NCBI RefSeq assembly: GCF_026283925.1
Contig: NZ_JAPDPF010000009.1
Coordinates: forward strand, 1-64,000
DNA from: Dyella halodurans
GTDB lineage: Bacteria; Pseudomonadota; Gammaproteobacteria; Xanthomonadales; Rhodanobacteraceae
Length of the DNA stretch: 64,000 nt
Direction: 5' to 3'
Below the pieces are notes generated by a model. It saw nothing but the letters and a program-made list of their open reading frames with translations. It did no database searches and had not been told where the DNA came from. Below, piece after piece: positions 1-64,000 of this stretch (positions within the stretch are counted from its first letter, which is position 1; every line of letters starts with the position of its first letter). Made by a program: the position numbers and the translations under genes.

Positions 1-415
1 GAGCTTCAGCTCGGCAAGCGCCAAGCGGGGTGCCCTTCTCTTTGGTTACTTTCTCTTGGGCACGCAAGAGAAAGTGACCCGGCCTCCGGCAGGAGGACGG
101 AAGCCCGCCGCAGGCGAGCCAGGTCGCGGTAGGCCACACACAAAAAGCGAAAGGCGCTGGATGACTCGCTGCGCTCGCCCCTTCGGGGCCGCCCTACGGG
201 CGTTCTGCGCGCTTCGCGCTTGTCCCGCTTGACCAGCCCTTCGGCTGTTGAGAGCCGCGGGGATGACGGTGAGGGGAGTTGCGAGTGTGCGGCGCGCTTC
301 GCGTTTGTCCTGCGTTATCTGGCAAGACGGTGAACGGTAGCTAGGCGATCCAGCCGCCAGCCTCCCCGTCTCACACCGAAACAACATTCCTCAGCGCAAT
401 CTGATATCGCCACCC
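1..415. repeat. Xanthomonadales-type intergenic repeat region
   Basis: No gene is supported here. Positions 44-58 and 65-79 form a near-perfect hairpin (one G-U pair) around the loop 59-64. The stretch from about 150 to 240 is a chain of small GC hairpins (gccccttcggggc and ccctacggg types). Positions 260-274 (GGGATGACGGTGAGG) match the outer end of the REPIN-like element at 6811-6825 exactly. From memory, this hairpin-plus-GC-tail layout resembles intergenic repeats common in Xanthomonadales genomes. The frames across it look like repeat translation rather than protein. Confidence 0.5.
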
Positions 416-430
416 TTGAGGAGGCAGTGC

Positions 431-1798
431 GTGACGCGATGGATCGGGATGTTGGCAGGGGCCCTGCTGGTCCTGGCGCTTGCCGTGTCCACAGCAGCCG
501 GACAGGCCGCTGGCGGCGCCGTGCGCACCAACGACTTCGTGGCGCGCATCGAACTCAGTGGCCCGATTGGTCCGGCTGCCGCCGAGTATGTCGACGACAC
601 CCTCAACCGGGCCACCCGGGAAGGGGCAACGGCCATCGTGCTGCAACTGGATACGCCGGGAGGCCTGTCCGACTCGATGCGCCAGATCATCGCCAGCATC
701 CTCGCGGCGAAGCGTCCGGTGCTGGGTTTTGTCGCGCCGGAGGGCGCGCGCGCCGCTTCCGCCGGGACGTACATCCTGTACGCCTGCCAGCTGGCGGCGA
801 TGGCCCCAGCCACGCATCTCGGTGCGGCGACGCCGGTGCAGCTGGGTGGTGAAAACCCGTTGCCCCTGGGTAACGCCCCGTCCCCCGCTGGCTCGGCGGC
901 GAAGCCGGTGTCCGATGCCGAGCAGACCAAGGTCATCAATGACGCGATCGCCTCGATCCGCTCGCTGGCCCAGCTCAACGGCCGCAATGCCGAATGGGCG
1001 GAACAGGCGGTGCGCGGCGCCGCCACGCTGACCGCGGACGAAGCCTTGCAGAAGCATGTGATCGACTTGATCGCCCCCGATACCGAGGGCTTGCTGGCGC
1101 GCGCCGACGGGCGCCGCGTGCGCGTGGCGGGCAATGAACTGATCCTCAAGACCGCCGGCTTGCCGGTACGCGACTACGCGCCGAACTGGCGCACGCATTT
1201 CCTCGGCATCATCACCAACCCGACCATCGCCTACATGCTCCTGCTGGCTGGCGTGTACGGGCTGGTGCTCGAGGCGTTCCATCCGGGCGCGCTGTTTCCC
1301 GGCGTGGCCGGCGCCATCTGCCTGCTGATCGGCTTGTACGCGCTGCAACTGCTGCCGGTGAATTACGCCGGCCTGGCGCTGATGGTGCTCGGTATCGGCT
1401 TGATGCTTGCCGAGGCGCTGGCGCCGTCGGTAGGCGCGATCGGTATCGGCGGACTGATCGCCTTCGTGGTCGGCTCGATCATGTTGTTCAACACCGGTGT
1501 ACCTGGCTATGCGGTGAACCTGGGCGTGATCGGTGGCATCGCGTTTTCCGCGGCGGCGCTGCTCACCCTGCTGCTGCGGCTCGTCACGCGATCACGGCGC
1601 ACACGGCCGTTCAACGGCGATGCGCAAATGTTGCTGGCGTCGGGAGAACTGCTGCAGCCGGTGGATGCCGGCGGGGAAAGTTGGGCGCGGATCGGTGGTG
1701 AGCAATGGCGCGTTCGATGTGAGTCCGCGCTGCCTGCCGGTGCGCGTGTACGGGTGGTGGGTCGTGATGGCCTGTTGCTGCGGGTAACGCCTGCCTGA
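431..1798 (+). CDS. NfeD family protein (membrane serine protease, ClpP class)
   Basis: 455 aa. Probably a membrane-bound serine protease of the long NfeD type, acting with its slipin partner in membrane quality control. An N-terminal signal peptide precedes a ClpP/crotonase-like domain with the motif AASAGTYI containing the likely nucleophilic serine. Four or so hydrophobic helices follow (roughly residues 255-390), then a C-terminal NfeD OB-fold domain. I chose GTG at 431 because GAGGAGG at 418-424 sits six bases upstream; an in-frame TTG at 416 would overlap that site. The slipin gene follows after 26 bases, the usual nfeD-slipin arrangement. The family is clear; the substrate is unknown. 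Confidence 0.9.
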   Translation: MTRWIGMLAGALLVLALAVSTAAGQAAGGAVRTNDFVARIELSGPIGPAAAEYVDDTLNRATREGATAIVLQLDTPGGLSDSMRQIIASILAAKRPVLGFVAPEGARAASAGTYILYACQLAAMAPATHLGAATPVQLGGENPLPLGNAPSPAGSAAKPVSDAEQTKVINDAIASIRSLAQLNGRNAEWAEQAVRGAATLTADEALQKHVIDLIAPDTEGLLARADGRRVRVAGNELILKTAGLPVRDYAPNWRTHFLGIITNPTIAYMLLLAGVYGLVLEAFHPGALFPGVAGAICLLIGLYALQLLPVNYAGLALMVLGIGLMLAEALAPSVGAIGIGGLIAFVVGSIMLFNTGVPGYAVNLGVIGGIAFSAAALLTLLLRLVTRSRRTRPFNGDAQMLLASGELLQPVDAGGESWARIGGEQWRVRCESALPAGARVRVVGRDGLLLRVTPA

Positions 1799-1824
1799 TA
1801 TCCGGATGACCTAAGGAGACGTCT

Positions 1825-2580
1825 ATGCTCGGCTTTGTCGGTGTAATCGTGGTGTGGATCGCTGCGCTGCTGTTTCTCTCAATCAAGGTGCTGCCGGAAT
1901 ACCAGCGTGGTGTCGTGCTGACGCTGGGCCGCTATACCGGCACCAAGGGGCCGGGACTGGTGATCCTGATCCCCATCGTGCAGCGGATGATGCGCGTCGA
2001 CCTGCGGGTGACGGTGATGGATGTGCCGCCGCAGGACGTGATCTCACGCGACAACGTGTCGGTGCGCGTGAATGCCGTGGTGTATTTCCGCGTGATGGAA
2101 CCGGACAAGGCCATGTTGCAGGTGGCGGATTTTTTCCAGGCCACCAGCCAGCTGGCGCAGACGCGCTTGCGTTCCGTGCTCGGCCAGCACGAACTGGACG
2201 ACATACTCTCGCAGCGCGACTCGATCAATCACAGCCTACAGCAGATCCTCGACGAAGCCACCGACCCCTGGGGCATCAAGGTGAGCAATGTCGAGATCAA
2301 GGACGTGGACCTCAACGAGACCATGGTGCGCGCGATCGCCCGCCAGGCCGAGGCCGAGCGCGAGCGCCGCGCCAAGGTGATCCACGCTGAAGGCGAACTG
2401 CAGGCCGCGGAAAAGCTGCGCGACGCCGCCGCCATGCTGTCGCAGGAGCCGCAGGCCCTGCAGCTGCGCTATTTGCAGACCATGGCCGACATGTCCAACA
2501 GCGGCAAGGCTTCCACCATCGTTTTCCCGTTGCCGATGGACCTGATCAAGCCGCTGATCGACAGTCTGGCGGCCAAATAG
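1825..2580 (+). CDS. Slipin family protein (SPFH/band 7)
   Basis: 251 aa. A stomatin-like membrane scaffold. One N-terminal transmembrane helix (residues 2-22) is followed by the SPFH domain, with typical stretches such as [13 protein letters not shown] and [14 protein letters not shown]. An alanine/glutamate-rich coiled coil (about 165-210) and a short hydrophobic tail come last. An AAGGAGA site lies just upstream of the ATG. It is the second gene of the nfeD-slipin pair; in studied homologues the NfeD protease cleaves the slipin C-terminal tail. Length is normal for the family. Confidence 0.93.
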
Positions 2581-2638
2581 ACCCTGTCAGGCGGCAGGGC
2601 CACGTAGAATGAGCGGTTGCCCCTCACCGGATGCCCTC

Positions 2639-3193
2639 ATGGCCCTGAATGCCACCATCTACAAGGCGGAGCTGCAGGTCAGCGACATGGACCGGCATTA
2701 CTACGCCACCCATGCCCTGACCCTGGCGCGCCATCCCTCCGAGACCGAGGAACGCCTGATGGTGCGCCTGCTCGCGTTCGCGCTGTATGCCGACGAGCGG
2801 CTGGAATTCGGCAAGGGGCTCAGCGCGGACGACGAACCCGATCTCTGGCGCAAGGACTACAGCGGCGAGATCCAGCAATGGATCGAGCTGGGACAGCCGG
2901 ACGAAGCCCGTATCCGCAAGGCCTGTGGCCGCGCCGAGCAGGTGGTGGTGATCAATTACGGCGGCCGCGCCGCGGATATCTGGTGGGAGAAGAACGCCAG
3001 CGCGCTGGCCCGCCACCGCAACCTCACCGTACTCGACGTGCCGGCCGATACCGTGGCCACGCTGACCGCCATGGCCGAACGCACGCTGCGCCTGCAGTGC
3101 CTGATCCAGGACGGCGAACTGCAGCTGATGGGCGATGCCGCCGGCAACGGTGCCGCCGTGCAGCCGCAGACGCGCATGGCCCCGGCCAACTGA
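2639..3193 (+). CDS. yaeQ: YaeQ family protein
   Basis: 184 aa, close to the 181 aa of E. coli YaeQ. The N-terminus MALNATIYKAEL and the motif MDRHYYATHALTLARHPSETEERLMVRL are family hallmarks. YaeQ has a PD-(D/E)xK nuclease-like fold; its function is not settled, and early claims that it replaces RfaH were not upheld. The start was set at the ATG giving MALNATIYK, ten codons inside a longer frame, because family members begin there. The next gene starts 40 bases downstream on the same strand. Confidence 0.9.
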   Translation: MALNATIYKAELQVSDMDRHYYATHALTLARHPSETEERLMVRLLAFALYADERLEFGKGLSADDEPDLWRKDYSGEIQQWIELGQPDEARIRKACGRAEQVVVINYGGRAADIWWEKNASALARHRNLTVLDVPADTVATLTAMAERTLRLQCLIQDGELQLMGDAAGNGAAVQPQTRMAPAN

Positions 3194-3233
3194 GCCGGGC
3201 CGCTTGGCCCTCCCCTTGCCACGAAGCCCGCTC

Positions 3234-4493
3234 ATGCCTGCATCGTCCCCCCTACCCGGTCTGGTCATCATTGGCGGCGGCCCGGCCGGTCTGATGGCGG
3301 CGGAAACCGCGCGCGCGGCTGGCGTGGACGTTGATGTGTACGAGGCGAAGGGCTCGGTCGGACGGAAATTCCTGATCGCCGGCAAGGGCGGCATGAACCT
3401 GACGCATGGCGAAGCCAAGCCCGCGTTCGTGCGGCGCTACGGCGCGCGCGCGCAGCAGATTCGTGCCTGGCTGGAGCATTTCGATGCCGATGCACTGCGC
3501 GAGTGGGCGCGTGGCCTGGGCGTGGAGACCTTCATCGGCAGCTCGGGCCGGGTCTTTCCCAGCGATCTGAAAGCCGCGCCCCTGCTGCGCGGCTGGGTCC
3601 ATCGCCTGCGCGAGAGCGGCGTGCGCTTCCACGTGCATCACCGCTGGCTGGGCTGGAGCGACGACGGCGCCCTGCGCATGGCTACGCCAGACGGCGAGCG
3701 CCAGGTGAAGGCTGACGCCGTCGTACTGGCCCTGGGTGGCGGCAGCTGGCCGCAACTGGGTTCCGACGGCGCCTGGCAAGCGTGGCTGGGCGCGCGCGGG
3801 GTGCCGCTCACGCCGCTGGTGCCATCCAACTGCGGCTTCGATATCGGCTGGAGCGAGCATCTGGCCAGCCGCTTCGCCGGCGCACCGCTCAAGCCGGTCG
3901 CCATTTACTTTCGCGACGCGAACGGCATCGAGCACACGCGCCAGGGCGAATGCGTGATCACCGGCACGGGTATCGAAGGCAGCCTGACCTACGCGTTCTC
4001 CGGCCCCCTGCGCGATGCCATCGCCGCCCATGGCCAGACCACGCTGGAGCTGGACCTGGCCCCCGACCGACCGCTCGAGCGCTTGCAGCGCGACCTCGCC
4101 AAGCCGCGTGGCAGCCACTCCATGAGCGACCACCTGCGCCGCCAGACCGGCCTGACCGGCGTCAAGGCGGCCTTGCTGCATGAAGTGCTGACCCGCGAAC
4201 AGTTCCACGACACCGACCTGGTGGCTCGCACGATCAAGCGCCTGCCGCTCACCCTGAAACGGGCGCGCCCCATCGCGGAGGCGATCAGCAGCGCCGGCGG
4301 CGTCCAGTTGGAAGGACTTAACCAGCAGCTGATGGTCTCCGCCCTGCCTGGCGTGTTCTGCGCCGGCGAAATGCTGGACTGGGAGGCGCCCACCGGTGGC
4401 TACCTGCTCACCGCCTGCTTCGCCAGCGGACGCCTTGCTGGTCAGGGCGCCGCCAACTGGCTAAAGCATTTTAGGGTTCACGCCGATCACTGA
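3234..4493 (+). CDS. TIGR03862-type FAD-dependent flavoprotein (HI0933/BaiN-like)
   Basis: 419 aa. Predicted NAD(P)/FAD-dependent oxidoreductase. An N-terminal Rossmann motif (VIIGGGPAGLMAAE, residues 10-23) binds FAD. The GRKFLIAGKGGMNLTH segment is typical of the HI0933 family, and the C-terminal FCAGEMLDWEAPTGGYLL stretch is the second FAD-contacting motif. The start was moved to ATG 3234; translation from further upstream would overlap yaeQ with low-complexity residues. The physiological substrate of this branch is unknown. It may be co-transcribed with yaeQ. Confidence 0.88.
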   Translation: MPASSPLPGLVIIGGGPAGLMAAETARAAGVDVDVYEAKGSVGRKFLIAGKGGMNLTHGEAKPAFVRRYGARAQQIRAWLEHFDADALREWARGLGVETFIGSSGRVFPSDLKAAPLLRGWVHRLRESGVRFHVHHRWLGWSDDGALRMATPDGERQVKADAVVLALGGGSWPQLGSDGAWQAWLGARGVPLTPLVPSNCGFDIGWSEHLASRFAGAPLKPVAIYFRDANGIEHTRQGECVITGTGIEGSLTYAFSGPLRDAIAAHGQTTLELDLAPDRPLERLQRDLAKPRGSHSMSDHLRRQTGLTGVKAALLHEVLTREQFHDTDLVARTIKRLPLTLKRARPIAEAISSAGGVQLEGLNQQLMVSALPGVFCAGEMLDWEAPTGGYLLTACFASGRLAGQGAANWLKHFRVHADH

Positions 4494-4590
4494 GCAACGC
4501 GTCGCAAGCCGGGAAATCCACGCTACATCTTTCCGGCGAGGTGCCGATACAGAAGCGACGCGAAGGCGTGCACGGGGAGCGGAAGGCAAG

Positions 4591-5622
4591 ATGAAGGGCA
4601 ATTGGTGGCGACTCTTCGCACGTGAACGCGCGCCGGCGACGCCTGCGCCGCGTCAGGTTGCGTTCAATCGCAATACGCCGAACCCCATCGAGGCCTCGCA
4701 TGGCACGGTGTCGGGCGACGAGGTCGAGGAACACTTCCACCGCTTCATCCTGAACCTGCCGCCCAGCACGGAGGACAGCGCGACGCCTGCAGTGGAGCAG
4801 GTCTTGCTGCAGCGCCTGACCGAGCTCTGCGACAGTGGCCGCTTCGACGTGCGCAGCCTGCCGCGCATGCCGACAGTGCTGCCCCAGCTGATGCGCGCCA
4901 TGAAGAGCGACAACCTCAATGGCGCCCAGCTGGCCAACCTGATCCGCCGCGATCCGGTGCTGGTGGGCGAAGTCATGCGCGTGACCGGCAGCATCACCTA
5001 CCGCACCGCCCATCCAGTCGGCAGCCTGCAGCATGCGGTGGTCCTGCTTGGCCAGATCGGCCTGCGCCACGTGGTGACGTCGTATGTGATGAAGCCCATC
5101 CTGATGGCCAGCGCGGGCGCCAATGGGCAGCTGGTGGGGCAACGCCTGTGGGACCACGCCGAACGCAGCGCCCATGCCGCCGTCTTCCTCAGCAAGGGTC
5201 AGTGCGACCCGTTCGAGGCCTATCTTGCTGGCCTGGTCGGCTATAGCGGCCTTGGCGCCGTGGCACGCCTGCTGGAAAAGGAGCTGGAGATGACGCTGAC
5301 CAGCTGCTCGTCCGCCTTTGTCGCCGGCTGTGCCCAGGTCGCCATGCAACTCACCGTGCAGGTGGGCCGCCACTGGGACTTGCCGCCGCCGGTGCAGGAT
5401 GCGCTGATCGAGCACGCCGACAGCGGTCGGCATGCGATGGCCTTGCCGATGAGCCGCGTGCTGCATGCGGCCCAGCGACTGGCCATGCACCAGCTGCTCG
5501 CCGAACATCGACTGGTGGATGCGGAGGCCGACTTCAGCGACGGCTCGATTGCCCAGTTCCCGTCCATGCTGCTGGCGCGCTGCCAGCAGGACCTGCGCAA
5601 GAACTTCGCCACGCAACCGTAG
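4591..5622 (+). CDS. HDOD domain-containing protein
   Basis: 343 aa. The HDOD domain lies at about residues 75-280, starting near LPRMPTVLPQLMRAM. It has the pattern of a degenerate HD domain: no intact HD metal pair is visible, as expected for HDOD. Such proteins act in signalling and often relate to c-di-GMP systems; no output or receiver domain is present. The N-terminal 60 residues are polar and poorly conserved. It stands alone and faces the luciferase-like gene, whose stop lies 18 bases away on the other strand. Confidence 0.85.
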   Translation: MKGNWWRLFARERAPATPAPRQVAFNRNTPNPIEASHGTVSGDEVEEHFHRFILNLPPSTEDSATPAVEQVLLQRLTELCDSGRFDVRSLPRMPTVLPQLMRAMKSDNLNGAQLANLIRRDPVLVGEVMRVTGSITYRTAHPVGSLQHAVVLLGQIGLRHVVTSYVMKPILMASAGANGQLVGQRLWDHAERSAHAAVFLSKGQCDPFEAYLAGLVGYSGLGAVARLLEKELEMTLTSCSSAFVAGCAQVAMQLTVQVGRHWDLPPPVQDALIEHADSGRHAMALPMSRVLHAAQRLAMHQLLAEHRLVDAEADFSDGSIAQFPSMLLARCQQDLRKNFATQP

Positions 5623-5640
5623 CGTGCCCGCGCGTGCGCC

Positions 5641-6639
5641 TCACTCGGCCGCCGCGATACTCGCCCTGACCTGGGCCACGATCTCGAACGAACGGCAACG
5701 CGCCGCGTGCTCGAACACGTTCGCGGTGACCATCAATTCATCGGGACGATGCCGCGCCACGAACGCCTCGATGCCTTGCTTCACGGTGTCGGCGTCGCCG
5801 ATCACCGCGCAGGCCAGGGCGCGTTCCACGCCGAATTTTTCGGTCGGGGTCCAGTAGCTTTCGATATCGTCGATCGGTGGCGGAATCAGCCCCGGCCGTC
5901 CACGGCGCAGGTTGATGAAACTCTGCTGTTGGGTGGTGAACAAGCGCCGCGCTTCCGCATCGCTGGCCGCCGCGACCACGTTGACGCCAAGCATCGCGTG
6001 GGGTGCCTGCAAGCGCGCCGACGCACGGAAGTCACGGCGATACAGCGCCAACGCTTCATCCATCGCATCCGGCGCAAAGTGCGAGGCAAACGCAAACGGC
6101 AAGCCCATGGCCGCCGCGAGGCGCGCACTGAACAGGCTCGACCCCAGCAACCACACCGGCACCTCGACACCGGCGCCCGGCACCGCTCGCACCGGCTGAT
6201 CCGGCGTGGCCTGCTCGAAGTAACCGAGCAACTCCTGCGCGTCGGCGGGAAATGCATCCGCACTGTCGAAGTAGCGTCGCAAAGCCCTGGCGGTCGCGTG
6301 ATCCGTACCCGGCGCCCGTCCCAGGCCCAGGTCGATGCGGCCCGGATAGAGCGAGGCCAGGGTGCCGAACTGTTCGGCCACCTGCAGCGGCGCATGATTC
6401 GGCAACATGATGCCCCCGGCGCCCACGCGGATGGTCGAGGTGCCCCCCGCCACATGGCCGATCAAGACCGCCGTCGCCGCGCTGGCGATGCCCGGCATAT
6501 TGTGATGTTCGGCCAACCAGTAGCGCGTGTAGCCGAGGCGCTCGGCGCGGCGCGCCAGATCCAGCGTATTGGCAAAGGCCTGGCTCGCGTTGCTGCCTTC
6601 GGTCACCGGCGCCAGGTCGAGTACAGAAAAGGGGATCAT
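5641..6639 (-). CDS. LLM class flavin-dependent oxidoreductase (MsnO8-like)
   Basis: 332 aa. Bacterial luciferase-like monooxygenase using reduced flavin. The N-terminal [13 protein letters not shown] segment, [12 protein letters not shown] and [13 protein letters not shown] are classic features of the MsnO8 subgroup (TIM barrel, F420/FMN site). The start is the ATG at 6639 giving [11 protein letters not shown]; the 25 codons upstream look non-coding. The substrate cannot be told from sequence. It converges on the HDOD gene. A REPIN-like element lies just upstream of its promoter region. Confidence 0.9.
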
Positions 6640-6713
6640 GCTTGCGTCCTCGGCAAGGAAGCCACCGATGTGGGGACAGCTGCCGCAAATGCCAGCCCTG
6701 TCACGCGCCCCCA

Positions 6714-6825
6714 CTCACTCGTCATCCCAGCGAAAGCTGGGATCCAGTGTCTTACGCCTCCCACGAAGCGTCCAAGCAAAAGCCAAAGTCGCTGGATCCC
6801 AGCTTTCGCTGGGATGACGGTGAGG
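6714..6825. repeat. REPIN-like element (two inverted REP palindromes)
   Basis: Two 28-base arms, 6720-6747 and 6792-6819, are perfect reverse complements. Each arm is itself a hairpin: ATCCCAGC, loop GAAA, GCTGGGAT. Flanks CTCACT and GTGAGG extend the symmetry with one indel. This is the build of a REPIN: two REP units in inverted orientation around a short spacer (6748-6791). A 15-base outer piece recurs at 260-274. No RAYT transposase gene lies in this window. Confidence 0.75.
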
Positions 6826-6916
6826 AAATGAGGAGGCCTTCAGGAGACTCCTAGCCCACTACCGCATGACTCATTTCGGCGTAGTCTTTGCGCACCATCG
6901 TCGGGAGAGTCACGCC

Positions 6917-7747
6917 ATGCTCCGCCGAACCTGCACAGCGCTTGCCCTGCTTGCCGTTACCCTGCTGCTTCCCGTCGCGGCCAGCGCCGCCTCCACCGAC
7001 GACACCACAGCCCTGCTCCAGAAGGCCGTCGACGGTTCATGGCGCTCCGCACCGAACAAGGCACGCGATGCCTACCGGCATCCGGTCGAGACCTTGCAGT
7101 TCTTCGGCATTCGCCCGGACATGACGGTCATCGAGCTGTCGCCTGGTGGTGGCTGGTATACCGAGATACTCGCGCCCTTTCTTTACGAGCGCGGCCATCT
7201 GATCGAAGCCACGTCGCCGAAGGCGCAAAAATTCACCGACAAGCTCAAGGGCAATCCTGCCGTGTTTGGCCATATCGCCGGCATGGTGCCGTTTGCGCCG
7301 CCCGACCAGGTGCGGCTTGGCCCGGCAAATTCGGCCGACATGGTGCTCACGTTCCGCAATACCCATGACTGGCTCATCGACAGCCCCGACACGCTCGAGG
7401 CGGTCTTCAAATCCGCATTCGATGTACTCAAGCCCGGCGGCGTCTTCGGACTGACCGAACACCGTGCGAAACCCTTCGGCGATCCTCGCGTGACCGCAGG
7501 CGCGCTGCACCGCATCCCGGAGGACTACCTGATCGCGCTGGCACTCAAGACGGGCTTCCAACTGTCCGGCGTCTCGGAAATTAATGCGAACCCGAACGAC
7601 CCCGAGGACATCAACGTCCATCGCCTGCCGCCGGACCTGGCCGGCCCCGCGGATGAACACGAAAAGATGAAGGCGATCGGTGAATCCGACCGCATGACGC
7701 TGCGTTTCGTAAAACCCCTGGCCGGCCACGCGCAGGCTGCTCGTTAG
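6917..7747 (+). CDS. Exported class I SAM methyltransferase-fold protein
   Basis: 276 aa. A Sec signal peptide (residues 1-25, ending VAASAAS) precedes a methyltransferase-type Rossmann domain. The SAM-binding motif is TVIELSPGGGWYTEILAPFL and the post-motif is VLKPGGVFGLTEHRA. The start is ATG 6917, with GGGAGAG upstream, because it yields a clean signal peptide. S-adenosylmethionine is not normally available in the periplasm, so the real reaction or location is uncertain. A related exported protein is encoded at 11900-12673. The gene converges on the next one, with a terminator hairpin between them. Confidence 0.82.
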   Translation: MLRRTCTALALLAVTLLLPVAASAASTDDTTALLQKAVDGSWRSAPNKARDAYRHPVETLQFFGIRPDMTVIELSPGGGWYTEILAPFLYERGHLIEATSPKAQKFTDKLKGNPAVFGHIAGMVPFAPPDQVRLGPANSADMVLTFRNTHDWLIDSPDTLEAVFKSAFDVLKPGGVFGLTEHRAKPFGDPRVTAGALHRIPEDYLIALALKTGFQLSGVSEINANPNDPEDINVHRLPPDLAGPADEHEKMKAIGESDRMTLRFVKPLAGHAQAAR

Positions 7748-7751
7748 AGCC

Positions 7752-7781
7752 AAAAAAAGAGCGGCCCACAACGTGGGCCGC
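7752..7781 (-). terminator. Rho-independent terminator (minus strand)
   Basis: Perfect 9-bp stem, 7761-7769 with 7773-7781 (GCGGCCCAC / GTGGGCCGC), loop of three bases. On the minus strand it is followed by seven T at 7758-7752. It ends transcription of the secreted-protein gene at 7802-8578. The plus-strand gene ending at 7747 may use the same stem without a T tract. Confidence 0.85.
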
Positions 7782-7801
7782 CAACGCGTCGCTCCTGTTG
7801 C

Positions 7802-8578
7802 TTACTTGCTGGTCGGCTTGTAACTCAGGTCGGCGTTGTAGCTGTCGACATGCGAAGACGATTCCTGCACGACATCGTTCAAGGACTTGCGTAGCGCCGC
7901 GGTATCGTCCTTGCCATAGACGCCCTCGACCATCTTCCACAGGGTTGGATTGGTCTCGTTACCCACTTCCCCCCAATTTTTGGCGGGAAACAACACGATG
8001 AAATCCGGCGCGCCTTCCGCGCCCATGCGCACCTTGCCGACCACGTAATGGCCGGGCCAGTTCGACTTGTTCGCAGCGGCGGTGATTTTCTTGACGTCGT
8101 CGGTGAAGGTTTCCGAGGCATCATGGCCCGGCTTGAGCTTGAAGTACGTCACCTCGATGAAAGGCGACGTCATGCCAGCGCCCTTGGCCATATGCGTCAG
8201 TTCCGGCATGACCTCGACGAATGCGCTGGTCTCGCTCTTCAGATGCGGATTGACGCTGGTGCGAAGTGCCTGGTCGCAGGCCTTGCCAGCCGCCTGCATC
8301 GCATCAAACGTTTCCCAGCTCACGGGCTGCGACGTATACGAGTAGCTGTACGTATCGCCCGTCTCGTGCGCCCAGGCATCCCAGCCGAACTTGAAGCCAT
8401 GTTGGGCCAGGCATTGATTGAACGCCTTGGTGCCCGCTTCATAGGCTTGCTGGTCCGGCGGCGCCACCACGTCGGAGTAGACGCGGATGATGTTCGCCTT
8501 GCCCATATCCTGCGCGTACGCGGACGACATGCCTGCAAGTGCGATCGCGAGCGCCAGCCAGCATTGCGTGCTCTTCAT
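7802..8578 (-). CDS. Secreted hypothetical protein
   Basis: 258 aa. A signal peptide (MKSTQCWLALAIALAGMSSAYAQ) gives export; there are no other membrane helices. The body has many aromatic residues and two similar-looking halves, one starting near ANIIRVYSDVVAPPDQ and one near SPFIEVTYFKLKPGHD; the latter resembles dimeric alpha+beta barrel (ABM/NIPSNAP-like) strands. I do not recognise the family with confidence. The start is ATG 8578, with GAGGGGG upstream. A strong terminator follows the stop. Confidence 0.7.
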   Translation of the reverse strand: MKSTQCWLALAIALAGMSSAYAQDMGKANIIRVYSDVVAPPDQQAYEAGTKAFNQCLAQHGFKFGWDAWAHETGDTYSYSYTSQPVSWETFDAMQAAGKACDQALRTSVNPHLKSETSAFVEVMPELTHMAKGAGMTSPFIEVTYFKLKPGHDASETFTDDVKKITAAANKSNWPGHYVVGKVRMGAEGAPDFIVLFPAKNWGEVGNETNPTLWKMVEGVYGKDDTAALRKSLNDVVQESSSHVDSYNADLSYKPTSK

Positions 8579-9050
8579 GAAGACCCCCTCGGGGCGTCTG
8601 CCCCATGTGGTTTGGGTTGGTTTGACGACGGCACCCGTAAGACGCGAAGGCCGCCCACGACGACAACTCACAACAGGAGTGACTTGCTTGCCCTGATGGA
8701 TACCCTCTTACGCATGGACGCAAGGGGAAACGAGCGCGCTGCGCACGCACCGGGCGCGCGCAAGCACAACCAGGCAGCGCGAAACCGCTGGTAACAGGCA
8801 GGCGGCGAACGGCGACATACGACGCATGACGTTTCTGGTTTCCCCTTGGCAACACCACGGATGCAATACGCCCGGCCAGGCCGAAGCGACGCGTCCTACG
8901 TCAAGGCGTATCGGTTGGTTGAGCAACGGCTGGACAGCGGCGCTCATTAGGGAGTCGTCGGGTTGGCCCGAAAATAGGCCAGAAAGCCTAGGCCGGCGCG
9001 TTGTGGCTGCTTTCCGGCCGGCTGGCGCGTCGCTGCGCGCCAGCCGTGCA
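8579..9050. other. Intergenic region without recognisable gene
   Basis: 472 bases. The part next to 8578 should hold the promoter of the leftward secreted-protein gene. Frames here are short or antisense-like and lack family signatures. At the far end a hairpin (9020-9045) lies just past the stop of the SnoaL-like gene. Confidence 0.5.
9020..9045 (-). terminator. Hairpin downstream of the creatininase operon
   Basis: Perfect 10-bp stem, 9020-9029 with 9036-9045 (GGCTGGCGCG / CGCGCCAGCC), six-base loop. It lies five bases past the stop of the SnoaL-like gene. There is no T tract, so it may be an mRNA 3'-end stabiliser or a weak terminator. Confidence 0.5.
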
Positions 9051-9413
9051 TCAATCGTGCAACAGGGGCGTGCCCATGGCGAACGATGCCTTGGCGATGC
9101 GGCCCTCGGCGATCTCGTAGATGCACAGCATCTGCATGCTGCCCTTGCCCTCGGGAAAGTTGCGGGTGACCTGTTCCAGATCCACCACCACCTGTCCCAT
9201 CACGACCCGACTGAGCAGCCGGGCGTGCAGGTCGGGCTCCGCAAAGCGGACCTCGATGCGGCGGCGCAACTCGTCATGGCCACGCGCCAGCCTTTCGCCG
9301 TGCAGCACGTACTGCTCGGCGTCGTCCGCGTAAGTTTCGAGCCAGGCATCGACATCCTTGTCGTTGTATGCCTGAAGCTGCCGCTGGACCAGAGCGGCGG
9401 GATCGACCGTCAT
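9051..9413 (-). CDS. SnoaL-like/NTF2-fold protein
   Basis: 120 aa, normal for a single SnoaL-like domain. VQRQLQAYNDKDVDAWLETYADDAEQYV is the typical first helix pair, and the alpha+beta cone continues to the end. These small proteins are steroid-isomerase-like enzymes or ligand binders; no function can be assigned. The ATG at 9413 lies two bases past the stop of the beta-propeller gene, so it is the third cistron of the creatininase operon. No signal peptide is present, unlike its two operon partners. Confidence 0.82.
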   Translation of the reverse strand: MTVDPAALVQRQLQAYNDKDVDAWLETYADDAEQYVLHGERLARGHDELRRRIEVRFAEPDLHARLLSRVVMGQVVVDLEQVTRNFPEGKGSMQMLCIYEIAEGRIAKASFAMGTPLLHD

Positions 9414-9415
9414 GC

Positions 9416-10597
9416 TCAGCGCATGATGCCGGTATGACCCAGCGAATATCGGCCCGGCTGCGGCCATACGACGAGGCCGTGCGGCTCCTGGCCCACAGCG
9501 ATCTTGCGCACTTGACCGGTGGTGGTGTCGAAGGCATAGACAACGTCGTCGAAGCGCCCCGACAGCCACAGCGTCTTGCCATCTGCGCTGACGTTGCCCA
9601 TGTCCGGGCTGCCGCCACCGGGAATCGGCCAGTTCGCCACCACCTTCTGTGTGGCGAAGTCGATCACGGACACGCTGCCCTTGCCGCCACGCGGGCCATG
9701 CACCTTGTTGGAGCCGCGGTTGGCCACGTACAACTTGCTGCCGTCGCGGCTCGGGTAGAGGCCATGCGTGCCCACGCCGGTCTTGATGAAACCGACCTGC
9801 TTGAAGCTCGCGCTGTCGATCAGGTAGACGCCGTCGGCCATCATGTCGGCCACGTAGAACGTCTTGCCATCGGGCGACGAGCGGATGTCCTGCGGCATGC
9901 CCTTCTTGGACAGATCCAGGTAACCCAGCACCTTGCGATTGACCAGGTCGATCTTGGTCAGCTTGCCGGTGAACTCGCAGGTGAAGATGACGAAGCTGCC
10001 GTCGATGCTGAACTCGGCATGGTTGATGCCTTTGCACTCCGGCGCGTCCAGGCTGGAGTGCAGCGCCATGGTGTGCGCATCGCGGAAGTCCAGGCGCGCG
10101 TGCGCCTCGGCCACCACGATGGCTTCCTTGCCGTCCGGCGTGAAGTACATGTTGTACGGGTCATCCACCGCCACCGGCTTGCCTGGCTTGCCGGTGCGCG
10201 CGTCGATCGGGGTGAGGCTACCGCTGCTCTTGCGCTCGGCGTTGTTGGTGACCCACAGGGTGCGCAGATCCCACGACGGCACCACGTGCTGCGGGCCTTC
10301 GCCCACCTTGAACTTGTCCACGACCTTGTAAGTGGCCGGATCGATCACGTAGACGTCGTTCGAGCGCAGATTGGGCACATAAATCCGTGCCGGGTCCTTC
10401 GCCACGGCGGGGTTCAGGTGATCGAGCCCGGCCTCGCTGTACATATTGGCGGGATTGATCACCGGCGGCATGCCGGGAACGGTGGTGACGGACGATGCCG
10501 CCAGGGCGTTGCCAGCCAGGCATGCTGCGGCAAGCGCAAGCGATGACAGGCGGAACAGACGGGATGAACGCAGTGAGTTAGCGATGGCCATGGGCAT
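9416..10597 (-). CDS. Exported YVTN/YncE-type beta-propeller protein
   Basis: 393 aa. A signal peptide (about residues 1-30) is followed by repeated blades of the 40-residue YVTN type, for example IYVPNLRSNDVYVIDPATYKVV, TFYVADMMADGVYLIDSASF and LYVANRGSNKV. Such propellers are periplasmic scaffolds or binding proteins of unknown ligand. The start is ATG 10597 or the second ATG at 10591; neither has a strong Shine-Dalgarno site. It lies 46 bases after the creatininase gene and almost touches the SnoaL-like gene. Confidence 0.85.
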   Translation of the reverse strand: MPMAIANSLRSSRLFRLSSLALAAACLAGNALAASSVTTVPGMPPVINPANMYSEAGLDHLNPAVAKDPARIYVPNLRSNDVYVIDPATYKVVDKFKVGEGPQHVVPSWDLRTLWVTNNAERKSSGSLTPIDARTGKPGKPVAVDDPYNMYFTPDGKEAIVVAEAHARLDFRDAHTMALHSSLDAPECKGINHAEFSIDGSFVIFTCEFTGKLTKIDLVNRKVLGYLDLSKKGMPQDIRSSPDGKTFYVADMMADGVYLIDSASFKQVGFIKTGVGTHGLYPSRDGSKLYVANRGSNKVHGPRGGKGSVSVIDFATQKVVANWPIPGGGSPDMGNVSADGKTLWLSGRFDDVVYAFDTTTGQVRKIAVGQEPHGLVVWPQPGRYSLGHTGIMR

Positions 10598-10643
10598 ACA
10601 ACGTATGAGTTGGGGGAATTCGGGTGTCGTTCCCGCGAGGGAA

Positions 10644-11462
10644 TCAGCGCCCCTGGGTTTCTTTGCGGAGCGCGTCGACGGTATGTAACACAATAGCATC
10701 GATGCCGATCTGACCTAGCTCAGCCGAGGCCTTGCGCGGGTCGCCGCCGTAGACGCCATCGGCCGGGCCGAGCCTGGGACCGTGCTGGAGGCGATCGAGC
10801 CGCACCATCTGCGGCGCCACCGCCAGTTGCAGCGAGGTATCCGCCAGACCCGCGTGGGTACCGATTTCGTCATCGCGGAAACCACGCTGGCGCAGCATCT
10901 GGGCATAACCCTCCGACGAGGTCTGGTAGTACGCCGCCGGCACGATGGCGCGCAGCCTGGAGCCGGCCCAGGCCTTGTTGAGGCGGGCGGCGACCAGGTC
11001 GAGATCCTTCTGGTAGCCGCCGTGGTCACCCAGCAACACGATGGTGTGGAAGCCATGCGCGGCAAAGCTCTGCGCGGCGGACTCCAGCATCTGTTCGAAC
11101 GCGGCATCGGAAATCGTGATGGTGCCGGGAAAGCGCATATGCGAGGTGGGCGGCGCGTAGCCGCCTTCCGGGACGTAGGCGATCACGGGGGCGACCAGCG
11201 CGTTGCCCAGCCCTTCCGCGATCTTCTGCGACAGATAGTCCACCCGCGCATTGTGCTTGCCGACAGCGATGCCGGGCCCGCTTTGTTCTGTACCGCCGAT
11301 GGGAATGATGATGGTGGTCTTGCCGGCCCGCACTTGATCGCGGATTTCCGTCCAGGTCAGGTCCTCCAGCGAGACGGTCTTTGGCGTCGATTGCGCCAAC
11401 GATGCCTGCGTGGCGAAGAGCAGCATGGCAAAAGCGAACGCACGCAGCGATGGGTGGCGCAT
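10644..11462 (-). CDS. Exported creatininase family protein
   Basis: 272 aa. A signal peptide (residues 1-23, ending ASLAQ) precedes a creatininase-type amidohydrolase domain. The family block is present as IIIPIGGTEQSGPGIAVGKHN, followed by PTSHMRFPGTITI and VLLGDHGGYQKDL. In classical creatininase the first block reads E-x-H and ends in Asp as metal ligands; here those positions are Glu59, Ser61 and His70, so the metal site differs. It is the first gene of a leftward operon with the beta-propeller and SnoaL-like genes. The substrate is unknown. Confidence 0.85.
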   Translation of the reverse strand: MRHPSLRAFAFAMLLFATQASLAQSTPKTVSLEDLTWTEIRDQVRAGKTTIIIPIGGTEQSGPGIAVGKHNARVDYLSQKIAEGLGNALVAPVIAYVPEGGYAPPTSHMRFPGTITISDAAFEQMLESAAQSFAAHGFHTIVLLGDHGGYQKDLDLVAARLNKAWAGSRLRAIVPAAYYQTSSEGYAQMLRQRGFRDDEIGTHAGLADTSLQLAVAPQMVRLDRLQHGPRLGPADGVYGGDPRKASAELGQIGIDAIVLHTVDALRKETQGR

Positions 11463-11682
11463 CTTGGAGAGTCCTTCCGACAGGCAGCGGGCCGGCAGCG
11501 TGATGGCTCAGGGGAGCTCACGTCTGCACACAGTTGCATAGCTTGCCGCATATGGCCGCGCTCGACGAGATGGTGCGCACGTGGCGCTACACGGTCCCTT
11601 CATGTTGGCCGTGGTTCGTTCCTGCATGGCAACCCAAGCTGGAGGGTTTCTCGAGACACCTGCATCACTTGGATGAGGGCGG

Positions 11683-11946
11683 TCAGTCCGGCGATTGTCC
11701 CGGATGTCGCTCCTTCCACGCCGCCAGCGCCTCGTAGTACTGCGTCAGCGCTTCTTCGTAGAAATCGAAGATGCAAGGCACGCAGCCCTGGCCGCAGCAG
11801 TCGCCGGCATCGGGTTCGACAGGCTTTACGGGTGGCGGGTCGTTGGAGGGCGCAGGCGCGCCCTCCGTCACGTTGAGTCGTTCTGAATCGGTCAAACCAT
11901 TATCCGGGCTTGCGGAATCGATAGACGAACTGGTCCGTATGACCAC
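11683..11946 (-). CDS. Oxidoreductase-like domain (PF09791-type) small protein
   Basis: 87 aa as drawn. The core PPPVKPVEPDAGDCCGQGCVPCIFDFYEE, with CCGxGCxxC cysteines and a following helical AWKER segment, is the Oxidored-like N-terminal domain, a small domain of unknown function. It overlaps the 3' end of the upstream methyltransferase-like gene if ATG 11946 is used. A TTG just after that gene's stop, or a GTG about 8 codons later, are alternative starts, so the N-terminus is uncertain. The two genes are probably co-transcribed. Confidence 0.72.
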   Translation of the reverse strand: MVIRTSSSIDSASPDNGLTDSERLNVTEGAPAPSNDPPPVKPVEPDAGDCCGQGCVPCIFDFYEEALTQYYEALAAWKERHPGQSPD

Positions 11947-12673
11947 GTATCGACTTGTCGAATACCTTGATGTTGTGTGGATCGGCCGGGTTGCGCAGCA
12001 CGTCGCTTTCGCCGTCGAACACGAAACCGACCGACTCGACCTGTTTCTTCACGATGGCCGGATCGATCCGGTGCAAGGTGTCGGTGTCACGCATGCCCGA
12101 GCCTGCTTCGGCCACGTGGTCCACGACCACGAACACGCCGCCGGGCTTGAGCGAGTCGAACACCTGCTTGTCGAACGTCACCGGGTCGACCTTGCCCATG
12201 AAGGCATCCGGGTAATCGTGGTAGTTCTGCGAGGTGAACACCAGGTCGACCTTCTCCGGCGTCTTGAACTGCGCCGCCGGCACCATCAGCACGCCGACGT
12301 TGTCGTAATGCGGTATGGCGACCAGCGCCTTGGAGGCCTGCACGTCGGACTTGGCCTCCTTGCCGTATTCGTTCGGCCACACGGCATAAACGCGCCCCGT
12401 CGGCCCGACGATGGCGCTGAACACGCGCGTGAAATAGCCACTACCGGGGATCAGGTCCACCACTTTCTGGCCCGGCTTCACCTCGGCGAAGGTGGCCAGG
12501 GCGGCGATCTTGCGGCGATCGTCATTGGCGCTGTCGTCCTTGCGCGCCGGATCGTTGATGGCCGCGATGACGTACGCCGGCACGGCGCCAGTCGTGGCGG
12601 CCTGTGGCGCAGCCACCGCGAGGGTGACAGGGAAAGCAAGAGCAACCAGCACTGCAAGAACGGTAGGACGCAT
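11900..12673 (-). CDS. Exported class I SAM methyltransferase-fold protein
   Basis: 257 aa. A signal peptide (MRPTVLAVLVALAFPVTLAVAA) precedes a Rossmann methyltransferase domain with motif I VVDLIPGSGYFTRVFS and a post-motif SLKPGGVFVVVDH. The start is ATG 12673, which gives the clean signal sequence. It shares architecture and length with the exported protein at 6917-7747, so the two are probably paralogues. The presence of a Sec signal on a SAM-type fold is unusual. The small cysteine-rich PF09791-type gene overlaps its 3' end. Confidence 0.82.
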   Translation of the reverse strand: MRPTVLAVLVALAFPVTLAVAAPQAATTGAVPAYVIAAINDPARKDDSANDDRRKIAALATFAEVKPGQKVVDLIPGSGYFTRVFSAIVGPTGRVYAVWPNEYGKEAKSDVQASKALVAIPHYDNVGVLMVPAAQFKTPEKVDLVFTSQNYHDYPDAFMGKVDPVTFDKQVFDSLKPGGVFVVVDHVAEAGSGMRDTDTLHRIDPAIVKKQVESVGFVFDGESDVLRNPADPHNIKVFDKSIRGHTDQFVYRFRKPG

Positions 12674-12860
12674 GACGAACTCCGTAGTCAGGTGAGGGGC
12701 GTGCCATTGTGCGCCCCTACAGGGTAACCCGCGCCATGCCCTTTGGCATAAGCGCCTGGTCAATGCCTCCGCGTAACCCGCACGGAGACCTTGGCCAGGC
12801 CAGGCGCCTGCTCACGATCCATGCCTGGGCATGCGCGCAGCGTGAACAGGCGTCGACGGC

Positions 12861-14258
12861 TTATTTCGCCGAAGACGGACCAGCCACGGTGGTCAGCAGC
12901 ACATGCCAGTAAGCCAGGTCGTCATAGAACGACTTCACCGGAATGCGCTCGTTCAGACCATGCGCAAACGCGTCGCTGTTCTTCATGAACAGGCCGCTGA
13001 CGCCATAGGTGGGAATACCCGCGGCGCGGAAGTAAAGGCCATCGGTGGCACCCGATTCCTGTTCCGGGGTAATCGTCACGCCGGGGCGAATCGTGTGCAC
13101 GGCCTTGGTGACCGCCGCCAGCACGTCGGGGCGCAATGGGGAGGCATCGCTGGAGATGGCCTTGCCGACCAGGTTCACTTCGACCTTCGGACCCACCAGG
13201 TCCTGCACCGTCTTCTGCACGGTGGCGACGGCCACGCCAGGGAAGATGCGGCAGTTGATGGTGGCCGTGGCCGATTGCGGCAGCGCGTTGTCGGCATGGC
13301 CGCCGCGCAGCAGGGTCGCCACGCAGGTGGTGCGGGTCTTGCCCACTTCCGACGGCTCGGCCGCCAGCACGTCAGCAGCCGCCTGGTTGTGCGGATCCTG
13401 CGCGAACGCGCGCATGGCCTCACCCAGCTTGCCTTGCGTGGTGGCGCCCAGTGCCTTGAACGAGGCCAGCGTGGTGTCGTTCCACATCACCGGAAAGCTG
13501 TAGCCCTGGACCTTCTTCAGCGCGTCGGCCAGTTCATAGATGGCATTGTCGGGCCGCGGCAGCGAGCTGTGGCCGCCCGGGTTGCGCGTGGTCAGCTCAA
13601 AGCTGGCATAGGCCTTCTCGGCCGTCTGCAGGCCATAGACCAGCGGTTTGCCGCTCTCGCTCAGCTCGCCGCCGCCGGCGTCGGTGTTGAGCGCGAAGTC
13701 GGCATCCACCAGGTCACGATGATGCTCGACCAGGTCCTGCATGGTGTCCTGCGTGGTTTCCTCATCGCCGGTGTAGACGATGATCAGGTCGCGCGTAGGC
13801 ACGAAACCCTCTTTCTTCAAGCGGATGAAATTCGCCGCCAACACGGTGACGCCGCTCTTGATGTCCTCGGTGCCGCGCCCGAAGAAGTAGCCGTTCTCTT
13901 CCGTCAGCTTGAACGGGTCGCGCTGCCAGTCTTCCGGCTTGGCCGTCACCACGTCCATATGCGCCATCAAGGCGATCGGCTTGCCGCCGGTGCCGTTGCC
14001 GCGATAGCGCACCACCATGGCCGCCGTTTCGCCATGCGGAATGATGTGGATGTCCGATTCCGGAAAACCGGCCGCACGGAACTGGTCGGCCAGGTACTTC
14101 ACCATCACCGGCACTTGCCCCTGCCCGATCTCGGTCTTGAACGCGATGAGGTGGCTGAAGATATCGCGCGCCTGGGCCTGGTTCGCGTCCAGGGTGGTGG
14201 CCTGGGCGGCGATGGCGACCGGCAGGGTCAGCAGTGCAGCGGACAACGGTTTGAACAT
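12861..14258 (-). CDS. Exported M20 family metallopeptidase
   Basis: 465 aa. A signal peptide (MFKPLSAALLTLPVAIAAQA) is followed by the di-zinc M20/M28-type catalytic domain: IALMAHMDVVTA (His and Asp ligands), FFGRGTEDIKSG and VYTGDEETTQDT (catalytic Glu pair), DADFALNTDAGGGE, and a late FMKNSDAFAHGLNERIP segment with the last His ligand. A dimerisation insert lies in the middle. The start is ATG 14258. It likely hydrolyses small peptides or acylated amino acids in the periplasm. Confidence 0.9.
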   Translation of the reverse strand: MFKPLSAALLTLPVAIAAQATTLDANQAQARDIFSHLIAFKTEIGQGQVPVMVKYLADQFRAAGFPESDIHIIPHGETAAMVVRYRGNGTGGKPIALMAHMDVVTAKPEDWQRDPFKLTEENGYFFGRGTEDIKSGVTVLAANFIRLKKEGFVPTRDLIIVYTGDEETTQDTMQDLVEHHRDLVDADFALNTDAGGGELSESGKPLVYGLQTAEKAYASFELTTRNPGGHSSLPRPDNAIYELADALKKVQGYSFPVMWNDTTLASFKALGATTQGKLGEAMRAFAQDPHNQAAADVLAAEPSEVGKTRTTCVATLLRGGHADNALPQSATATINCRIFPGVAVATVQKTVQDLVGPKVEVNLVGKAISSDASPLRPDVLAAVTKAVHTIRPGVTITPEQESGATDGLYFRAAGIPTYGVSGLFMKNSDAFAHGLNERIPVKSFYDDLAYWHVLLTTVAGPSSAK

Positions 14259-14371
14259 GGAGCATCTCGCCAGCGTCGGAAGGAGGCGTGAGTATGTCGT
14301 GTTCAAGCGCCGGGATGCACCACCTGTTGCAAAGATATTTCAAGCCGTTTTGGACGGCCGTGTGGCGTTGG

Positions 14372-14983
14372 CTAGAGGGCGGAAAAGCGCCACGCATCCA
14401 GGGTCCGGTACTCCCCTCCGCCCACCACGCTGTGCAGCAGCGCGAATCCTTCCACGCGCCAGGTGATCGGGCCGATGGGGGCCGGCTGCGGCACCGCACC
14501 ACGGCTATAGGCAAACGTCACATGCGGGGTGAAGTTGCGCGACAGTTGCGCGCCCAGCCCGGCCAGCAGCAGTGACTGGCGCAAGTCCTGCCACAGCGTC
14601 TGCAGCGCCGACGGCACATTGGAGCAGCGCAGCACGCAGGGCGGCTCGCGACCGTGGAAGCCTGCCGCATGGTCCAGCACCAGCTCGAACGGCGCGCAGT
14701 GCACCTTGCCGGCCGCGCCTATCGCCGCCGTGACGATATCGCTGCGCAACAAGGGGTGGTCGCCAAGAAAATGCAGGGTGGCGTGATAACGGGAGGGACG
14801 GATCAGCCGTGCCCGCAGGTGCTGCGTGGCCACCACTTCGCGCGCAGCACGTTCAACGTGCCCGCATACCGCCTCGCCCGGCAGCAAGGCAAAGAACAGC
14901 CGATGGATTGCCGCAGCTTCCGTCGACCCACCTCCCAGCAGATCGGCTTGGCTATCGGAAGGCGAGGAACGACGTGAGCCCAT
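14372..14983 (-). CDS. 2'-5' RNA ligase/cyclic phosphodiesterase family (ThpR-like)
   Basis: 203 aa. The 2H-phosphoesterase fold is marked by two HxTx motifs, HATLHFLG and HVTFAYS. HRLFFALLPGEAV is the usual N-terminal strand of ThpR-type enzymes, which open 2',3'-cyclic phosphates and can ligate tRNA halves in vitro. ATG 14983 is chosen; about 18 residues precede the domain. A second, distinct 2H gene lies at 15906-16592, with one gene between. Confidence 0.88.
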   Translation of the reverse strand: MGSRRSSPSDSQADLLGGGSTEAAAIHRLFFALLPGEAVCGHVERAAREVVATQHLRARLIRPSRYHATLHFLGDHPLLRSDIVTAAIGAAGKVHCAPFELVLDHAAGFHGREPPCVLRCSNVPSALQTLWQDLRQSLLLAGLGAQLSRNFTPHVTFAYSRGAVPQPAPIGPITWRVEGFALLHSVVGGGEYRTLDAWRFSAL

Positions 14984-15283
14984 GCGCGAAACTTCAAAGG
15001 AAAGCAGCACAACATAGCGCAAACAAGCACGCCAGATAACGGCCCACCGCTGGCATCGCTGAAGACCTCACGCCCAGGAGAAGCCTGGCCAGCCGGCGCC
15101 CCGCGGGTTGGAGCAGACGCAACGGCTGCCTGGACCCGCCCCCGCGATAACAACGCCATCACACGGCGTTCCCCCTGTCGCGCAAGAATGTGGCCGGGTT
15201 CCCAGCCTGCTGCCATAGGCGGCGTCCAACCCGTTCCACCTCTGGCATGTGGGCACCTTGCGCCGGCGTGGCTGGAGGGTCAG

Positions 15284-15781
15284 ATGAAATCCCGTTGCGT
15301 TTTCAGCACGCCGGACTTGGCTGGCGCGCGCGCCGCCATGGAAGCCGCCTTGCGCGCGGGCATACCCGACAACGACATCTCGCTGATCGCCCGCGACGAT
15401 ATCGAGCAGGACGACATTCCCGATCACCTGATGACGGGCCGCACCGACTTCTACCCCGCGGCCCTGCGCGGCGTTGCCTGTGGCGGCGGTACCGGGGTGG
15501 TGCTGGGCCTGGTCGCCGTGGCGATTCCGCCACTGGGCGTCACGCTGGCGGGTGCCGGCGCGATTGCCGTCGCCGCCGCTGCCATGGGGTGCTGGACGGG
15601 CGCCCTGGTCGGCTCCGAGGTGCCCGACGTCATCCATCGCAAGTTCAAGGCCGAGATTGCCTCGGGGCATATCCTGGTCGTCATCGATGGCAACAAGGAA
15701 AGGCTGGCGCTAGCCTCGCCGGCCGTCGAAGGTACCGGCGCCACGCACCTGCCGTTTCATGCCCGTACCCTGCTTACCTGA
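15284..15781 (+). CDS. Glycine-rich membrane protein (DUF1269-like)
   Basis: 165 aa. The first 60 residues form an alpha/beta ferredoxin-like segment (VFSTPDLAGARAAMEAAL, then ISLIARDDIEQ). A glycine- and alanine-rich hydrophobic hairpin follows at about 68-108 (GGGTGVVLGLVAVAIPPLG and on), of glycine-zipper type that may insert in membranes. HILVVIDGNKER returns to an alpha/beta strand. This layout matches DUF1269-like proteins of unknown function. The start is ATG 15284, with TGGAGGG upstream. It lies between two leftward 2H-phosphoesterase genes. Confidence 0.75.
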   Translation: MKSRCVFSTPDLAGARAAMEAALRAGIPDNDISLIARDDIEQDDIPDHLMTGRTDFYPAALRGVACGGGTGVVLGLVAVAIPPLGVTLAGAGAIAVAAAAMGCWTGALVGSEVPDVIHRKFKAEIASGHILVVIDGNKERLALASPAVEGTGATHLPFHARTLLT

Positions 15782-15905
15782 TAGCGGGACGACCTCGACG
15801 GCACACCTGCGCGCTCACCGGAACGACAGGCATCGCGATGACGGGGCTACCCGCCGGCGCGAAAACGCCTTTTGCATCCCAGCTTCGTCGATGCGCTGAC
15901 CTGGG

Positions 15906-16592
15906 TCATTCCATCACGAGGCAGTCCAGCGGCCCCACACACCCCGTTACCGCTGGGAGCGCCATTCGATGATGGCTCTCCAACGGGCCGAAGTGAGCCT
16001 GTGCGTTGTAGGTGGCGTAGTGCAGTTCGCTCACCGTCAGCGAACGAGGTGGCGAGTCGATGTCTCGCAGGCGTGCCCGCACTTGCTCCCCCGTCAGCTT
16101 GCGCCGGTACAGGCCCAGGGTGATGTGCGGAACATAGGCGGCCTGGCGTATCTCGCGGCCGGCGCCGCCCAACGCATGGCGCCATCGCGACAGTCGTCCC
16201 TGCGGGTCGCCCACCGGAATGAAGGCGGCGGTCGCGAAGCTGTCTACCGGTCCCAGGGGCAGCACGCAGCGCGCGCCGGGCTCCCGATCCAACTGCTCGA
16301 TCTGGCGGCGCAGCTGCGCCGGCGTGAAGTCATCATCCGCCCCGCTCGTCGGTTGTTCGAAGCCACACACGAAAAGCGTGAGGTGCAGCTGCCGTTGCGG
16401 CATGGGGTGCAACCAGTCGGATAGTTGTTGCCGCACCGCGGCGACATAGCCATGCAGCGCTTCGTCCATCACCGGTGCCAACCACAGGCCGTATCGGACC
16501 CGCCCGCGATGCCATTCGGGGTAGTCGCGCAGGTCCGCGACCAGCGTTTCGGAGGGCCCGTTCCTGGCGTCAGAAAACAACATGGACGGCAT
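15906..16592 (-). CDS. 2'-5' RNA ligase family protein (second copy)
   Basis: 228 aa. Two 2H motifs are present, HLTLFVCG (mid-protein) and HITLGLYRR, each with the H-x-T/S-h pattern. The rest differs strongly from the gene at 14372-14983, so this is a separate subfamily rather than a recent duplicate. Possible starts are ATG 16592 or 16583; the former is used. The reaction is probably phosphodiesterase or cyclase chemistry on 2',3'-cyclic or 2'-5' linked nucleotides. Confidence 0.8.
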   Translation of the reverse strand: MPSMLFSDARNGPSETLVADLRDYPEWHRGRVRYGLWLAPVMDEALHGYVAAVRQQLSDWLHPMPQRQLHLTLFVCGFEQPTSGADDDFTPAQLRRQIEQLDREPGARCVLPLGPVDSFATAAFIPVGDPQGRLSRWRHALGGAGREIRQAAYVPHITLGLYRRKLTGEQVRARLRDIDSPPRSLTVSELHYATYNAQAHFGPLESHHRMALPAVTGCVGPLDCLVME

Positions 16593-16801
16593 GGTGTCGG
16601 CACGACGCGGGAAAGTAAATTGGCCGATTCCCCTCCACGCCGCCTCGGTCCCGGGGCTCAACGTGAAAATCACGACACTGGGAATAGCGTGCGTGGTCGC
16701 TGAGCGGCCTGATCCCAGGCTCGTTGCAGCACCCGTCACGTCTTTTGGCAAGCCCAGCCGACGCTCATCGAGAGACTCGCGGCATCGGCAAGGACAGGAC
16801 C

Positions 16802-17446
16802 ATGCGCGAGATCATGCTGAGATCGGCTGACGCCCCGGAGAGTCCGTGGACTTCGCTTGTCGCGCTGCTCCCCCATGTGTTCTGGGCGCTGGTCCTGGTG
16901 GGCGTGCTGCTCTGGATAGGTCGCGATACCCTGCGCGAGCTGCTCGGGCGCGTGGACAAGGTCAGCGTTGCGGGCGTCGAGCTGGAACTTCGCGACGATC
17001 TGCAAGCCGCCGCTGCCGCGCGCGGAAAACCCATCGGCAACGATGCCATCAGCAGGGTCGCCCGTCGATTGGCTGCTTCCGTCGGGCTGACCAAGGGTGC
17101 CAGGCTGCTATGGGTGGACGACGAACCCACGGGTATCGTCAACGAGTCGCGCCTGTTCGAACAGGCGGGCATCCATATCACGCGCGTAGCTACGAGCGCC
17201 GAGGCCTTCGCCAAGCTCGACTTGGCCAATTATGACCTGGTGCTCTCCGATATCAGCCGCGATGGCGACGACACGGCAGGCCTGCACTTCGCCGATACGC
17301 TGGCCGGCCGACGCAACGCGCCGCCGCTGATCTTCTATGTCGGCAGCGCGCAACGCCCCTGCCCGGAACATGCCTTTGGAATCACCGATCGCCCCGACGA
17401 GCTGATTCATCTCGTATTGGACGCGCTGGCCCGGTCGAGGAGCTGA
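16802..17446 (+). CDS. Membrane-anchored atypical receiver-domain protein
   Basis: 214 aa. One transmembrane helix at about residues 18-39 (LVALLPHVFWALVLVGVLLWI) is followed by a short juxtamembrane segment and a response-regulator receiver domain (100-210). The acidic pair is Asp106-Asp107-Glu108 (LLWVDDEP), and the phospho-acceptor is Asp150 (DLVLSDIS). The usual Lys of the last loop is missing (AFGITDRPDEL), and Ser182 sits at the Thr/Ser switch. There is no output domain and no kinase nearby. The next gene starts three bases after the stop, so the three genes from here form an operon. The start has AGGACAGGACC upstream. Confidence 0.8.
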   Translation: MREIMLRSADAPESPWTSLVALLPHVFWALVLVGVLLWIGRDTLRELLGRVDKVSVAGVELELRDDLQAAAAARGKPIGNDAISRVARRLAASVGLTKGARLLWVDDEPTGIVNESRLFEQAGIHITRVATSAEAFAKLDLANYDLVLSDISRDGDDTAGLHFADTLAGRRNAPPLIFYVGSAQRPCPEHAFGITDRPDELIHLVLDALARSRS

Positions 17447-17449
17447 CGC

Positions 17450-18064
17450 ATGTACATCCAGAAGTTCATCAAGGGCATTTCGGGAGAAGACCCCCGGGGA
17501 CTGAGCTGGCCTGACGCGCGGCAATGGCTGGATGACGATATCGGCATCCAGTCGAACTGGCTGCGCAACGTGAAGTTCGGTGTGTTCCAGCCTAGCGACG
17601 TCGTGGCCGAGTTGACCGAGCAGCATCTCGATCGTCACCTGCATGACTATGACAACTTCGGCCACCAGAGCGCTTTTATCTCGCTTGCTTCTGGCTGCAT
17701 CGAACGCGATGCGCTGCTCAGCGCGAACTTCATGTATTCGGCCAAGGACACCGCACTGGATTTTGCCACCCATGCGTTTGAACACCCGGGCACCTTGTTC
17801 TACGGCTGGGTCATCGTCGGGCTGAACCCCGCGGTTGAATTGTCGGCCGTCGCCGAAGCCGTGCGCGACCTCAACGTCTACCACCGGTGGTCGCGCTATC
17901 AACTGGAGGGCGAAATCACCGCCAAGGTCTATATCCCGGCCAATCAGATCGAGCGCATCGAATGGTGGGACCCCGCGGAGGACCGCACGGCTCCCACCGA
18001 TGTCTATGAAAACCCGCACTACACACCTCCCTCGGCGATCACCAACATGCGGGAGTACTTCTGA
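17450..18064 (+). CDS. Hypothetical protein with ADP-ribosyltransferase-like motifs
   Basis: 204 aa, soluble, no signal peptide. I do not recognise a named family. The order of motifs recalls R-S-E type ADP-ribosyltransferases: a strand before residue 50, SAFISLASG (74-82) in the place of the S-T-S strand, GTLFYGWVIVGL (114-125) as a core strand, and EGEITAKVYIPANQI (153-167). The last resembles the cholera-toxin stretch EQEVSALGGIPYSQI with its ExE pair, here Glu153 and Glu155. A first-strand Arg is not obvious; Lys42 is the nearest basic residue. The gene follows the receiver protein by three bases and overlaps the next gene by one base (TGATG). The assignment is inference from motif order. 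Confidence 0.6.
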   Translation: MYIQKFIKGISGEDPRGLSWPDARQWLDDDIGIQSNWLRNVKFGVFQPSDVVAELTEQHLDRHLHDYDNFGHQSAFISLASGCIERDALLSANFMYSAKDTALDFATHAFEHPGTLFYGWVIVGLNPAVELSAVAEAVRDLNVYHRWSRYQLEGEITAKVYIPANQIERIEWWDPAEDRTAPTDVYENPHYTPPSAITNMREYF

Positions 18065-18903
18065 TGGAAGCCGTGCAGGATGCGCCGATGGGCACGACGG
18101 GCCGCATCGACTTTCTGGTACAGCGCGCCGACGCGCAAAGCCACAACAGTCATGTCGCGGACTCCGTCAGGCACGCTTGCCGGGGAACCTTGTTACGCGA
18201 CGCAGCATCGATTGCGCTGATGCTCGAACGGTACGAGCAGGCGACCAGCCTGTTGCGCGCAGCAGGCGATGCCTGGGCCGGGATCGGGCTGTTTGCCGGG
18301 TACCTGCTGCTGCATTTCACCGACGGCCCCGCCTGGGTGTCGCGCTACGAAGGCGATCTGCTGCAGATCGCAGGCCTGTTTGAATGGCGCTACTCGAAAA
18401 CCACGGCGCCGTCGCCACGGGCAAAGGGACGCGGCTACCTTGCCGCCGCCTCGTGGTCGCCGCGCCAACTGCTCAACCTCTATCAGGCCTTGCCAGATGA
18501 CCCGCGGGCCGGCGAGCCGATTCAGTTCGTCCGCCACTACGCCCGAACCAGTCTCGATGATCTCGCGGCCACCACCCTCATCGGCGACCTCCGGGTAGCG
18601 GACTATCTGCTGGTTTGGGATGCGGCCGCCCAGGGCAATTTCGACGGGCCCGCCCAGGATGCCCTGGTGGCGCTGCTGGAGGAACGTGCCCGGCGCCTGC
18701 AGGCCGCGCAAGCGGATACGCATCATTGGTATCGAGGCATCCATCCGGCGGGCCTGGTCGACTTCGACCTGATGGCCCTGGGCGTCAAGGCCATCGAGAG
18801 CAGGGCCGCCGACAAACTCGACCACATCCTCCACCATGCGCCGCCGCTGGTCGCCCTGCCATGGACCGCCGCGCAGAGACTCCGCTCCATGGTCAACCTG
18901 TAA
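18064..18903 (+). CDS. Hypothetical all-helical protein, third gene of operon
   Basis: 279 aa. Its ATG shares the last base of the stop of the preceding gene, which implies translational coupling. There is no signal peptide or clear transmembrane helix. The predicted fold is almost wholly helical, with aromatic-rich stretches (AGLFEWRYSK, THHWYRGIHPAG) and a C-terminal PAGLVDFDLMALGVKAI helix. Helical proteins encoded directly after a toxin-like gene are often immunity proteins; some features are loosely like polymorphic-toxin immunity families. No family can be named from sight. Confidence 0.6.
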   Translation: MEAVQDAPMGTTGRIDFLVQRADAQSHNSHVADSVRHACRGTLLRDAASIALMLERYEQATSLLRAAGDAWAGIGLFAGYLLLHFTDGPAWVSRYEGDLLQIAGLFEWRYSKTTAPSPRAKGRGYLAAASWSPRQLLNLYQALPDDPRAGEPIQFVRHYARTSLDDLAATTLIGDLRVADYLLVWDAAAQGNFDGPAQDALVALLEERARRLQAAQADTHHWYRGIHPAGLVDFDLMALGVKAIESRAADKLDHILHHAPPLVALPWTAAQRLRSMVNL

Positions 18904-19030
18904 TCGCCTGGGCTGGTCGGGCCGCGTACGCATTCAAGCAAGCATGGCGCCCCCTGAAAGAAGGCCTATCGCCATCGGCATGGCAGCTCACTAGAGTAGC
19001 GGCCCTGGACGCACGCCCTTGGAGACCCCG

Positions 19031-19525
19031 ATGACCCGTACGCGCCACCCCGTTCTCGCCGCCACGCTCTGGGGCGGTTTCATTGCCGGCACCCTGGATA
19101 TCGGCGCGGCCTCGGTGATCAGCGGCTACAACCCGCTGGTGATCCTCAAGTACATCGCCGGCGGCGTGCTCGGCAAGGCCGCACTCGCAGGTGGGCCGGC
19201 CATCGCCGTGCTGGGGATGTTGTTGCAGTGGGGCATGTCGATCATCATCGCCGCCATCTTCGTGCTCGCCACGCACCGTCACATTGCACGGACGCGCAAC
19301 TGGCCCACCTGGGGCATCGCCTACGGCGTGGTGATCTTCTTCGTCATGAACTATGTCGTCGTGCCGCTCTCGGCGCTGCATGCCACGCCGCATTTCAGCA
19401 CCTACAGCTTTATCGCCAACCTGTCCGCCATGCTGGTCTTCGGCTGGATCGTGGCGGTGGTCGCCAAGATCTTCATGACCGCCAGGAACGCGGTCGAAAA
19501 CCCGTCGCTATCGGGCTCGCCGTGA
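19031..19525 (+). CDS. Conserved four-helix membrane protein (YagU-like)
   Basis: 164 aa with four hydrophobic helices, at about 8-30, 55-80, 95-117 and 128-150. The opening ATLWGGFIAGTLDIGAASVISG and the FSTYSFIANLSAMLVFGWIVA segment resemble small inner-membrane proteins of the YagU/DUF1440 type. The function is unknown. The ATG at 19031 follows a GGAGACC site. The GIY-YIG gene follows after 10 bases, so they may share a transcript. Confidence 0.72.
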   Translation: MTRTRHPVLAATLWGGFIAGTLDIGAASVISGYNPLVILKYIAGGVLGKAALAGGPAIAVLGMLLQWGMSIIIAAIFVLATHRHIARTRNWPTWGIAYGVVIFFVMNYVVVPLSALHATPHFSTYSFIANLSAMLVFGWIVAVVAKIFMTARNAVENPSLSGSP

Positions 19526-19535
19526 AGCAGGCATC

Positions 19536-19826
19536 GTGACGGGCAAGAAATCCGCGCCGCCGGCTGCGCGCCAATGGTGCCTCTACCTGATCGAATGCCA
19601 GGATGGCTCGTTCTACGCCGGCATCACCAACGATCTGGCCGCGCGCTACGAGGCCCATGCTGGCGGGCGTGGTGCGCGCTACACCCGTGCGCATCCGCCG
19701 CGACGACTGCTCGGCGCGAAACCCTATGAGAACCGCGCCGCGGCGTCGCGCGCGGAGTGGGAGATCAAGCAGCTCCCGAAACAGCGGAAACTGGCTTACC
19801 TGACGGCGCCGGAAACGGACGACTAG
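19536..19826 (+). CDS. GIY-YIG nuclease family protein
   Basis: 96 aa, the usual size for the UPF0213/YhbQ group. The GIY-YIG core is WCLYLIECQDGSFYAGITNDLAARYEAH, where L-Y-L and Y-A-G stand for GIY and YIG, followed by the conserved Arg (AARYEAH) and the later Glu (SRAEWEIKQLPK). It starts with GTG at 19536. Members act as small structure-specific endonucleases; the biological role is not established. Confidence 0.88.
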   Translation: MTGKKSAPPAARQWCLYLIECQDGSFYAGITNDLAARYEAHAGGRGARYTRAHPPRRLLGAKPYENRAAASRAEWEIKQLPKQRKLAYLTAPETDD

Positions 19827-19902
19827 GTTCGACCCGCACCGATGATGGCGGACACGCCATGCCTATCTACGCGATCGAAGCCTCTCTCCGGCCAGGGCGG
19901 CG

Positions 19903-20631
19903 CTATCGGCTCGCCGCCACCAGCAGCATCATGGGGCGCTCTTTCTCCTCGGCGAGTTCCGGGCGCAAGCTGACCTGTGCTTCGGTCGGTCCCCACTCCT
20001 CGACGTGGGCAATGGAAAAGCCGGTCCTGATCAGCAGATTGAGCAGCGAACCGATCCTGCGGTGCTGCTTGATGACCGCCTTGCCAAGCCAGTCGGTGAC
20101 GCGCTTCCCTTCCACCTGGTAACTATCGACCGGCCAGACCTTGCGACCGCCAGCGCCTTCGATCCAGCCCGGATGCATCGACGCCATATAGATCGGATGC
20201 TCGATGGAAAAGATCATCCGGCCTCCCGGCACCAGGGCGCGATGAACGTTTTTCCACAACCAGGGCAGGTCCTCGACGTAGTGGAACGCCAGTGAGCTAT
20301 AGGCCAGGTCACAGCTCGCTGCGGGCAGGTCGACCATCTCCAGATCGGCTTGTTCGTAGGTGATGGCGTCGTCCGTAGTCAGCGCCCGTGCCTGCTCGAG
20401 CATCTTCTCCGACAGATCCAGGCCAAGCACATGCTTGGCCCCCTGCTCTCGCGCCCAACGGCAAAACCAGCCGTAGCCACAGCCGAGGTCCACTACCTTG
20501 GCGCCTTGCAGGTTCGGCAGGAGCTCTCTTAGAGCCGGCCATTCCGGTGCGCCATCCAGACCCTCGATCGAGCGGTTAAGACGGCTATAACCGTCGAAGA
20601 AGTCCTGGTTGTCGTAGATGTTCTGCGTCAT
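19903..20631 (-). CDS. Class I SAM-dependent methyltransferase
   Basis: 242 aa, cytosolic. The SAM site is VVDLGCGYGWFCRWAREQGA (motif I), followed by VLGLDLSEKMLEQAR (motif II) and ALVPGGRMIFSIEHPIY (post-motif). The N-terminal MTQNIYDNQDFFDGYSRLNRS segment is typical of a widespread methyltransf_11 group with small-molecule substrates. It stands alone, and the substrate cannot be deduced. Confidence 0.9.
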   Translation of the reverse strand: MTQNIYDNQDFFDGYSRLNRSIEGLDGAPEWPALRELLPNLQGAKVVDLGCGYGWFCRWAREQGAKHVLGLDLSEKMLEQARALTTDDAITYEQADLEMVDLPAASCDLAYSSLAFHYVEDLPWLWKNVHRALVPGGRMIFSIEHPIYMASMHPGWIEGAGGRKVWPVDSYQVEGKRVTDWLGKAVIKQHRRIGSLLNLLIRTGFSIAHVEEWGPTEAQVSLRPELAEEKERPMMLLVAASR

Positions 20632-20960
20632 GGGCGCAAGCCTGCCTGCGAGCGTTGATGCGCGACTTTCTCAGAAATTTCGCGGGTCCGCCATGCCTCG
20701 CCAGTGGATATGTCGACCCTGTCAAATCACCCGCCCGCAACAGGGCTTCGCTTGCCGCAAGTCACGTGTTTTCGTCACATGGATTTCGGTGCCGAGCGCC
20801 TCAAGATGCCAGCGGGAGCAGGCTTCAAAGGGACGGCCGGCACGACGAGGCGCGATCACCTTCTCGTCCCCGCCGCTTCCGCCACAGCATGCCGCCGCGC
20901 AAAGAAAAGGCGATCCATCACTGGATCGCCTTGCCTTCCCGTTGAACGGCTATCGATCGA
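20632..20960. other. Intergenic region, terminator only
   Basis: 329 bases. It contains the terminator of the M28 peptidase gene at 20901-20930 and presumably the promoter for the leftward methyltransferase near 20640-20700. No coding signal was seen. Confidence 0.5.
20901..20930 (-). terminator. Rho-independent terminator of the M28 peptidase gene
   Basis: An 8-bp perfect stem, 20909-20916 with 20923-20930 (GGCGATCC / GGATCGCC), loop of six. Read leftward it is followed by TTTTCTTT (20908-20901). It lies 30 bases past the stop of the peptidase gene. Confidence 0.85.
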
Positions 20961-23273
20961 CTACGACGTCTTCTTCAACAACGCCGTCAGTTGATCGAGT
21001 TGCGCACGGTAGCGGTCGAGCACCTTGGCGGTGACGACTGCATACTGATTCGCCTCATTCCAGCGGCGCGCTTCAAGTGCTTCGCGCACCCCGGGCACGG
21101 TCTTCACGCCATAGCCGGTCAACATGCCGGGCGCATAGATCATGTGCTTGAACCACGGACGCGTGGGCAGGCCGGCCGGGTCGCTCAAGGCCTGTTCCAT
21201 CTGCCCGATCAGCGCATTCAACTGGCGCTGCTGCGCCTCGGGCATGTCGAAGCCCGTGCCGGCGCGTTCGTTGTACGCCACCTCATAGGCTTGCGCACTC
21301 TGCCTGAGCTGCTTGGCGGCCTGATCGAGCGGAGCGAGATTGATCTCCGCCACGTCGGAATCGCGTGCGGGTGCCGCCACCGGACGCGTGGGATCAGCGG
21401 CCAGCTCATACGCGTGCTGATCGAGCAACTGGTGCTGCTCCTGGGTGTCCGTGCGGGTGCTGTCGACCAGCTGGTGCAGCTCGGCCACGTAGCGATCCAG
21501 CGTGTCGCTGAAATCGCCGAAGCGCATGGGCACGACGCTGGCGTCGGCCGTGCGCAACACGATATGGCCGGCCATCTTGGACAAGGCCACGCCGTACTCG
21601 AACGTCGGATCGCCGAAGCGCACGTAGTGATCGAACGAATCGTAGCGCGAGTGGTAGATGCCGCCGTTATCGTCCTCGCCGCCGAAGCCAAGGTCGAGCG
21701 AGGCGATGCCCAGATGCTCAAGGAACGCGCTGAAGTCCGAACCCGAACCCAGGGCCTCGATCGGCAGGTCACCGCCCTGCGCCGCCAGCTTGGCATCGTC
21801 CTTCTGCCCAGGACTGGCGTTCTTGCCGTTGCCTTCCACCAGCATGCGGGCGCGCAGGCGTTCGCGCACGCTGACCTTGGTTTCCGGGTCGCTCACGCCA
21901 GCCGCCACCTGGTTCACCAGATGCTGCAGCGAGTGACTGCCGCCGGCATTCAGGAAGCCACGACCGTTGGTATCCGAGTTGAGGTACAGCACGGCCTTCT
22001 GCTGCAGCTCCTTGGCATGGGTTTCGGCCCATTCGGTCGATCCGAGCAGGCCCGGCTCCTCACCGTCCCAGCTGGCGTAGACCAGAGTGCGCTTCGGCCG
22101 CCAGCCTTCCTTGTACAGCGCACCAATGGCCTTCGCTTCGGCCATCAGCGCGACATTGCCAGCCAGCGGATCCCAGGCGCCGAACACCCAACCGTCATGA
22201 TGATTGCCGCGCACGATCCACTGATCGGGCTCGCTGGAACCCGTGAGGGTGGCGATCACGTCGTACACCGGCTTCTGTCCCCAATCCGACAGCACCGTCA
22301 TATGCACCGGCGCCGAGCTGGGCCCCACGTGGTAGGTCAGCGGCAAGGAACCGCGCCAGCCCGACGGCGCCATCGGCCCCGTCAGCGACTGCAGCAGCGG
22401 CGTGGCGTCGGCATAGGAAATCGGCAGCACCGGAATCTTCAGGATGGTTTTCGCATCCTTCAGCGCCAGTCGCTTGGCGCCCGGCGTCGAACCGATGCCG
22501 GGGGTCAGCGGATCGCCGGGGTATTGCTGCATGTCCGCGACCGAACCACGCTGCACGCCATCGGCCGGACGCCAGCCACCGTTCGGATAGGTATCGCCCT
22601 CGCCATAGCCGTCATCGCGCGGATCGGAATAAATCAGGCAGCCGACGGCGCCGTGCTCCTGCGCCAGCTTGGGCTTCAAGCCGCGCCAGCCACCGCCATA
22701 GCGCGTAATGACGATCTTGCCGCGCACGTCGATGCCGCGACGTGCCAGCTCTTTGTAATCGTCGGGCATGCCGTAGTTGACATAGACGAGCGGCGCGGTG
22801 ACGTCGCCGTCACCGCCGTACACGTTATACGGGGGCAGCACGCCGTCCTTGATGCCCGAAGTGGCATCGCCATCCACGGCCGGCTCGTTCAATTTGGCGG
22901 TGTAGGGATGTGCACCCTGCAATTCCAGTGCGACCTTCTTCGGCGTGGGATACAACACGCTGAAGGTTTCGATATGCGCGTCCCAACCCCATTCGCGGAA
23001 CTTTGCCAGCATGAACTCGGCATTCGCCTTGTCGTGCGGCGCGCCCACCTGGTTAGGCTCGGACGACATCTGCTTGAGCCAGGCGCGCTGGTCGGCGGGG
23101 TCGAGCTGCGCGTCGAAGCGCTGCTCCAGGCTGCGCTGATCGTTGGCGCCGAAGGGGGTAAACCCAAGCATGCCGCCGTCACCGCGACCTTCTTCGCCAC
23201 TCGCCATGGCACTGCCAAATGTCGCCAGCAGGCAGGCCACCGTCAGCAGCGGCCGCATTTTCAATCGAGTCAT
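20961..23273 (-). CDS. Exported M28 family peptidase (glutamate carboxypeptidase II-like)
   Basis: 770 aa. A signal peptide (residues 1-26) is followed by a PA (protease-associated) domain, the M28 di-zinc catalytic domain and a C-terminal transferrin-receptor-like dimerisation domain, the order of GCPII/NAALADase. The catalytic segments include RGNHHDGWVFGAWDPLAG (His and Asp ligands), ASWDGEEPGLLGSTEW (Glu pair) and LNSDTNGRGF. It likely trims peptides in the periplasm. ATG 23273 is chosen because it yields MTRLKMRPLLTVACLLATFG, a good signal sequence. A terminator follows. Confidence 0.92.
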   Translation of the reverse strand: MTRLKMRPLLTVACLLATFGSAMASGEEGRGDGGMLGFTPFGANDQRSLEQRFDAQLDPADQRAWLKQMSSEPNQVGAPHDKANAEFMLAKFREWGWDAHIETFSVLYPTPKKVALELQGAHPYTAKLNEPAVDGDATSGIKDGVLPPYNVYGGDGDVTAPLVYVNYGMPDDYKELARRGIDVRGKIVITRYGGGWRGLKPKLAQEHGAVGCLIYSDPRDDGYGEGDTYPNGGWRPADGVQRGSVADMQQYPGDPLTPGIGSTPGAKRLALKDAKTILKIPVLPISYADATPLLQSLTGPMAPSGWRGSLPLTYHVGPSSAPVHMTVLSDWGQKPVYDVIATLTGSSEPDQWIVRGNHHDGWVFGAWDPLAGNVALMAEAKAIGALYKEGWRPKRTLVYASWDGEEPGLLGSTEWAETHAKELQQKAVLYLNSDTNGRGFLNAGGSHSLQHLVNQVAAGVSDPETKVSVRERLRARMLVEGNGKNASPGQKDDAKLAAQGGDLPIEALGSGSDFSAFLEHLGIASLDLGFGGEDDNGGIYHSRYDSFDHYVRFGDPTFEYGVALSKMAGHIVLRTADASVVPMRFGDFSDTLDRYVAELHQLVDSTRTDTQEQHQLLDQHAYELAADPTRPVAAPARDSDVAEINLAPLDQAAKQLRQSAQAYEVAYNERAGTGFDMPEAQQRQLNALIGQMEQALSDPAGLPTRPWFKHMIYAPGMLTGYGVKTVPGVREALEARRWNEANQYAVVTAKVLDRYRAQLDQLTALLKKTS

Positions 23274-23687
23274 GCCGTTCTTCACTCCCCAGGGGTTGAT
23301 GGGCACGCAGTTCACCGTGTCGGCCAGAGCCGGCGCGCTGACGGCAGCCGTCCAAAAGCATTCGAAACAAACTCAGACTCGTCGCTCCCGTGAAGGCGAT
23401 CAGCACTCCACCGCGACGAAACCCGTCACCCGCTCGCCACAGGCACGCGATTGTGGCCTGCGTGAGCTGGGGGACGGGATGCGATCTTCCCTGCCCTGTC
23501 CTTATAGCTTGCGCGGCCCTGAAGCCGCCGTAGGACAGAAGTCATGCATGCCTGGACCCTGGCCGCCCGGAGCCGCTGAAGTTTCCCGCAGGGGCGCCGA
23601 TAACCCGTTCATGCCTCGATCACGAGGAGCCGCGTGGCCGCTTAGCCAAGGCCGCAGCGCCCTCGGACCCACCAGGACGGAATACGC
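23274..23687. other. Intergenic region without recognisable gene
   Basis: 414 bases between divergent genes. It should hold the promoter of the M28 peptidase gene. No repeat, RNA gene or coding frame with family signature was found. Confidence 0.5.
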
Positions 23688-24308
23688 ATGCTGCAGTCGC
23701 CGCCGAACATCGCCTACCTCAAGGCCGCCTGGGCCGCTTTTGCCGGCATCAGCGGGCACAATGCCAAGCAGAGCTATGAGGCAGCCGGGCTGACCTTCAC
23801 GCGCATCAACCACTCCACCCTGGTGCGCAAGAACGACGTGCAGGTCTCCACCATGCCGGTGCGCTATACGCGCCAGGACTTGCGCACGGGGTTCCTGGGT
23901 CGCATCGAGAATGAAGTGCGCAAGATCGTTGCCGAAATGGAGTCCGTCTTCTTTCGCGACCTGCAGCTGCCGGAAGGACACCGCCTGGTCGTCGAGCTTG
24001 AGGAATGCCTTCGCCAGCTCCGCCGCACGGGCAATCGCTCGCTGACCATCATGATCTTGCCGGACGATGCCGAAAGCATCGGCGCCGCGGCCGTCGTCGA
24101 AATGCGCGTCTTCCTGGATTCCCCTCGCGCCTGCGCATTCGCCTGCCTTTCCGATGCCAGCGGCGGCCATCAGATCGACCTGCTTGGCGGCGCCCCCAAG
24201 CGGGCACGCGTGCCGCGCGCCGAGGGTTATGCCGAGTTGGCGCGCCTGCTGACGGGGACCATCAACGAAGCGTTGACCGGCGCCTACATCAACCAGCTGG
24301 CCGCCTGA
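23688..24308 (+). CDS. Hypothetical protein
   Basis: 206 aa, soluble, no signal peptide. The N-terminus (SPPNIAYLKAAWAAFAGIS) is helical, the centre mixed alpha/beta (NRSLTIMILPDDAESIGAAAVVEMRVFLDSP), and the C-terminus helical (EGYAELARLLTGTINEALTG). Base and codon use match the neighbours, and the frame is complete. I do not recognise the family. It converges on the effector-binding gene with seven bases between the stops. Confidence 0.65.
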   Translation: MLQSPPNIAYLKAAWAAFAGISGHNAKQSYEAAGLTFTRINHSTLVRKNDVQVSTMPVRYTRQDLRTGFLGRIENEVRKIVAEMESVFFRDLQLPEGHRLVVELEECLRQLRRTGNRSLTIMILPDDAESIGAAAVVEMRVFLDSPRACAFACLSDASGGHQIDLLGGAPKRARVPRAEGYAELARLLTGTINEALTGAYINQLAA

Positions 24309-24315
24309 GCGCGCG

Positions 24316-24771
24316 TCAGTCGACCGGAATGTAGAGATCCGTTTCCGCTGCCGGATCCTCCGGCCCGGTAAAGCGGGCGTCGTATCGTTCAAACTCCACG
24401 CCCCCCGTGGCGCGCAAGCCCAGCCTTGCCAGCAGCCGCGTATGGATGGCCTGGAAACTGTCGCCGATCTGCGCTGCCGTGCCGCGATGGGTGAACACCA
24501 CGTACGTCTGCGCCGGCACCTCGAACTTCACCATGCCCACGGGCACCGACGCATCGGCGAGAACGGGCAGGCCAGCCACATAGCGCGCGCTGCCGCCCGC
24601 CAACAGACGGCATACGCCATAGGCGGCCTCCGGTTCCGCGCGACCGACGATTTCGTGTTCGCGTGGCATGAAGCGCCGCCACAGCTGGCCAATGCCATCG
24701 ACCGAGCCGCGCACCAGGTGTTCCATGCCCACCACGGTGAACGACGGCAGCGTCACGATCCGATGTTCCAT
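24316..24771 (-). CDS. GyrI-like/AraC effector-binding domain protein
   Basis: 151 aa, a stand-alone small-molecule-binding domain of the SOUL/GyrI-like fold with no DNA-binding part. MEHRIVTLPSFTVVGMEHLV is the canonical N-terminal strand, and PAQTYVVFTHRGTAAQIGDSF and the final ETDLYIPV are also typical. The start is ATG 24771, with AGGA ten bases upstream; an ATG three codons earlier lies too close to that site. Such proteins may sequester or hydrolyse xenobiotics. Confidence 0.85.
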   Translation of the reverse strand: MEHRIVTLPSFTVVGMEHLVRGSVDGIGQLWRRFMPREHEIVGRAEPEAAYGVCRLLAGGSARYVAGLPVLADASVPVGMVKFEVPAQTYVVFTHRGTAAQIGDSFQAIHTRLLARLGLRATGGVEFERYDARFTGPEDPAAETDLYIPVD

Positions 24772-25119
24772 GGCAACCATTTCCTGGCCGAGACGCGACG
24801 TTGGGGGCACGCAGCGTACGCGACCAAGGGGGCCTGGCGGCACCATGCAGCCAGCCACTTGCGCAAATCCTGGCAATCCCTTTACGCATGGCTGCTGATT
24901 CCTATCGGCTTCAACCTGCAAACCGGACAAGACCGAGGGGCTGCTCGGGATGACCTCCGTCAGGCGACCCATGGCTGATAGGCAGGGCTGGCTGGATGTT
25001 TGAGTACCCGCAATCCAGGCCGTAATTCGCTACGATGTCGCCGGACCATAGGCGGCAGGAAGCAGCGGCCGGCCGAAGCGGCACTATCACCAAGGATTAC
25101 GTCTACCAGGGGGCTGGTT
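24772..25119. other. Intergenic region between divergent genes
   Basis: 348 bases. It should carry promoters for the effector-binding gene (leftward) and the DUF4124 gene (rightward). Frames extending into it from either side lack conserved sequence. Confidence 0.45.
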
Positions 25120-25719
25120 GTGGAACGATGGATTGGCAGTCACGCCAAGGTCTTGCTCGTGCACGTCTTTTTATTGGGTTCAATGTTTCCCATCGGCGCG
25201 ACAGCTGACATCTACAAGTGCACGAAAGGTGGCGACGTCGCTTATCAGGAAACACCCTGCGAAGGTGCAAACGTGCAGGCCACGCATATCGAAGTGCGCG
25301 GCCTTGATCAATTCGTGGGCTGCTTTGTCACCACCCAAGGCCGCATTTCCCGTTCCATCGAAGTTCGCGCCAACGGTGCCGGGACCTACGAGTTGGTGGA
25401 TGAAGGCAATCCGCTTGGGTCGGGCGTCGTATTGAAGCAGGCCACCAGTGAAGAGTTGGCAGCCGTAAGCAACGGGCTTCACATCAATATCAGTAATGGC
25501 CTTAGCCGGCACAGCGGCCAGACCAGTGCGTACACGTATACGACTCGCGTGGGCAATCGCTATGTCACGCGCACCGCGACGGCCGCACAACCCATCACGG
25601 CAGCGAGCCTGTACGGCATCTACAAGGGCTCCGATTCTTCGGGAAGGTCCATCGTCCTGTTGCACACGGGAGGCGGCGTACCTCAAGTGATCGACAAGAC
25701 AACCTGTCCTTCTTACTGA
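25120..25719 (+). CDS. Exported DUF4124 domain protein
   Basis: 199 aa, starting at GTG 25120 with AGGGGG at 25108-25113. The N-terminal hydrophobic stretch (KVLLVHVFLLGSMFPIGATA) is a signal peptide. The DUF4124 domain follows at once: DIYKCTKGGDVAYQETPCEG, the standard IYKW/C...YQ..PC pattern. The rest is a threonine- and serine-rich beta domain. DUF4124 proteins are common in envelope proteins of Xanthomonadales; function unknown. Confidence 0.75.
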   Translation: MERWIGSHAKVLLVHVFLLGSMFPIGATADIYKCTKGGDVAYQETPCEGANVQATHIEVRGLDQFVGCFVTTQGRISRSIEVRANGAGTYELVDEGNPLGSGVVLKQATSEELAAVSNGLHINISNGLSRHSGQTSAYTYTTRVGNRYVTRTATAAQPITAASLYGIYKGSDSSGRSIVLLHTGGGVPQVIDKTTCPSY

Positions 25720-25809
25720 CGAAACGCGGCATCGGCTGCCGCGGCGGCGGCAGGCAGGCGGACCGGCAGCGGCCGCATCGAAGAAAAAACACACCAGGCG
25801 ACAGGGGGA

Positions 25810-26256
25810 ATGATGCGGCACTGGAGATTGCTGACGGCGTGTCTACTTTGCAGCGTCATCGCTGCGTGCGGCCAATCTGGCGAACAAACGCAGACGCAGA
25901 CCTTGGTTCGGCTGCAAGAACGGGTGACGGAGCTGGAATCTGGCCAATTGCAAGCGCGGCAGAAGTTGGTAGACATGCAACGGGTGCTGGAGGAGACCGT
26001 CGGAAAATCAAGCCGCTGGATACTCTGGCGCTCGCCCAGAATCGTCGCCTCTTTCGCCCCCTCCATGGCCTTCTATCCCGAAGATGCTTTTTCAGAAAAG
26101 ACGGCCTGCCTGGAATCGGCGCGCAACCGGGTCGATTCCTCGGGATGGATGACCACCACCCAGGAACCCCTGACCGCCACAGACCCCAGGAATCCCAGGG
26201 CTTCCGTGGTCTATTTGTGCCTGCCGGGCGGCATTCGCCCTAATCCGTCGCTTTGA
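25810..26256 (+). CDS. Putative lipoprotein
   Basis: 148 aa. The N-terminus MMRHWRLLTACLLCSVIAAC ends in a lipobox (I-A-A-C), so Cys20 should be lipidated. A heptad-like stretch (LVRLQERVTELESGQLQARQKLVDMQRVLEE, about 32-62) predicts a short coiled coil. The C-terminal half has two Cys and no known domain. It lies 90 bases after the DUF4124 gene on the same strand, so they may be co-transcribed. Confidence 0.65.
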   Translation: MMRHWRLLTACLLCSVIAACGQSGEQTQTQTLVRLQERVTELESGQLQARQKLVDMQRVLEETVGKSSRWILWRSPRIVASFAPSMAFYPEDAFSEKTACLESARNRVDSSGWMTTTQEPLTATDPRNPRASVVYLCLPGGIRPNPSL

Positions 26257-26528
26257 TTTGAACCAGGCAAGTCCGGGCCCGCTCACGCGCTGCGAGGATT
26301 TCGGTTGCGCGACGCGACAGCTTGATGAAGTCGTGCGGTGCCTGTTTCGAAGTGCAGCGTTTGCCGTGTACGGTCTTTCAATCGCCGAGCCATGGGCGCG
26401 AGTTTCACCGGGCCTTGCCTTGTTCGCGCGGATCGTCCGCCCGCGAGGATTTCGGCAGGTATGTGACCTCGAGCCTAGGTGACCGTCGAAAATGCCGCGC
26501 GCTGCAGTCACCGGAGAGTGGGGTTAGC

Positions 26529-27203
26529 TCAATGCTCGATCGACTGCGAGGCGTCAGCCAAACGTTGGGAATCACTGACCCAGCCAAAGTTGTCGCCCTC
26601 GCTATACATCACGCGCACGGTCGCCTCGTGATCGGCAGGGTCGTAGGCTGCGCAGGCATCGGCCAGCAGTATGCAGGCGTAGCCCAGGTCCACCGCTTGC
26701 CGCAAGGTCGAGGCGACGCAGCATTGCGTCGTATAGCCCATCAGCAACAGCGTATCGATGCCGCGCACGCGCAATACGGTATCCAGGGTGGTTTGATGGA
26801 AGGCGCTGAAGCCTGCCTTGTCGATGACAGGCTCCCCATCCCTGGGGCGCATATCGGCAATGACCTCGGTTCCCCGCTCGCCCTTCACCAGAAAGCGTCC
26901 CAGTGGCCCGGGTGAGCCGATCGCCACATCGTATTGACGGCGAAACGCATTGAGGTCGGACAAGTCGGGCGCATAGCACTCACGCGTGAAGAACACGAAC
27001 ATCCCGGCTTCGCGGGCCGCGGACAGTGCACGCTGGGCCGCAGGCAGGGCCGCCAGCAGTACCTCGATGGGCAAGCCCAAGGCCCCGGCACGCCCCTCGG
27101 GCAGGACAAAATCAGCCTGGAAGTCGATGCAGCCGAGTGCGGTGCGCGCGGTATCCAGTTCGATCGAGCGTCCGCGCTCGCAGGAAAGCTTGATGCGGGC
27201 CAA
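26529..27203 (-). CDS. Isochorismatase family cysteine hydrolase
   Basis: 224 aa. The catalytic triad is visible: Asp27 (LGCIDFQADF), Lys129 (VIDKAGFSAF) and Cys162 in MGYTTQCCVASTLRQA. The cis-peptide segment before the Cys is also typical. The family hydrolyses amides or isochorismate-like ethers; here the substrate is open. It is monocistronic as far as can be seen. Confidence 0.88.
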   Translation of the reverse strand: MARIKLSCERGRSIELDTARTALGCIDFQADFVLPEGRAGALGLPIEVLLAALPAAQRALSAAREAGMFVFFTRECYAPDLSDLNAFRRQYDVAIGSPGPLGRFLVKGERGTEVIADMRPRDGEPVIDKAGFSAFHQTTLDTVLRVRGIDTLLLMGYTTQCCVASTLRQAVDLGYACILLADACAAYDPADHEATVRVMYSEGDNFGWVSDSQRLADASQSIEH

Positions 27204-27419
27204 GGGCAGCCTCCGGATTGAGTCTGCAAGCGAGCCTAGCCGATTGTGGCTTGGAAACCACCGGCCTGGATGCAGGCGCCTGCATCGCGTGGCTTACCGA
27301 CCCACCACGCCACGGAGCCTATTGGCACCGGCGACGCCATCCTCCATGGCGGAAGGCCTGGAGCGGCCACCCCGCTGTCGAGGTCGGGCCGCGTGCCGCG
27401 CAAGCCGATCGCGGGATGC

Positions 27420-27830
27420 TCAGCCGCCCGGCGTCTTCAGGCAATTGACCATCCACGCCTTGCCGTAGCGGTCCGTCAGCATGCCGAAGCGATGGGCCCA
27501 GAACGTTTCATGCATGGCCATGCCCACCTCCCCGCCCTCGGCCAGGGCCTTGAACGTGCGCTCGGCCTCGTCGGGCGTGTCGACCATGATGTTCACCAGT
27601 CCCTTCTGCGGCGGGCTGTGCGGCGGACCGTCGGCACCCATCAGGATGGCACCTGCGCTTTCCAGCTGCGCATGCATGACGCGGCCATGGAACTCGGACG
27701 GCAACTCCCCGGCCACGGGCGATTCGCCGAAGGTCATGCGCGCAGTGACCTTGCCATTCAATGCGGCGGCGTAGAAATCGAAAGCTTCACGGCATTGGCC
27801 GTCGAAATTGAGGTACGGAACGAACTGCAT
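27420..27830 (-). CDS. VOC/PhnB family protein
   Basis: 136 aa. PhnB-type glyoxalase-fold protein: FVPYLNFDGQCREAFDFYAAALNG at the N-terminus, then MHAQLESAGAILMGAD, VNIMVDTPDEAERTF and FGMLTDRYGKAWMVNC. These proteins are often annotated as 3-demethylubiquinone methyltransferase-like but have no demonstrated methyltransferase activity. No operon partner is evident. Confidence 0.88.
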   Translation of the reverse strand: MQFVPYLNFDGQCREAFDFYAAALNGKVTARMTFGESPVAGELPSEFHGRVMHAQLESAGAILMGADGPPHSPPQKGLVNIMVDTPDEAERTFKALAEGGEVGMAMHETFWAHRFGMLTDRYGKAWMVNCLKTPGG

Positions 27831-28321
27831 GTTGCTTGCTCCTGCGAGGGGACGTTATGGATAAGTCGTGATCCCGCCATGCTTGAAAGCCATGGGGCTG
27901 GTCACGCCGGAACGACAGGAATGTACGCCACGGAGACGCGGCTCCGGTTTCCACGGGCGCGCATCCCACGACTATGACGAACGGCAGCGGAGCAAATCGA
28001 CAAATCATGGCGGGGCTGGGCGAAGCCGCCTTCAAGTCGATTCCGACATTCGACGAGGACGCCCCACATTTTGTCCGCGCGACGCGACGAAGCACACCGG
28101 CGCATCCTGGGACGGGCCTGCGATCACAGGCGTAGACGCATCGTGAACACCTCATCGTCTCGCGCGTGGGTGAGCCTACACGGCCCAGCCATGACGTCGA
28201 GCCACGTGAAACCGATCCCCAATCATGCATGGCAAGCCAAACTCCCGAATGCGCATGGCGCTGTCTTCACGTCGTCCTATGGTAAACAGCGGCACTCTTG
28301 CCCTGTTCGACGGAGCCTTTG
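27831..28321. other. Intergenic region, no firm gene
   Basis: 491 bases. A 53-codon frame at 27974-28135 (MTNGSGANRQIM and on) has no Shine-Dalgarno site and no recognisable family, so it is not called. The zinc-finger gene downstream has its own GGAG site at 28312-28315. Confidence 0.4.
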
Positions 28322-28630
28322 ATGACGACCCATTGCAGCCATCTCGCCTCGATCCAGGACGTCACGCCCAGCGCTCGTGGTTGCGAGGAATGCCTGAAGT
28401 CCGGCGGTGTCTGGCTGCACCTGCGCATCTGTCGCAGCTGCGGACACGTGGGCTGCTGCGACGATTCACCGAATCGGCATGCGACCAGGCATTTTCATCA
28501 AACGCAGCATCCGATCATCGAAGGTTACGATCCGCCGGAGGGCTGGGGCTGGTGCTACGTCGACGAAGTCATGTTCGACTTGCGCGACCGCATGACGCCT
28601 CAGCTCGGTCCGATTCCCCGCTACTACTGA
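28322..28630 (+). CDS. UBP-type zinc finger protein
   Basis: 102 aa. Zinc ligands follow the ZnF-UBP pattern: CSHLASI, GCEECLKSGGVWLHLRICRSCGHVGCCDDSPNRHATRHFHQTQHPI, with pairs of Cys and the HATxHF and HPI histidines. In eukaryotes this fold binds the free C-terminus of ubiquitin; bacterial copies have unknown ligands. The start is ATG 28322, with GGAG at 28312. The ThuA-like gene starts 16 bases downstream, so the two form an operon. Confidence 0.88.
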   Translation: MTTHCSHLASIQDVTPSARGCEECLKSGGVWLHLRICRSCGHVGCCDDSPNRHATRHFHQTQHPIIEGYDPPEGWGWCYVDEVMFDLRDRMTPQLGPIPRYY

Positions 28631-28646
28631 TCCGAGGACCGGCGCC

Positions 28647-29546
28647 ATGGCGACACCAAGCAGGATTCTTCTGCAAACGACCATACCCACGGTCGAGGAC
28701 GACTGGCACATTGGACGTTTCAGTCTCCTGCACGATTACCTCGCCGATCTGCGCGATGCTGCCGGCGACAACTTGTTTGAAGTCGTTGCGCGCGACCGCG
28801 ATCCCATCGGCGCGCCAGACAGCGTGCTGTCGCAACTCGACGCCACTGCATTCGATGAGCTGTGGCTGTTTGCCGTCGACACGGGCGACGGCCTCACCGC
28901 CGAGGACTGCGAGGCGATCACGCGCTTTCGCCAGCGTGGCGGCGGCTTGCTGGTGACGCGCGACCACATGGACCTGGGCAGCTCGGTATGCACGCTGGGA
29001 GGCGTTGGCGACGCGCATTTCTTCCATTCCAGGCATCCCGACCCCGATGCTTCACATCATCATCGCGATGACACGTTCACCCCGAATATTCTCTGGCCCA
29101 ACTATCACTCGGGTGCGAACGGCGATTTCCAGCACGTCGATATCAACGGGCCGTTGCATGCGGTGTTGACCGATCCGGATGCTCCCGGCGGCATGGTGCA
29201 TTCCCTTCCAGCGCATCCGCACGAAGGCGCCGTGGACAAGCCCCGTGATGATCCATCGGCTCGCGTGATCGCCAAAGGCTGCAGCAAGCTCAGCGGGACC
29301 GAATTCAACCTGGTGGTGGCCTTCGAGCCGTCGTCCGATGGCGGGCCCGCCATTGCCGAATCCACCTTCCATCACTTTGCCGACTACAACTGGAATCCCT
29401 CGATGGGGGCGCCAAGTTTTGTCACCGAAGCACCGGGCGACGCCCTCGCGCACGCACCGGAGGCACAGCGCTCGATCGAGCGCTATGTCAGGAACCTCGC
29501 CTTGTGGCTGGCGGGTAGACCCGTCAATACGCCAATCGCGGCCTAA
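28647..29546 (+). CDS. ThuA-like/glutamine-amidotransferase-fold hypothetical protein
   Basis: 299 aa, cytosolic. The first 110 residues resemble the ThuA/class I amidotransferase-like flavodoxin fold: RILLQTTIPTVEDDWHIGRFSLL, FDELWLFAVDTGDGLTAEDCEAI and GGGLLVTRDHMDLGSS. There is no clear catalytic Cys in the nucleophile elbow. The second half is His-rich (DPDASHHHRDD, TFHHFADYNWNPS), which may bind metal. It is the second gene of an operon with the UBP zinc finger. Confidence 0.7.
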   Translation: MATPSRILLQTTIPTVEDDWHIGRFSLLHDYLADLRDAAGDNLFEVVARDRDPIGAPDSVLSQLDATAFDELWLFAVDTGDGLTAEDCEAITRFRQRGGGLLVTRDHMDLGSSVCTLGGVGDAHFFHSRHPDPDASHHHRDDTFTPNILWPNYHSGANGDFQHVDINGPLHAVLTDPDAPGGMVHSLPAHPHEGAVDKPRDDPSARVIAKGCSKLSGTEFNLVVAFEPSSDGGPAIAESTFHHFADYNWNPSMGAPSFVTEAPGDALAHAPEAQRSIERYVRNLALWLAGRPVNTPIAA

Positions 29547-29583
29547 CCGCCCCGGGGCGGGTCCAGATGGCCCCGGGATCTGC

Positions 29584-29886
29584 CTAGCCGGGCAGCTTCG
29601 CCGCGAGCACATCGACCTTTTCGATCGATGGTGGTGCGGACAACAACTCGCCTGCGTTCGCCATCAAGGCTGCCGCGACCTTGCCGGACAAATGCGCCTG
29701 CCGGCCGGCCTCGTTCGGGAACGCATCGAAAATACCGAAGGTCGATGGCCCCAGGCGGATGCCGAACCACGCCGTGGTAGCCGGCTCCTCCTGCACTAGC
29801 GCCAGCCCACCCATCAGGAAGTCTTCAACGGCTTGCTCTTTTCCGGGCTTCGCCTCCAGGCGAACGAACAACGCCACGTTGACCAT
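29584..29886 (-). CDS. Antibiotic biosynthesis monooxygenase (ABM) domain protein
   Basis: 100 aa, a single dimeric alpha+beta barrel. MVNVALFVRLEAKPGKEQAVEDFL, then TTAWFGIRLGPSTFGIFDAFPNEAGRQAHL, are the usual ABM strands and helix. The reaction is unknown; such proteins act on quinones or other aromatics. ATG 29886 starts the standard N-terminus. Confidence 0.88.
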   Translation of the reverse strand: MVNVALFVRLEAKPGKEQAVEDFLMGGLALVQEEPATTAWFGIRLGPSTFGIFDAFPNEAGRQAHLSGKVAAALMANAGELLSAPPSIEKVDVLAAKLPG

Positions 29887-29974
29887 GACATGTCTCCCGT
29901 TGCGATGAGGAGGCCACGATACTCCACGCATTCGGAAGATCCGAGCAGGCCAGGTCATCTAGCCGAGTGACTGG

Positions 29975-30928
29975 CTAGATATAGCGATCGGCAAGCGAAT
30001 CCGTAGCCTGTACCAGGACGTCGACGATCGCCGGATCGGCGGCGCTATGGCCAGCCAGCACGATGTGCAGCCCGGCCTCGGGCCAGGCCTCGGCCAGGTC
30101 ACAGGCATTCTTCACCGGGCAGATGATGTCGTAGCGCCCATGCACGATCGTTGCCGGAATGTGGCGGACGCGTTCGACGTCTCGCAGCAGCTGGTCGGGC
30201 TCCAGAAACACGCCGTGACGGAAATAATGAACCTCGGCGCGCGCCACGCCGATCGCCGCCTGCGGATCCTCGAAAATGCCAGGCTCCTGCGGATCGTGGA
30301 CTAGGGTGGTACTGCCGCCTTCCCAGTAGCCCCAGGCGCGCGCGGCTGCGAGGCGCACGGCCTGGTCGTCGCTATCCAGCCGGCGCCAATAAGCCTCAAC
30401 CATGTTGCCGCGCTCCTCCACCGGGATATGCGCCAGAAAGTGGGCCCAACGCTCCGGGAAGATCCAGCGGGCACCGCCGTCGAGCTCGTTGAACCAGCGC
30501 ACTTCGGCGGGACGTCCAAGGAAGATGCCGCGCAGCACCAGGCCAAGCACTCGTTCGGGATGCGTCTGCGCGTAGGCAAGCGCGAGCGTCGAGCCCCAGG
30601 AGCCGCCAAAGACCACCCAGCGCTCGACCCCGCAGTGCTCGCGGATCGCCTCGATATCGTCGACCAGATGCCAGGTCGTGTTGTTGCGCAGGTCCGCATG
30701 CGGCGTGGACTTGCCGGCGCCGCGCTGATCGAACAGCACGATGCGAAAGCGCCGTGGGTCGAAGAAGCGGCGATGATAAGCCGATACACCCGCACCGGGC
30801 CCGCCGTGCAGGAAGACCACGGGCAGGCCATCCGGGTTGCCGCACTCTTCCACGTGCAACTCATGAATATCGTCGACGGCCAGGCGATAGGTCAGGTACG
30901 GTTCGATCTCTGGATACAGTTCGCGCAC
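29975..30928 (-). CDS. pip: Prolyl aminopeptidase
   Basis: 317 aa; the Xanthomonas enzyme is about 313. It removes N-terminal proline from peptides in the cytosol. The alpha/beta-hydrolase triad is Ser110 (GGSWGS), Asp267 (HGRYDIICP) and His294 (AGHSAAD). HGGPGAG (41-47) forms the oxyanion hole and DQRGAGKS is the family motif. GTG 30928 is taken as start because homologues begin MRELYPEIEPY; an ATG at 30970 is a possible longer start. Monocistronic. Confidence 0.93.
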   Translation of the reverse strand: MRELYPEIEPYLTYRLAVDDIHELHVEECGNPDGLPVVFLHGGPGAGVSAYHRRFFDPRRFRIVLFDQRGAGKSTPHADLRNNTTWHLVDDIEAIREHCGVERWVVFGGSWGSTLALAYAQTHPERVLGLVLRGIFLGRPAEVRWFNELDGGARWIFPERWAHFLAHIPVEERGNMVEAYWRRLDSDDQAVRLAAARAWGYWEGGSTTLVHDPQEPGIFEDPQAAIGVARAEVHYFRHGVFLEPDQLLRDVERVRHIPATIVHGRYDIICPVKNACDLAEAWPEAGLHIVLAGHSAADPAIVDVLVQATDSLADRYI

Positions 30929-31179
30929 GGCAGGTCTACCCCAGGGTTTTGGCGAGCATAACCACGCCATGGCGGAACTTGGAAGCGCTGGGCTAGCTTG
31001 AAATCCCACGACGCTTCGCCGCCCTCGCCTGCGACAGCATGCGATTGCCCCGGCTATTGCGGCTGGGCCTTTTGCTTTGCGCGGGACCGACGAGAACCAA
31101 GTGGAGGGCGTTGGCCAAGCGGAGGGGCGTGGAACCTGACCTGCCCGTCATCGGGCCTGCGCAGACGGCATGCGCATGC

Positions 31180-31689
31180 TCAAGGCGTCGACGCATCCAC
31201 GACTTCGACCGTCGTGACAAAGCTCAGCCAACGATCGGCGCGCTTGTCCCCGGGCACGATCAGCCTGAAGGGCGCGTCTTGCGCGAGCGGCTTGCCATCT
31301 CTCGAGTCCGCCAGGATCACTTGGGCATGGCCGAAATCCGGGTGCAGCTCGGCCGCGCTGAACACGACTTGCTGGCCGTCTGCCGCAGTGACCCGGACAA
31401 ACCTGGAGAGGGCGCGCCCGACCAGCGCATCGCCTGACGCCACGCAGGTGCGGCCGACGATGTCTTCAAGCGCTACGCCTTGCCAGGTACTCGGCTGCTC
31501 GCCAGGCGCCGCCGCTTTTACGCTGGCGCGCGGCATGGATGCCAATGCCGCCTGATCGAGAAGATCCGCCGGCTTGCCATCCAGCACCAGCTTGATCGCC
31601 GGATGATTGGCCAGGCGCGACACAGGCTCCGCCGCATACGCCGACAAGGCGAGCCACGCAAGGCAGCTGAACATCCATCGAAGTCGCAT
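31180..31689 (-). CDS. Exported molybdopterin-binding oxidoreductase-like protein
   Basis: 169 aa. A signal peptide (MRLRWMFSCLAWLALSAYAAE) precedes a short domain of the sulfite-oxidase-type molybdopterin-binding fold (PF00174-like): STWQGVALEDIV, VVFSAAELHPDFGHAQVILADSRDGKPL and PFRLIVPGDKRADRWLSFVTTVEVVD. It is about half the size of a full enzyme and lacks an obvious Mo-ligand Cys, so it may be a cofactor-free relative. The start is ATG 31689. Confidence 0.75.
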   Translation of the reverse strand: MRLRWMFSCLAWLALSAYAAEPVSRLANHPAIKLVLDGKPADLLDQAALASMPRASVKAAAPGEQPSTWQGVALEDIVGRTCVASGDALVGRALSRFVRVTAADGQQVVFSAAELHPDFGHAQVILADSRDGKPLAQDAPFRLIVPGDKRADRWLSFVTTVEVVDASTP

Positions 31690-31865
31690 GGCCCGGCCTT
31701 CCTGCGGCACGCCGCAATCGTCACTTCATGTCGCGCCATGGGTACATTCACCCTGCCCACGAGGCAACCACGGCTTACGCCGCTCCTGCGCGACTGGCGT
31801 TGCGAAACGTCGTATCGACTACCCGGCCTGCCATCCTTGCGCATGACCGGTCTGGCGGTACCGGG

Positions 31866-32081
31866 CTACTTCCGCTTTCTCAGCGGATCGAGCAGCGACT
31901 TCAGGCCGTTGTGATCAAGCTCAAGCGCCAGGGCCAGCAAATTGCCCAGGTCGCCGGGTGGAAAGCCCTTGCGCGCATACCAGGCGAGATAGGCACCAGG
32001 CAGGTCGGCGATCAGGCGGCCCTGGTACTTGCCATAGGGCATGTTGATGGTCACCAGTCGCTGCAGGTCTTCCGCCTTCAT
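31866..32081 (-). CDS. DUF3820 family protein
   Basis: 71 aa. [42 protein letters not shown] matches the DUF3820 consensus (MPFGKYKG...LPEHYLRWF). The function is unknown; in other genomes the domain occurs beside nucleases or alone. Its ATG overlaps the stop of the upstream VOC gene (ATGA), so translation is coupled. Confidence 0.88.
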
Positions 32082-32500
32082 TTCGCAAACAACTGCGAAC
32101 GGTCGGCAAAGGCCTTGAACTCCAGCGCATTGCCGCAGGGGTCGAGCAGGAACATGGTGGCCTGTTCGCCGGGCTGCCCCTTGAAGCGAATATGCGGGGC
32201 AACGACGAAGCGCGTGCCCCTGGCTTCCAGGCGTGCTGCCAGCGCCTGCCAGTCGTCCATCGACAGCACCACCCCGAAGTGGCGCACCGGTACATCGTCG
32301 CCATCCACGTCGTGTGCGGCGACAGCGCGCGCTTCCTCAGGGGCCAGATGGGCCACGATCTGGTGACCGTAAAAATCGAAGTCCACCCAGCTTTCGCTGG
32401 AACGGCCTTCCGGGCAACCCAGCAGCTCGCCATAAAACGCGCGCGCGTTTGCCAGCGAGGTGACCGGAAAAGCGAGATGGAACGGTGGCAGGTCGATCAT
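32078..32500 (-). CDS. VOC family (glyoxalase-fold) protein
   Basis: 140 aa. [24 protein letters not shown] is the first betaalphabetabetabeta unit. Metal ligands of the family are visible as His8 (FHLAF), the His of [10 protein letters not shown], and Glu near [13 protein letters not shown]. These are dioxygenase- or glyoxalase-like enzymes of varied substrates. The start is ATG 32500; the gene is followed by the overlapping DUF3820 gene. Confidence 0.88.
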
Positions 32501-32826
32501 GTCAGGGCTCTGCGGTAGGGGCACGCCTTATTACCATCCCGTCGCATTTTTACAAACTCTTCGCGACGCGGCCCGCGCCACCAATGTGGCCCGTGGTTTC
32601 GATGGATTCTCCCAACACAGGCCGTACCCCGCACCCCATGGGTACGGCGTCGACCGGACGAATCCACGTCAAAACGCCGTCAGGTTCGCTATGCTGCGGC
32701 TGCGGCGTCGGGTTCACTCCCGGGCTTGAAAGGATTGAACCCAACCTGGTTTTGAAAGTCGACCCTGCCCTGTTTTGATGCGAACGCCTGGGAGCCTCGT
32801 GATCCAAGTGAACTGCAACGCGAGCG
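32501..32826. other. Intergenic region upstream of the GH30 gene
   Basis: 326 bases between divergent genes. An inverted repeat GGGTTCA (32710-32716) and TGAACCC (32736-32742) may be an operator for the glycosidase gene. No gene was seen. Confidence 0.4.
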
Positions 32827-34389
32827 ATGGGCTTTTTGCACGCCATGGATGAACGCAAGTCCGACTCCAGTTGGGCGGCTGCCGTCTTCATCGCTTTGCT
32901 CACCCTGCTCACGGCGGCTGTCCTGTTTGCGCCGCGTTTCAAGCCCCCCACGATAGGGCCTAAGCTGATCCCGTCGACGCGGCCGATCCTGCCGATTGTC
33001 GAGCTGTGGCTGAGCACGGCAGATCGTCGGCTGAAGCTGATGCAGCAGCCTCCTATCGCGATGAGCGCCCGCGGCTCGGTGCCGGCCGATGTGGTCATCG
33101 ACGTGCACCGGACCTACCAAACCATGGTCGGATTCGGGGCGGCGATGACGGACTCGTCGGCCTCGTTGCTGCAGAACAACCTGAATGAGCGGCAGCGCAG
33201 TGACTTGTTGCAGGAGTTGTATGGGCCACCGCCCAACCTCAACCTGAACATGATGCGCCTGACCATTGGGGCCTCGGATTTCTCGTTGCAGCCGTACACG
33301 CTGGACGATGTCCCGTTCGGCCAGGTCGACCCGCAATTGCAGCACTTCAATGTCACGGCGAATTTGCGCGACGTGATACCGACGGTGCGCGAGGTGCTTT
33401 CCATCCATCCTGAGCTGCGCATCATCGCCTCGCCGTGGAGCGCGCCGGCATGGATGAAGACCAGCGAAAACCTGATCGGCGGGGAGTTGCTGGAGCAGTA
33501 CGAAAGTACCTATGCGGACTATCTCATCAAGTACCTCGACACCTACCGCGGCTATGGCATCCCGATCTTTGCCTTGACCCTGCAGAACGAGCCCGGCTTC
33601 ATACCGATCACCTACCCGGGCATGGAAATGCCCGCGGCCACGCGGGCACGCATCGTCTCGCAATACCTGGGCCCGAAGCTGGCCAGCCGCAGCCCGAAAA
33701 CACGCCTGCTGGAATGGGATCACAACTGGAGCCATCCCGAGCAGCCGTTGGAAGTACTGGCCAGTCCGGATGCTGCACGCTATATCGATGGCGTTGCCTG
33801 GCATTGCTACGAAGGCAGCCCCTATGCGGAGGGTCGCGTCCATCGTGCGTTCACTGCAAAGGATGCGTATATCACCGAGTGTTCCGGAGGCGATTGGGCG
33901 TCCAGCGTCAACGGCGAGTTGCTGTGGTTTTCGCGGGACCTGTTGATCGCCGGGATCAGGCAGTGGGCTCGCGGCGTCGTGTACTGGAACCTGGCGCTCG
34001 ACGAGAATCACGGCCCGCATTTCGGCGGCTGCGCCGCCTGTAAGGGCGTCATCACGATCGACTCGCACACGGGGGCGGTGAGTCGCAACGACGAATACTA
34101 CGCGTTGGCGCACTTCAGCAAGTTCGTCTTGCCCGATGCCGTCCGCGTGGCTTCCACCGATCCGGACAAGGGCATCGACAACGTGGCATTCCAGAACGCC
34201 GACGACGGCTCGATCGTGCTGGTGATGGTGAACAGCAATGCCGCGGCTCGCCTCGTTTCGGTGGCCGAAGGCCCGACCCGTTTCGAATACACGATGCCGC
34301 CCCGAAGCGTGGCGACCTTCGCATGGAACCCGGACCAGACCGGCGCATGGATGCGACGCATCCGCTCGTGGTTGAACAGAACCCGCTAG
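32827..34389 (+). CDS. Glycoside hydrolase family 30 protein
   Basis: 520 aa. A retaining beta-glycosidase of the GH30 (glucosylceramidase-type) clan. A single N-terminal transmembrane helix (about 15-36) would anchor it facing the periplasm. The TIM barrel starts near QTMVGFGAAMTDSSA; the acid/base is Glu255 in TLQNEPGF and the nucleophile Glu351 in AYITECSGGDW. The C-terminal beta domain ends in MPPRSVATFAW. Length fits the family. Substrates of GH30 include beta-glucosides, beta-1,6-glucans and xylans. A second ATG six codons in is an alternative start. Monocistronic. Confidence 0.9.
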   Translation: MGFLHAMDERKSDSSWAAAVFIALLTLLTAAVLFAPRFKPPTIGPKLIPSTRPILPIVELWLSTADRRLKLMQQPPIAMSARGSVPADVVIDVHRTYQTMVGFGAAMTDSSASLLQNNLNERQRSDLLQELYGPPPNLNLNMMRLTIGASDFSLQPYTLDDVPFGQVDPQLQHFNVTANLRDVIPTVREVLSIHPELRIIASPWSAPAWMKTSENLIGGELLEQYESTYADYLIKYLDTYRGYGIPIFALTLQNEPGFIPITYPGMEMPAATRARIVSQYLGPKLASRSPKTRLLEWDHNWSHPEQPLEVLASPDAARYIDGVAWHCYEGSPYAEGRVHRAFTAKDAYITECSGGDWASSVNGELLWFSRDLLIAGIRQWARGVVYWNLALDENHGPHFGGCAACKGVITIDSHTGAVSRNDEYYALAHFSKFVLPDAVRVASTDPDKGIDNVAFQNADDGSIVLVMVNSNAAARLVSVAEGPTRFEYTMPPRSVATFAWNPDQTGAWMRRIRSWLNRTR

Positions 34390-34600
34390 CGGGCCTGGTT
34401 GGCGGAAGCAAGAGCATCAGCTTGATTGATCTCGGAAGGATCTCGCCAAGGGTTGACGTTAATCAGCGCAGCGGATGATGCTCGAGGCTTGTCCATGATC
34501 GAATGGCAGCGCAAAAGCGTTTGCATTGGCTTGCGCAGCATGGCGGCTCACCGAGGGGTCGGCTTCGCCGCGGGGTCTGCCTAGCAAGATCTGCCGCAGC

Positions 34601-35086
34601 TCAAGAGCGCAGCGAAAGTTCAGCCTCGATTTCCACCGGGATATTGAACGGCAGCTCGGCCATGCCGACCGCACTGCGGGTATGGGCGCCGCGCTCCGCT
34701 CCGTACAACTCAAGGATGAGATCCGAGCATCCGTTGATGACCTGCGGCTGCTGGATGAATCCGGGTGCGGAGTTGACCATGCCGAAGACACGATGCCAGC
34801 GATGCACCCGTTCGAGGTCGCCGATGCTGCGCTTGAGGCTGGCGAGCATGGACAGCGCGACCAGTCGCGCTGCCTGGTAGCCCTCGCTTACCGAGAGTTC
34901 GGCGCCGAGCTTGCCGAACGGTCCGGCCATCAAGCCATCGGCGCCCTGAGGTCCGTGGCCGGAGATCAGCACTCGCGTGCCGCACACTTGCACGAACTCG
35001 AACGGCAGGCTCAGTCCGGCAGGTATCGTGAAGGGAGGCGGCAGCGTCAAGCCCAAGGCCGCCAGACGGGCATCGATGTCGCTCAT
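34601..35086 (-). CDS. RidA family protein (YjgH-like)
   Basis: 161 aa. RidA-type fold proteins hydrolyse reactive enamines and imines; this one belongs to the longer YjgF/YER057c subgroup (LGLTLPPPFTIPAGLSLPFEFVQVCGTRVLISGHGP, ending LPFNIPVEIEAELSL). The Arg that contacts the substrate carboxylate in archetypal RidA (position 105) is not obvious. Start is ATG 35086. Monocistronic. Confidence 0.85.
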   Translation of the reverse strand: MSDIDARLAALGLTLPPPFTIPAGLSLPFEFVQVCGTRVLISGHGPQGADGLMAGPFGKLGAELSVSEGYQAARLVALSMLASLKRSIGDLERVHRWHRVFGMVNSAPGFIQQPQVINGCSDLILELYGAERGAHTRSAVGMAELPFNIPVEIEAELSLRS

Positions 35087-35263
35087 GGCTGGTTCCTGAT
35101 CACACAAATCTCGATGGCGATGGAGCTTCGGGCAAACGCAATCCGCAACCGCTGCAGAAGATTCGACCTGGGTCAAAGGCGGCCATTCTAAGCCAGCGCG
35201 CCGCACCTGCGGACGCCGTCGCCCGCAGGATCGAGAGCGCGACCGGGCGCGGACCCAGGCAAT

Positions 35264-36754
35264 CTAAAGCAAGCCCAGCTGTGTCGCTTTCAAGGTCGCC
35301 GCCGCGCGCGTGGTGCACTCCAATTTACGGAACACGCTCTCGATATGCGTGCGCACGGTACTCGGGCTGATCGACAGCTTTTGCGCGGCTTGCTTGTTGC
35401 TCGCGCCAAGGCTGATCCAGCGCAGCACATCGCGCTCGCGCGCCGTCAGCAGGCTGCTCGACGGTGCGGCGACGGGCTTGCTCCTGCTCGCTCGCGGCAC
35501 CTTCAACAGTGCGCGGACGACCTCCGCGTCGTAGCGACCGGCGGCCGCCTCGGCCATCAACAACGAAGCTGCCGCGCCCTCCTCCCAGGCCTCTCGCCAT
35601 GGGCGCGCGACGCACAGGGCGGCCAGGGCCAATGCAGCCGCCAGGATGCGCCCTTCGATAGGAATGGTCCCGGCCCTGGCCTCGCGGTAGTAACCGGATC
35701 CATCCGGCCTCTCATAGGCATACGACGCGACTTCCGCCTCGCCGGCGAGGGAACCGATCTGCCGCGCAGCCCGTGCAGTCCAATACGGCACGAGGCGCAC
35801 CCGCTCCCACGCCGACTCCGCCAGTTTGCCCGGGGTATTCCAGATCATGTTCGGCACCGCGGCACGACCGATGCCATGGATCAGCGCGGCGCGGTACACC
35901 TTCTGCTGGCGAGCCGAGTCCAGGCCCAGCTCGATCGCCGCGTTCAGGGCCAGCTGCGCCACGCGCCGCGAGTGCCCGGTCATCCAGGGCAGCTTCAAGT
36001 CGATCACATGCGCCAGGATTTCCAACGACGTGGTACGCCCGCAAAACGCCGTCTCGAGTGAACACGGTCCCGACAGCGTCGGATCGCCTTCAAGTTCCGC
36101 CAGCCATGACGCGGCGTTGTCGATGAGCAGCGAGGCCAGAGCAGACGGATACAACACCTCGGCACGCTGGCCGATCAATTGACAGGCCTGCTCCAGACCA
36201 TACAGGCGATGGAAGATATCGAGGTCGCCGGCGAGCGAAGCCATGTAGACGGAGGCCGGCACCTGATCGCCGCGCAGGCCAGCGGGAGCCCCGCTGCCGT
36301 TGTGGCTTTCAAACAGATGACCCAGGGCGAACTGGGTCGCCTCGTCCAGGCCCAGCTCCCGGGCGATATCCCCGGACACCTCGCAATGGATGCGCGACAA
36401 CGAGAGGAAGGCCGAACCGATGCCGCTGGTGCTGGAATGGGATTGAAAGCCGCCGCTGGAGGACTGGATGGCGAGCAGTGCATTGCGGCCAGCCACGTCG
36501 TCACCGAACAGCTGCGCGAACTCCGGCGCATTGGCGGTGCAGCCTGACCAGCGCAACAGCGCGACGGTCGTGGCCTCCGTGCAGGCGGCCTCATCGGCAG
36601 CCGCGGCCCTGGCCAGTTGCCCGGCCATCCAGGCGACCTTTGGCGAGTGATCGATGGGCTGCCCCATGGCGAGATCGCCCACGAACGCGATCGACCGGAT
36701 CACGTCGAGCAAGGCCACGGCGGACACATCCACGGAGGATCGGGAGATGTTCAT
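35264..36754 (-). CDS. LuxR-type regulator with tandem HD-GYP-like domains
   Basis: 496 aa. Two HD-like halves precede a C-terminal LuxR helix-turn-helix (LLTARERDVLRWISLGASNKQAAQKLSISPSTVRTHIESVFRKL, 435-478). The first half has ESHNGSGAPAGLRGDQVP in the position of the HD-GYP loop. The second has HSRRVAQLAL, LIHGIGR (His293-Gly294 in place of HD) and YERPDGSGYYREA. Loss of the HD Asp suggests a sensing rather than hydrolytic role. The gene is divergent from the exported alpha/beta hydrolase at 36923, the likely target. The start (36754) lacks a clear Shine-Dalgarno; GTG 36775 or ATG 36799 are alternatives. Confidence 0.82.
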   Translation of the reverse strand: MNISRSSVDVSAVALLDVIRSIAFVGDLAMGQPIDHSPKVAWMAGQLARAAAADEAACTEATTVALLRWSGCTANAPEFAQLFGDDVAGRNALLAIQSSSGGFQSHSSTSGIGSAFLSLSRIHCEVSGDIARELGLDEATQFALGHLFESHNGSGAPAGLRGDQVPASVYMASLAGDLDIFHRLYGLEQACQLIGQRAEVLYPSALASLLIDNAASWLAELEGDPTLSGPCSLETAFCGRTTSLEILAHVIDLKLPWMTGHSRRVAQLALNAAIELGLDSARQQKVYRAALIHGIGRAAVPNMIWNTPGKLAESAWERVRLVPYWTARAARQIGSLAGEAEVASYAYERPDGSGYYREARAGTIPIEGRILAAALALAALCVARPWREAWEEGAAASLLMAEAAAGRYDAEVVRALLKVPRASRSKPVAAPSSSLLTARERDVLRWISLGASNKQAAQKLSISPSTVRTHIESVFRKLECTTRAAATLKATQLGLL

Positions 36755-36922
36755 GGGCAGGAAGTCTAGCGCCACCGTCCCCGCGCCAACCTCGGTCATT
36801 CAACCGATGGTGCGTTGGGACGCCGGCGCGCAAGCTGCGCCCCAGATCAATCGCACCACCGGCACTCTTCCACGCGATGCATGTCCCCGTTCCGATTCGC
36901 CAACCAACCTCTGGAGTATCCC

Positions 36923-37693
36923 ATGTACATCAAAGCTCTTGGTCTCGCCGCCGCCACCGCCATGGCCCTGGCCTCCACCGCCCACGCCGCCGCCCCCAAG
37001 GCCCAGGAAGCCGTCAAGAACGTCGTGCTCGTGCATGGCGGTTTCGTCGACGGTTCTGGCTGGCAGCAGGTTTACAACATCCTCAAGAAGGACGGCTACA
37101 ACGTCACCATCGTGCAGAATCCCACCACCTCGCTGGCCGATGACGTCGCCATCACCAGGCGCGCCATTGCCAAGCAGGATGGCCCCGTCGTTCTGGTCGG
37201 CCACTCTTACGGCGGCGTGGTCGTCTCCGAAGCCGGCACCGATCCCAAGGTCCAGCGCCTGGTGTATATCGCCGCGTTCGCTCCCGACCAGGGCGAGTCA
37301 GTCCAGTCCCTGATCGCCAACCCGCCGCCGGGCGCGTCGCAGCCGCCTATCCTGCCGCCGCAGGATGGCTTCCTGTTCCTCGATCGCGCGAAGTTCGCGG
37401 CCGCCTTCGCGGGTGACGTCCCCGCCGACGAAGCCAGCTTCATGGCGGACTCGCAGGTGCCATGGGGTGTCCAAGCCCTCGGCGGCCAGGTGACGGTGCC
37501 GGCGTGGAAGTCGAAGCCGAGCTGGTATCTGGTCACCACGGAAGACCACATGATTCCGCCCCCGGCGCAGGAGATGATGGCCAAGCGCGCGGGCTCGACC
37601 GTGGTCGAAACGCGCGGCAGCCATGCGATTTATGTGTCGAAGCCGGAGGTCGTCGCCAGGATCATCGAACAGGCGGCGCTCGGCAGGAAGTAA
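36923..37693 (+). CDS. Exported alpha/beta hydrolase
   Basis: 256 aa. A signal peptide (MYIKALGLAAATAMALASTAHA) precedes the hydrolase fold. The active site is complete: Ser95 in VGHSYGG, Asp207 (TTEDHM) and His233 (GSHAIYV), with VHGGFVDGSGW as oxyanion loop. It belongs to the group of small esterase-like proteins next to LuxR- or AraC-type regulators. A close relative at 60532-61287 has Asp in place of this Ser. GGAG lies before the ATG. A terminator follows at 37706-37739. It diverges from the LuxR/HD-GYP-like gene. Confidence 0.9.
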   Translation: MYIKALGLAAATAMALASTAHAAAPKAQEAVKNVVLVHGGFVDGSGWQQVYNILKKDGYNVTIVQNPTTSLADDVAITRRAIAKQDGPVVLVGHSYGGVVVSEAGTDPKVQRLVYIAAFAPDQGESVQSLIANPPPGASQPPILPPQDGFLFLDRAKFAAAFAGDVPADEASFMADSQVPWGVQALGGQVTVPAWKSKPSWYLVTTEDHMIPPPAQEMMAKRAGSTVVETRGSHAIYVSKPEVVARIIEQAALGRK

Positions 37694-37705
37694 GCGTGAC
37701 CATGG

Positions 37706-37739
37706 AGCGGGGCGCAACGTGCGCTCCGCTTCTCGTTTT
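37706..37739 (+). terminator. Rho-independent terminator
   Basis: An 11-bp stem (37706-37716 with 37720-37730, one G-U pair) with loop ACG, followed by TCTCGTTTT. It lies 13 bases past the stop of the exported hydrolase gene. Confidence 0.75.
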
Positions 37740-37822
37740 CGATGGACACCGCTGCCGCCGTGTTGAAGCGGCAGTGAAGATTCCGGAGCCACGTTTGCAT
37801 CCCAATCGGGTGCAAGCGTGGT

Positions 37823-38371
37823 TCAGCGCTTCTGGTAGGGGTGGAAGATGTAGTTCTTCGCCTCTACCTTCACATGGCATTTGTGCCCGCAGTCGGCGAG
37901 CGCCGTGGGATCGACCTTGAATGTGTCGGATGTGACCTCGTAATTGAACAGCGCGTAGCCCCATCCACCGGTTTTCGGGAATCGCTTGCTGTCCTTCTCC
38001 ATGACAAAGGCCTGCGAGAAGACGTCGGGCACATCCACCACGAAGGGGGCTTCGGTGCTCTTCTTCGGCTTCCACTGCAGCTTCACGATCTTGGAACCCT
38101 CCGGGAAGGGTTGACCGTTGCCGGGAATGCCTGACTTGTACGCCTTGATCATGATCGGATTGGCGACGATCACCTTGAGCACTTCGTCCGTGCGGGCGGA
38201 CGACACCACCGACCAGTCCTCGTAGCCGCGGAAGTCAGCGAACGCGATGCCACCAGGCGATACCAGGGCGTACTTGTCATTGGTCTTGTCCTGCGCGTAA
38301 AGGGCGGCACCACCCAGGACGGCGAGCAAGCCCGTGACGACCGCGATCATGAGCGTTCTTTGGCGTTTCAT
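37823..38371 (-). CDS. Cytochrome P460 family protein
   Basis: 182 aa. A signal peptide (residues 1-26) precedes a cytochrome P460/beta domain with GIAFADFRGYEDWSVVSSAR at its start and GGWGYALFNYE. The haem-binding site near the C-terminus reads Cys161-Gly-His-Lys-Cys165-His166 (CX3CH), one residue longer than the usual CXXCH. Members bind haem P460 and oxidise hydroxylamine or act as nitric-oxide-related or peroxidase-like proteins. The start is ATG 38371. The tail AKNYIFHPYQKR is conserved in many members as I recall. Confidence 0.88.
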   Translation of the reverse strand: MKRQRTLMIAVVTGLLAVLGGAALYAQDKTNDKYALVSPGGIAFADFRGYEDWSVVSSARTDEVLKVIVANPIMIKAYKSGIPGNGQPFPEGSKIVKLQWKPKKSTEAPFVVDVPDVFSQAFVMEKDSKRFPKTGGWGYALFNYEVTSDTFKVDPTALADCGHKCHVKVEAKNYIFHPYQKR

Positions 38372-38766
38372 GGCTGATCCTCGCTGGACTGTCGTGGATG
38401 AGCTTTGGATACCGGCGACTTGCCTATCCACGGCTTCGAAGGGGCGGCGTATCGCGCTGCCACCTCGCCTGGCAGGTGCAGCACATCCGTCGGGTGATTC
38501 GAGATCAAGCTGACGAGTGTAGTCAGCGCCATTTCATGGTCGCGTGAATTCGTCTTCGCGCAGGCGACGAATCGACCAACGAGTCACGCCGGCCGATGCG
38601 GACTTTGCGAGCAAGCGTCGCCTTGGCCTGGACCGAGTCAGAGAAGAAGACAGTTACCGCCTATGATGCGTGTCTCGGAGCGCACGAAGACCGTGCCTGA
38701 TCCATTGCAGGTCATGCTTGGCCGTGCTCCAGCCGCTAGACCATGGCTTTGCCAGGAGAATGCTTC
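38372..38766. other. Intergenic region between cytochrome P460 and thiM
   Basis: 395 bases between divergent genes. It must hold both promoters. I looked for a TPP riboswitch upstream of thiM and did not find a full consensus. No coding signal. Confidence 0.45.
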
Positions 38767-39570
38767 ATGTCGATCACCCAGGGCGACGAGCTCACATCGA
38801 TGCGGGCGACTGCCCCGCTCGTCCACTGCATCACCAACTACGTCGCCATGAATATGGCTGCCAACGTGCTGCTCGCTGCAGGAGCATCACCCGCGATGTT
38901 GCATGCGGAGGAAGAGGTCGCGGAATTCGCGTCACTGGCCAATGCACTGACGATCAATATCGGAACCCTTTCCGCACCCTGGCTGGCCGCGATGAAAGTG
39001 GCCGCAGCCAGTGCCAATGCTTCGGCGAAGCCATGGGTATTGGACCCCGTAGCCCACCACGCCACTGCGTTTCGGCGTAGCGCGATCAGCGAGCTGCTTG
39101 ATCTCCGTCCCACGATTATTCGTGGCAATGCGTCTGAGATCATCACATTGAGCGGTGGACACAGCGCGAGCCGTGGCGTCGACAGCCTGGATGCCGTAGC
39201 GGCTGCCGAGGATGCCGCCGTGCGCGTGGCCAAGCAGCATGGATCCATTGTGGCCGTTACCGGGGCGGCCGACTTCGTGACGGACGGTGAGCGATCCGTC
39301 CGTTTGACCGGCGGATCGCCGCTGATGCCTCAGATCACCGCGCTGGGATGCTCGCTGACCTGCATGATCGGCGCCTTCGCGGGAGACCGCCCTGCCCGCT
39401 TGCTTGGCGCGACCGTTACGGCCTTGGCTTGCTTCAAATTGGCCGGTGAGCTGGCGGGCCAACAGGCGGCAGGCCCCGGATCGTTCGCCTGGCGCTTTGT
39501 CGATGCCCTGGCATCCATCGAACAGCGCGATCTGAACGCGTGGATGGGACACGGCGTCGTCACTCTCTAG
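38767..39570 (+). CDS. thiM: Hydroxyethylthiazole kinase
   Basis: 267 aa, standard length. It phosphorylates 4-methyl-5-hydroxyethylthiazole in the thiamine salvage pathway. The ribokinase-like fold is clear: PLVHCITNYVAMNMAANVLLAAGASPAM, WVLDPVAHHATAFR, IIRGNASEI, IVAVTGAADFVTDGE and TALGCSLTCMIGAF (with the catalytic Cys). AGGAGA at 38754-38759 sits seven bases before ATG 38767. No other thiamine gene is nearby. Confidence 0.95.
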   Translation: MSITQGDELTSMRATAPLVHCITNYVAMNMAANVLLAAGASPAMLHAEEEVAEFASLANALTINIGTLSAPWLAAMKVAAASANASAKPWVLDPVAHHATAFRRSAISELLDLRPTIIRGNASEIITLSGGHSASRGVDSLDAVAAAEDAAVRVAKQHGSIVAVTGAADFVTDGERSVRLTGGSPLMPQITALGCSLTCMIGAFAGDRPARLLGATVTALACFKLAGELAGQQAAGPGSFAWRFVDALASIEQRDLNAWMGHGVVTL

Positions 39571-39851
39571 TCACTGCAACGCCCCCGGCTGCGTCCTGGC
39601 AACGGCCAAGCGTCGGATGCCTCCCTATCGCCAGCATCCCGTTCTTGTGGGTGATTCCCACTGCAGACACGTGCCCAAGCTGTAACGACCGAGGCGCCGT
39701 GCGTCCACCGGCCATGACGGGCTGACCGCACGGCGGCTTCCGGGGGTTTCGTCGTGCTCGTGGCGCCAGGACGATCAGAACCTCGCCAGCGCTAGCCCTC
39801 CCTGCGCCCTGCCGCCACGTGGCCGACGGGGTTTTCCTGCAGTGCAATTCT

Positions 39852-39875
39852 TTTTTGTTCAATGACGAACAAAAA
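39852..39875. promoter_or_regulatory. Inverted repeat upstream of the -35 box
   Basis: TTTTTGTTC (39852-39860), six-base spacer, GAACAAAAA (39867-39875). It ends two bases before the -35 element at 39878, a position suited to an activator or repressor. It has almost no G-C in its stem apart from GTTC, so it is unlikely to be a terminator. Confidence 0.45.
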
Positions 39876-39877
39876 GC

Positions 39878-39906
39878 TTGACCGCAGGCATTCCGAAGAA
39901 TATTAT
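39878..39906 (+). promoter_or_regulatory. Sigma-70-type promoter
   Basis: -35 TTGACC (39878-39883), 17-base spacer, -10 TATTAT (39901-39906), a near-consensus promoter in an otherwise GC-rich window. It points to the small secreted-protein gene starting at 40010, with a leader of about 100 bases. Confidence 0.7.
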
Positions 39907-40009
39907 CCCTATCCGTACAAATATGACGCGTGTGCAATCCAGGCGCGCCACAGACACAGGAAACCATGCTCACGGCGATGCTTCGCCACCCTTATTGGAA
40001 GTCATACCT

Positions 40010-40354
40010 ATGAACACCTCACGCTTCTCCACGCTTGCCGCGTCATCACACAAGCACATCGTCGCCCGGGCCCTGATACTGGCGCTGGGACTAGTCGGCA
40101 CGCCATTGCTGGCTGGGCAGACCGTTGATCCGAATGGGCCGTCGCATGCCCCATCGCAGCGTCGGCCGGAACCCGCGTCGCACAGCGACGACCAGCGCAT
40201 CGAGTCGGGCAGCCGGATCAACGGCCGTCTCGATTGGGACGTCGACTACCCGTCGCAGCTCGCGCCGCCGGAGCGCACCTCGCCTCGCGACGCAGGCGCG
40301 GTCGTGAGCTTGACCGCACCGGCTTGCAGCGCTGCGGACGAGTGCGCGCCTTGA
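40010..40354 (+). CDS. Small secreted hypothetical protein
   Basis: 114 aa. The hydrophobic stretch HIVARALILALGLVGTPLLAG (residues 16-36) is a signal peptide; the mature part is short, polar and proline/serine rich (PNGPSHAPSQRRPEPASHSDDQRIES), with two late Cys (PACSAADECAP). It is downstream of a strong-looking promoter and an inverted repeat. I do not recognise it. The reading frame could also start earlier (ATG 39878 region), but that would put the promoter inside the gene. Confidence 0.5.
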   Translation: MNTSRFSTLAASSHKHIVARALILALGLVGTPLLAGQTVDPNGPSHAPSQRRPEPASHSDDQRIESGSRINGRLDWDVDYPSQLAPPERTSPRDAGAVVSLTAPACSAADECAP

Positions 40355-40742
40355 CCTCCATCGTCTCGGTCGTGGATCGCTTATGGGCCGGTGTCGATCT
40401 GCAAATCGATCCCGGCCTGAGGCTCTCGCCGGGGGCTGCAGGCCATTGGCTGATGCGGGCGTACTTACCCGGGTATCGGTGACACCTTGGTGCAATGGCG
40501 GTGGCCCTGCCATGCAGGTAGCCTCCAAAGGGATAGGGCGCGTTTCCACGGTGCGCCGTAAACCACCGGCAGTAAGGATGCGAGTGTCGCTTAGCACGCC
40601 TGGGACGTAAGCGATGCTCGGTGCCAGGCTGCCACGCGGCGAACCGTGCGGGGTTATGAGATCTCACCGGAGGCTGCGTTCTGGTACGGCTTGGCGCAAT
40701 CCGCGCGTCGTATGTCCCACCGATGCACCGAGGCGCGCCGCC
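40355..40742. other. Intergenic region upstream of tehA-like gene
   Basis: 388 bases. Frames here are proline/arginine rich and lack conserved sequence. The region should carry the promoter of the TehA-like gene. Nothing else is evident. Confidence 0.4.
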
Positions 40743-41699
40743 ATGGCACTGCTGAGCAAGCTACCGATCGTCCCCGCGAGCTTCTTCGGCATTGTGCTTG
40801 GCATCGGCGGGCTGGGTGGAGCCTGGCGCGCGGCGCACCGCGTGTGGCACGTGCCGTCATTGATCGGCGAGGTACTGCTGCTCATCGCGACGCTGGTGTG
40901 GGTCCTCCTCTTGGCGCTCTATGCGCGCAAGTGGATCTTTGCGCGCGACCAGGCACTCGCCGAGCTCAACCATCCCGTGCAGTGTTGCTTCGTTGGCCTG
41001 GCCGGCCTGACGGCGATGGTGATCGCGATAGCGGTATTACCCTATTCGCGAGCGACGGCCCTGGTGCTGTTCGTGCTAGGCTTCATCTATACCGTCGCCT
41101 TCGCGGTGTGGTTGACCGGCAGTTTGTGGGAAGGTGGGCGGGACAACGCGAACATAACCGCAGCGCTCTATCTGCCCGTCGTAGGAGGCTCGTTTGTCGC
41201 GGCGGCTGCCGCGGCCGCCCTGGGCTACGCGGATTGGGGACTGCTCGCGTTTGGCGCCGGCGCCTTCACCTGGTTGGCCGTCGACGCCATGCTGCTGTAC
41301 CGCCTTTATGCCTCCGAGGCCCTGCCGCCGATTATTCGCTCGACCATGGGCATTCAATTGGCGCCACCCACGGTGGGCGCGCTGGCGTACATCAATGTGG
41401 CCAATGCTCCGCCTGACATGTTCATTCACGCCATGCTGGCTTATGGCTTGATGCAGGCCGTCGTGCTCTTGCGCATCCTGCCGTGGATAGCGGCGCGACC
41501 TTTTTCGATGGGCTACTGGGGCTTCAGCTTTGGCGTGACGGCGCTGTCGACGGCGCCTTTGCGACTCATCGAGCATGGCGAGACCGGGCCGTTTGCCCTC
41601 ATGGCGCCATATCTATTCATTGGCGGGAATCTGATTATCCTGCTGATGATCGTGGCGACCCTCCGCCTGCTATGGCAGGGCAAGCTGCTATCCACCTAG
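40743..41699 (+). CDS. TehA/SLAC1-type dicarboxylate/tellurite-resistance transporter
   Basis: 318 aa with about ten transmembrane helices, the TehA/SLAC1 anion-channel layout. The N-terminus KLPIVPASFFGIVLGIGGLGGAWR is the conserved first helix; IQLAPPTVGALAYINV and YWGFSFGVTALSTAPLRL are also typical, the latter placing the gating Phe (FGV) near the pore. ATG 40743 is chosen because it starts just before that helix. A small conserved gene follows after 39 bases. No tehB is nearby. Confidence 0.9.
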   Translation: MALLSKLPIVPASFFGIVLGIGGLGGAWRAAHRVWHVPSLIGEVLLLIATLVWVLLLALYARKWIFARDQALAELNHPVQCCFVGLAGLTAMVIAIAVLPYSRATALVLFVLGFIYTVAFAVWLTGSLWEGGRDNANITAALYLPVVGGSFVAAAAAAALGYADWGLLAFGAGAFTWLAVDAMLLYRLYASEALPPIIRSTMGIQLAPPTVGALAYINVANAPPDMFIHAMLAYGLMQAVVLLRILPWIAARPFSMGYWGFSFGVTALSTAPLRLIEHGETGPFALMAPYLFIGGNLIILLMIVATLRLLWQGKLLST

Positions 41700-41738
41700 G
41701 GAGTGCGCCTGGGTGAACGCTTTGACGAGGAGTCAGCC

Positions 41739-41987
41739 ATGATCTCAGCGATTTTCCTGATCACGCCCCGGCTTGTCAGGACGGAACACCTGGAAGATGC
41801 GCCGGAGCTGCTTGAGCGCGATGGCGTCATGTTCTCGCTGCGTGGTGGACCTCGGCAGCCGAAGCCAACGGACCGCGTCTGGGATTTCGTCGCCGTATAT
41901 GCCCCTGACGAGCTGACGGAAGAGGAATTCCAGGCTCTCTACGAAGCCAACCGACCCCAGGTGCCGGAGTTGAATCTGCACTATTGA
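41739..41987 (+). CDS. Small hypothetical protein
   Basis: 82 aa. MISAIFLITPRLVRTEHLEDAPELLERDGVMFSLRGG, then RVWDFVAVYAPDELTEEEFQALYEANRPQVPELNLHY; acidic, likely globular alpha/beta, no signal peptide. GAGGAG lies just upstream of the ATG. Probably the second gene of an operon with the TehA-like gene. I do not recognise the family. Confidence 0.65.
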   Translation: MISAIFLITPRLVRTEHLEDAPELLERDGVMFSLRGGPRQPKPTDRVWDFVAVYAPDELTEEEFQALYEANRPQVPELNLHY

Positions 41988-42210
41988 TCACGCGGGCCGA
42001 TCTCCAGGAGGCTTCGATGCCCTGAAGGACAGTTGAGCACAGCATGGGAATCGGCGAAGACTCAGGCGAAGTCGTGAAGATCGACGGTCGCTTCGCAGTA
42101 TCCAGTCCAGTCCGGACCCTGCCAGTCAGGGTCGACACGCAATTGCCGATGCATATGTATCGGTGGATTGGCCTTGGCGCCTTCCATGCCGCGGCGAACG
42201 AAGCCGCCGG

Positions 42211-43965
42211 CTAGAGATCCAGTTGTAGATCGCCCATCGGCGACGAGCAACATATCAGCACCCGTCCTTCCGCCGGTGCCTCGAGAGGCTCCGTCGAGTA
42301 AGCCACCTGCCCACCGATCACCGCCGTCTCGCAGTTGTGGCAAACGCCAGTACGGCACGACCAGCGCACGGGCACATCGCAAGCCTCGGCTAGCTCCAAC
42401 AGGCTGGGATAGTGGCCATTCCAGTGAACCGTGAGACCACTGCGCACGAAGGAAACAACGGCCCCCTCGTTAGCTTCGTCCTTCGGCGGGTGCGGGAGCG
42501 TGGCAGCCGTGGACGTAACGCCAGGTCGAAGAGCATCGAGCGTCCCGAACAGTTCCGAGGAAATGTTGGCATCTGCGTAGCCGGCCGCGCGCAGGCCGCT
42601 GCGCGCAGCCGACAGGAAGGTCGGTGGCCCGCACAAATGGAAATGCGCATCTTCGGGGATCTGTAGCGCCGCGAGTCTCGCGACGTCGATGCGCCCTTCG
42701 ACATCAAACTGGATGCCGATAAGGTCAGTCGCCTCAGGCTGGCTAAAGCCGATCAGCCGCTTGAACCGACCCAGACGCGCCAGCAAGCCAGCAACTTCCT
42801 CGGCGAACACGTTCTCGTCGCCATTTCTCGCGCCGTACACCCAGTACACCATCCTTGGCGCGACATCGCGCCGTGCCGCCAGCTCATGCAGCATCGCCAG
42901 CAGCGGGGTAATCCCGATGCCCGCTCCCCAGAACACCACCGGACCCTGCCCCTCGCCCAGACAGAACGTCCCGCGAGCTGCGCTGATGCTCAACAGGTCG
43001 CCCGCGCGCACTTCGTCATGCAGGTAGCGACTGCCTTCGCCGGCGTCTCGCTTTACCGAAAAACGGTATCGCCCTGGCGTGGAACCATCGGAAATCGAGT
43101 AACTGCGCATCAACGGCAGACGAGGAGGCGGCGGCGTCAACTTGACCACCACGAACTGCCCGCCTCGTACGGGCGGCAGCGCCTCGTCGGCGGTCGCTTC
43201 AACCGTAAACGAACGCACCGACTTACTTTCGTCATGCGTCGCAGAAATCCGCACATCGCGGAAGCCTTGCCAGGCCGGCGGTTCGGCGGCAGCACCAGTG
43301 AGACCGGCATTGCCCCGCTCGGCCGGTCCGGCAGCGAGCAAGGCGGCGAACGAATGGCGCCAGCCTTCGCTAAGCGCCGGCATCCGCACGGCACGCTCGA
43401 GTTGCTCGCGCGGATGGCCAGGCAGGTATAGCAAGGCGTCCACGTCCGCCACGGTCATGCCATCGCCCGCCCGCTCCATCACGAACGTATCCCCCGCGCC
43501 CACGCTTCCCTCCTCTATCACCCGGCAGTAGAACCCCGGGCGCTTGTGCGAGACGAGCAGAGCTGCCATCTGCGGGTCGCCCATGCGGATCCCGACCCGA
43601 TAGCAGGTCACCCGAGGCTGGGTGACTTCGAGAAGCGCTCCTCCGATGCGATAGCGGTCGCCAATACAGACCTCGTGATCGGGCAGGCCATCGACGGTGA
43701 AGTTTTCCCCGAATGCACCGTAATCCAGCGGCGCGCGGTGCAAATAGGATTCCCAGTATCGATACGACTCGAGTTGGTAGACCATCACCGCGCGATGTTC
43801 CCCGCCATGCCCTGCAAGATCACCCTGGCCATCGCCATCGATATTCAGGCGCCGAACCATCACGCGTCCTGTCACCGGGGTTTTCCACACTGCGGTATGC
43901 ACCATCCTCCCCTGCCAGAGGATGTCTTTCGGCAGACCGACATTGACGGAGAGCAGTATCGCCAT
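42211..43965 (-). CDS. MOSC domain-ferredoxin reductase-2Fe-2S fusion protein
   Basis: 584 aa. Domain order: MOSC (about 1-160; AVMVYQLESYRYW, FGENFTVDG, QPRVTCYRVGIRM with the conserved Cys) and a YiiM-like 3-alpha segment (to 215), then an FNR-type FAD/NAD(P) reductase (230-470; LMRSYSISDG for FAD, VFWGAGIGITPLLAML and FHLCGPPTFL for NAD), then a plant-type 2Fe-2S ferredoxin (500-584; WSCRTGVCHNCETAVIGG plus a late Cys). YiiM-type MOSC proteins reduce N-hydroxylated bases such as 6-hydroxylaminopurine using molybdenum cofactor; here the electron supply is fused on. Start ATG 43965. Confidence 0.92.
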   Translation of the reverse strand: MAILLSVNVGLPKDILWQGRMVHTAVWKTPVTGRVMVRRLNIDGDGQGDLAGHGGEHRAVMVYQLESYRYWESYLHRAPLDYGAFGENFTVDGLPDHEVCIGDRYRIGGALLEVTQPRVTCYRVGIRMGDPQMAALLVSHKRPGFYCRVIEEGSVGAGDTFVMERAGDGMTVADVDALLYLPGHPREQLERAVRMPALSEGWRHSFAALLAAGPAERGNAGLTGAAAEPPAWQGFRDVRISATHDESKSVRSFTVEATADEALPPVRGGQFVVVKLTPPPPRLPLMRSYSISDGSTPGRYRFSVKRDAGEGSRYLHDEVRAGDLLSISAARGTFCLGEGQGPVVFWGAGIGITPLLAMLHELAARRDVAPRMVYWVYGARNGDENVFAEEVAGLLARLGRFKRLIGFSQPEATDLIGIQFDVEGRIDVARLAALQIPEDAHFHLCGPPTFLSAARSGLRAAGYADANISSELFGTLDALRPGVTSTAATLPHPPKDEANEGAVVSFVRSGLTVHWNGHYPSLLELAEACDVPVRWSCRTGVCHNCETAVIGGQVAYSTEPLEAPAEGRVLICCSSPMGDLQLDL

Positions 43966-44095
43966 GATCCTGACCTCAAGCGCCACCTGGCGCTGCTGGC
44001 ATGCGGCGAACGCCGTGACGCGCGCGCCTGGCGTCAACCGCATGTTGGCTAACCGAGGCCGGCGGACAGCCGCTTTGGCCGGGTCCGCCGGGCGT

Positions 44096-45040
44096 TCACT
44101 CACTTTTCCGCGGGATAAAACCGGGCAAGCCGGTATCGACAACCTGGTTCAAGCGGATCCTCGTCGTGATGTCCTGCTGCATCGCCTGTAAGGCGTCATC
44201 AGGCAGCGACGATACGTCGAAATTCTCCAGGATATGGTCAGGCTTGGTTGAGGTGGTCAGGAATGCCGTACCGCGTTGCAGCGCCCAGGCCAGCGCAACC
44301 TGCGCCGGCGTCTTGCCGACACGCTGCGCGATATTCGTGATCACCGGATCGTGCAGCACCCTCGGTTCCATGCCGTGGCCCAATGGTGCAAACGCCAGCA
44401 GCACGATGCCGTGCTGTTGGCAGAACTCGAGCAGCTCCCATTCGGGAAGATAGGGGTGGCATTCCACCTGCACGACGGCAGGCTTGATCCGGGCAGCGGC
44501 GACAATTTCCTTCACCGCGTCCAGGCGCACGTCCGACAAGCCGATATACCTGCACAAGCCTTCGTCGACCAGGCGTTCCATCGCCTGCCACGTCTCCAAC
44601 AGGGTTACGCCGGAGTCATAGATCGGCCGACCGTCCTCGCCGGTCGGATACTGCTCGTCGCCCGGCACGAACGCGAACGGCGTGTGGATCAGATAACAAT
44701 CCACGTAATCGAGTTGCAGGCGACGAAGACTCGCCTCGAGCGCGGGCTTGACGCGTTCCGGCCGATGATTGTTGTTCCACAACTTGGTGGTGACAAAGAG
44801 ATCCTTGCGCCAGACCGTCCCTTCCGCGAAGGATTCCTGCAAGGCGGACCCGACCACGTCTTCGTTGCGGTAGATCTCCGCCGCGTCGATATGCCGAAAC
44901 CCTGTCTCCAGCGCCACCTTGATGGCCTTCTTGGCCGCGACGGGATCGGCAATCAAGGTACCAAAGCCGAGGGCCGGTATGGCCCCCTTTCCTCCGGCGA
45001 GCGGAATAGTCGTGTCACGGAGGGTGTTGGAACGGTGCAT
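44096..45040 (-). CDS. Aldo/keto reductase
   Basis: 314 aa. AKR TIM barrel: GFRHIDAAEIYRNEDVVG (Asp and Tyr of the tetrad), FVTTKLWNNNHRPE (Lys), YVDCYLIHTPF (His), then VVQVECHPYLP and the NADP loop TSTKPDHILENF. It reduces aldehydes or ketones with NADPH. ATG 45040 is the start. It lies 130 bases past the MOSC-fusion gene on the same strand and is followed by it, so co-transcription is possible. An imperfect 19-bp palindrome sits at 45061-45079. Confidence 0.92.
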   Translation of the reverse strand: MHRSNTLRDTTIPLAGGKGAIPALGFGTLIADPVAAKKAIKVALETGFRHIDAAEIYRNEDVVGSALQESFAEGTVWRKDLFVTTKLWNNNHRPERVKPALEASLRRLQLDYVDCYLIHTPFAFVPGDEQYPTGEDGRPIYDSGVTLLETWQAMERLVDEGLCRYIGLSDVRLDAVKEIVAAARIKPAVVQVECHPYLPEWELLEFCQQHGIVLLAFAPLGHGMEPRVLHDPVITNIAQRVGKTPAQVALAWALQRGTAFLTTSTKPDHILENFDVSSLPDDALQAMQQDITTRIRLNQVVDTGLPGFIPRKSE

Positions 45041-45284
45041 GCTTGTACTCCATTGTGGTGCCACCTGTTGCACAAGTGGCGTAATCCGCCGGCGACGCTG
45101 CACATGGCACAGCAAGCCATCGCGATGTTGCATGTGCGCAGCGAAGTCGGTGGCTTCAGGTCATTCAGTGTCGCCAGGGCAAGCTGCGCAGCGTAGTCCG
45201 CGTGCAGCCGCCGCGACGTGAAAACTCGGGCAGTTGCGCGCGCGCCAACATTCATTGCGGCGCAAGCCCTGGCTCACCAGGTGC

Positions 45285-46772
45285 TTACTTGGAAGTCAGC
45301 CGTTCGCCGCGGTCTGCTGCCGTTCGCTCGAAGGCTTCACTCGCATTGCCACCAAGGGCGACCGATAGCTGCACGGTATCCAGATACTGCGCCGACTTCG
45401 CGCGGATCTGGCCGATCAGTGCCCGCTGGTAGGCCCGCTGCGCATCCAGTACCTGGAGCACGCCGGTCTCGCCTGCCCGGTAGCCTTCCTGATTCAAGCG
45501 AAGACTCGCCGCCGCGGCATTCAAGGCGCGGTCCTGCGCGGCGTATTCTTCGCTGTCATGGTTGATCGCCTGCAGCACATCGGCGACTTGACCCAGCGAC
45601 TTGACGACCGTCTGCTGGTAGCCCGCAAGCGATGCCTTGTAGCCATCGACGGAGGCATTGCGATTAGCCTTGAGCGTTCCCCCGTGGAAAATCGGCCCGG
45701 TCAGCCCGGCGGCGATGCCCCACAAGGTTCCCATGCCAGCGCCTGGGCCAACCTGGCTGAGCGACGCCGACAGCTGCAGATGAGGGTACATGTCGGCCGT
45801 GGCTACGCCGATCGTAGCACTCGCTGCATGCAGCTGGGCTTCCGCCTCAAGGATGTCCGGCCGTTCGCGCGCAAGCTCGGAAGGCAGGCTGACCGGCAGG
45901 TGCGCTGGCAGCACGAAATCGTCGAGGTCAAATTCCGGTGCCACCCAATCGGCAGGGCCCTTGCCCGCCAGCACCGACAAGGCGTGGCGCGCGGTATCCC
46001 GTTGTTGCGCGAGCTGCGGCAGCAGGGTCTCATCCTGCGCGAGCTGGGTCGTGGCCAGCGCAATATCGACCTGCGTGGCGCTGCCGAACTGGTGCGCGGT
46101 GCGCACGAGCTCGAGGTTTTTCCGATCATCGGCGAGCAGCTGCTGCACCGCGTCCATTTGCGCGCGCGCCGAGGCAAGCGCGATGGCCTGGCTGGCGACG
46201 TCGCCGGTCACCGTCAGATAGGCAGCGTCGAAGCGGTGCCGCTGGAGCTCGGCCAAGGCCGTCCGTTCCTCGACCAGGCGCTTGGTGCCGCCGAAAATAT
46301 CGAAGTCGAAGCTCACCGTCGGGCCGACCGCGTAGAAGTTGGACGTCGATGGCATGCCGGTGGCATCGGTCCGCTGGCGACCGGCCTGAGCACCGAAATC
46401 CACCTGTGGCTTCAGTCCACCCCCGGCGGCGGCAATGCCTTCGTCCGCCTGCGCGATCGTGGCATCCGCCGCTTCCAGATCGAGATTGCCTTCGATCGCC
46501 TTGCGCATCACTTGATCAAGCTTCGCGGAACGGAAGCTCGACCACCAATCGCCATCGATCTTCCGGTCGAAGTCGGCGTGCTGGCTGCCCACCGCCCCGC
46601 CACCGTCCGCCAGTTGGGTCTCGGCATCCACGTCGTAATGCTTCGACGCCGACGCCGCCGGCCGCTCGAAGTTGGGACCCACCATGCATCCCGATAGAAG
46701 CACGAGTGAGGACGTAGCCACCATGGCCATCCGGATCATGCGCCCGGACAGCATCGATCTAGCCCATTTCAT
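45285..46772 (-). CDS. Efflux system outer-membrane lipoprotein (NodT/OprM family)
   Basis: 495 aa. TolC-like channel of a tripartite pump. The lipobox LLSGC puts lipidated Cys at residue 29, followed by MVGPNFERPA, the hallmark of the NodT family. Two OEP repeats follow. It is the third gene of the leftward operon HlyD-type adaptor, MFS transporter, outer-membrane factor, with an 18-base gap after the transporter. Confidence 0.93.
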   Translation of the reverse strand: MKWARSMLSGRMIRMAMVATSSLVLLSGCMVGPNFERPAASASKHYDVDAETQLADGGGAVGSQHADFDRKIDGDWWSSFRSAKLDQVMRKAIEGNLDLEAADATIAQADEGIAAAGGGLKPQVDFGAQAGRQRTDATGMPSTSNFYAVGPTVSFDFDIFGGTKRLVEERTALAELQRHRFDAAYLTVTGDVASQAIALASARAQMDAVQQLLADDRKNLELVRTAHQFGSATQVDIALATTQLAQDETLLPQLAQQRDTARHALSVLAGKGPADWVAPEFDLDDFVLPAHLPVSLPSELARERPDILEAEAQLHAASATIGVATADMYPHLQLSASLSQVGPGAGMGTLWGIAAGLTGPIFHGGTLKANRNASVDGYKASLAGYQQTVVKSLGQVADVLQAINHDSEEYAAQDRALNAAAASLRLNQEGYRAGETGVLQVLDAQRAYQRALIGQIRAKSAQYLDTVQLSVALGGNASEAFERTAADRGERLTSK

Positions 46773-46790
46773 TTTTCAGCTCCACGAAGG

Positions 46791-48287
46791 TCAGTGACTG
46801 GTACGCGGTTTGCGAAGAAAAAGCACAAGCGGACTCACCATCAGCATGGCGATCATCAAGAGCTTGAACTGGTCGATGACTGCGATGATCGCGGCCTGCC
46901 CGGTGACCAGTTCATTCATCAGCGCAAGCTGCATCCCCGCGAGATGGCCAGTCGCATGGGCAACGGCGCCGTAGGGCCTGAGGTTCTTGGCGAGCGCCAG
47001 GTGCATGCTCTGGGTATTGTTGTAGAAGTAGATCTGCACGATCGCGATGCCTAGCGTGCTGCCATACAGCCGCGACAGGTTGAAGAGGACGGTACCCGAC
47101 GAGCGAAATGTCGGATCGAGCGTGCTGAAGGCGGCCCGACTGAGGGCGGGTAGCAGGATGCCGAGGCCGGCGCCCTGCAGGGCGCCCGCTGCGACCACCG
47201 CCCATGCATCCATCAACGGTGAATAACCAAGCATCCGCCAGTTGCCGTAGATCACCAGCGCCATGCCAGCCACGATGAACAGTCGGTTGTCGATCCTCGA
47301 CGGCAGGCGCCACGTGAGTATCAACAAGGCTACCAGTGCCGCACCGCGCGGAATCGTCAGGTAGCCGGCTGTGTCGGCTGGATAACCGAGCAGTTCCTCG
47401 AGCATCGGCGAGGTGAGCGCCAGGGTCGGCAACAGGACGAAGCCGAACACGAAGAACATCACGGTGGAGAGGCTGAAATTACGATCCCTCAGCACCGCCG
47501 TGTTGAGGAAGTGGTCTTTCCTGGTAAACACATGCACGGCATACAGGTAGAAGCCGAGCACCGCAGCCGTGGCTTCGACCCAGGTCTCGGTCGAGGCAAA
47601 CCATTCCATGCGCTCGCCGCGATCGAGCATCATCTGCAGCCCTGCGATACCGATCGAGAACGTCGCAAAGCCAAAGAAATCGAACGGCGGGCTTTTCTCG
47701 GCCTTCTTTTCCTTCAGGCAGACAGCCATGGTCAGGAAGATGGCGCCGGCTATCGGCAGGCTGAGATAAGAGAGCGAACGCCAGCCATGGAATTCACTGA
47801 GCCAGCCACCCATGGCCGGACCGCAGACGATCCCGAGCATGGCCGTAACGCTCCACACCGGACCGATGTGTCCATGTCTCAGCGGCGGCAATTCGTCCAA
47901 CAGGATGGCCATCGATAGCGGAGCAAGCGTGCCGCTCGCGGCGCCCTGAAGGATGCGTGCGAAGACGAACTGAAGTGGCGTCGTCGCCAGGGTGGCGAGG
48001 CCCAGTGCGGCCGCGAAGATGGCGAGGGACGCCTGAAAGACCCTCTTCCGCCCGAACCGGCCCGCGAGCCAGTGGGTCATCGGCATCACGATGGCGCCTC
48101 CCACGATGTACGACGAGAACACCCAGCCGATCTCGTCATCCGTCATCGACAAGGCGCCTTGTACGTGAAGCACCGCCGCGTTCGGGAGCGAGATGTTGTA
48201 CGCCTGCATGAACGTCGCGAGCAGGCCGGCTGCGATAAGGGCGCGATGCCGCCACACCACCCTGCTCGGGTTGACGAGGGTGCTCAC
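46791..48287 (-). CDS. DHA2-family MFS drug transporter (EmrB-like)
   Basis: 498 aa, 14 predicted helices. The N-terminal MQAYNISLPNAAVLHVQGALSMTDDEIGWVFSSYIVGGAIVMPMTHWLAGRFGRKRVF is the DHA2 signature with motif A (GRFGRKR), and LGIVCGPAMGGWL is motif C. It is a proton antiporter that works with the HlyD adaptor. It starts at GTG 48287, overlapping the adaptor's stop by four bases (GTGA), so the two are translationally coupled. Confidence 0.93.
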   Translation of the reverse strand: MSTLVNPSRVVWRHRALIAAGLLATFMQAYNISLPNAAVLHVQGALSMTDDEIGWVFSSYIVGGAIVMPMTHWLAGRFGRKRVFQASLAIFAAALGLATLATTPLQFVFARILQGAASGTLAPLSMAILLDELPPLRHGHIGPVWSVTAMLGIVCGPAMGGWLSEFHGWRSLSYLSLPIAGAIFLTMAVCLKEKKAEKSPPFDFFGFATFSIGIAGLQMMLDRGERMEWFASTETWVEATAAVLGFYLYAVHVFTRKDHFLNTAVLRDRNFSLSTVMFFVFGFVLLPTLALTSPMLEELLGYPADTAGYLTIPRGAALVALLILTWRLPSRIDNRLFIVAGMALVIYGNWRMLGYSPLMDAWAVVAAGALQGAGLGILLPALSRAAFSTLDPTFRSSGTVLFNLSRLYGSTLGIAIVQIYFYNNTQSMHLALAKNLRPYGAVAHATGHLAGMQLALMNELVTGQAAIIAVIDQFKLLMIAMLMVSPLVLFLRKPRTSH

Positions 48288-49387
48288 CGGGGCGCTCCTA
48301 TCGCAAGCGCCGCCTGCCGGGTATCGACGCGCACGTTCACGCTGATGCCGGAGTACAGCGGCCACCTGGCATCGGCGGCGTCCAGTTCGAGGCGTACCGG
48401 CAGACGCTGCACCACCTTGACCCAATTGCCGGTCGCGTTCTCGGGCGGGAGTACGGCGAATTCGGATCCGGTGCCGGGGCTCATGCTGACGACGTGCGCC
48501 TTGAAACTATGTCCCGGATAGGCATCGACATCGATTGTTGCCGCCTGGCCTGGTTGCATATGGGTCAAGCCGCTTTCGCGGAAATTCGCCTCCACCCACA
48601 CATCCCGGCTCGACATCATCGAGAACACGGCGGCGCCGCCATTGACGAAATCGCCCACTTGCAGATCGTCGACCTTGGTCACGATGCCGTCGTCGGGCGC
48701 CACCACGTCGGCATAGGAAAGGTCCAGCCGCGCCCGATCCAACTGCGCCTTGGCCTCGCGAACCGTCGGGTGTTGATTGACGTCGATAGCCGGGTCGCCA
48801 TTCAAACCGGCAATGCTGTTGGCCACCTGTTGCTGGACCGAAGCAATGTGCTGCTGGGCCACCTTCAGATCGGTTTCGGCCTGCTCGTAGGAGGAGCGTG
48901 AGGCGAAATCGGAAGCAAGCAGCGCCTTCTTGCGGTCGTACTCGCGTCCGCTGAAGTCGGCGGAATCCTTGGCGGACTGAAGCTCGGCCAACTGCTGTCG
49001 ATAGCTCGCCTTGAGGCCTTCCACCTGAAGACGCGCACTGTTCAGCCGCGCCTCGGCCTGCTCGACGGCGATCCGATAAGGCTCCGGATCGATGCGAAAC
49101 AGCAACTGGCCTTTGTGGACACGCTGATTGTCCTTGACCGCAACTTCCACCACCTGCCCGGAAACCCGGGCATTGATGGAGTCTTTCGCGGCCCGCACGA
49201 AAGCGTCATCGGTGGTCACGTACCGCTCGTCGGCCAGATATTTCGCCCCACCGCCAACGATCAGCAGGAGCGGCAGCGCGACCATCAGCGGCCAGCGCAG
49301 CTTCGCCCTGATACTCCGCTGCACGGTCTCGACCTGGTCGCCTGAATCCAGGCCACTAGCCATCTCATCGAATTGTTTGCGCATCAT
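48284..49387 (-). CDS. HlyD-family membrane fusion protein (EmrA-like)
   Basis: 367 aa. One N-terminal transmembrane helix (about 34-52), the lipoyl/barrel-sandwich halves (VSGQVVEVAVKDNQRVHKGQLLFRIDPEPY and LSYADVVAPDDGIVTKVDDLQVGDFV), a long coiled-coil hairpin (about 95-200), and a beta-barrel end. It links the EmrB-like transporter to the outer-membrane lipoprotein. Start used is ATG 49387; a TTG at 49402 is possible. It is the first gene of the pump operon and divergent from the TetR gene. Confidence 0.92.
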   Translation of the reverse strand: MMRKQFDEMASGLDSGDQVETVQRSIRAKLRWPLMVALPLLLIVGGGAKYLADERYVTTDDAFVRAAKDSINARVSGQVVEVAVKDNQRVHKGQLLFRIDPEPYRIAVEQAEARLNSARLQVEGLKASYRQQLAELQSAKDSADFSGREYDRKKALLASDFASRSSYEQAETDLKVAQQHIASVQQQVANSIAGLNGDPAIDVNQHPTVREAKAQLDRARLDLSYADVVAPDDGIVTKVDDLQVGDFVNGGAAVFSMMSSRDVWVEANFRESGLTHMQPGQAATIDVDAYPGHSFKAHVVSMSPGTGSEFAVLPPENATGNWVKVVQRLPVRLELDAADARWPLYSGISVNVRVDTRQAALAIGAPR

Positions 49388-49610
49388 AGGATCCGAAATC
49401 AACGTGGGGACAACGCCGGCACCGGTCGTCGTTCATTGCTTTGCCGATGCCGTTCAGGCGCTCGTCGGCGCAGCCCAGCAAGGCTCGCGCCGGCTTGCCG
49501 CCCTTGCACCAGCGGCCGCCGCATGGCCAACCAGCGGTTAACGTGACACCTCTTCATGCCTTCGCCGGCGCGCAGTGGCCGGGGCAGCGTCGCGGGCTGT
49601 CTTAGCGCGC

Positions 49611-49638
49611 TTGCTTTTTGTACTGCCACGTATAATAT
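49611..49638 (+). promoter_or_regulatory. Putative tetR promoter
   Basis: TTGCTT (49611-49616) and TAATAT (49633-49638) with a 16-base spacer; TATAAT at 49631 overlaps at a shorter spacing. The AT-rich segment lies about 30 bases upstream of the TetR gene and is a plausible site for autoregulation. Confidence 0.5.
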
Positions 49639-49667
49639 TCTCGCAAAAGCTGGAGGTCAAGTTTTTT

Positions 49668-50297
49668 ATGCGAATCGATACAAAACAAACAGAGGCAGCG
49701 AAAAGGCCCCGCGGGCGGCCTCGCGCCTATGAGCCCGAGGTGGCCTTGCGGCAGGCGGCCGACGCCTTCTGGAAGGCTGGTTACTCCGGCACCTCGCTGG
49801 ACGACATCACGGCCGCGACCGGCATGAATCGACCGAGCCTGCGCGCGGCGTTTGGCGACAAGCACACCATGTATCTCAAGGCGCTGGCCGATTATTGGGA
49901 CCTGAAATTTGCCGTGATGCATGAAGCGCTTGCGAGCGATCGGTCCTTGAAAGACACGCTGATGAACGTCTATGACGCGGCGCTATCCATCTATTTCTCT
50001 GGAGATGGCCACGCGCGCGGGTGTTTCGTGGTGGGAACGGCCATCACCGAAGCGGTCAACGATCCTGAGATCCAGGGCATCGTGATGGACGGCTTGCGCA
50101 TGCTCGATGCGGATTTCGAGGCACGCCTGCGCCTGGCGCGCGCTGCGGGAGAGCTCAAGGCAGACGCGGATCCCGGCGCGCTTGCCGTGCTCGCCTCGGC
50201 GACCATGCATACGATTGCCATCCGTGCCCGTGCCGGCGCACCTCGCAAGGAGCTGAGAAAGCTTGCAAGAAAGGCGGTCAGCGTGATCTGCGGATGA
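49668..50297 (+). CDS. TetR/AcrR family transcriptional regulator
   Basis: 209 aa. N-terminal helix-turn-helix: RGRPRAYEPEVALRQAADAFWKAGYSGTSLDDITAATGMNRPSLRAAFGDKHTMYLKAL, the TetR_N pattern. The C-terminal helical ligand domain is of the TetR_C group found in many efflux repressors (RGCFVVGTAITEA). GGAGGT at 49652-49657 precedes the ATG. It is divergent from the EmrAB-type pump operon, which it likely represses. Confidence 0.92.
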   Translation: MRIDTKQTEAAKRPRGRPRAYEPEVALRQAADAFWKAGYSGTSLDDITAATGMNRPSLRAAFGDKHTMYLKALADYWDLKFAVMHEALASDRSLKDTLMNVYDAALSIYFSGDGHARGCFVVGTAITEAVNDPEIQGIVMDGLRMLDADFEARLRLARAAGELKADADPGALAVLASATMHTIAIRARAGAPRKELRKLARKAVSVICG

Positions 50298-50331
50298 GCA
50301 GTCGATGCGCGCCGGAGGCGTGAGGCGGTTC

Positions 50332-50850
50332 ATGCCTGAGGCCCTTCCCGACATCATCGCGCCGCATCTGGCCGTGCTGTTCTGTGGCATCAATCCCGGA
50401 TTGATGGCGGCGGCAACGGGACATCATTTCGCCGGACACGCGAATCGCTACTGGCGAGTCATCCATCTCGCCGGCTTTACACCGCAGGAAATCCGGCCCG
50501 AAGACGATCGCCTGATCCTGCAACACCATTGTGGCCTGACGTCGGTGGTCAAGCGCCCAACCGCGCGGGCGGATCAGCTGTCGCCCGGGGATTTCTTGTC
50601 ATCGGCCGCCGGCTTCGAGCAAAAGATAGCGCGCTATGCACCACGTTTCGTCGCCTTTCTCGGCAAGGCGGCGTACGCCGCGCTTTCGGGTCAGCGGGAG
50701 GTTGCCTGGGGTTTGCAAGCCGCGACCATCAAGCGTTCTGCTGTTTGGGTATTGCCCAATCCCAGCGGACGGAATCGCGCGTTTACGCTCGATCAGCTGG
50801 TCGCGGCTTACCGTGAACTCTATCTGGCAACACGTCGGGGCTCAGCCTAA
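50332..50850 (+). CDS. mug: Mismatch-specific uracil-DNA glycosylase
   Basis: 172 aa. G:U/T mismatch-specific DNA glycosylase. Family motifs are GINPG (VLFCGINPGLMAAATGHHFA, active-site loop with Asn) and NPSGRN (the DNA-intercalating loop). It excises uracil and ethenocytosine opposite guanine. ATG 50332 is chosen with GAGG at 50322-50325; ATG 50305 is an alternative. It converges on the methylpurine glycosylase gene. Confidence 0.92.
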   Translation: MPEALPDIIAPHLAVLFCGINPGLMAAATGHHFAGHANRYWRVIHLAGFTPQEIRPEDDRLILQHHCGLTSVVKRPTARADQLSPGDFLSSAAGFEQKIARYAPRFVAFLGKAAYAALSGQREVAWGLQAATIKRSAVWVLPNPSGRNRAFTLDQLVAAYRELYLATRRGSA

Positions 50851-50917
50851 GACGCTCGTTGATTGACCGACGGCTGCCGCCAGCCTGGGGCACCATGGGC
50901 ATGGGATGAAGTGCCCT

Positions 50918-50949
50918 GCCGGCCTTCGCATCAACGCGCGAAGACCGGC
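50918..50949. terminator. Hairpin between convergent glycosylase genes
   Basis: 50918-50929 pairs with 50938-50949 (GCCGGCCTTCGC / GCGAAGACCGGC) with one C-A mismatch and an eight-base loop. There is no T tract. It could serve both converging genes. Confidence 0.4.
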
Positions 50950-50960
50950 CTGCAAAACCA

Positions 50961-51584
50961 TCAGGCGCTGGTCAGCACGGGGCCTGATACGTAGCGACTA
51001 TTCGGCACGCGCCATCGCCACGGCAGCTCCTTGGCCAGCCGGATGCCGACGCGAGGTCCGCCCTCGAGGCCTTCGGGCGGCGCGACGCCGTCATCGACGA
51101 TAGCGAAGCCATCGCTAGCGCCAACCAGATCGATGCCATTTTGCGCCCCGGTGATGCCCATGGCCTGCGTCAGGCGAGCCGGCCCCCGGCACAGGTCACG
51201 GTTCTTGGTCCCCCAGGGACGCGCCTCGCGCATTTCCTCCAGCCCATGCAGCGGTTCGATCGCCCGGATCAGCACGCCTTCCCCCGCCGGACTGCACACG
51301 CAATTGCAGCACCAGTGCATGCCATAGGTGAAGTAAACATACATATGCCCCGCGGGACCAAACATGATCGCGTTGCGCGCGGTCTTGCCACGAAATGTGT
51401 GCGCTGCCGGGTCGACCGATCCGACATAGGCCTCGACTTCGACGATACGACCTGCCCGACCATCGGCAGAAGCCAGGATCTTGTTGAGCAACTGGGGCGC
51501 CACCGTCGTGGCTGTTCGTTCGAAGAACGACCGCGACAAGATCGTCCCTGGCCAGGCCATCGCCTGATGAGATCCTTTGGACAT
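50961..51584 (-). CDS. 3-methyladenine DNA glycosylase (AAG/MPG family)
   Basis: 207 aa. Monofunctional alkyladenine glycosylase fold: [70 protein letters not shown]. The motif EVEAY carries the catalytic Glu, and [14 protein letters not shown] the intercalating Tyr. It removes alkylated purines. It converges with the mug gene, making a small base-excision pair. Confidence 0.93.
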
Positions 51585-52110
51585 TCGGCTGCTCCGGCCA
51601 TCGTCTGGATGGCGACATTCTGCACATGCGGAATGTTGTCCCGTGGCCGAGGTATTTCAACCGAGCGAAGTGACTTCCGAGTATCAACGCCATTCGCAAT
51701 GGCTAACGACCGCCTGGAGCGCGCGCACCATCGCAGTGCCCCGCCCTGCTCGATCAGCCAGAGGCGGCCTGCCACCACGACTGCTTCGTCCGGCGAGCCT
51801 GCCGCGCAATCGGCGCGGACGTTTTGGCCTCTCGCCGATTGCGGAGACCGGCGTAACGCATTCGTTCGCGCAGCAAACGGACGGTCAATTGCGCCGTATA
51901 CATCGTCTTGACCAGCCTGCGGCAATTCTGCCGCGACACCACGGCACCAGCGCGTTGATCCCATGCTTGGAAGCTTTAGACCGCCCGTTTGCGCGGGCGG
52001 CCGGCTTCCGTGGCTTTGCCGCGATCGTTATGCCGCTGGTATCGACAACCCAAGGGGGCCAGCGCGGCCCCACCGACTGCGACACCCCATCCGAGCACAG
52101 GAGTATTCCG
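51585..52110. other. Intergenic region, nothing firm
   Basis: 526 bases. Frames on both strands are open for 60-90 codons but have arginine/alanine-rich composition and no motif. It may be decayed sequence. A GGCCGCGCG-type hairpin lies near 51980. AGGAG at 52099-52103 belongs to the haloperoxidase-like gene. Confidence 0.4.
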
Positions 52111-52938
52111 ATGAGCAGCACCATCACCACCAAAGACGGCGTCGACATCTTCTACAAGGACTGGGGCACCGGGCAGCCCATCGTTTTCAGTCACGGCTGG
52201 CCCTTATCGGCCGATGATTGGGATGCCCAGATGCTGTTCTTCCTGAGTCATGGCTATCGCGTGATCGCACACGATCGGCGCGGGCACGGGCGCTCCAGCC
52301 AGACGGCCGATGGCAACGACATGGATCATTACGCCGCCGACCTCGCAGCGCTTACGGAAGCCCTTGATCTTCGCGATGCCATCCATGTGGGACATTCCAC
52401 CGGCGGTGGCGAAGTGGCGCACTATGTGGCCCGTCACGGCCAGCAGCGCACGGCGAAGATCGTCCTGATCAGCGCAGTGCCGCCGATCATGCTCAAGAGC
52501 AAGAACAACCCGGACGGAACTCCGCTCGAGGTTTTCGACGGGCTGCGCGCACAACTCGCCGCCAATCGCGCCCAATTCTACCTGGACATACCCGCGGGGC
52601 CGTTCTATGGCTACAACCGCCCGGGCGCCAAGGTCGACCAGGGGATCATCCAGAACTGGTGGCGCCAGGGCATGATGGGCGGCGCCAAGGCGCATTACGA
52701 CTGCATCAAGGCGTTCTCGGAAACCGACTTCACCGAAGACCTGAAGAGCATCCATCAGCCTGCGCTGGTCATGCATGGCGATGATGACCAGGTGGTGCCG
52801 TACAAGGACGCCGGGGTGCTGTCAGCGAAACTGCTGAAGAACGCGACGCTCAAGATCTACCCGGGTTTTCCCCATGGCGCATTGACGACCCATGCCGATG
52901 TCATCAACGCGGATCTGCTGGCCTTCATCCGGGGATAA
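52111..52938 (+). CDS. Alpha/beta hydrolase (cofactor-free haloperoxidase-like)
   Basis: 275 aa. Close to bacterial non-haem chloroperoxidases/perhydrolases: [71 protein letters not shown] with the catalytic Ser, [10 protein letters not shown] (Asp) and FPHGALTTH (His). It is an esterase that can make peracids. AGGAG precedes the ATG. Monocistronic. Confidence 0.93.
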
Positions 52939-53286
52939 CGCCAAGTCGTGGGATGGGCAGTTGATGGTCGCATCCCGCGAAACGACCGCAGGACCGGGCC
53001 ACGGGTGAACGCGTCGAGGAAACTGGCTCTCAAGGTGACGAAGGCCTTTCGCCATCTTGAGAAGTCTTTGGATGTGAGGCCGCGAAGCCCGCCGGGATTG
53101 GCGAAACAGGCGTTTACACGCAGGCGCTTGCCGCGCGTATTCGGCATACCAACGATCCAGCCAGAGTCAGCGCCGCTCGCGCGCTGCATCTGGCGTATTC
53201 TTGGCGATCCAGGCCGCAACCAACGCTGCGCCTTGCAGCGCTTGGCCCTGATATGCACACGGTCAATGACTGCGAAGGACAATCAC
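52939..53286. other. Intergenic region upstream of msrA
   Basis: 348 bases. No gene, repeat or terminator of note was seen; it should hold the msrA promoter. Confidence 0.4.
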
Positions 53287-53796
53287 ATGACGACAAAAAC
53301 CGAAACGGCCATCCTTGCTGGCGGTTGCTTCTGGGGAATGCAGGATCTGCTGCGGCGTTACCCGGGCGTGCTGTCCACGCGGGTGGGTTACTCGGGTGGT
53401 GACGTGGCCAACGCCACCTACCGTAACCATGGCACGCACGCGGAAGCGATCGAGATCGTGTTCGATCCGAGCCGACTCAGCTATCGCCAGATCCTCGAGT
53501 TCTTTTTCCAGATCCACGACCCGACGACGTTGAATCGCCAGGGCAACGACGTGGGCCTGAGCTACCGCTCCGCCATCTTCTATCTCGACGACCAGCAGAA
53601 ACGCGAAGCCGAGGACGCCGTGGCCGATGCCGACGCGTCAGGCCTGTGGCCCGGCAAGGTGGTTACCGAGATTGCCGCCGCGGGCCCGTTCTGGGAAGCC
53701 GAACCAGAACACCAGGATTATCTGGAGCGCTATCCAAACGGCTACACCTGCCACTTCATCCGGCCGGACTGGAAGCTGCCCAGACGCGGGCAGTGA
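53287..53796 (+). CDS. msrA: Peptide methionine-S-sulfoxide reductase
   Basis: 169 aa. Catalytic GGCFWG motif with Cys14; [31 protein letters not shown] is the MsrA core. It reduces methionine-S-sulfoxide in proteins. No fused MsrB and no C-terminal resolving Cys are apparent beyond YTCHFI. Starts at ATG 53287 with AAGGA upstream. A small cupin gene follows 41 bases later. Confidence 0.95.
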
Positions 53797-53837
53797 TCCC
53801 GATCGGCAATGATTGAGCAATCACTGAGGATGCATCC

Positions 53838-54236
53838 ATGAAACCCACTCGAATCGCGGCCGTCATGCTGCTGGCCGTCACTGCCCTGGCGCCCCTCGCA
53901 GGATGGACGCAGCAAACAGGAGTCCATCGCACCGACCTCCAGCGCCACGACCTCAGCATGCCGGGGTGGGAGGCTATCCAGGTACGCGTCGATATCGATC
54001 CGGGAGCACTCGCCCCCAATCATCGGCACCCGGGCGAAGAGATCATCTATGTGCTGGCGGGCACACTCGAGTATCAGCTGCAGGGCAAGCCCCCGGTCAC
54101 GCTCAAGGCTGGCGATGTCCTGTTTGTCCCGGCGGGAGTCGTCCACAGCGCGAAGAACGTAGGCCACGACAACGCGTCCGAACTCGCGACCTATGTCGTG
54201 GAAAAGGGCAAGCCGCTGGTCGAGCTGGTCAAGTAA
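53838..54236 (+). CDS. Exported cupin domain protein
   Basis: 132 aa. A signal peptide (residues 1-25) is followed by one cupin barrel: PNHRHPGEEIIYVLAGTLEYQLQG supplies the metal ligands His, His and Glu, and AGDVLFVPAGVVHSAKN the last His. Metal-binding periplasmic protein of unknown reaction. It follows msrA on the same strand and may be co-transcribed, which would link it to oxidative stress. Confidence 0.88.
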   Translation: MKPTRIAAVMLLAVTALAPLAGWTQQTGVHRTDLQRHDLSMPGWEAIQVRVDIDPGALAPNHRHPGEEIIYVLAGTLEYQLQGKPPVTLKAGDVLFVPAGVVHSAKNVGHDNASELATYVVEKGKPLVELVK

Positions 54237-54361
54237 GCAGCAAGCATCGCCGCGATTTCCCGGGCAACGCTTACCGACGATGTGCATCGCTTGCGCACCG
54301 GCCTCGAGCTGAGGCCGGTGCGTATCCGGTCTAGTGATGACCGTTGGCCCAGGCGGGCGCC

Positions 54362-55159
54362 TCAGGCAAGGTCGTAGCGCGCCGCAGGCTTGTTGCGCGA
54401 CAGGTTGGGCAGCAAGGCCTGACGTGCCGCTTCGTAGGCTGTCCAGTCCGCCGCGTCCGGTAGCGAGGGGACGGTGAAGGTCTCGCCCTGATCAAGGCCG
54501 GCCAGCGCCGCATCCACCAGGTCGGTCGCCGACATCACCATGGCGGAAGGCAGCTGGTCGACCGGATGGCCCGCCACGTCCCAGAACTCGGTGGCGATCG
54601 CGCCCGGCAGGACGGCCTGCACACGCAGGCCGTTGCCGGCAAGCTCGTGCTGGAGCGACTGCGTAAACGCCAGCACATAGGCCTTGGTAGCGCCGTACAC
54701 GCCATTGAGCAGCTCCGGCGCCACGGCCACGATGGAGGCGACATTGATCACCGTACCGCCGCCGCGCTCGACCAGGCCCGGTACCGCCGCATAGGTCAGG
54801 CGCGTAAGCGCGCCCACATTGAGCGAAATCATCTCGGTCATGCGTGCGACGTCGGATGCCAGCAGCGGGGTAGCGGCGCCGAAGCCGGCGTTATTGACCA
54901 GCACCGAGATGCTGCGGTCCTCACGCAGCAGGTTCTCCACGCTGGCCAGTTCCGCGGGATCGTTGAGATCGGCCGCAAACACCTGGATCGAACGCCCTGT
55001 CTCGTCGGTCAGGCGACGCGCCAGCGCGTCCAGGCGCTGGCGATTGCGCGCCACCAGGATGAGGTCGTGGCCACGGCGCGCCAGGCGCTCGGCGTAGATG
55101 GCGCCAATGCCGGTGGAAGCGCCGGTAATAAGGGCCGTGCCCTTGTGCGAGGAAGTCAT
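54362..55159 (-). CDS. SDR family oxidoreductase
   Basis: 265 aa. Classical short-chain dehydrogenase: TGASTGIGAIYAERLA (NAD(P) loop), NNAGFG, catalytic Ser/Tyr/Lys in NVASIVAVAP and YGATKAY. RNRQRLDALARRL after the first strand suggests NADPH preference. The ATG at 55159 has GGAGA seven bases upstream. It is divergent from the GlxA-type regulator gene at 55277. Confidence 0.92.
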   Translation of the reverse strand: MTSSHKGTALITGASTGIGAIYAERLARRGHDLILVARNRQRLDALARRLTDETGRSIQVFAADLNDPAELASVENLLREDRSISVLVNNAGFGAATPLLASDVARMTEMISLNVGALTRLTYAAVPGLVERGGGTVINVASIVAVAPELLNGVYGATKAYVLAFTQSLQHELAGNGLRVQAVLPGAIATEFWDVAGHPVDQLPSAMVMSATDLVDAALAGLDQGETFTVPSLPDAADWTAYEAARQALLPNLSRNKPAARYDLA

Positions 55160-55225
55160 GTTGAGGTCTCCGAACGCGCCAGCGGGATGCCAGCGCCACG
55201 AGCACCTTTGTAGGCCCGATCGGTG

Positions 55226-55241
55226 TAGACTCAAATGTCTA
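55226..55241. promoter_or_regulatory. Inverted repeat in the SDR/GlxA divergent region
   Basis: TAGAC (55226-55230), six-base spacer, GTCTA (55237-55241), located 36-51 bases upstream of the regulator start and 67-82 bases upstream of the SDR start. It is a plausible operator for the AraC/GlxA-type regulator. Confidence 0.45.
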
Positions 55242-55276
55242 ATATGCCACCTTTTCTGCCATGCAGGAGACTTGCC

Positions 55277-56254
55277 ATGCATCGCGTCGGTTTTGTCGTC
55301 TATCCCGGCATTCAGGCCATGAGCCTGGCCGCGGTGTCGGCGTTCGAATTCGCCAACCTCGCCATGGAGCGCAAGGTGTACGAGGTCCGCTACGTCTCCG
55401 AAACGGGAGGCCCGATCGTCGGCTCGTTCGGTATGACCATGCACACCGACGCGTTCGGCCGGCGCCGCTTCGATACCGTACTGGTGGGTGGAGGCGTGGG
55501 CATTCCCGCGTCGACGCCCGCGTTGCTGAAATTCATACGCCACGCCTCGCGCCATTCTCGGCGCGTCGCCGCGATCTGCACTGGTGCTTTTCTGTTGGCC
55601 GAGGCCGGTCTGCTCGACGGGCGCCGTGCGACCACGCACTGGCTGCTCGCCCGCGAACTCAAGCAGCACTACCCCGGGATAACCGTGGAAGCGGACCGCA
55701 TCTTCATCATCGACGGACCGACATGGACGTCGGCGGGTATGAGCGCGGGCGTCGATCTCGCGTTGGCCATGGTCGAAAAGGACCTCGGCGCCGAGGTGGC
55801 GCGCACGGTGGCACAGATGCTGGTGGTCTATCACCGTCGCTCCGGCGGCCAGTCGCAGTTTTCCGCGCTGCTGGAACTGGACCCCAAGTCGGATCGCATC
55901 CAGAACGCTCTTACCTACGCCAGAAGTCACCTGCAGTCGGCGTTGACGGTGGAGGAACTGGCCGCCGCCGCGAACCTCAGCCCGCGGCAGTTCAGTCGGA
56001 CGTTTCGCGCCGAAACCGGTCAGTCGCCCGCCAAGGCCGTGGAACACCTGAGGGTGGAAGCGGCCCGCCTGATGATGGAGCAGACGCGGCATCCCGTCGA
56101 AGTCGTTGCGCGTGAAGTGGGCTTTGACGATCGCGAACGCATGCGCCGCGCCTTCGTTCGGACCTTCGGCAAGCCGCCCCAGGCGATGCGGCGGCAGGCG
56201 CACGGGCCGGTAGCGCTCGAATCATCTGCAAACGAGACCGCGGCTGCTGCCTAG
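55277..56254 (+). CDS. GlxA family transcriptional regulator (DJ-1/PfpI + AraC HTH)
   Basis: 325 aa. An N-terminal DJ-1/PfpI-like domain (1-175; VGFVVYPGIQAMSLAAVSAFEFAN, AAICTGAFLLAEAGLLDGRRATTHW with the nucleophile-elbow Cys) is followed by an AraC helix-turn-helix (215-300; LTVEELAAAANLSPRQFSRTFRAETGQSPAKAVEHLRVE and the second HTH to about 310). AGGAGA at 55265-55270. It lies divergent from the SDR gene and probably controls it. Confidence 0.92.
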   Translation: MHRVGFVVYPGIQAMSLAAVSAFEFANLAMERKVYEVRYVSETGGPIVGSFGMTMHTDAFGRRRFDTVLVGGGVGIPASTPALLKFIRHASRHSRRVAAICTGAFLLAEAGLLDGRRATTHWLLARELKQHYPGITVEADRIFIIDGPTWTSAGMSAGVDLALAMVEKDLGAEVARTVAQMLVVYHRRSGGQSQFSALLELDPKSDRIQNALTYARSHLQSALTVEELAAAANLSPRQFSRTFRAETGQSPAKAVEHLRVEAARLMMEQTRHPVEVVAREVGFDDRERMRRAFVRTFGKPPQAMRRQAHGPVALESSANETAAAA

Positions 56255-56283
56255 CCGAAGCGCCGCGCAGGCGGCGAGGCCTA

Positions 56284-57603
56284 TCAAGGCAAGGTGATGG
56301 TCGCGATAAGGCCTCCGCCCTCGCGGTTGCCAAGCGTCAGGTTCCCGCCAATGGCGCGGGTCAGCTGTGCCGCGATGGCCAGGCCCAGCCCCGCACCGCC
56401 GGTGTCGCGGTTACGCGATGCCTCCAACCGATAGAACGGTTGCAGGACCTGCTCCAGTTCCTCATCGGGAATGCCGGGCCCACGATCCGACACCGCCATG
56501 CACAGGGCACCCTCCTCGTTGCGCCATGCGGCGACCTCGGCGACGCCTCCGTACTTGATGGCGTTGTCGATGAGGTTGCCCAGTACGCGCCGCAACGCCT
56601 CCCGGCGGACCATGGTGGGACCGCGAACCGACGCCACCAGGGAAACCGGCCGGCCCACATCCTGATAGTCGAACACGAGACTCTCGAGAAAAGCGCCTAC
56701 ATCCATGCGTACCGGCGTCTCGGCTCCACCATGTGCGCTACGGGCGTAGGCCACGCCCTCGCGCACAAGCTGCTCCATGGCGTGCAAGTCATCGAGGATC
56801 TTCTGTTTGGCCACCCCCTCTTCGAGCGCTTCGGCGCGTAGGCGCATGCGCGTGATCGGTGTCTGCAGGTCGTGGGAAATCGACGCGAGGATATGCAGGC
56901 GCTCCTTCAGATGGCGACGGATGCGTTCCTGCATTGAATTGAAGGCCGCCGCTGCCTGGGCAACTTCGGTCGGTCCTTCTTCGCTCATATGGGGTCCATC
57001 CGCCGTCGGCATCATGGACTCCGCGGCCTCGGCCAGATGGGTCAAGGGACGCGTCGCCAAGCGCACGGCGAGCCAGGTGCACAACAGCAAGAGCAGCATC
57101 TGCAGGACCAGCACCACAGGGAGCCATCGCGCCACCGGCATGAGGTGCGGCGTGACGTCGAGCGTTAGCGGCTGACCATCGCGCAAGGTGAAGTGCACCT
57201 GGTAGCGCCCCGGCGCAGCGGCCACGGCGTCGCCATGCACGCGGAAATCGGCGCCGACTTCCTTGGCGATCAAACCCGTTACCGTACGCGAACGATCGGA
57301 GTTCAGCGGCGCACCGGGCTGACCCGGGCCGAGCACGAAGTAGTAATTGTCGCGTCGCAGGCGCCCGAGCCAGTTTGGGCGCTCCTGTGCCGGCAAGTGG
57401 TCCAGCACGGCGACGGACGTACCTATTTCATGCTCCATGGTGTCGAACATGACCGTGGTGGCGCTTTGATAGCGCTCATAGAACAGCAGCGCGAGCGAAA
57501 GGCCCTGCGCAAGCATCAGGCCGGCCAGGATGATCAGATAAAGCCGCGAGGCCATGCTGCGAGGCAGCCAGCGCCTGGCGACGGCCGGCGCGGCCTCGCT
57601 CAT
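56284..57603 (-). CDS. Sensor histidine kinase (EnvZ-like)
   Basis: 439 aa. Two transmembrane helices (about 21-42 and 158-180) flank a periplasmic domain of some 115 residues; a HAMP domain follows, then HisKA with His244 (SHDLQTPITRMRLRAEAL), the N box NLIDNAIKYGG, G1 DRGPGIP and G2 GLGLAIA. It is the last gene of the leftward redoxin-regulator-kinase operon; its ATG overlaps the regulator's stop (ATGA). The periplasmic sensor part has no recognised ligand motif. Confidence 0.92.
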   Translation of the reverse strand: MSEAAPAVARRWLPRSMASRLYLIILAGLMLAQGLSLALLFYERYQSATTVMFDTMEHEIGTSVAVLDHLPAQERPNWLGRLRRDNYYFVLGPGQPGAPLNSDRSRTVTGLIAKEVGADFRVHGDAVAAAPGRYQVHFTLRDGQPLTLDVTPHLMPVARWLPVVLVLQMLLLLLCTWLAVRLATRPLTHLAEAAESMMPTADGPHMSEEGPTEVAQAAAAFNSMQERIRRHLKERLHILASISHDLQTPITRMRLRAEALEEGVAKQKILDDLHAMEQLVREGVAYARSAHGGAETPVRMDVGAFLESLVFDYQDVGRPVSLVASVRGPTMVRREALRRVLGNLIDNAIKYGGVAEVAAWRNEEGALCMAVSDRGPGIPDEELEQVLQPFYRLEASRNRDTGGAGLGLAIAAQLTRAIGGNLTLGNREGGGLIATITLP

Positions 57604-58340
57604 GCATCGCTCCCGGGCACGGTGACCGGCATGCAGAACACATAGCCCTCGCTGCGCACGGTCTTGATATAGGACTGGTCCTTCGCGTCGTCGTCGAGTC
57701 GACTTCTCAGGCGACTCACCAGCAGGTCGATCGAGCGATCGAACAATTCCGCATCCCTGCCCTGGGTCAGGTTCAGCAGCTGGTCCCTGGACAGCACGCG
57801 CTGCGGATGATCGAGAAAGACCCGCAACAAGCGAAACTCGGCACCGCTCAATGCAACGTTGGTGCCGCTCTCGTCGAGCAGATGACGCGCCGCGGTGTCC
57901 AGCCGCCAGCGGCCGAACGCCAGCGTGTCCGCCGACTCGGTGATGCGCAGGTTGGGCGGCAACATGCGCGTGCGCCGAATCACCGCCTTGATGCGCGCAA
58001 GCAGCTCGCGCGGCGAGAACGGCTTGACCACATAGTCGTCCGCGCCCATTTCCAGGCCGACGATGCGATCGGTCTCGTCATCCCGGGCCGTCAGCAGCAG
58101 GATCGGCACGGCGCGATGCTTGCCGCTGCGCAAGGTGCGGCAAAGCACCAGGCCATCGTCGCCGGGCATCATGATGTCGAGCACGATCAGGTCGAACGCC
58201 GACGTATCGAGCTGCGCAAACATGTCGCGTCCATCCACGGCGGCACTGGCACGCAGCCCGTTCTTGCGCAGGTAGTCCGCGACGCCGGTGCGAATGTCGT
58301 GATCGTCATCGACGACGAGAATGTGATCGATATGTTCCAT
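57600..58340 (-). CDS. OmpR-family response regulator
   Basis: 246 aa. Receiver domain with Asp11/Asp12 and phospho-acceptor Asp55 (FDLIVLDIMMPG), the switch Thr and Lys in LLLTARDDE and VVKPFSP, then a winged-helix Trans_reg_C domain (HLLDESGTNVALSGAEFRLLRVFLDHPQRVLSRDQLL). It is the partner of the adjacent kinase. Tandem TGTAT repeats in the divergent region upstream of ohr/buf are good candidate sites for it. It follows the redoxin gene by 43 bases. Confidence 0.93.
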   Translation of the reverse strand: MEHIDHILVVDDDHDIRTGVADYLRKNGLRASAAVDGRDMFAQLDTSAFDLIVLDIMMPGDDGLVLCRTLRSGKHRAVPILLLTARDDETDRIVGLEMGADDYVVKPFSPRELLARIKAVIRRTRMLPPNLRITESADTLAFGRWRLDTAARHLLDESGTNVALSGAEFRLLRVFLDHPQRVLSRDQLLNLTQGRDAELFDRSIDLLVSRLRSRLDDDAKDQSYIKTVRSEGYVFCMPVTVPGSDA

Positions 58341-58383
58341 CTCTACCTATTCCAAGGATTACGCCGCTCTCATGCCTCACGCA

Positions 58384-58929
58384 TCAGGAGGCTTCGCCAA
58401 GCAACATCCGCACGCGCTTTTCGGTGTCTTCGTAGTCGCCCTCGCCGACATGGCTATACACGATGCGACCATTGCGATCGATCAGATAGATGGCCGGCCA
58501 GTAGCGGTTGTCGTAAGCGTTCCAGATGCGCATGTCATTATCCACCGCGACCGGCCAGGTGATGCTGAACTCATTCAAGGCCGCCTGCAGGCTGTTCGCG
58601 TCCCGCTCCTCGTCGTACTCGGGCGTATGGACGCCAACGACGACCAGGCCGTCCTTGCCGTATTTCTCATAGAGCGCCTTCGTGTGGGGCAGTACGTGAA
58701 TGCAATTGATGCACTCACGCGCCCAGAATTCCACCAGCACGACCTTGCCACGCAGTTGTTCCATCGACAGCGGCGGCGAATTGAGCCAACGGTTCGCTCC
58801 CGTGATGTCCGGCGCCGGTGTTCCAGGCGAGTGCTCCTGTGCATGCGCCGTGCCCCAGACACTGGGCCAGACGGCGATGAAGACGGCGCTCAGGGCGGCC
58901 AGCACGGCGCCTAGACGCAGGATTTTCAT
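58384..58929 (-). CDS. Exported thioredoxin-like redoxin (TlpA/ResA type)
   Basis: 181 aa. A signal peptide or N-terminal anchor (residues 1-30, ending AHA) is followed by a thioredoxin fold with the active site Cys73-Ile-Asn-Cys76 (VLVEFWARECINC). VVVGVHTPEYDEERDANSLQAALNEF and YWPAIYLIDRNGRIVYSHVGEGDYEDTE are typical of DipZ/TlpA-like periplasmic redoxins. It is the first gene of the leftward operon with the two-component system and faces the ohr-buf operon. It may keep envelope thiols reduced. Confidence 0.9.
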   Translation of the reverse strand: MKILRLGAVLAALSAVFIAVWPSVWGTAHAQEHSPGTPAPDITGANRWLNSPPLSMEQLRGKVVLVEFWARECINCIHVLPHTKALYEKYGKDGLVVVGVHTPEYDEERDANSLQAALNEFSITWPVAVDNDMRIWNAYDNRYWPAIYLIDRNGRIVYSHVGEGDYEDTEKRVRMLLGEAS

Positions 58930-59027
58930 AAGGCTTGCCTCGTGGACAGGGGACCGTGCCACAGCGCACCGCCCTACGGCTTATTGAATCAAGGCTGTTT
59001 ATCTCAAGCGTGTCCGTTTTAGCGGCT

Positions 59028-59046
59028 TTTTGTATCCGTATGTACA
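59028..59046 (+). promoter_or_regulatory. OmpR-type tandem repeat box 1
   Basis: TGTAT at 59031 and TGTAC at 59041, ten bases apart, within TTTTGTATCCGTATGTA (59028-59044). Same-face direct repeats at one helical turn are how OmpR/PhoB-family dimers bind. Fifteen of the 17 bases recur in box 2, 55 bases downstream. Confidence 0.6.
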
Positions 59047-59082
59047 GCGCCCCCGGACCGGGCTGCGCACGTCTGCCGGAAC

Positions 59083-59100
59083 TTTTGTATCGGCATGTAT
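59083..59100 (+). promoter_or_regulatory. OmpR-type tandem repeat box 2
   Basis: TGTAT at 59086 and again at 59096, ten bases apart, within TTTTGTATCGGCATGTA (59083-59099). It lies about 145 bases upstream of ohr and is the copy nearer to the bufferin operon. Confidence 0.6.
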
Positions 59101-59242
59101 CCAGCCCCCGTCGCGACACATTGCGATGCCTTTTGGCGCCCGGCGCGACACACCGCGGATACGTCGGAGCGGTTTCCTATGCCCACCAGCCGATCCTGCG
59201 CCACCACTCGGGGCGTGCGGCCATTCAACCAGGAAAACGATC

Positions 59243-59662
59243 ATGTCCCAGCACAACGCTGTTCTCTACACCGGCAAGACCCATACCACTGGCGGCCGCG
59301 ACGGCCAGTCGCGTAGCAGCGACGGTCGCCTCGACGTCAACCTGTCGCTACCCGGCTCCAACGGCAGCGGCACCAACCCGGAACAACTGTTCGCCGCTGG
59401 CTGGTCTGCCTGCTTCCTCGGTGCCATGCAGCGCAATGCGCAGGCGCTGGGCGTCCGCTTCCCGGCCGATGCCGCGGTCGACGCCGAGGTGGACCTCGCC
59501 AACACCGCAGAGAAGAGCTTTTTCCTGCAGGCGCGCCTCCACGTGAGCCTGCCCGGGCTGGATCGCGCGCAGGCCCAGGCCGTCGTCGATCTCGCCCACC
59601 AGACCTGCCCGTATTCCAAGGCGACCCGCGGAAACATCGACGTCGTCACCGTCCTGGTCTGA
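59243..59662 (+). CDS. Organic hydroperoxide resistance protein (Ohr/OsmC family)
   Basis: 139 aa. Ohr-type peroxiredoxin-like enzyme: the peroxidatic Cys57 is in [10 protein letters not shown] and the resolving Cys122 in [27 protein letters not shown] is diagnostic of the Ohr branch. It reduces organic hydroperoxides, usually with lipoylated proteins as donors. AGGA precedes ATG 59243. The first bufferin precursor gene starts 47 bases downstream, so ohr is the likely first gene of this operon. Confidence 0.92.
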
Positions 59663-59709
59663 ACCACGCTCCCTTCCGAGCTCTATCCCACGTATCCACG
59701 GAGAATCCC

Positions 59710-59985
59710 ATGAAACGCACACACGCCACGCTCGCCGCCACCTTGGCCCTCGGCCTTGCCTGCCTCGCCTCGGTCGGCCACGCCGAGGACGCCAAGAAGC
59801 CGATGGAAAAATGCTACGGCGTCGCTCTCGCCGGCAAGAACGATTGTGCCGCCGGTGCCGGCACGAGCTGCGCAGGCACGGCGAAAGCCAACTACCAGGG
59901 CAATGCCTGGGTCCTCGTCGACAAAGGGACCTGCACCACGATCAAGACGCCCAAGGGCCACGGCTCCCTCGAGGCCCAGTCGTAA
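59710..59985 (+). CDS. bufA1: BufA1-type bufferin precursor (DUF2282)
   Basis: 91 aa. A Sec signal peptide (1-25, ending GHA) is followed by a short Cys-rich core with Cys35 ([14 protein letters not shown]), Cys46, Cys54 (TSCAGTAK) and Cys75 ([12 protein letters not shown]). This is the DUF2282/BufA1 pattern. Bufferins are periplasmic RiPPs whose cysteines are converted, as reported for Caulobacter, to thiooxazoles by an MNIO enzyme, and which bind copper. The DoxX-like gene overlaps its stop by one base (TAATG). The maturase genes lie further down the same operon, after a second precursor. Confidence 0.9.
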
Positions 59986-60539
59986 TGGCCACGACCGAGC
60001 TGACCGCCATGCGGATGGCGTCATCGCGCGAGGCGAGCTCGACGCTCGCGGCCCGATGGTCGGGCGCCCTCCCGGACGCCTTGCTGCTCCTGGTCGCCCG
60101 CTTGGGCATCGCTTCGGTGTTCTTCCAGTCGGGTCGTACCAAGGTCGAGGGGTTCCTGACGATCAAGCCGTCGACCTACGACCTGTTTGCCTCGGAGTAC
60201 CACCTGCCGCTGATTTCACCCGAGTGGGCAGCACGCCTGGCGACCGGAGCGGAACACCTCTTCCCGGTGTTGCTGGTACTGGGGCTGTTCTCACGGGTGT
60301 CCGCGCTCGCCCTGCTGGGCATGACCACGGTGATCGAGATCTTCGTCTATCCGGACGCCTGGCCGACGCACCTGAGCTGGGCCGGCTTGCTCCTGCCGAT
60401 CATCGCGAGCGGTGGTGGCAAGTGGTCGCTCGACCACGTCTTGCGCCATCGGCGCGAACGTCGCGCAACGCAACGCCAGCGCACGTCCCCATCCCAAGCC
60501 CTTCCATCACGGGCACCGCAGGAAGTCCACCATGCGTAA
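59985..60539 (+). CDS. DoxX family membrane protein (BufD-like)
   Basis: 184 aa with four transmembrane helices of DoxX type: [27 protein letters not shown], then [40 protein letters not shown] and [23 protein letters not shown]. DoxX-like proteins often occur in bufferin operons, where they may be membrane redox or quinone-linked partners. The ATG overlaps bufA1's stop by one base, and its own stop overlaps the hydrolase gene by eight bases. Confidence 0.88.
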
Positions 60540-61287
60540 ATTGTTGAGTTTCACCCTTGCCCTCATGGCATCCACCGGCCTCGCGCATGCAGCCGATGCG
60601 GCGCCCACCGGCGTCAAGAACATCGTCATCGTCCCTGGCGCCTTCGTCGACGGTTCGGGCTGGCACGTCGTGCACGACATCCTGATCCACAAGGGCTACA
60701 CCGTTAACGTAGTGCAGCCGCGCATCGACACCTTGCTCAACGACGCCGAGGCGGTCAACCGGCAGCTGCGCAAGGAAGACGGTCCGACCCTGCTGGTCGG
60801 CAGCGACTATGGCGGCGCCGTGATCACCCAGGCCGGCAACCGCGACAAGGTCAAGGGCCTGGTCTACGTGGCCGCCGTCGCACCGACCGTTGGCGAAAGC
60901 ACGCTCCAACTGGTCGAGTCCATGCCCGAGCCGAGCAACGATCTCCAGGCCTCCTGGGACGGTTACATCTACGTCAAGGAAAAGCCGTTCGGCGCCGACT
61001 TTGGCGGCGACCTGACCACCAACCGCACGGACTTCCTGGCCGTATCGCAGGTGCCGGGAACGGTTGGCGCGCTCCGCGCCGTCACCGAGACAACCGCCTG
61101 GCGCAACAAGCCCAGCTGGGCTGTCGTGGCGACCGAAGACCGCGTGTACAGCCCCGAGCTGCAGCGCTCGATGTACCAGCGTGCCGGCTCCAAGGTCACC
61201 GAGATCAAGGGCAGCCACCTCGTCTACATGTCGCAGCCGGAACGGGTTGCGCAAGTCATCGAAGACGCGGCGACGAGCCTGAAGTAA
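60532..61287 (+). CDS. Exported alpha/beta hydrolase with Asp at the nucleophile position
   Basis: 251 aa. A signal peptide ([20 protein letters not shown]) leads an alpha/beta hydrolase fold related to the protein encoded at 36923-37693. The elbow reads LVGSDYGG, so Asp92 takes the place of the Ser in LVGHSYGG. His229 (GSHLVYM) and the acid Asp203 (ATEDRV) remain, and the oxyanion loop is [11 protein letters not shown] instead of VHGGFVDGSGW. Asp nucleophiles occur in haloalkane dehalogenases and epoxide hydrolases; loss of activity is the other option. It is embedded in the bufferin operon, overlapping the DoxX gene and preceding bufA2 by 51 bases. Confidence 0.85.
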
Positions 61288-61338
61288 GACCACAGCAACC
61301 ACCACCGTCCCTCCGGACCCATCCCCAGGAGTATCACC

Positions 61339-61623
61339 ATGTCCACTATCACCACCAAGTCTCGCAGCGGTTTTGCGGCCGCCGCCGCCGCTGTCGCCCT
61401 CGCACTCGCCTCGCTGCACGCACCGGCGCACGCCGCCGACCAAGGGTCGCAGAAGCAGGAGCCGGCCCGCTGCTACGGCGTCAATTCGTGCAAGGGCCAG
61501 AGCCTGTGCGCAACAGCCAAGCACGATTGCAAGGGCCTCAACGGCTGCAAGGGCCAGGGCGTCGTCGTGAAGACGCCAAGCGAGTGCACCGCCGCCGGCG
61601 GCACGCTGACCGAACCGAAGTGA
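61339..61623 (+). CDS. bufA2: BufA2-type bufferin precursor
   Basis: 94 aa. A signal peptide (about 10-33, ending AHAA) is followed by a core with six Cys: Cys45 (RCYGVNSC), Cys51, Cys57 (SLCAT), Cys64 (HDCKG), Cys70 (NGCKGQG) and Cys83 (SECTAAGGT). C-K-G-Q repeats are typical of the BufA2 branch. AGGAG at 61327-61331. The core is richer in Cys and Lys than BufA1. A strong hairpin separates it from the maturase gene, which would favour precursor over enzyme. Confidence 0.9.
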   Translation: MSTITTKSRSGFAAAAAAVALALASLHAPAHAADQGSQKQEPARCYGVNSCKGQSLCATAKHDCKGLNGCKGQGVVVKTPSECTAAGGTLTEPK

Positions 61624-61630
61624 TCGAATC

Positions 61631-61657
61631 GCTGGACCCGCGCCACGCGGGTCCAGC
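61631..61657 (+). promoter_or_regulatory. Strong hairpin between bufA2 and bufB
   Basis: A 12-bp perfect stem, 61631-61642 with 61646-61657 (GCTGGACCCGCG / CGCGGGTCCAGC), loop CCA, no T tract. It starts eight bases past the bufA2 stop and lies 30 bases before the bufB start. It may protect the precursor mRNA from 3' decay or act as a leaky attenuator. Confidence 0.7.
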
Positions 61658-61686
61658 CCTCGCCCGAGCCGATCAGGAAACTTGCC

Positions 61687-62532
61687 ATGCTTACCACCAT
61701 TCCCACCTTTGCCGGCTACGGACTCGGCTTGCGCCGCGAGCATTACCGCGACTTCCTCGAAACCGATGTACCCGTCGACTTTGTCGAAGTGATCTCGGAA
61801 AACTTCATGCTCGACGGTGGCCAGCCACGGCATATCCTCCGCCAGGTGCGCGAACGTCATCCCGTGGCCTTTCATGGCGTATCCATGTCGATCGGTTCTG
61901 TAGACGGACTGGATCACGACTACCTGCGTCGCCTGAGGATGCTGGTCGATGAGCTGGATCCGCTGTTCGTGTCGGATCATCTGAGCTGGTCACGCATCGA
62001 TCGTTTCAACTCGCACGACCTGCTGCCGCTGCCCTACACCGAAGAGGCGCTGGATATCGTCTGCAACAACATCACGACGGCGCAAGACGCCCTCGGCAGA
62101 TCGATGTTGTTCGAGAACCCGTCGAGCTATATCGCCTTCCCGGGACAGGTCATGACCGAATGGGAATTCCTCGGCGAGATGTCGCGCCGCACCGGTTGCG
62201 GCCTGCTGCTGGACATCAACAACGTCTACGTCAGTTCGCGCAACCACGGACTGGATGCGCATGCCTATCTTCGCGGGATGCCGCTTGAACGCGTACGCCA
62301 GATTCACCTTGCGGGACACACGCAGGGCGCCGGACTGCTGATCGATACCCACGACCAAGCGGTCTGTGACGATGTCTGGTCGCTGTATGCCGAGGCGACG
62401 ACGATGCTCGGTCCGGTGGCAACCATGATCGAGCGCGACGATGCCATCCCTCCGCTGGCCGAACTGCTCGATGAACTCGACATCGCACGCGAGATCGGGC
62501 GGAACAAGCAGCGGCTATCGGAGGCGGCATGA
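61687..62532 (+). CDS. bufB: MNIO family bufferin maturase (DUF692)
   Basis: 281 aa. Multinuclear non-haem iron-dependent oxidative enzyme on a TIM barrel. Likely iron ligands and neighbours include His63 (AFHGVSMSIG), His98 (VSDHLSW), Glu143 (LFENPSSY), Asn179 (DINNVYVSSRNHG), His207/His211 (IHLAGH), and Asp220-Thr-His222 (DTHDQAVCDDVW). MNIO enzymes modify Cys in their peptides with a partner protein. It would act on BufA1 and BufA2 before export. Its stop overlaps bufC by four bases (ATGA). Confidence 0.93.
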   Translation: MLTTIPTFAGYGLGLRREHYRDFLETDVPVDFVEVISENFMLDGGQPRHILRQVRERHPVAFHGVSMSIGSVDGLDHDYLRRLRMLVDELDPLFVSDHLSWSRIDRFNSHDLLPLPYTEEALDIVCNNITTAQDALGRSMLFENPSSYIAFPGQVMTEWEFLGEMSRRTGCGLLLDINNVYVSSRNHGLDAHAYLRGMPLERVRQIHLAGHTQGAGLLIDTHDQAVCDDVWSLYAEATTMLGPVATMIERDDAIPPLAELLDELDIAREIGRNKQRLSEAA

Positions 62533-63278
62533 ACCTTTCCACGCTGCAACGCAACTTCCGCGATTGGCTTGTCAGCTCGTCCAGCGAAGCCACGCTACGC
62601 CAGCTTGGCACCAGCACCACGGCAGGCCTGGACGTCTACCAGAACAACTACCGCGGACAGTTGGTCGGCTGTCTTGAGTCGAGCTTTCCGCAACTGCGCG
62701 CCTGGCTCGGGCAAGAAGTTTTTTTAGAGACGGCGATCGCCCATATCGACAGTCACCCACCGCACGCCTGGACCCTCGATGCCTATGGCCTCGACTTCGA
62801 CGAGACCTTGCAGGCGAGATTTCCGCACAACCCGGATCTTCACGAGCTGGCCTGGATCGAATGGGCGCTGTCGGAGTCCTTCGTTGCCGCCGACGTGACA
62901 CCCATGTCGAGTGACGAATGGCAGACCGTAGACTGGGACACAGCTCGCATCTGCCTCCATCCCGGCTTGCGCCAGCGCACCGCCACGACCAATGCGGAGG
63001 CGATCTGGTCTGCGCTTCAGGATGGCGCCCAACCACCAGAAAGCGAAATGCTGCCGTCGCCGCGCGGCCTTATCGTCTGGCGCCACGGGTACACCTCCCG
63101 CCTCAGGCTTGTCGACACGATCGAACACGAGGCATTACTGTCGCTGCGTGAGGACAACCGTTTCATCACCTGGTGTGATGCCCTCGTCGATCACCTGGGC
63201 GAAGAAGCCGGCGTTGGCAAGGCCGGCCAGCTGTTCGCCGACTGGCTTGCCGCTGGCATCGTTACCGGAACGCGGTGA
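62529..63278 (+). CDS. bufC: BufC/HvfC-type partner protein (DUF2063)
   Basis: 249 aa. The DUF2063 N-terminal domain carries STLQRNFRDWLVSSSSEATLRQLG, LDVYQNNYRGQLVGCLESSFPQLRAWLG and FLETAIAHIDSHPPHAWTLDAYG, the standard helical segments (about 1-95). The second half (to 249) is a mixed alpha/beta region typical of BufC/HvfC. It binds the precursor and presents it to BufB. It overlaps bufB by four bases and is the last gene of the operon. No terminator was seen after it. Confidence 0.92.
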   Translation: MNLSTLQRNFRDWLVSSSSEATLRQLGTSTTAGLDVYQNNYRGQLVGCLESSFPQLRAWLGQEVFLETAIAHIDSHPPHAWTLDAYGLDFDETLQARFPHNPDLHELAWIEWALSESFVAADVTPMSSDEWQTVDWDTARICLHPGLRQRTATTNAEAIWSALQDGAQPPESEMLPSPRGLIVWRHGYTSRLRLVDTIEHEALLSLREDNRFITWCDALVDHLGEEAGVGKAGQLFADWLAAGIVTGTR

Positions 63279-63400
63279 ACCGCGGGCTTGAGGTGTATCG
63301 AGCCGAGCCAAGGTCGCCATCGGCGCGGCACCTGCCCTCCCAGTCGCAACGCGCACTCAACGATTCGCGGCAACTCGTTTCGCGGACCCAAACAACAGGC

Positions 63401-63637
63401 CTACTTATGCTTTGACTGTTGTTGCTTGCGATATTCGGGGACCGGCAAACCACCCCAGCCCCAGTTTTCCAGCTCCACTTCATCGATGGCGACAAAGGTG
63501 GAATCCAGCGGCTTGTTCAACACGTCGAGCAACAACTGGCTGACGCCCTTGATCAAGGCAGCCTTCTGCTCCGCGGTGGCAGCGCTAAGGCCAGGTGCTG
63601 AACCCTCGCGGGTAATTTTGATGTTCACGAAAGGCAT
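63401..63637 (-). CDS. 4-oxalocrotonate tautomerase family protein
   Basis: 78 aa. MPFVNIKITREG begins with Pro2, the catalytic base after Met removal. TAEQKAALIKGVSQLLLDVLNKPLDSTFVAIDEVELENWGWGGLPV is the common 4-OT pattern. A small insertion (SAPGLSA) follows the first strand, and a Gln/Lys-rich tail (YRKQQQSKHK) ends it. It lies 51 bases downstream of the SDR gene, so both belong to one leftward operon. Confidence 0.9.
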   Translation of the reverse strand: MPFVNIKITREGSAPGLSAATAEQKAALIKGVSQLLLDVLNKPLDSTFVAIDEVELENWGWGGLPVPEYRKQQQSKHK

Positions 63638-63688
63638 GACTGTTTCCTCGAGAAAAGGGGGTGGACACCCTGCCCACCCCGCTAGTCC

Positions 63689-64000
63689 TTAGTGGCCGGC
63701 GCTCTGGCCACCGTCAACGTGCAGGATCTCACCGGTGACGAAACCCGCCGAGTCGAGATAGATCACGGCGTCGGTGATGTCGGACATCTCGCCCATGCGA
63801 CCCACCGGGTGCAGGCCCGCGAGCACACCGTGCGTCTCTGGCGCATGCATCGGGCTCTTGATGATGCCCGGCGACACGGCATTCACGCGGATGCCGCGCT
63901 TGGCGTACTCGATGGCCATCGACTTGGTGGCCGCGTTGAGGCCGCCCTTGGTCAGCGAAGCCAGCACCGACGGCACGCCATCGATCGCGTGGTCGACCAG
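63689..64000 (-). CDS. SDR family oxidoreductase (partial, continues past window end)
   Basis: Only the C-terminal 103 codons lie in the window: LVDHAIDGVPSVLASLTKGGLNAATKSMAIEYAKRGIRVNAVSPGIIKSPMH, then HPVGRMGEMSDITDAVIYLDSAGFVTGEILHVDGGQSAGH, a classical SDR end. The YxxxK pair is atypical: the residue four before Lys is Ala (A-S-L-T-K), so the catalytic Tyr is lacking at the usual place. The rest of the gene, including the NAD(P) loop, is beyond base 64000. Confidence 0.9.
   Translation of the reverse strand: MVDHAIDGVPSVLASLTKGGLNAATKSMAIEYAKRGIRVNAVSPGIIKSPMHAPETHGVLAGLHPVGRMGEMSDITDAVIYLDSAGFVTGEILHVDGGQSAGH

Follow-up and report, generated by a model that had tools for sequence, protein, structure and literature searches.

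Can one pair of maturation enzymes serve two bufferin precursors of unlike classes, and to which signal does the two-component system beside them respond? Both questions are raised by a locus of the soil bacterium Dyella halodurans, lying in the 64,000-nucleotide stretch of DNA that was analysed here as a whole (the window). Buf1 bufferins, defined by DUF2282, bind copper, and their central cysteines are converted into thiooxazole. We consider it fairly probable that the locus is an envelope-stress defence island with a dedicated switch, an operator pair and one maturase pair for both bufferins. A further proposition is put forward tentatively, namely that one MNIO-DUF2063 pair makes both bufferin classes, that the Rhodanobacteraceae peptides belong to an oxidant or electrophile regulon (a thioredoxin-like protein, Ohr and two exported alpha/beta hydrolases), and that the switch is not a copper sensor.

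Genes of the locus and spread of the cassette

All genes named in the first-pass annotation are present at the positions given in Table 1, and their families are borne out by profile matches. The kinase comprises a membrane helix, a periplasmic domain, and HAMP, HisKA and HATPase domains. The redoxin starts at GTG 58962 or ATG 58929; its nearest solved relative is DipZ of M. tuberculosis (2hyx, 146 bits), and a leader read by eye suggests that it is probably exported. On the opposite strand, the ohr-bufA1 gap is 29-47 bp in all 13 loci measured, and the doxX start codon overlaps the bufA1 stop. In a profile search, the window DoxX falls outside the HvfX type (NF050144, 46.1 bits against a cut-off of 80). 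The hydrolase carries Asp at the nucleophile position (GSDYGG), so its reading as a classical serine hydrolase was ruled out. A scan for sigma-70 promoters and terminators gave no signal above chance.

Table 1. Features of the Dyella halodurans locus, in window coordinates
Feature	Position	Strand	Evidence
sensor histidine kinase	56284..57603	-	HAMP, HisKA, HATPase above cut-off
OmpR-type response regulator	57600..58340	-	Response_reg and Trans_reg_C above cut-off
redoxin, DipZ-like thioredoxin-fold, CINC motif	58384..58962	-	AhpC-TSA/Redoxin above cut-off
operator 1, TTTGTATCCGTATGTACA, predicted response-regulator site	59029..59046	+	genome-wide exact match, conservation
operator 2, TTTGTATCGGCATGTATC	59084..59101	+	genome-wide exact match, conservation
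ohr, organic hydroperoxide resistance protein	59243..59662	+	TIGR03561, 166 bits (cut-off 88.85)
bufA1, DUF2282 (Buf1 class) precursor	59710..59985	+	PF10048, 87.1 bits (cut-off 22.4)
doxX	59985..60539	+	PF07681 above cut-off
alpha/beta hydrolase with leader	60532..61287	+	Abhydrolase_6 above cut-off
bufA2, Buf2-class precursor	61339..61623	+	NF050166, 87.6 bits (cut-off 60)
bufB, MNIO (DUF692), BufB2-type, putative shared maturase	61687..62532	+	NF050167, 378.2 bits (cut-off 310)
bufC, DUF2063 partner protein (PME-type 1), behind MNIO	62529..63278	+	PF09836, 67.7 bits (cut-off 27.2)

The precursors had been described as BufA1-type with four mature cysteines and BufA2-type with six, and both the matches to PF10048 and NF050166 and the cysteine counts agree with this. 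BufA1 has an additional cysteine in its leader, and the leaders of both peptides appear hydrophobic when read by eye. The window encodes two kinds of probable copper-binding peptide in one operon.

The gene set had also been judged unusual, which does not stand for the core cassette: it is common and was already in print in 2021, listed in PMC8719888. Among the 80 best-scoring of 484 MNIO relatives, which were chosen by similarity and are not a random sample, so that the proportions are not unbiased, the order bufA1-doxX-hydrolase-bufA2-bufB-bufC occurs in 52; all six core genes lie within 4.5 kb on the strand of the MNIO in 66, and bufA1 lies within 4.5 kb of the MNIO, on either strand, in 77. 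The association of the core genes around the MNIO is far beyond chance and recurs across families, contrary to a scattered set assembled by accident. With the two-component system, the set was seen in Dyella and Luteibacter and, rearranged, in three Burkholderiales loci (L034, L035 and L051), of which L034 has a truncated hydrolase and no bufA2 match. Not every Dyella has it: one locus of this genus (L026) bears the cassette but lacks system, redoxin and ohr, and the same is seen in the second cluster of genome G100 (L097).

One maturase pair and two precursors

In a tree of 120 MNIO rows, BufB1 is separate from BufB2 (100/100), and the window MNIO is BufB2-type, inside a clade (99/96) almost always accompanied by bufA1. 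In this two-precursor clade, 77 of 78 rows are of that kind. L077, in which no bufA1 was found, also falls inside it; a single clade excluding L077 merely fails to be rejected by the AU test (p 0.238). The clade joins (98/88) a group of eight, seven of which are BufB2 enzymes from tandem clusters. Because of this placement and of gene order, the two-precursor cluster appears to be kin to the cluster with its own maturase for each precursor, and loss of bufB1-bufC1 would be the likeliest path to it. The precursors themselves differ among these arrangements. In counts over non-redundant loci, with eight duplicates removed (as for the operator counts below), BufA2 carries Ala behind its third cysteine in 77 of the 78 two-precursor loci; at this position, Lys is found in all seven tandem loci and in 16 of 19 further Buf2 loci. 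The divergent arrangement of sphingomonads shows Cys-Lys in BufA1 (7/7), and its BufA2 retains Lys. As the relatives are not independent, about two evolutionary events would account for these shifts.

In the genome of D. halodurans, bufA1 is the sole DUF2282 match. No BufB1-type MNIO lies directly downstream of it, doxX standing there instead, and genome-wide no MNIO is found directly behind any DUF2282 gene. Two MNIO genes are present, both behind a bufA2; the second belongs to another bufA2-bufB-bufC set on contig C21 and is also BufB2-type. BufA1 may be left unmodified, or may be modified by this second BufB2. Whether an MNIO pair modifies several precursors, or some are unmodified, is a question left open in the accessible text of Antoine et al. 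(PMC12452194). It becomes directly testable in the genomes outside the family that have exactly one DUF2282 and one MNIO (10 of 30) and in the split clusters of Duganella. Two loci of the latter (L068 and L074) are arranged as bufA1-bufC-doxX-hyd-bufA2-bufB, and bufB is not followed by another bufC, so that bufB and bufC are divided between the two precursors. A separate locus, L099, has bufA1-bufC1-doxX-bufA2-bufB2-bufC2, where bufB1 is missing beside a retained bufA1. These genomes and arrangements, and the 11 of 16 family genomes that have the cassette but no BufB1-type MNIO, lend support to the claim of the first-pass annotation that one maturase would accept two unlike precursors; on such comparative grounds, the service of both by one MNIO-DUF2063 pair is supported but unproven.

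It could instead be that BufA2 alone is modified and that BufA1 is exported unmodified, its plain cysteines acting as a thiol or copper buffer, an option raised by Antoine et al. themselves in the accessible part of their paper (PMC12452194). The residue next to the catalytic Asp has a role in MNIO substrate choice, according to the accessible text of PMC13097082, and in the BufB2-type enzyme of the window it is the Buf2-type Asp (ERDD). We regard this option as doubtful, given that the four-cysteine core of BufA1, including both central cysteines, is kept in 78/78 two-precursor loci, that bufC stands behind bufA1 in the two Duganella loci, and that ten of the 30 genomes outside the family offer no other MNIO. 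A weaker point against it comes from the leaders: those of BufA1 in two-precursor loci are closer to BufA2 leaders (28.9; divergent arrangement 28.0) than those of tandem BufA1 (24.3) or other BufB1-linked BufA1 (21.5), with 23.3 for shuffled leaders and 22-24 for three other window leaders, although the differences are small, start codons were set by rule of thumb, some at a doubtful Met, and the BufB1 group includes a BufA1 (L034) that should be counted with the two-precursor loci. Modification of BufA1 by an MNIO encoded elsewhere, its place beside bufA2-bufB-bufC reflecting shared regulation only, seems very improbable. The enzyme on C21 is at hand for such a role, but follows a bufA2 of its own and is itself BufB2-type. 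Of the 16 family genomes that bear the cassette, five have BufB1-type MNIOs (11 have none, at a distance cut of 500 bases, with G067, at 502, put in the two-precursor group by hand). In the same family survey, the DUF2282 matches of G072 and G108, neither among the 16, probably represent second BufA2 domains, which means that two enzymes were wrongly counted there as BufB1-type (one is L118, placed among BufB2 in the tree). Outside the family, BufB1-type MNIOs were counted in 17 of the 30 genomes. Against these counts stand family genome G077, with one MNIO in total, and the same ten genomes.

The switch and its operators

The redoxin/ohr promoter contains a paired operator, TTTGTATCnnnWYGTAYM, whose two copies are 55 bp apart, start to start; no other exact match exists in the 4.69-Mb genome. 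Of the 24 non-redundant two-precursor loci that match the system strongly, 23 have exact sites, versus 3 of 104 other loci; as the operator was derived from two-precursor loci, its conservation there is not an independent prediction. The pattern has 41 matches in 22 genomes, and the reversed pattern none. No exact site is present in L005. A single site occurs in three loci that lack a recognised system, and one of them (L035) adjoins redoxin, regulator and kinase matches, the regulator being below threshold. An independent prediction is provided by exact sites away from redoxin/ohr: six of nine precede epoxide-hydrolase-like genes, in relatives, and two of nine (L156 and L157) adjoin none of the set's recognised genes. 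In D. halodurans itself, an epoxide-hydrolase-like gene on contig C7 lies behind a one-mismatch operator. A near-operator pair, with two mismatches and one, is also present in the window at 49617/49667.

The first-pass annotation had seen in the island a union of metal sequestration with hydroperoxide and thiol defence. Comparison of relatives favours this link and sharpens it, because the system seems to have an operator of its own and because switch, redoxin and ohr are also found without neighbouring bufferin genes (L146, L147, L151 and L158); in genome G010, such a bufferin-free switch exists with bufferins elsewhere in the genome. The operator ties the bufferins to an oxidant-type gene set. 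The presence of this switch away from bufferins makes it probable that it is a defence against oxidants or electrophiles to which bufferins were recruited, and not a copper sensor. That the system senses copper, the island being a copper-resistance locus with ohr and redoxin added, is the unlikelier reading, although bufferins do protect against copper, as stated in the accessible text of PMC12452194. Heavy-metal two-component models do match the pair, yet below cut-off (TIGR01386, 109.1 bits against 292.55; TIGR01387, 144.2 against 279.2), and the EnvZ/OmpR equivalogs are also below theirs (NF007004, 173.3 against 415; NF007005, 242.6 against 331). In the periplasmic part of the kinase, among 29 of 38 relatives aligned (the other nine lacked the start pattern used), no Cys is conserved, and His and Met are conserved at isolated positions only, not in clusters; this makes copper less likely, though not impossible. 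The bufferin-free units argue against a copper sensor, and so does the related DoxX-MNIO-DUF2063 cluster of H. influenzae, tied to hypochlorite via RpoE2 (PMC7907618, accessible text). The Haemophilus and Neisseria clusters of that paper resemble the window, as it is read here, in joining MNIO and DoxX to an oxidant (HOCl) response; they differ in their control by an ECF sigma factor (RpoE2/SigE), in having one periplasmic small protein and, as far as the accessible text goes, in having no Ohr.

Proposed action and published relatives

With the switch read as an oxidant or electrophile defence, the OmpR/EnvZ-like system would sense stress in the periplasm, an oxidant or electrophile being the likeliest signal, not copper itself. 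The regulator would act via the conserved operator pair in one divergent promoter, driving leftwards its own operon of redoxin, regulator and kinase and, to judge from gene spacing, rightwards ohr-bufA1-doxX-hydrolase-bufA2-bufB-bufC. One BufB2-type MNIO and one DUF2063 partner would modify the cysteines of both precursors, which their leaders would direct to export and which, by family, may bind copper like known bufferins. The hydrolases, Ohr and the thioredoxin-like protein could handle peroxides, oxidised thiols and reactive organic compounds. If this is true, bufferins would be part of periplasmic oxidant defence, and copper binding would serve to stop copper-driven chemistry.

In the open-access literature, nothing was found that describes a two-component system, or the operator of one, for a bufferin operon. 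The shared enzyme, the switch and the DNA sites of the switch look new. Antoine et al. 2025 describe the Buf1 and Buf2 gene clusters, with the same core of precursor, MNIO, DUF2063 and DoxX as the window, and mention tandem precursors and genomes with several precursors per MNIO pair (PMC12452194). In the accessible text, a Buf1 and Buf2 pair with one maturase is not described as a conserved clade; the regulators are a sigma factor and NrsF, in place of the two-component system of the window, and the terms 'two-component', 'osmc' and 'hydroperoxide' are absent from its main text. The captophorins of Gadgil et al. 2026 are made by enzymes of the same class as the window MNIO, and the paper notes that DoxX, DUF2282 and transcriptional regulators often accompany them; the accessible text leaves the regulators unnamed, does not contain 'two-component' and does not discuss mixed-class clusters (PMC13097082).

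The closest published likeness is the Pseudomonas 'Pep4' cluster of Pacheco-Moreno et al. 2021 (PMC8719888), with the window order DUF2282-DoxX-hydrolase-short peptide-DUF692-DUF2063. In the accessible text, the cluster is merely listed, with no argument for a shared maturase, and its second peptide is labelled 'no conserved domain' and not recognised as Buf2. Unlike the window, Pep4 as shown there has no two-component system or ohr, and it has a second hydrolase directly behind DUF2063, where the window has no such match; in the Rhodanobacteraceae surveyed, the relative of this hydrolase is mostly found elsewhere, behind the same operator as redoxin/ohr.

The cassette and its distribution

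The first-pass annotation had placed two bufferin precursors, one pair of maturation enzymes and a two-component system in a single island, and its gene calls at the locus proved right in sequence and profile checks. Three genes occupy the left strand, for a kinase, an OmpR-type regulator and a redoxin with a thioredoxin fold; among solved structures, the closest relative of the redoxin is M. tuberculosis DipZ. The right strand carries, in order, ohr, bufA1 (DUF2282), doxX, an alpha/beta hydrolase gene, bufA2, bufB (MNIO) and bufC (DUF2063). Only 47 bp separate ohr from bufA1, and the doxX start overlaps the stop of bufA1, so the genes from ohr to the bufferins likely share a single transcript. 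Across the genome, DUF2282 is matched once and BufA2 and MNIO twice each, with the second BufA2-MNIO set on contig C21. An AraC-SDR pair, as seen by eye left of the two-component system (Table), also adjoins an operator and a hydrolase paralogue in G111 (locus L148), and relatives of AraC type are found close to several further clusters.

Neither the peptide classes nor the enzyme pair nor the core cassette is new; the Pseudomonas cluster Pep4, as listed by Pacheco-Moreno et al. 2021 (PMC8719888), has the identical core order. In the main texts of the open-access literature, we found no earlier report of a conserved mixed-class clade with genome-level evidence, of two-component control of bufferins and its operator, or of a link between a bufferin switch and hydrolase genes. 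A supplementary table of the captophorin paper is mentioned there as covering co-occurring transcriptional regulators (PMC13097082).

Scanning genome contigs with the window MNIO turned up 484 relatives, and the 80 best-scoring ones were retained; these were picked by similarity, and proportions among them are not population frequencies. The exact order bufA1-doxX-hydrolase-bufA2-bufB-bufC occurs in 51 of these best 80 of 484, and locus L006 shares it with bufC split. In 66, the six core genes all share the strand of the MNIO and fall within 4.5 kb, in any order. A bufA1 is present on one strand or the other in 77, with bufA1-doxX divergent in seven sphingomonad loci; it is missing from L016 and L050, both cut upstream by a contig edge, and from L077. 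The hosts are Dyella, Luteibacter, Pseudomonas, Cupriavidus, Burkholderia and relatives, Massilia, Duganella, Undibacterium and sphingomonads. Kinase, regulator, redoxin and ohr are matched jointly in 17 of the best 80, by our reading 15 from Dyella or Luteibacter and two from Burkholderiales (L034, L051); L020 and L027 matched only redoxin and ohr.

Within the family Rhodanobacteraceae, 58 DUF2282, 128 MNIO and 63 BufA2 matches from 117 genomes entered a pairing analysis, leaving out four second-domain BufA2 hits and all BufA2 rows below 34 bits. Seventeen DUF2282 genes lay 1.7-1.9 kb ahead of a bufA2-MNIO pair without an MNIO of their own; G067 was added by hand (502 bases against a 500-base cut), and one of the resulting 18 is the odd cluster L099, giving 17 true two-precursor clusters in 16 genomes. 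The two-component system adjoins 16 of them, one per genome, and all of these but L089 have Ohr (15 of 16); no ohr was found in L089, where the operators are followed first by bufA1 among the recognised genes. L097, the second cluster of G100, lacks an adjoining two-component system. Neither L097 nor L026, both two-precursor clusters from Dyella or its kin, has a two-component system or ohr in the fetched stretch, and L097 has no operator.

Features located by coordinate
Feature	Position	Remark
Operator pair	window 59029 and 59084	spaced 55 bp in the redoxin-ohr interval; pattern match
Near-operators	window 49617-49684	2 and 1 mismatches; HlyD-like/TetR-like gene interval, named by eye
Cupin, SDR, AraC/GlxA-like genes	window 53838-56254	left of the two-component system; named by eye
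Cassette hydrolase	window 60532-61287	
Cassette-hydrolase paralogue	window ~36770-37600	normal GHSYGG motif
One-mismatch operator, own genome	C7:13373	306 bases ahead of the epoxide-hydrolase-like gene
Cluster in L034	8600-11800	two-precursor-clade MNIO, no bufA2 match, hydrolase truncated
Cluster L097	G100:C1:1474500-1487500	two-precursor cluster
Cluster L099	3900-8450	bufA1-bufC1-doxX-bufA2-bufB2-bufC2

A proposed shared maturase for two precursors

PMC12452194 raises, as an open question, that several precursors may be served by a single MNIO pair. In a tree of 120 MNIOs (two-precursor versus B1 labels corrected), the BufB1 and BufB2 types separate with support 100/100. One clade of 78 rows (99/96) consists, but for L077, of two-precursor or divergent-arrangement enzymes, cut contigs thereof, or L034. 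It joins eight rows (98/88), seven of which are the BufB2 of tandem clusters, where, except in L099, bufA1 is paired with a bufB1 of its own. This placement indicates that the window enzyme is BufB2-type by descent.

In 11 of the 16 family genomes with the cassette (G067 judged by hand), no MNIO lies directly behind a DUF2282 gene, and three of the 11 carry an extra MNIO of unassigned type. By the same test, a BufB1-type MNIO is absent from 13 of 30 outside-family genomes, hand-picked from the 80 loci and possibly incomplete as assemblies, and ten of the 30 have exactly one DUF2282 and one MNIO. The L028 enzyme was counted as BufB1-type only because bufA1 sits close ahead of bufA2-bufB. Two Duganella loci read bufA1-bufC-doxX-hydrolase-bufA2-bufB-second hydrolase, which puts the enzyme and its partner behind different precursors. 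L099 lacks bufB1 between bufA1 and the DUF2063-like gene, and its genome carries another BufB1 elsewhere; an ECF-sigma-like gene is divergent there.

The precursors and enzymes also differ in sequence, counted over non-redundant loci. Behind the third Cys of BufA2, 77 of 78 two-precursor loci have Ala; Lys stands there in all seven tandem loci, in L099, in all seven divergent loci and in 16 of 19 other Buf2 loci, one of the three exceptions in that last group, L016, being a two-precursor locus truncated by the contig edge. The divergent arrangement has Cys-Lys at the second Cys of BufA1 (7/7). The MNIO residue beside the catalytic Asp, tied to the residue behind the modified Cys in a passage of PMC13097082, is Asp in 59 of the 79 two-precursor enzymes (counting L099), the remaining 20 having Gly, Ala or Glu; the other BufB2 groups have Asp in 18/19, 7/7 and 7/7. 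BufA1 leaders of two-precursor loci are slightly more BufA2-leader-like than those linked to BufB1. These shifts and the leader likeness are suggestive as traces of a shared maturase, and each shift may represent one evolutionary event. The DUF2282 and BufA2 profiles match each other's members weakly (G072, G108 and others) and some genomes have duplicated BufA2 domains, from which the two classes look homologous.

The predicted operator and a proposed wider regulon

The operator pattern TTTGTATCnnnWYGTAYM comprises direct TGTATC-like repeats 10 bases apart. The pair in the window represents the only exact matches in the 4.69-Mb genome, where up to one mismatch gives five matches and the reversed pattern one; up to two mismatches give four in the window against 0.21 expected. 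At least one exact site occurs in 23 of 24 non-redundant two-precursor loci with a strong system match (two sites in 17), and in 3 of 104 other non-redundant loci. Nineteen of 22 further family genomes contain 41 exact sites, and none for the reversed pattern. By our reading, the redoxin promoter facing ohr (bufA1 in G046) accounts for 32 of these sites; another six precede an epoxide-hydrolase-like gene, one precedes a cassette-hydrolase paralogue and two lie elsewhere. Of the 117 family genomes, 14 contain the pair, including G013, G063 and G065, which lack a two-precursor cluster; among 370 genomes drawn from the class, it was found in this one only.

The epoxide-hydrolase-like gene (own copy nearest to solved 5bov, 448 bits) lies within about 2 kb behind bufB in 26 of the best 80 of 484 loci, as a second hydrolase does in the Pep4 listing (PMC8719888). 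It stands outside the cassette in seven family genomes (this one, G013, G021, G052, G077, G111, G112) and behind bufC in L006. In all eight, an operator site lies 47-477 bases ahead of its first long ATG frame. Six of these sites are exact; those in L006 and in this genome have one mismatch, the latter being one of the genome's three one-mismatch sites. Because these genes played no part in defining the operator, they provide the best independent support for a predicted common regulon.

The signal and the hydrolases

The kinase-regulator-redoxin/ohr unit and operator stand without neighbouring bufferin genes in four loci (L146, L147, L151, L158), so the unit forms an independent system. DUF2282 is unmatched in three of these genomes, and G010, the fourth, carries bufferins at other loci. 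We propose that the two-component system would sense periplasmic stress and turn on DipZ-like thiol repair and Ohr peroxide removal, along with two probably exported alpha/beta hydrolases, DoxX and the two bufferins. It is possible that the system senses copper. An oxidant or electrophile is the favoured signal, because the bufferin-free units retain the redox genes, because across 29 aligned kinases the sensor shows neither a conserved Cys nor a cluster of metal-type residues, and because the kinase and regulator score below the cut-offs of models for metal two-component systems. Bufferin-like clusters elsewhere are tied to stress other than copper, as in passages linking one in H. influenzae to RpoE2 and hypochlorite (PMC7907618) and one in Caulobacter to sigma-F under chromium (PMC3511200).

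The cassette hydrolase of the window and the hydrolases of related loci conserve the catalytic acid and His in 89 of 89. At the nucleophile position, 62 have Ser, 15 have Asp (the window cassette enzyme among them) and 12 have Gly, or 55 Ser, 13 Asp and 12 Gly among non-redundant loci without the window paralogue. Judged by these residues, a classical serine-hydrolase mechanism is impossible for some of the cassette enzymes.
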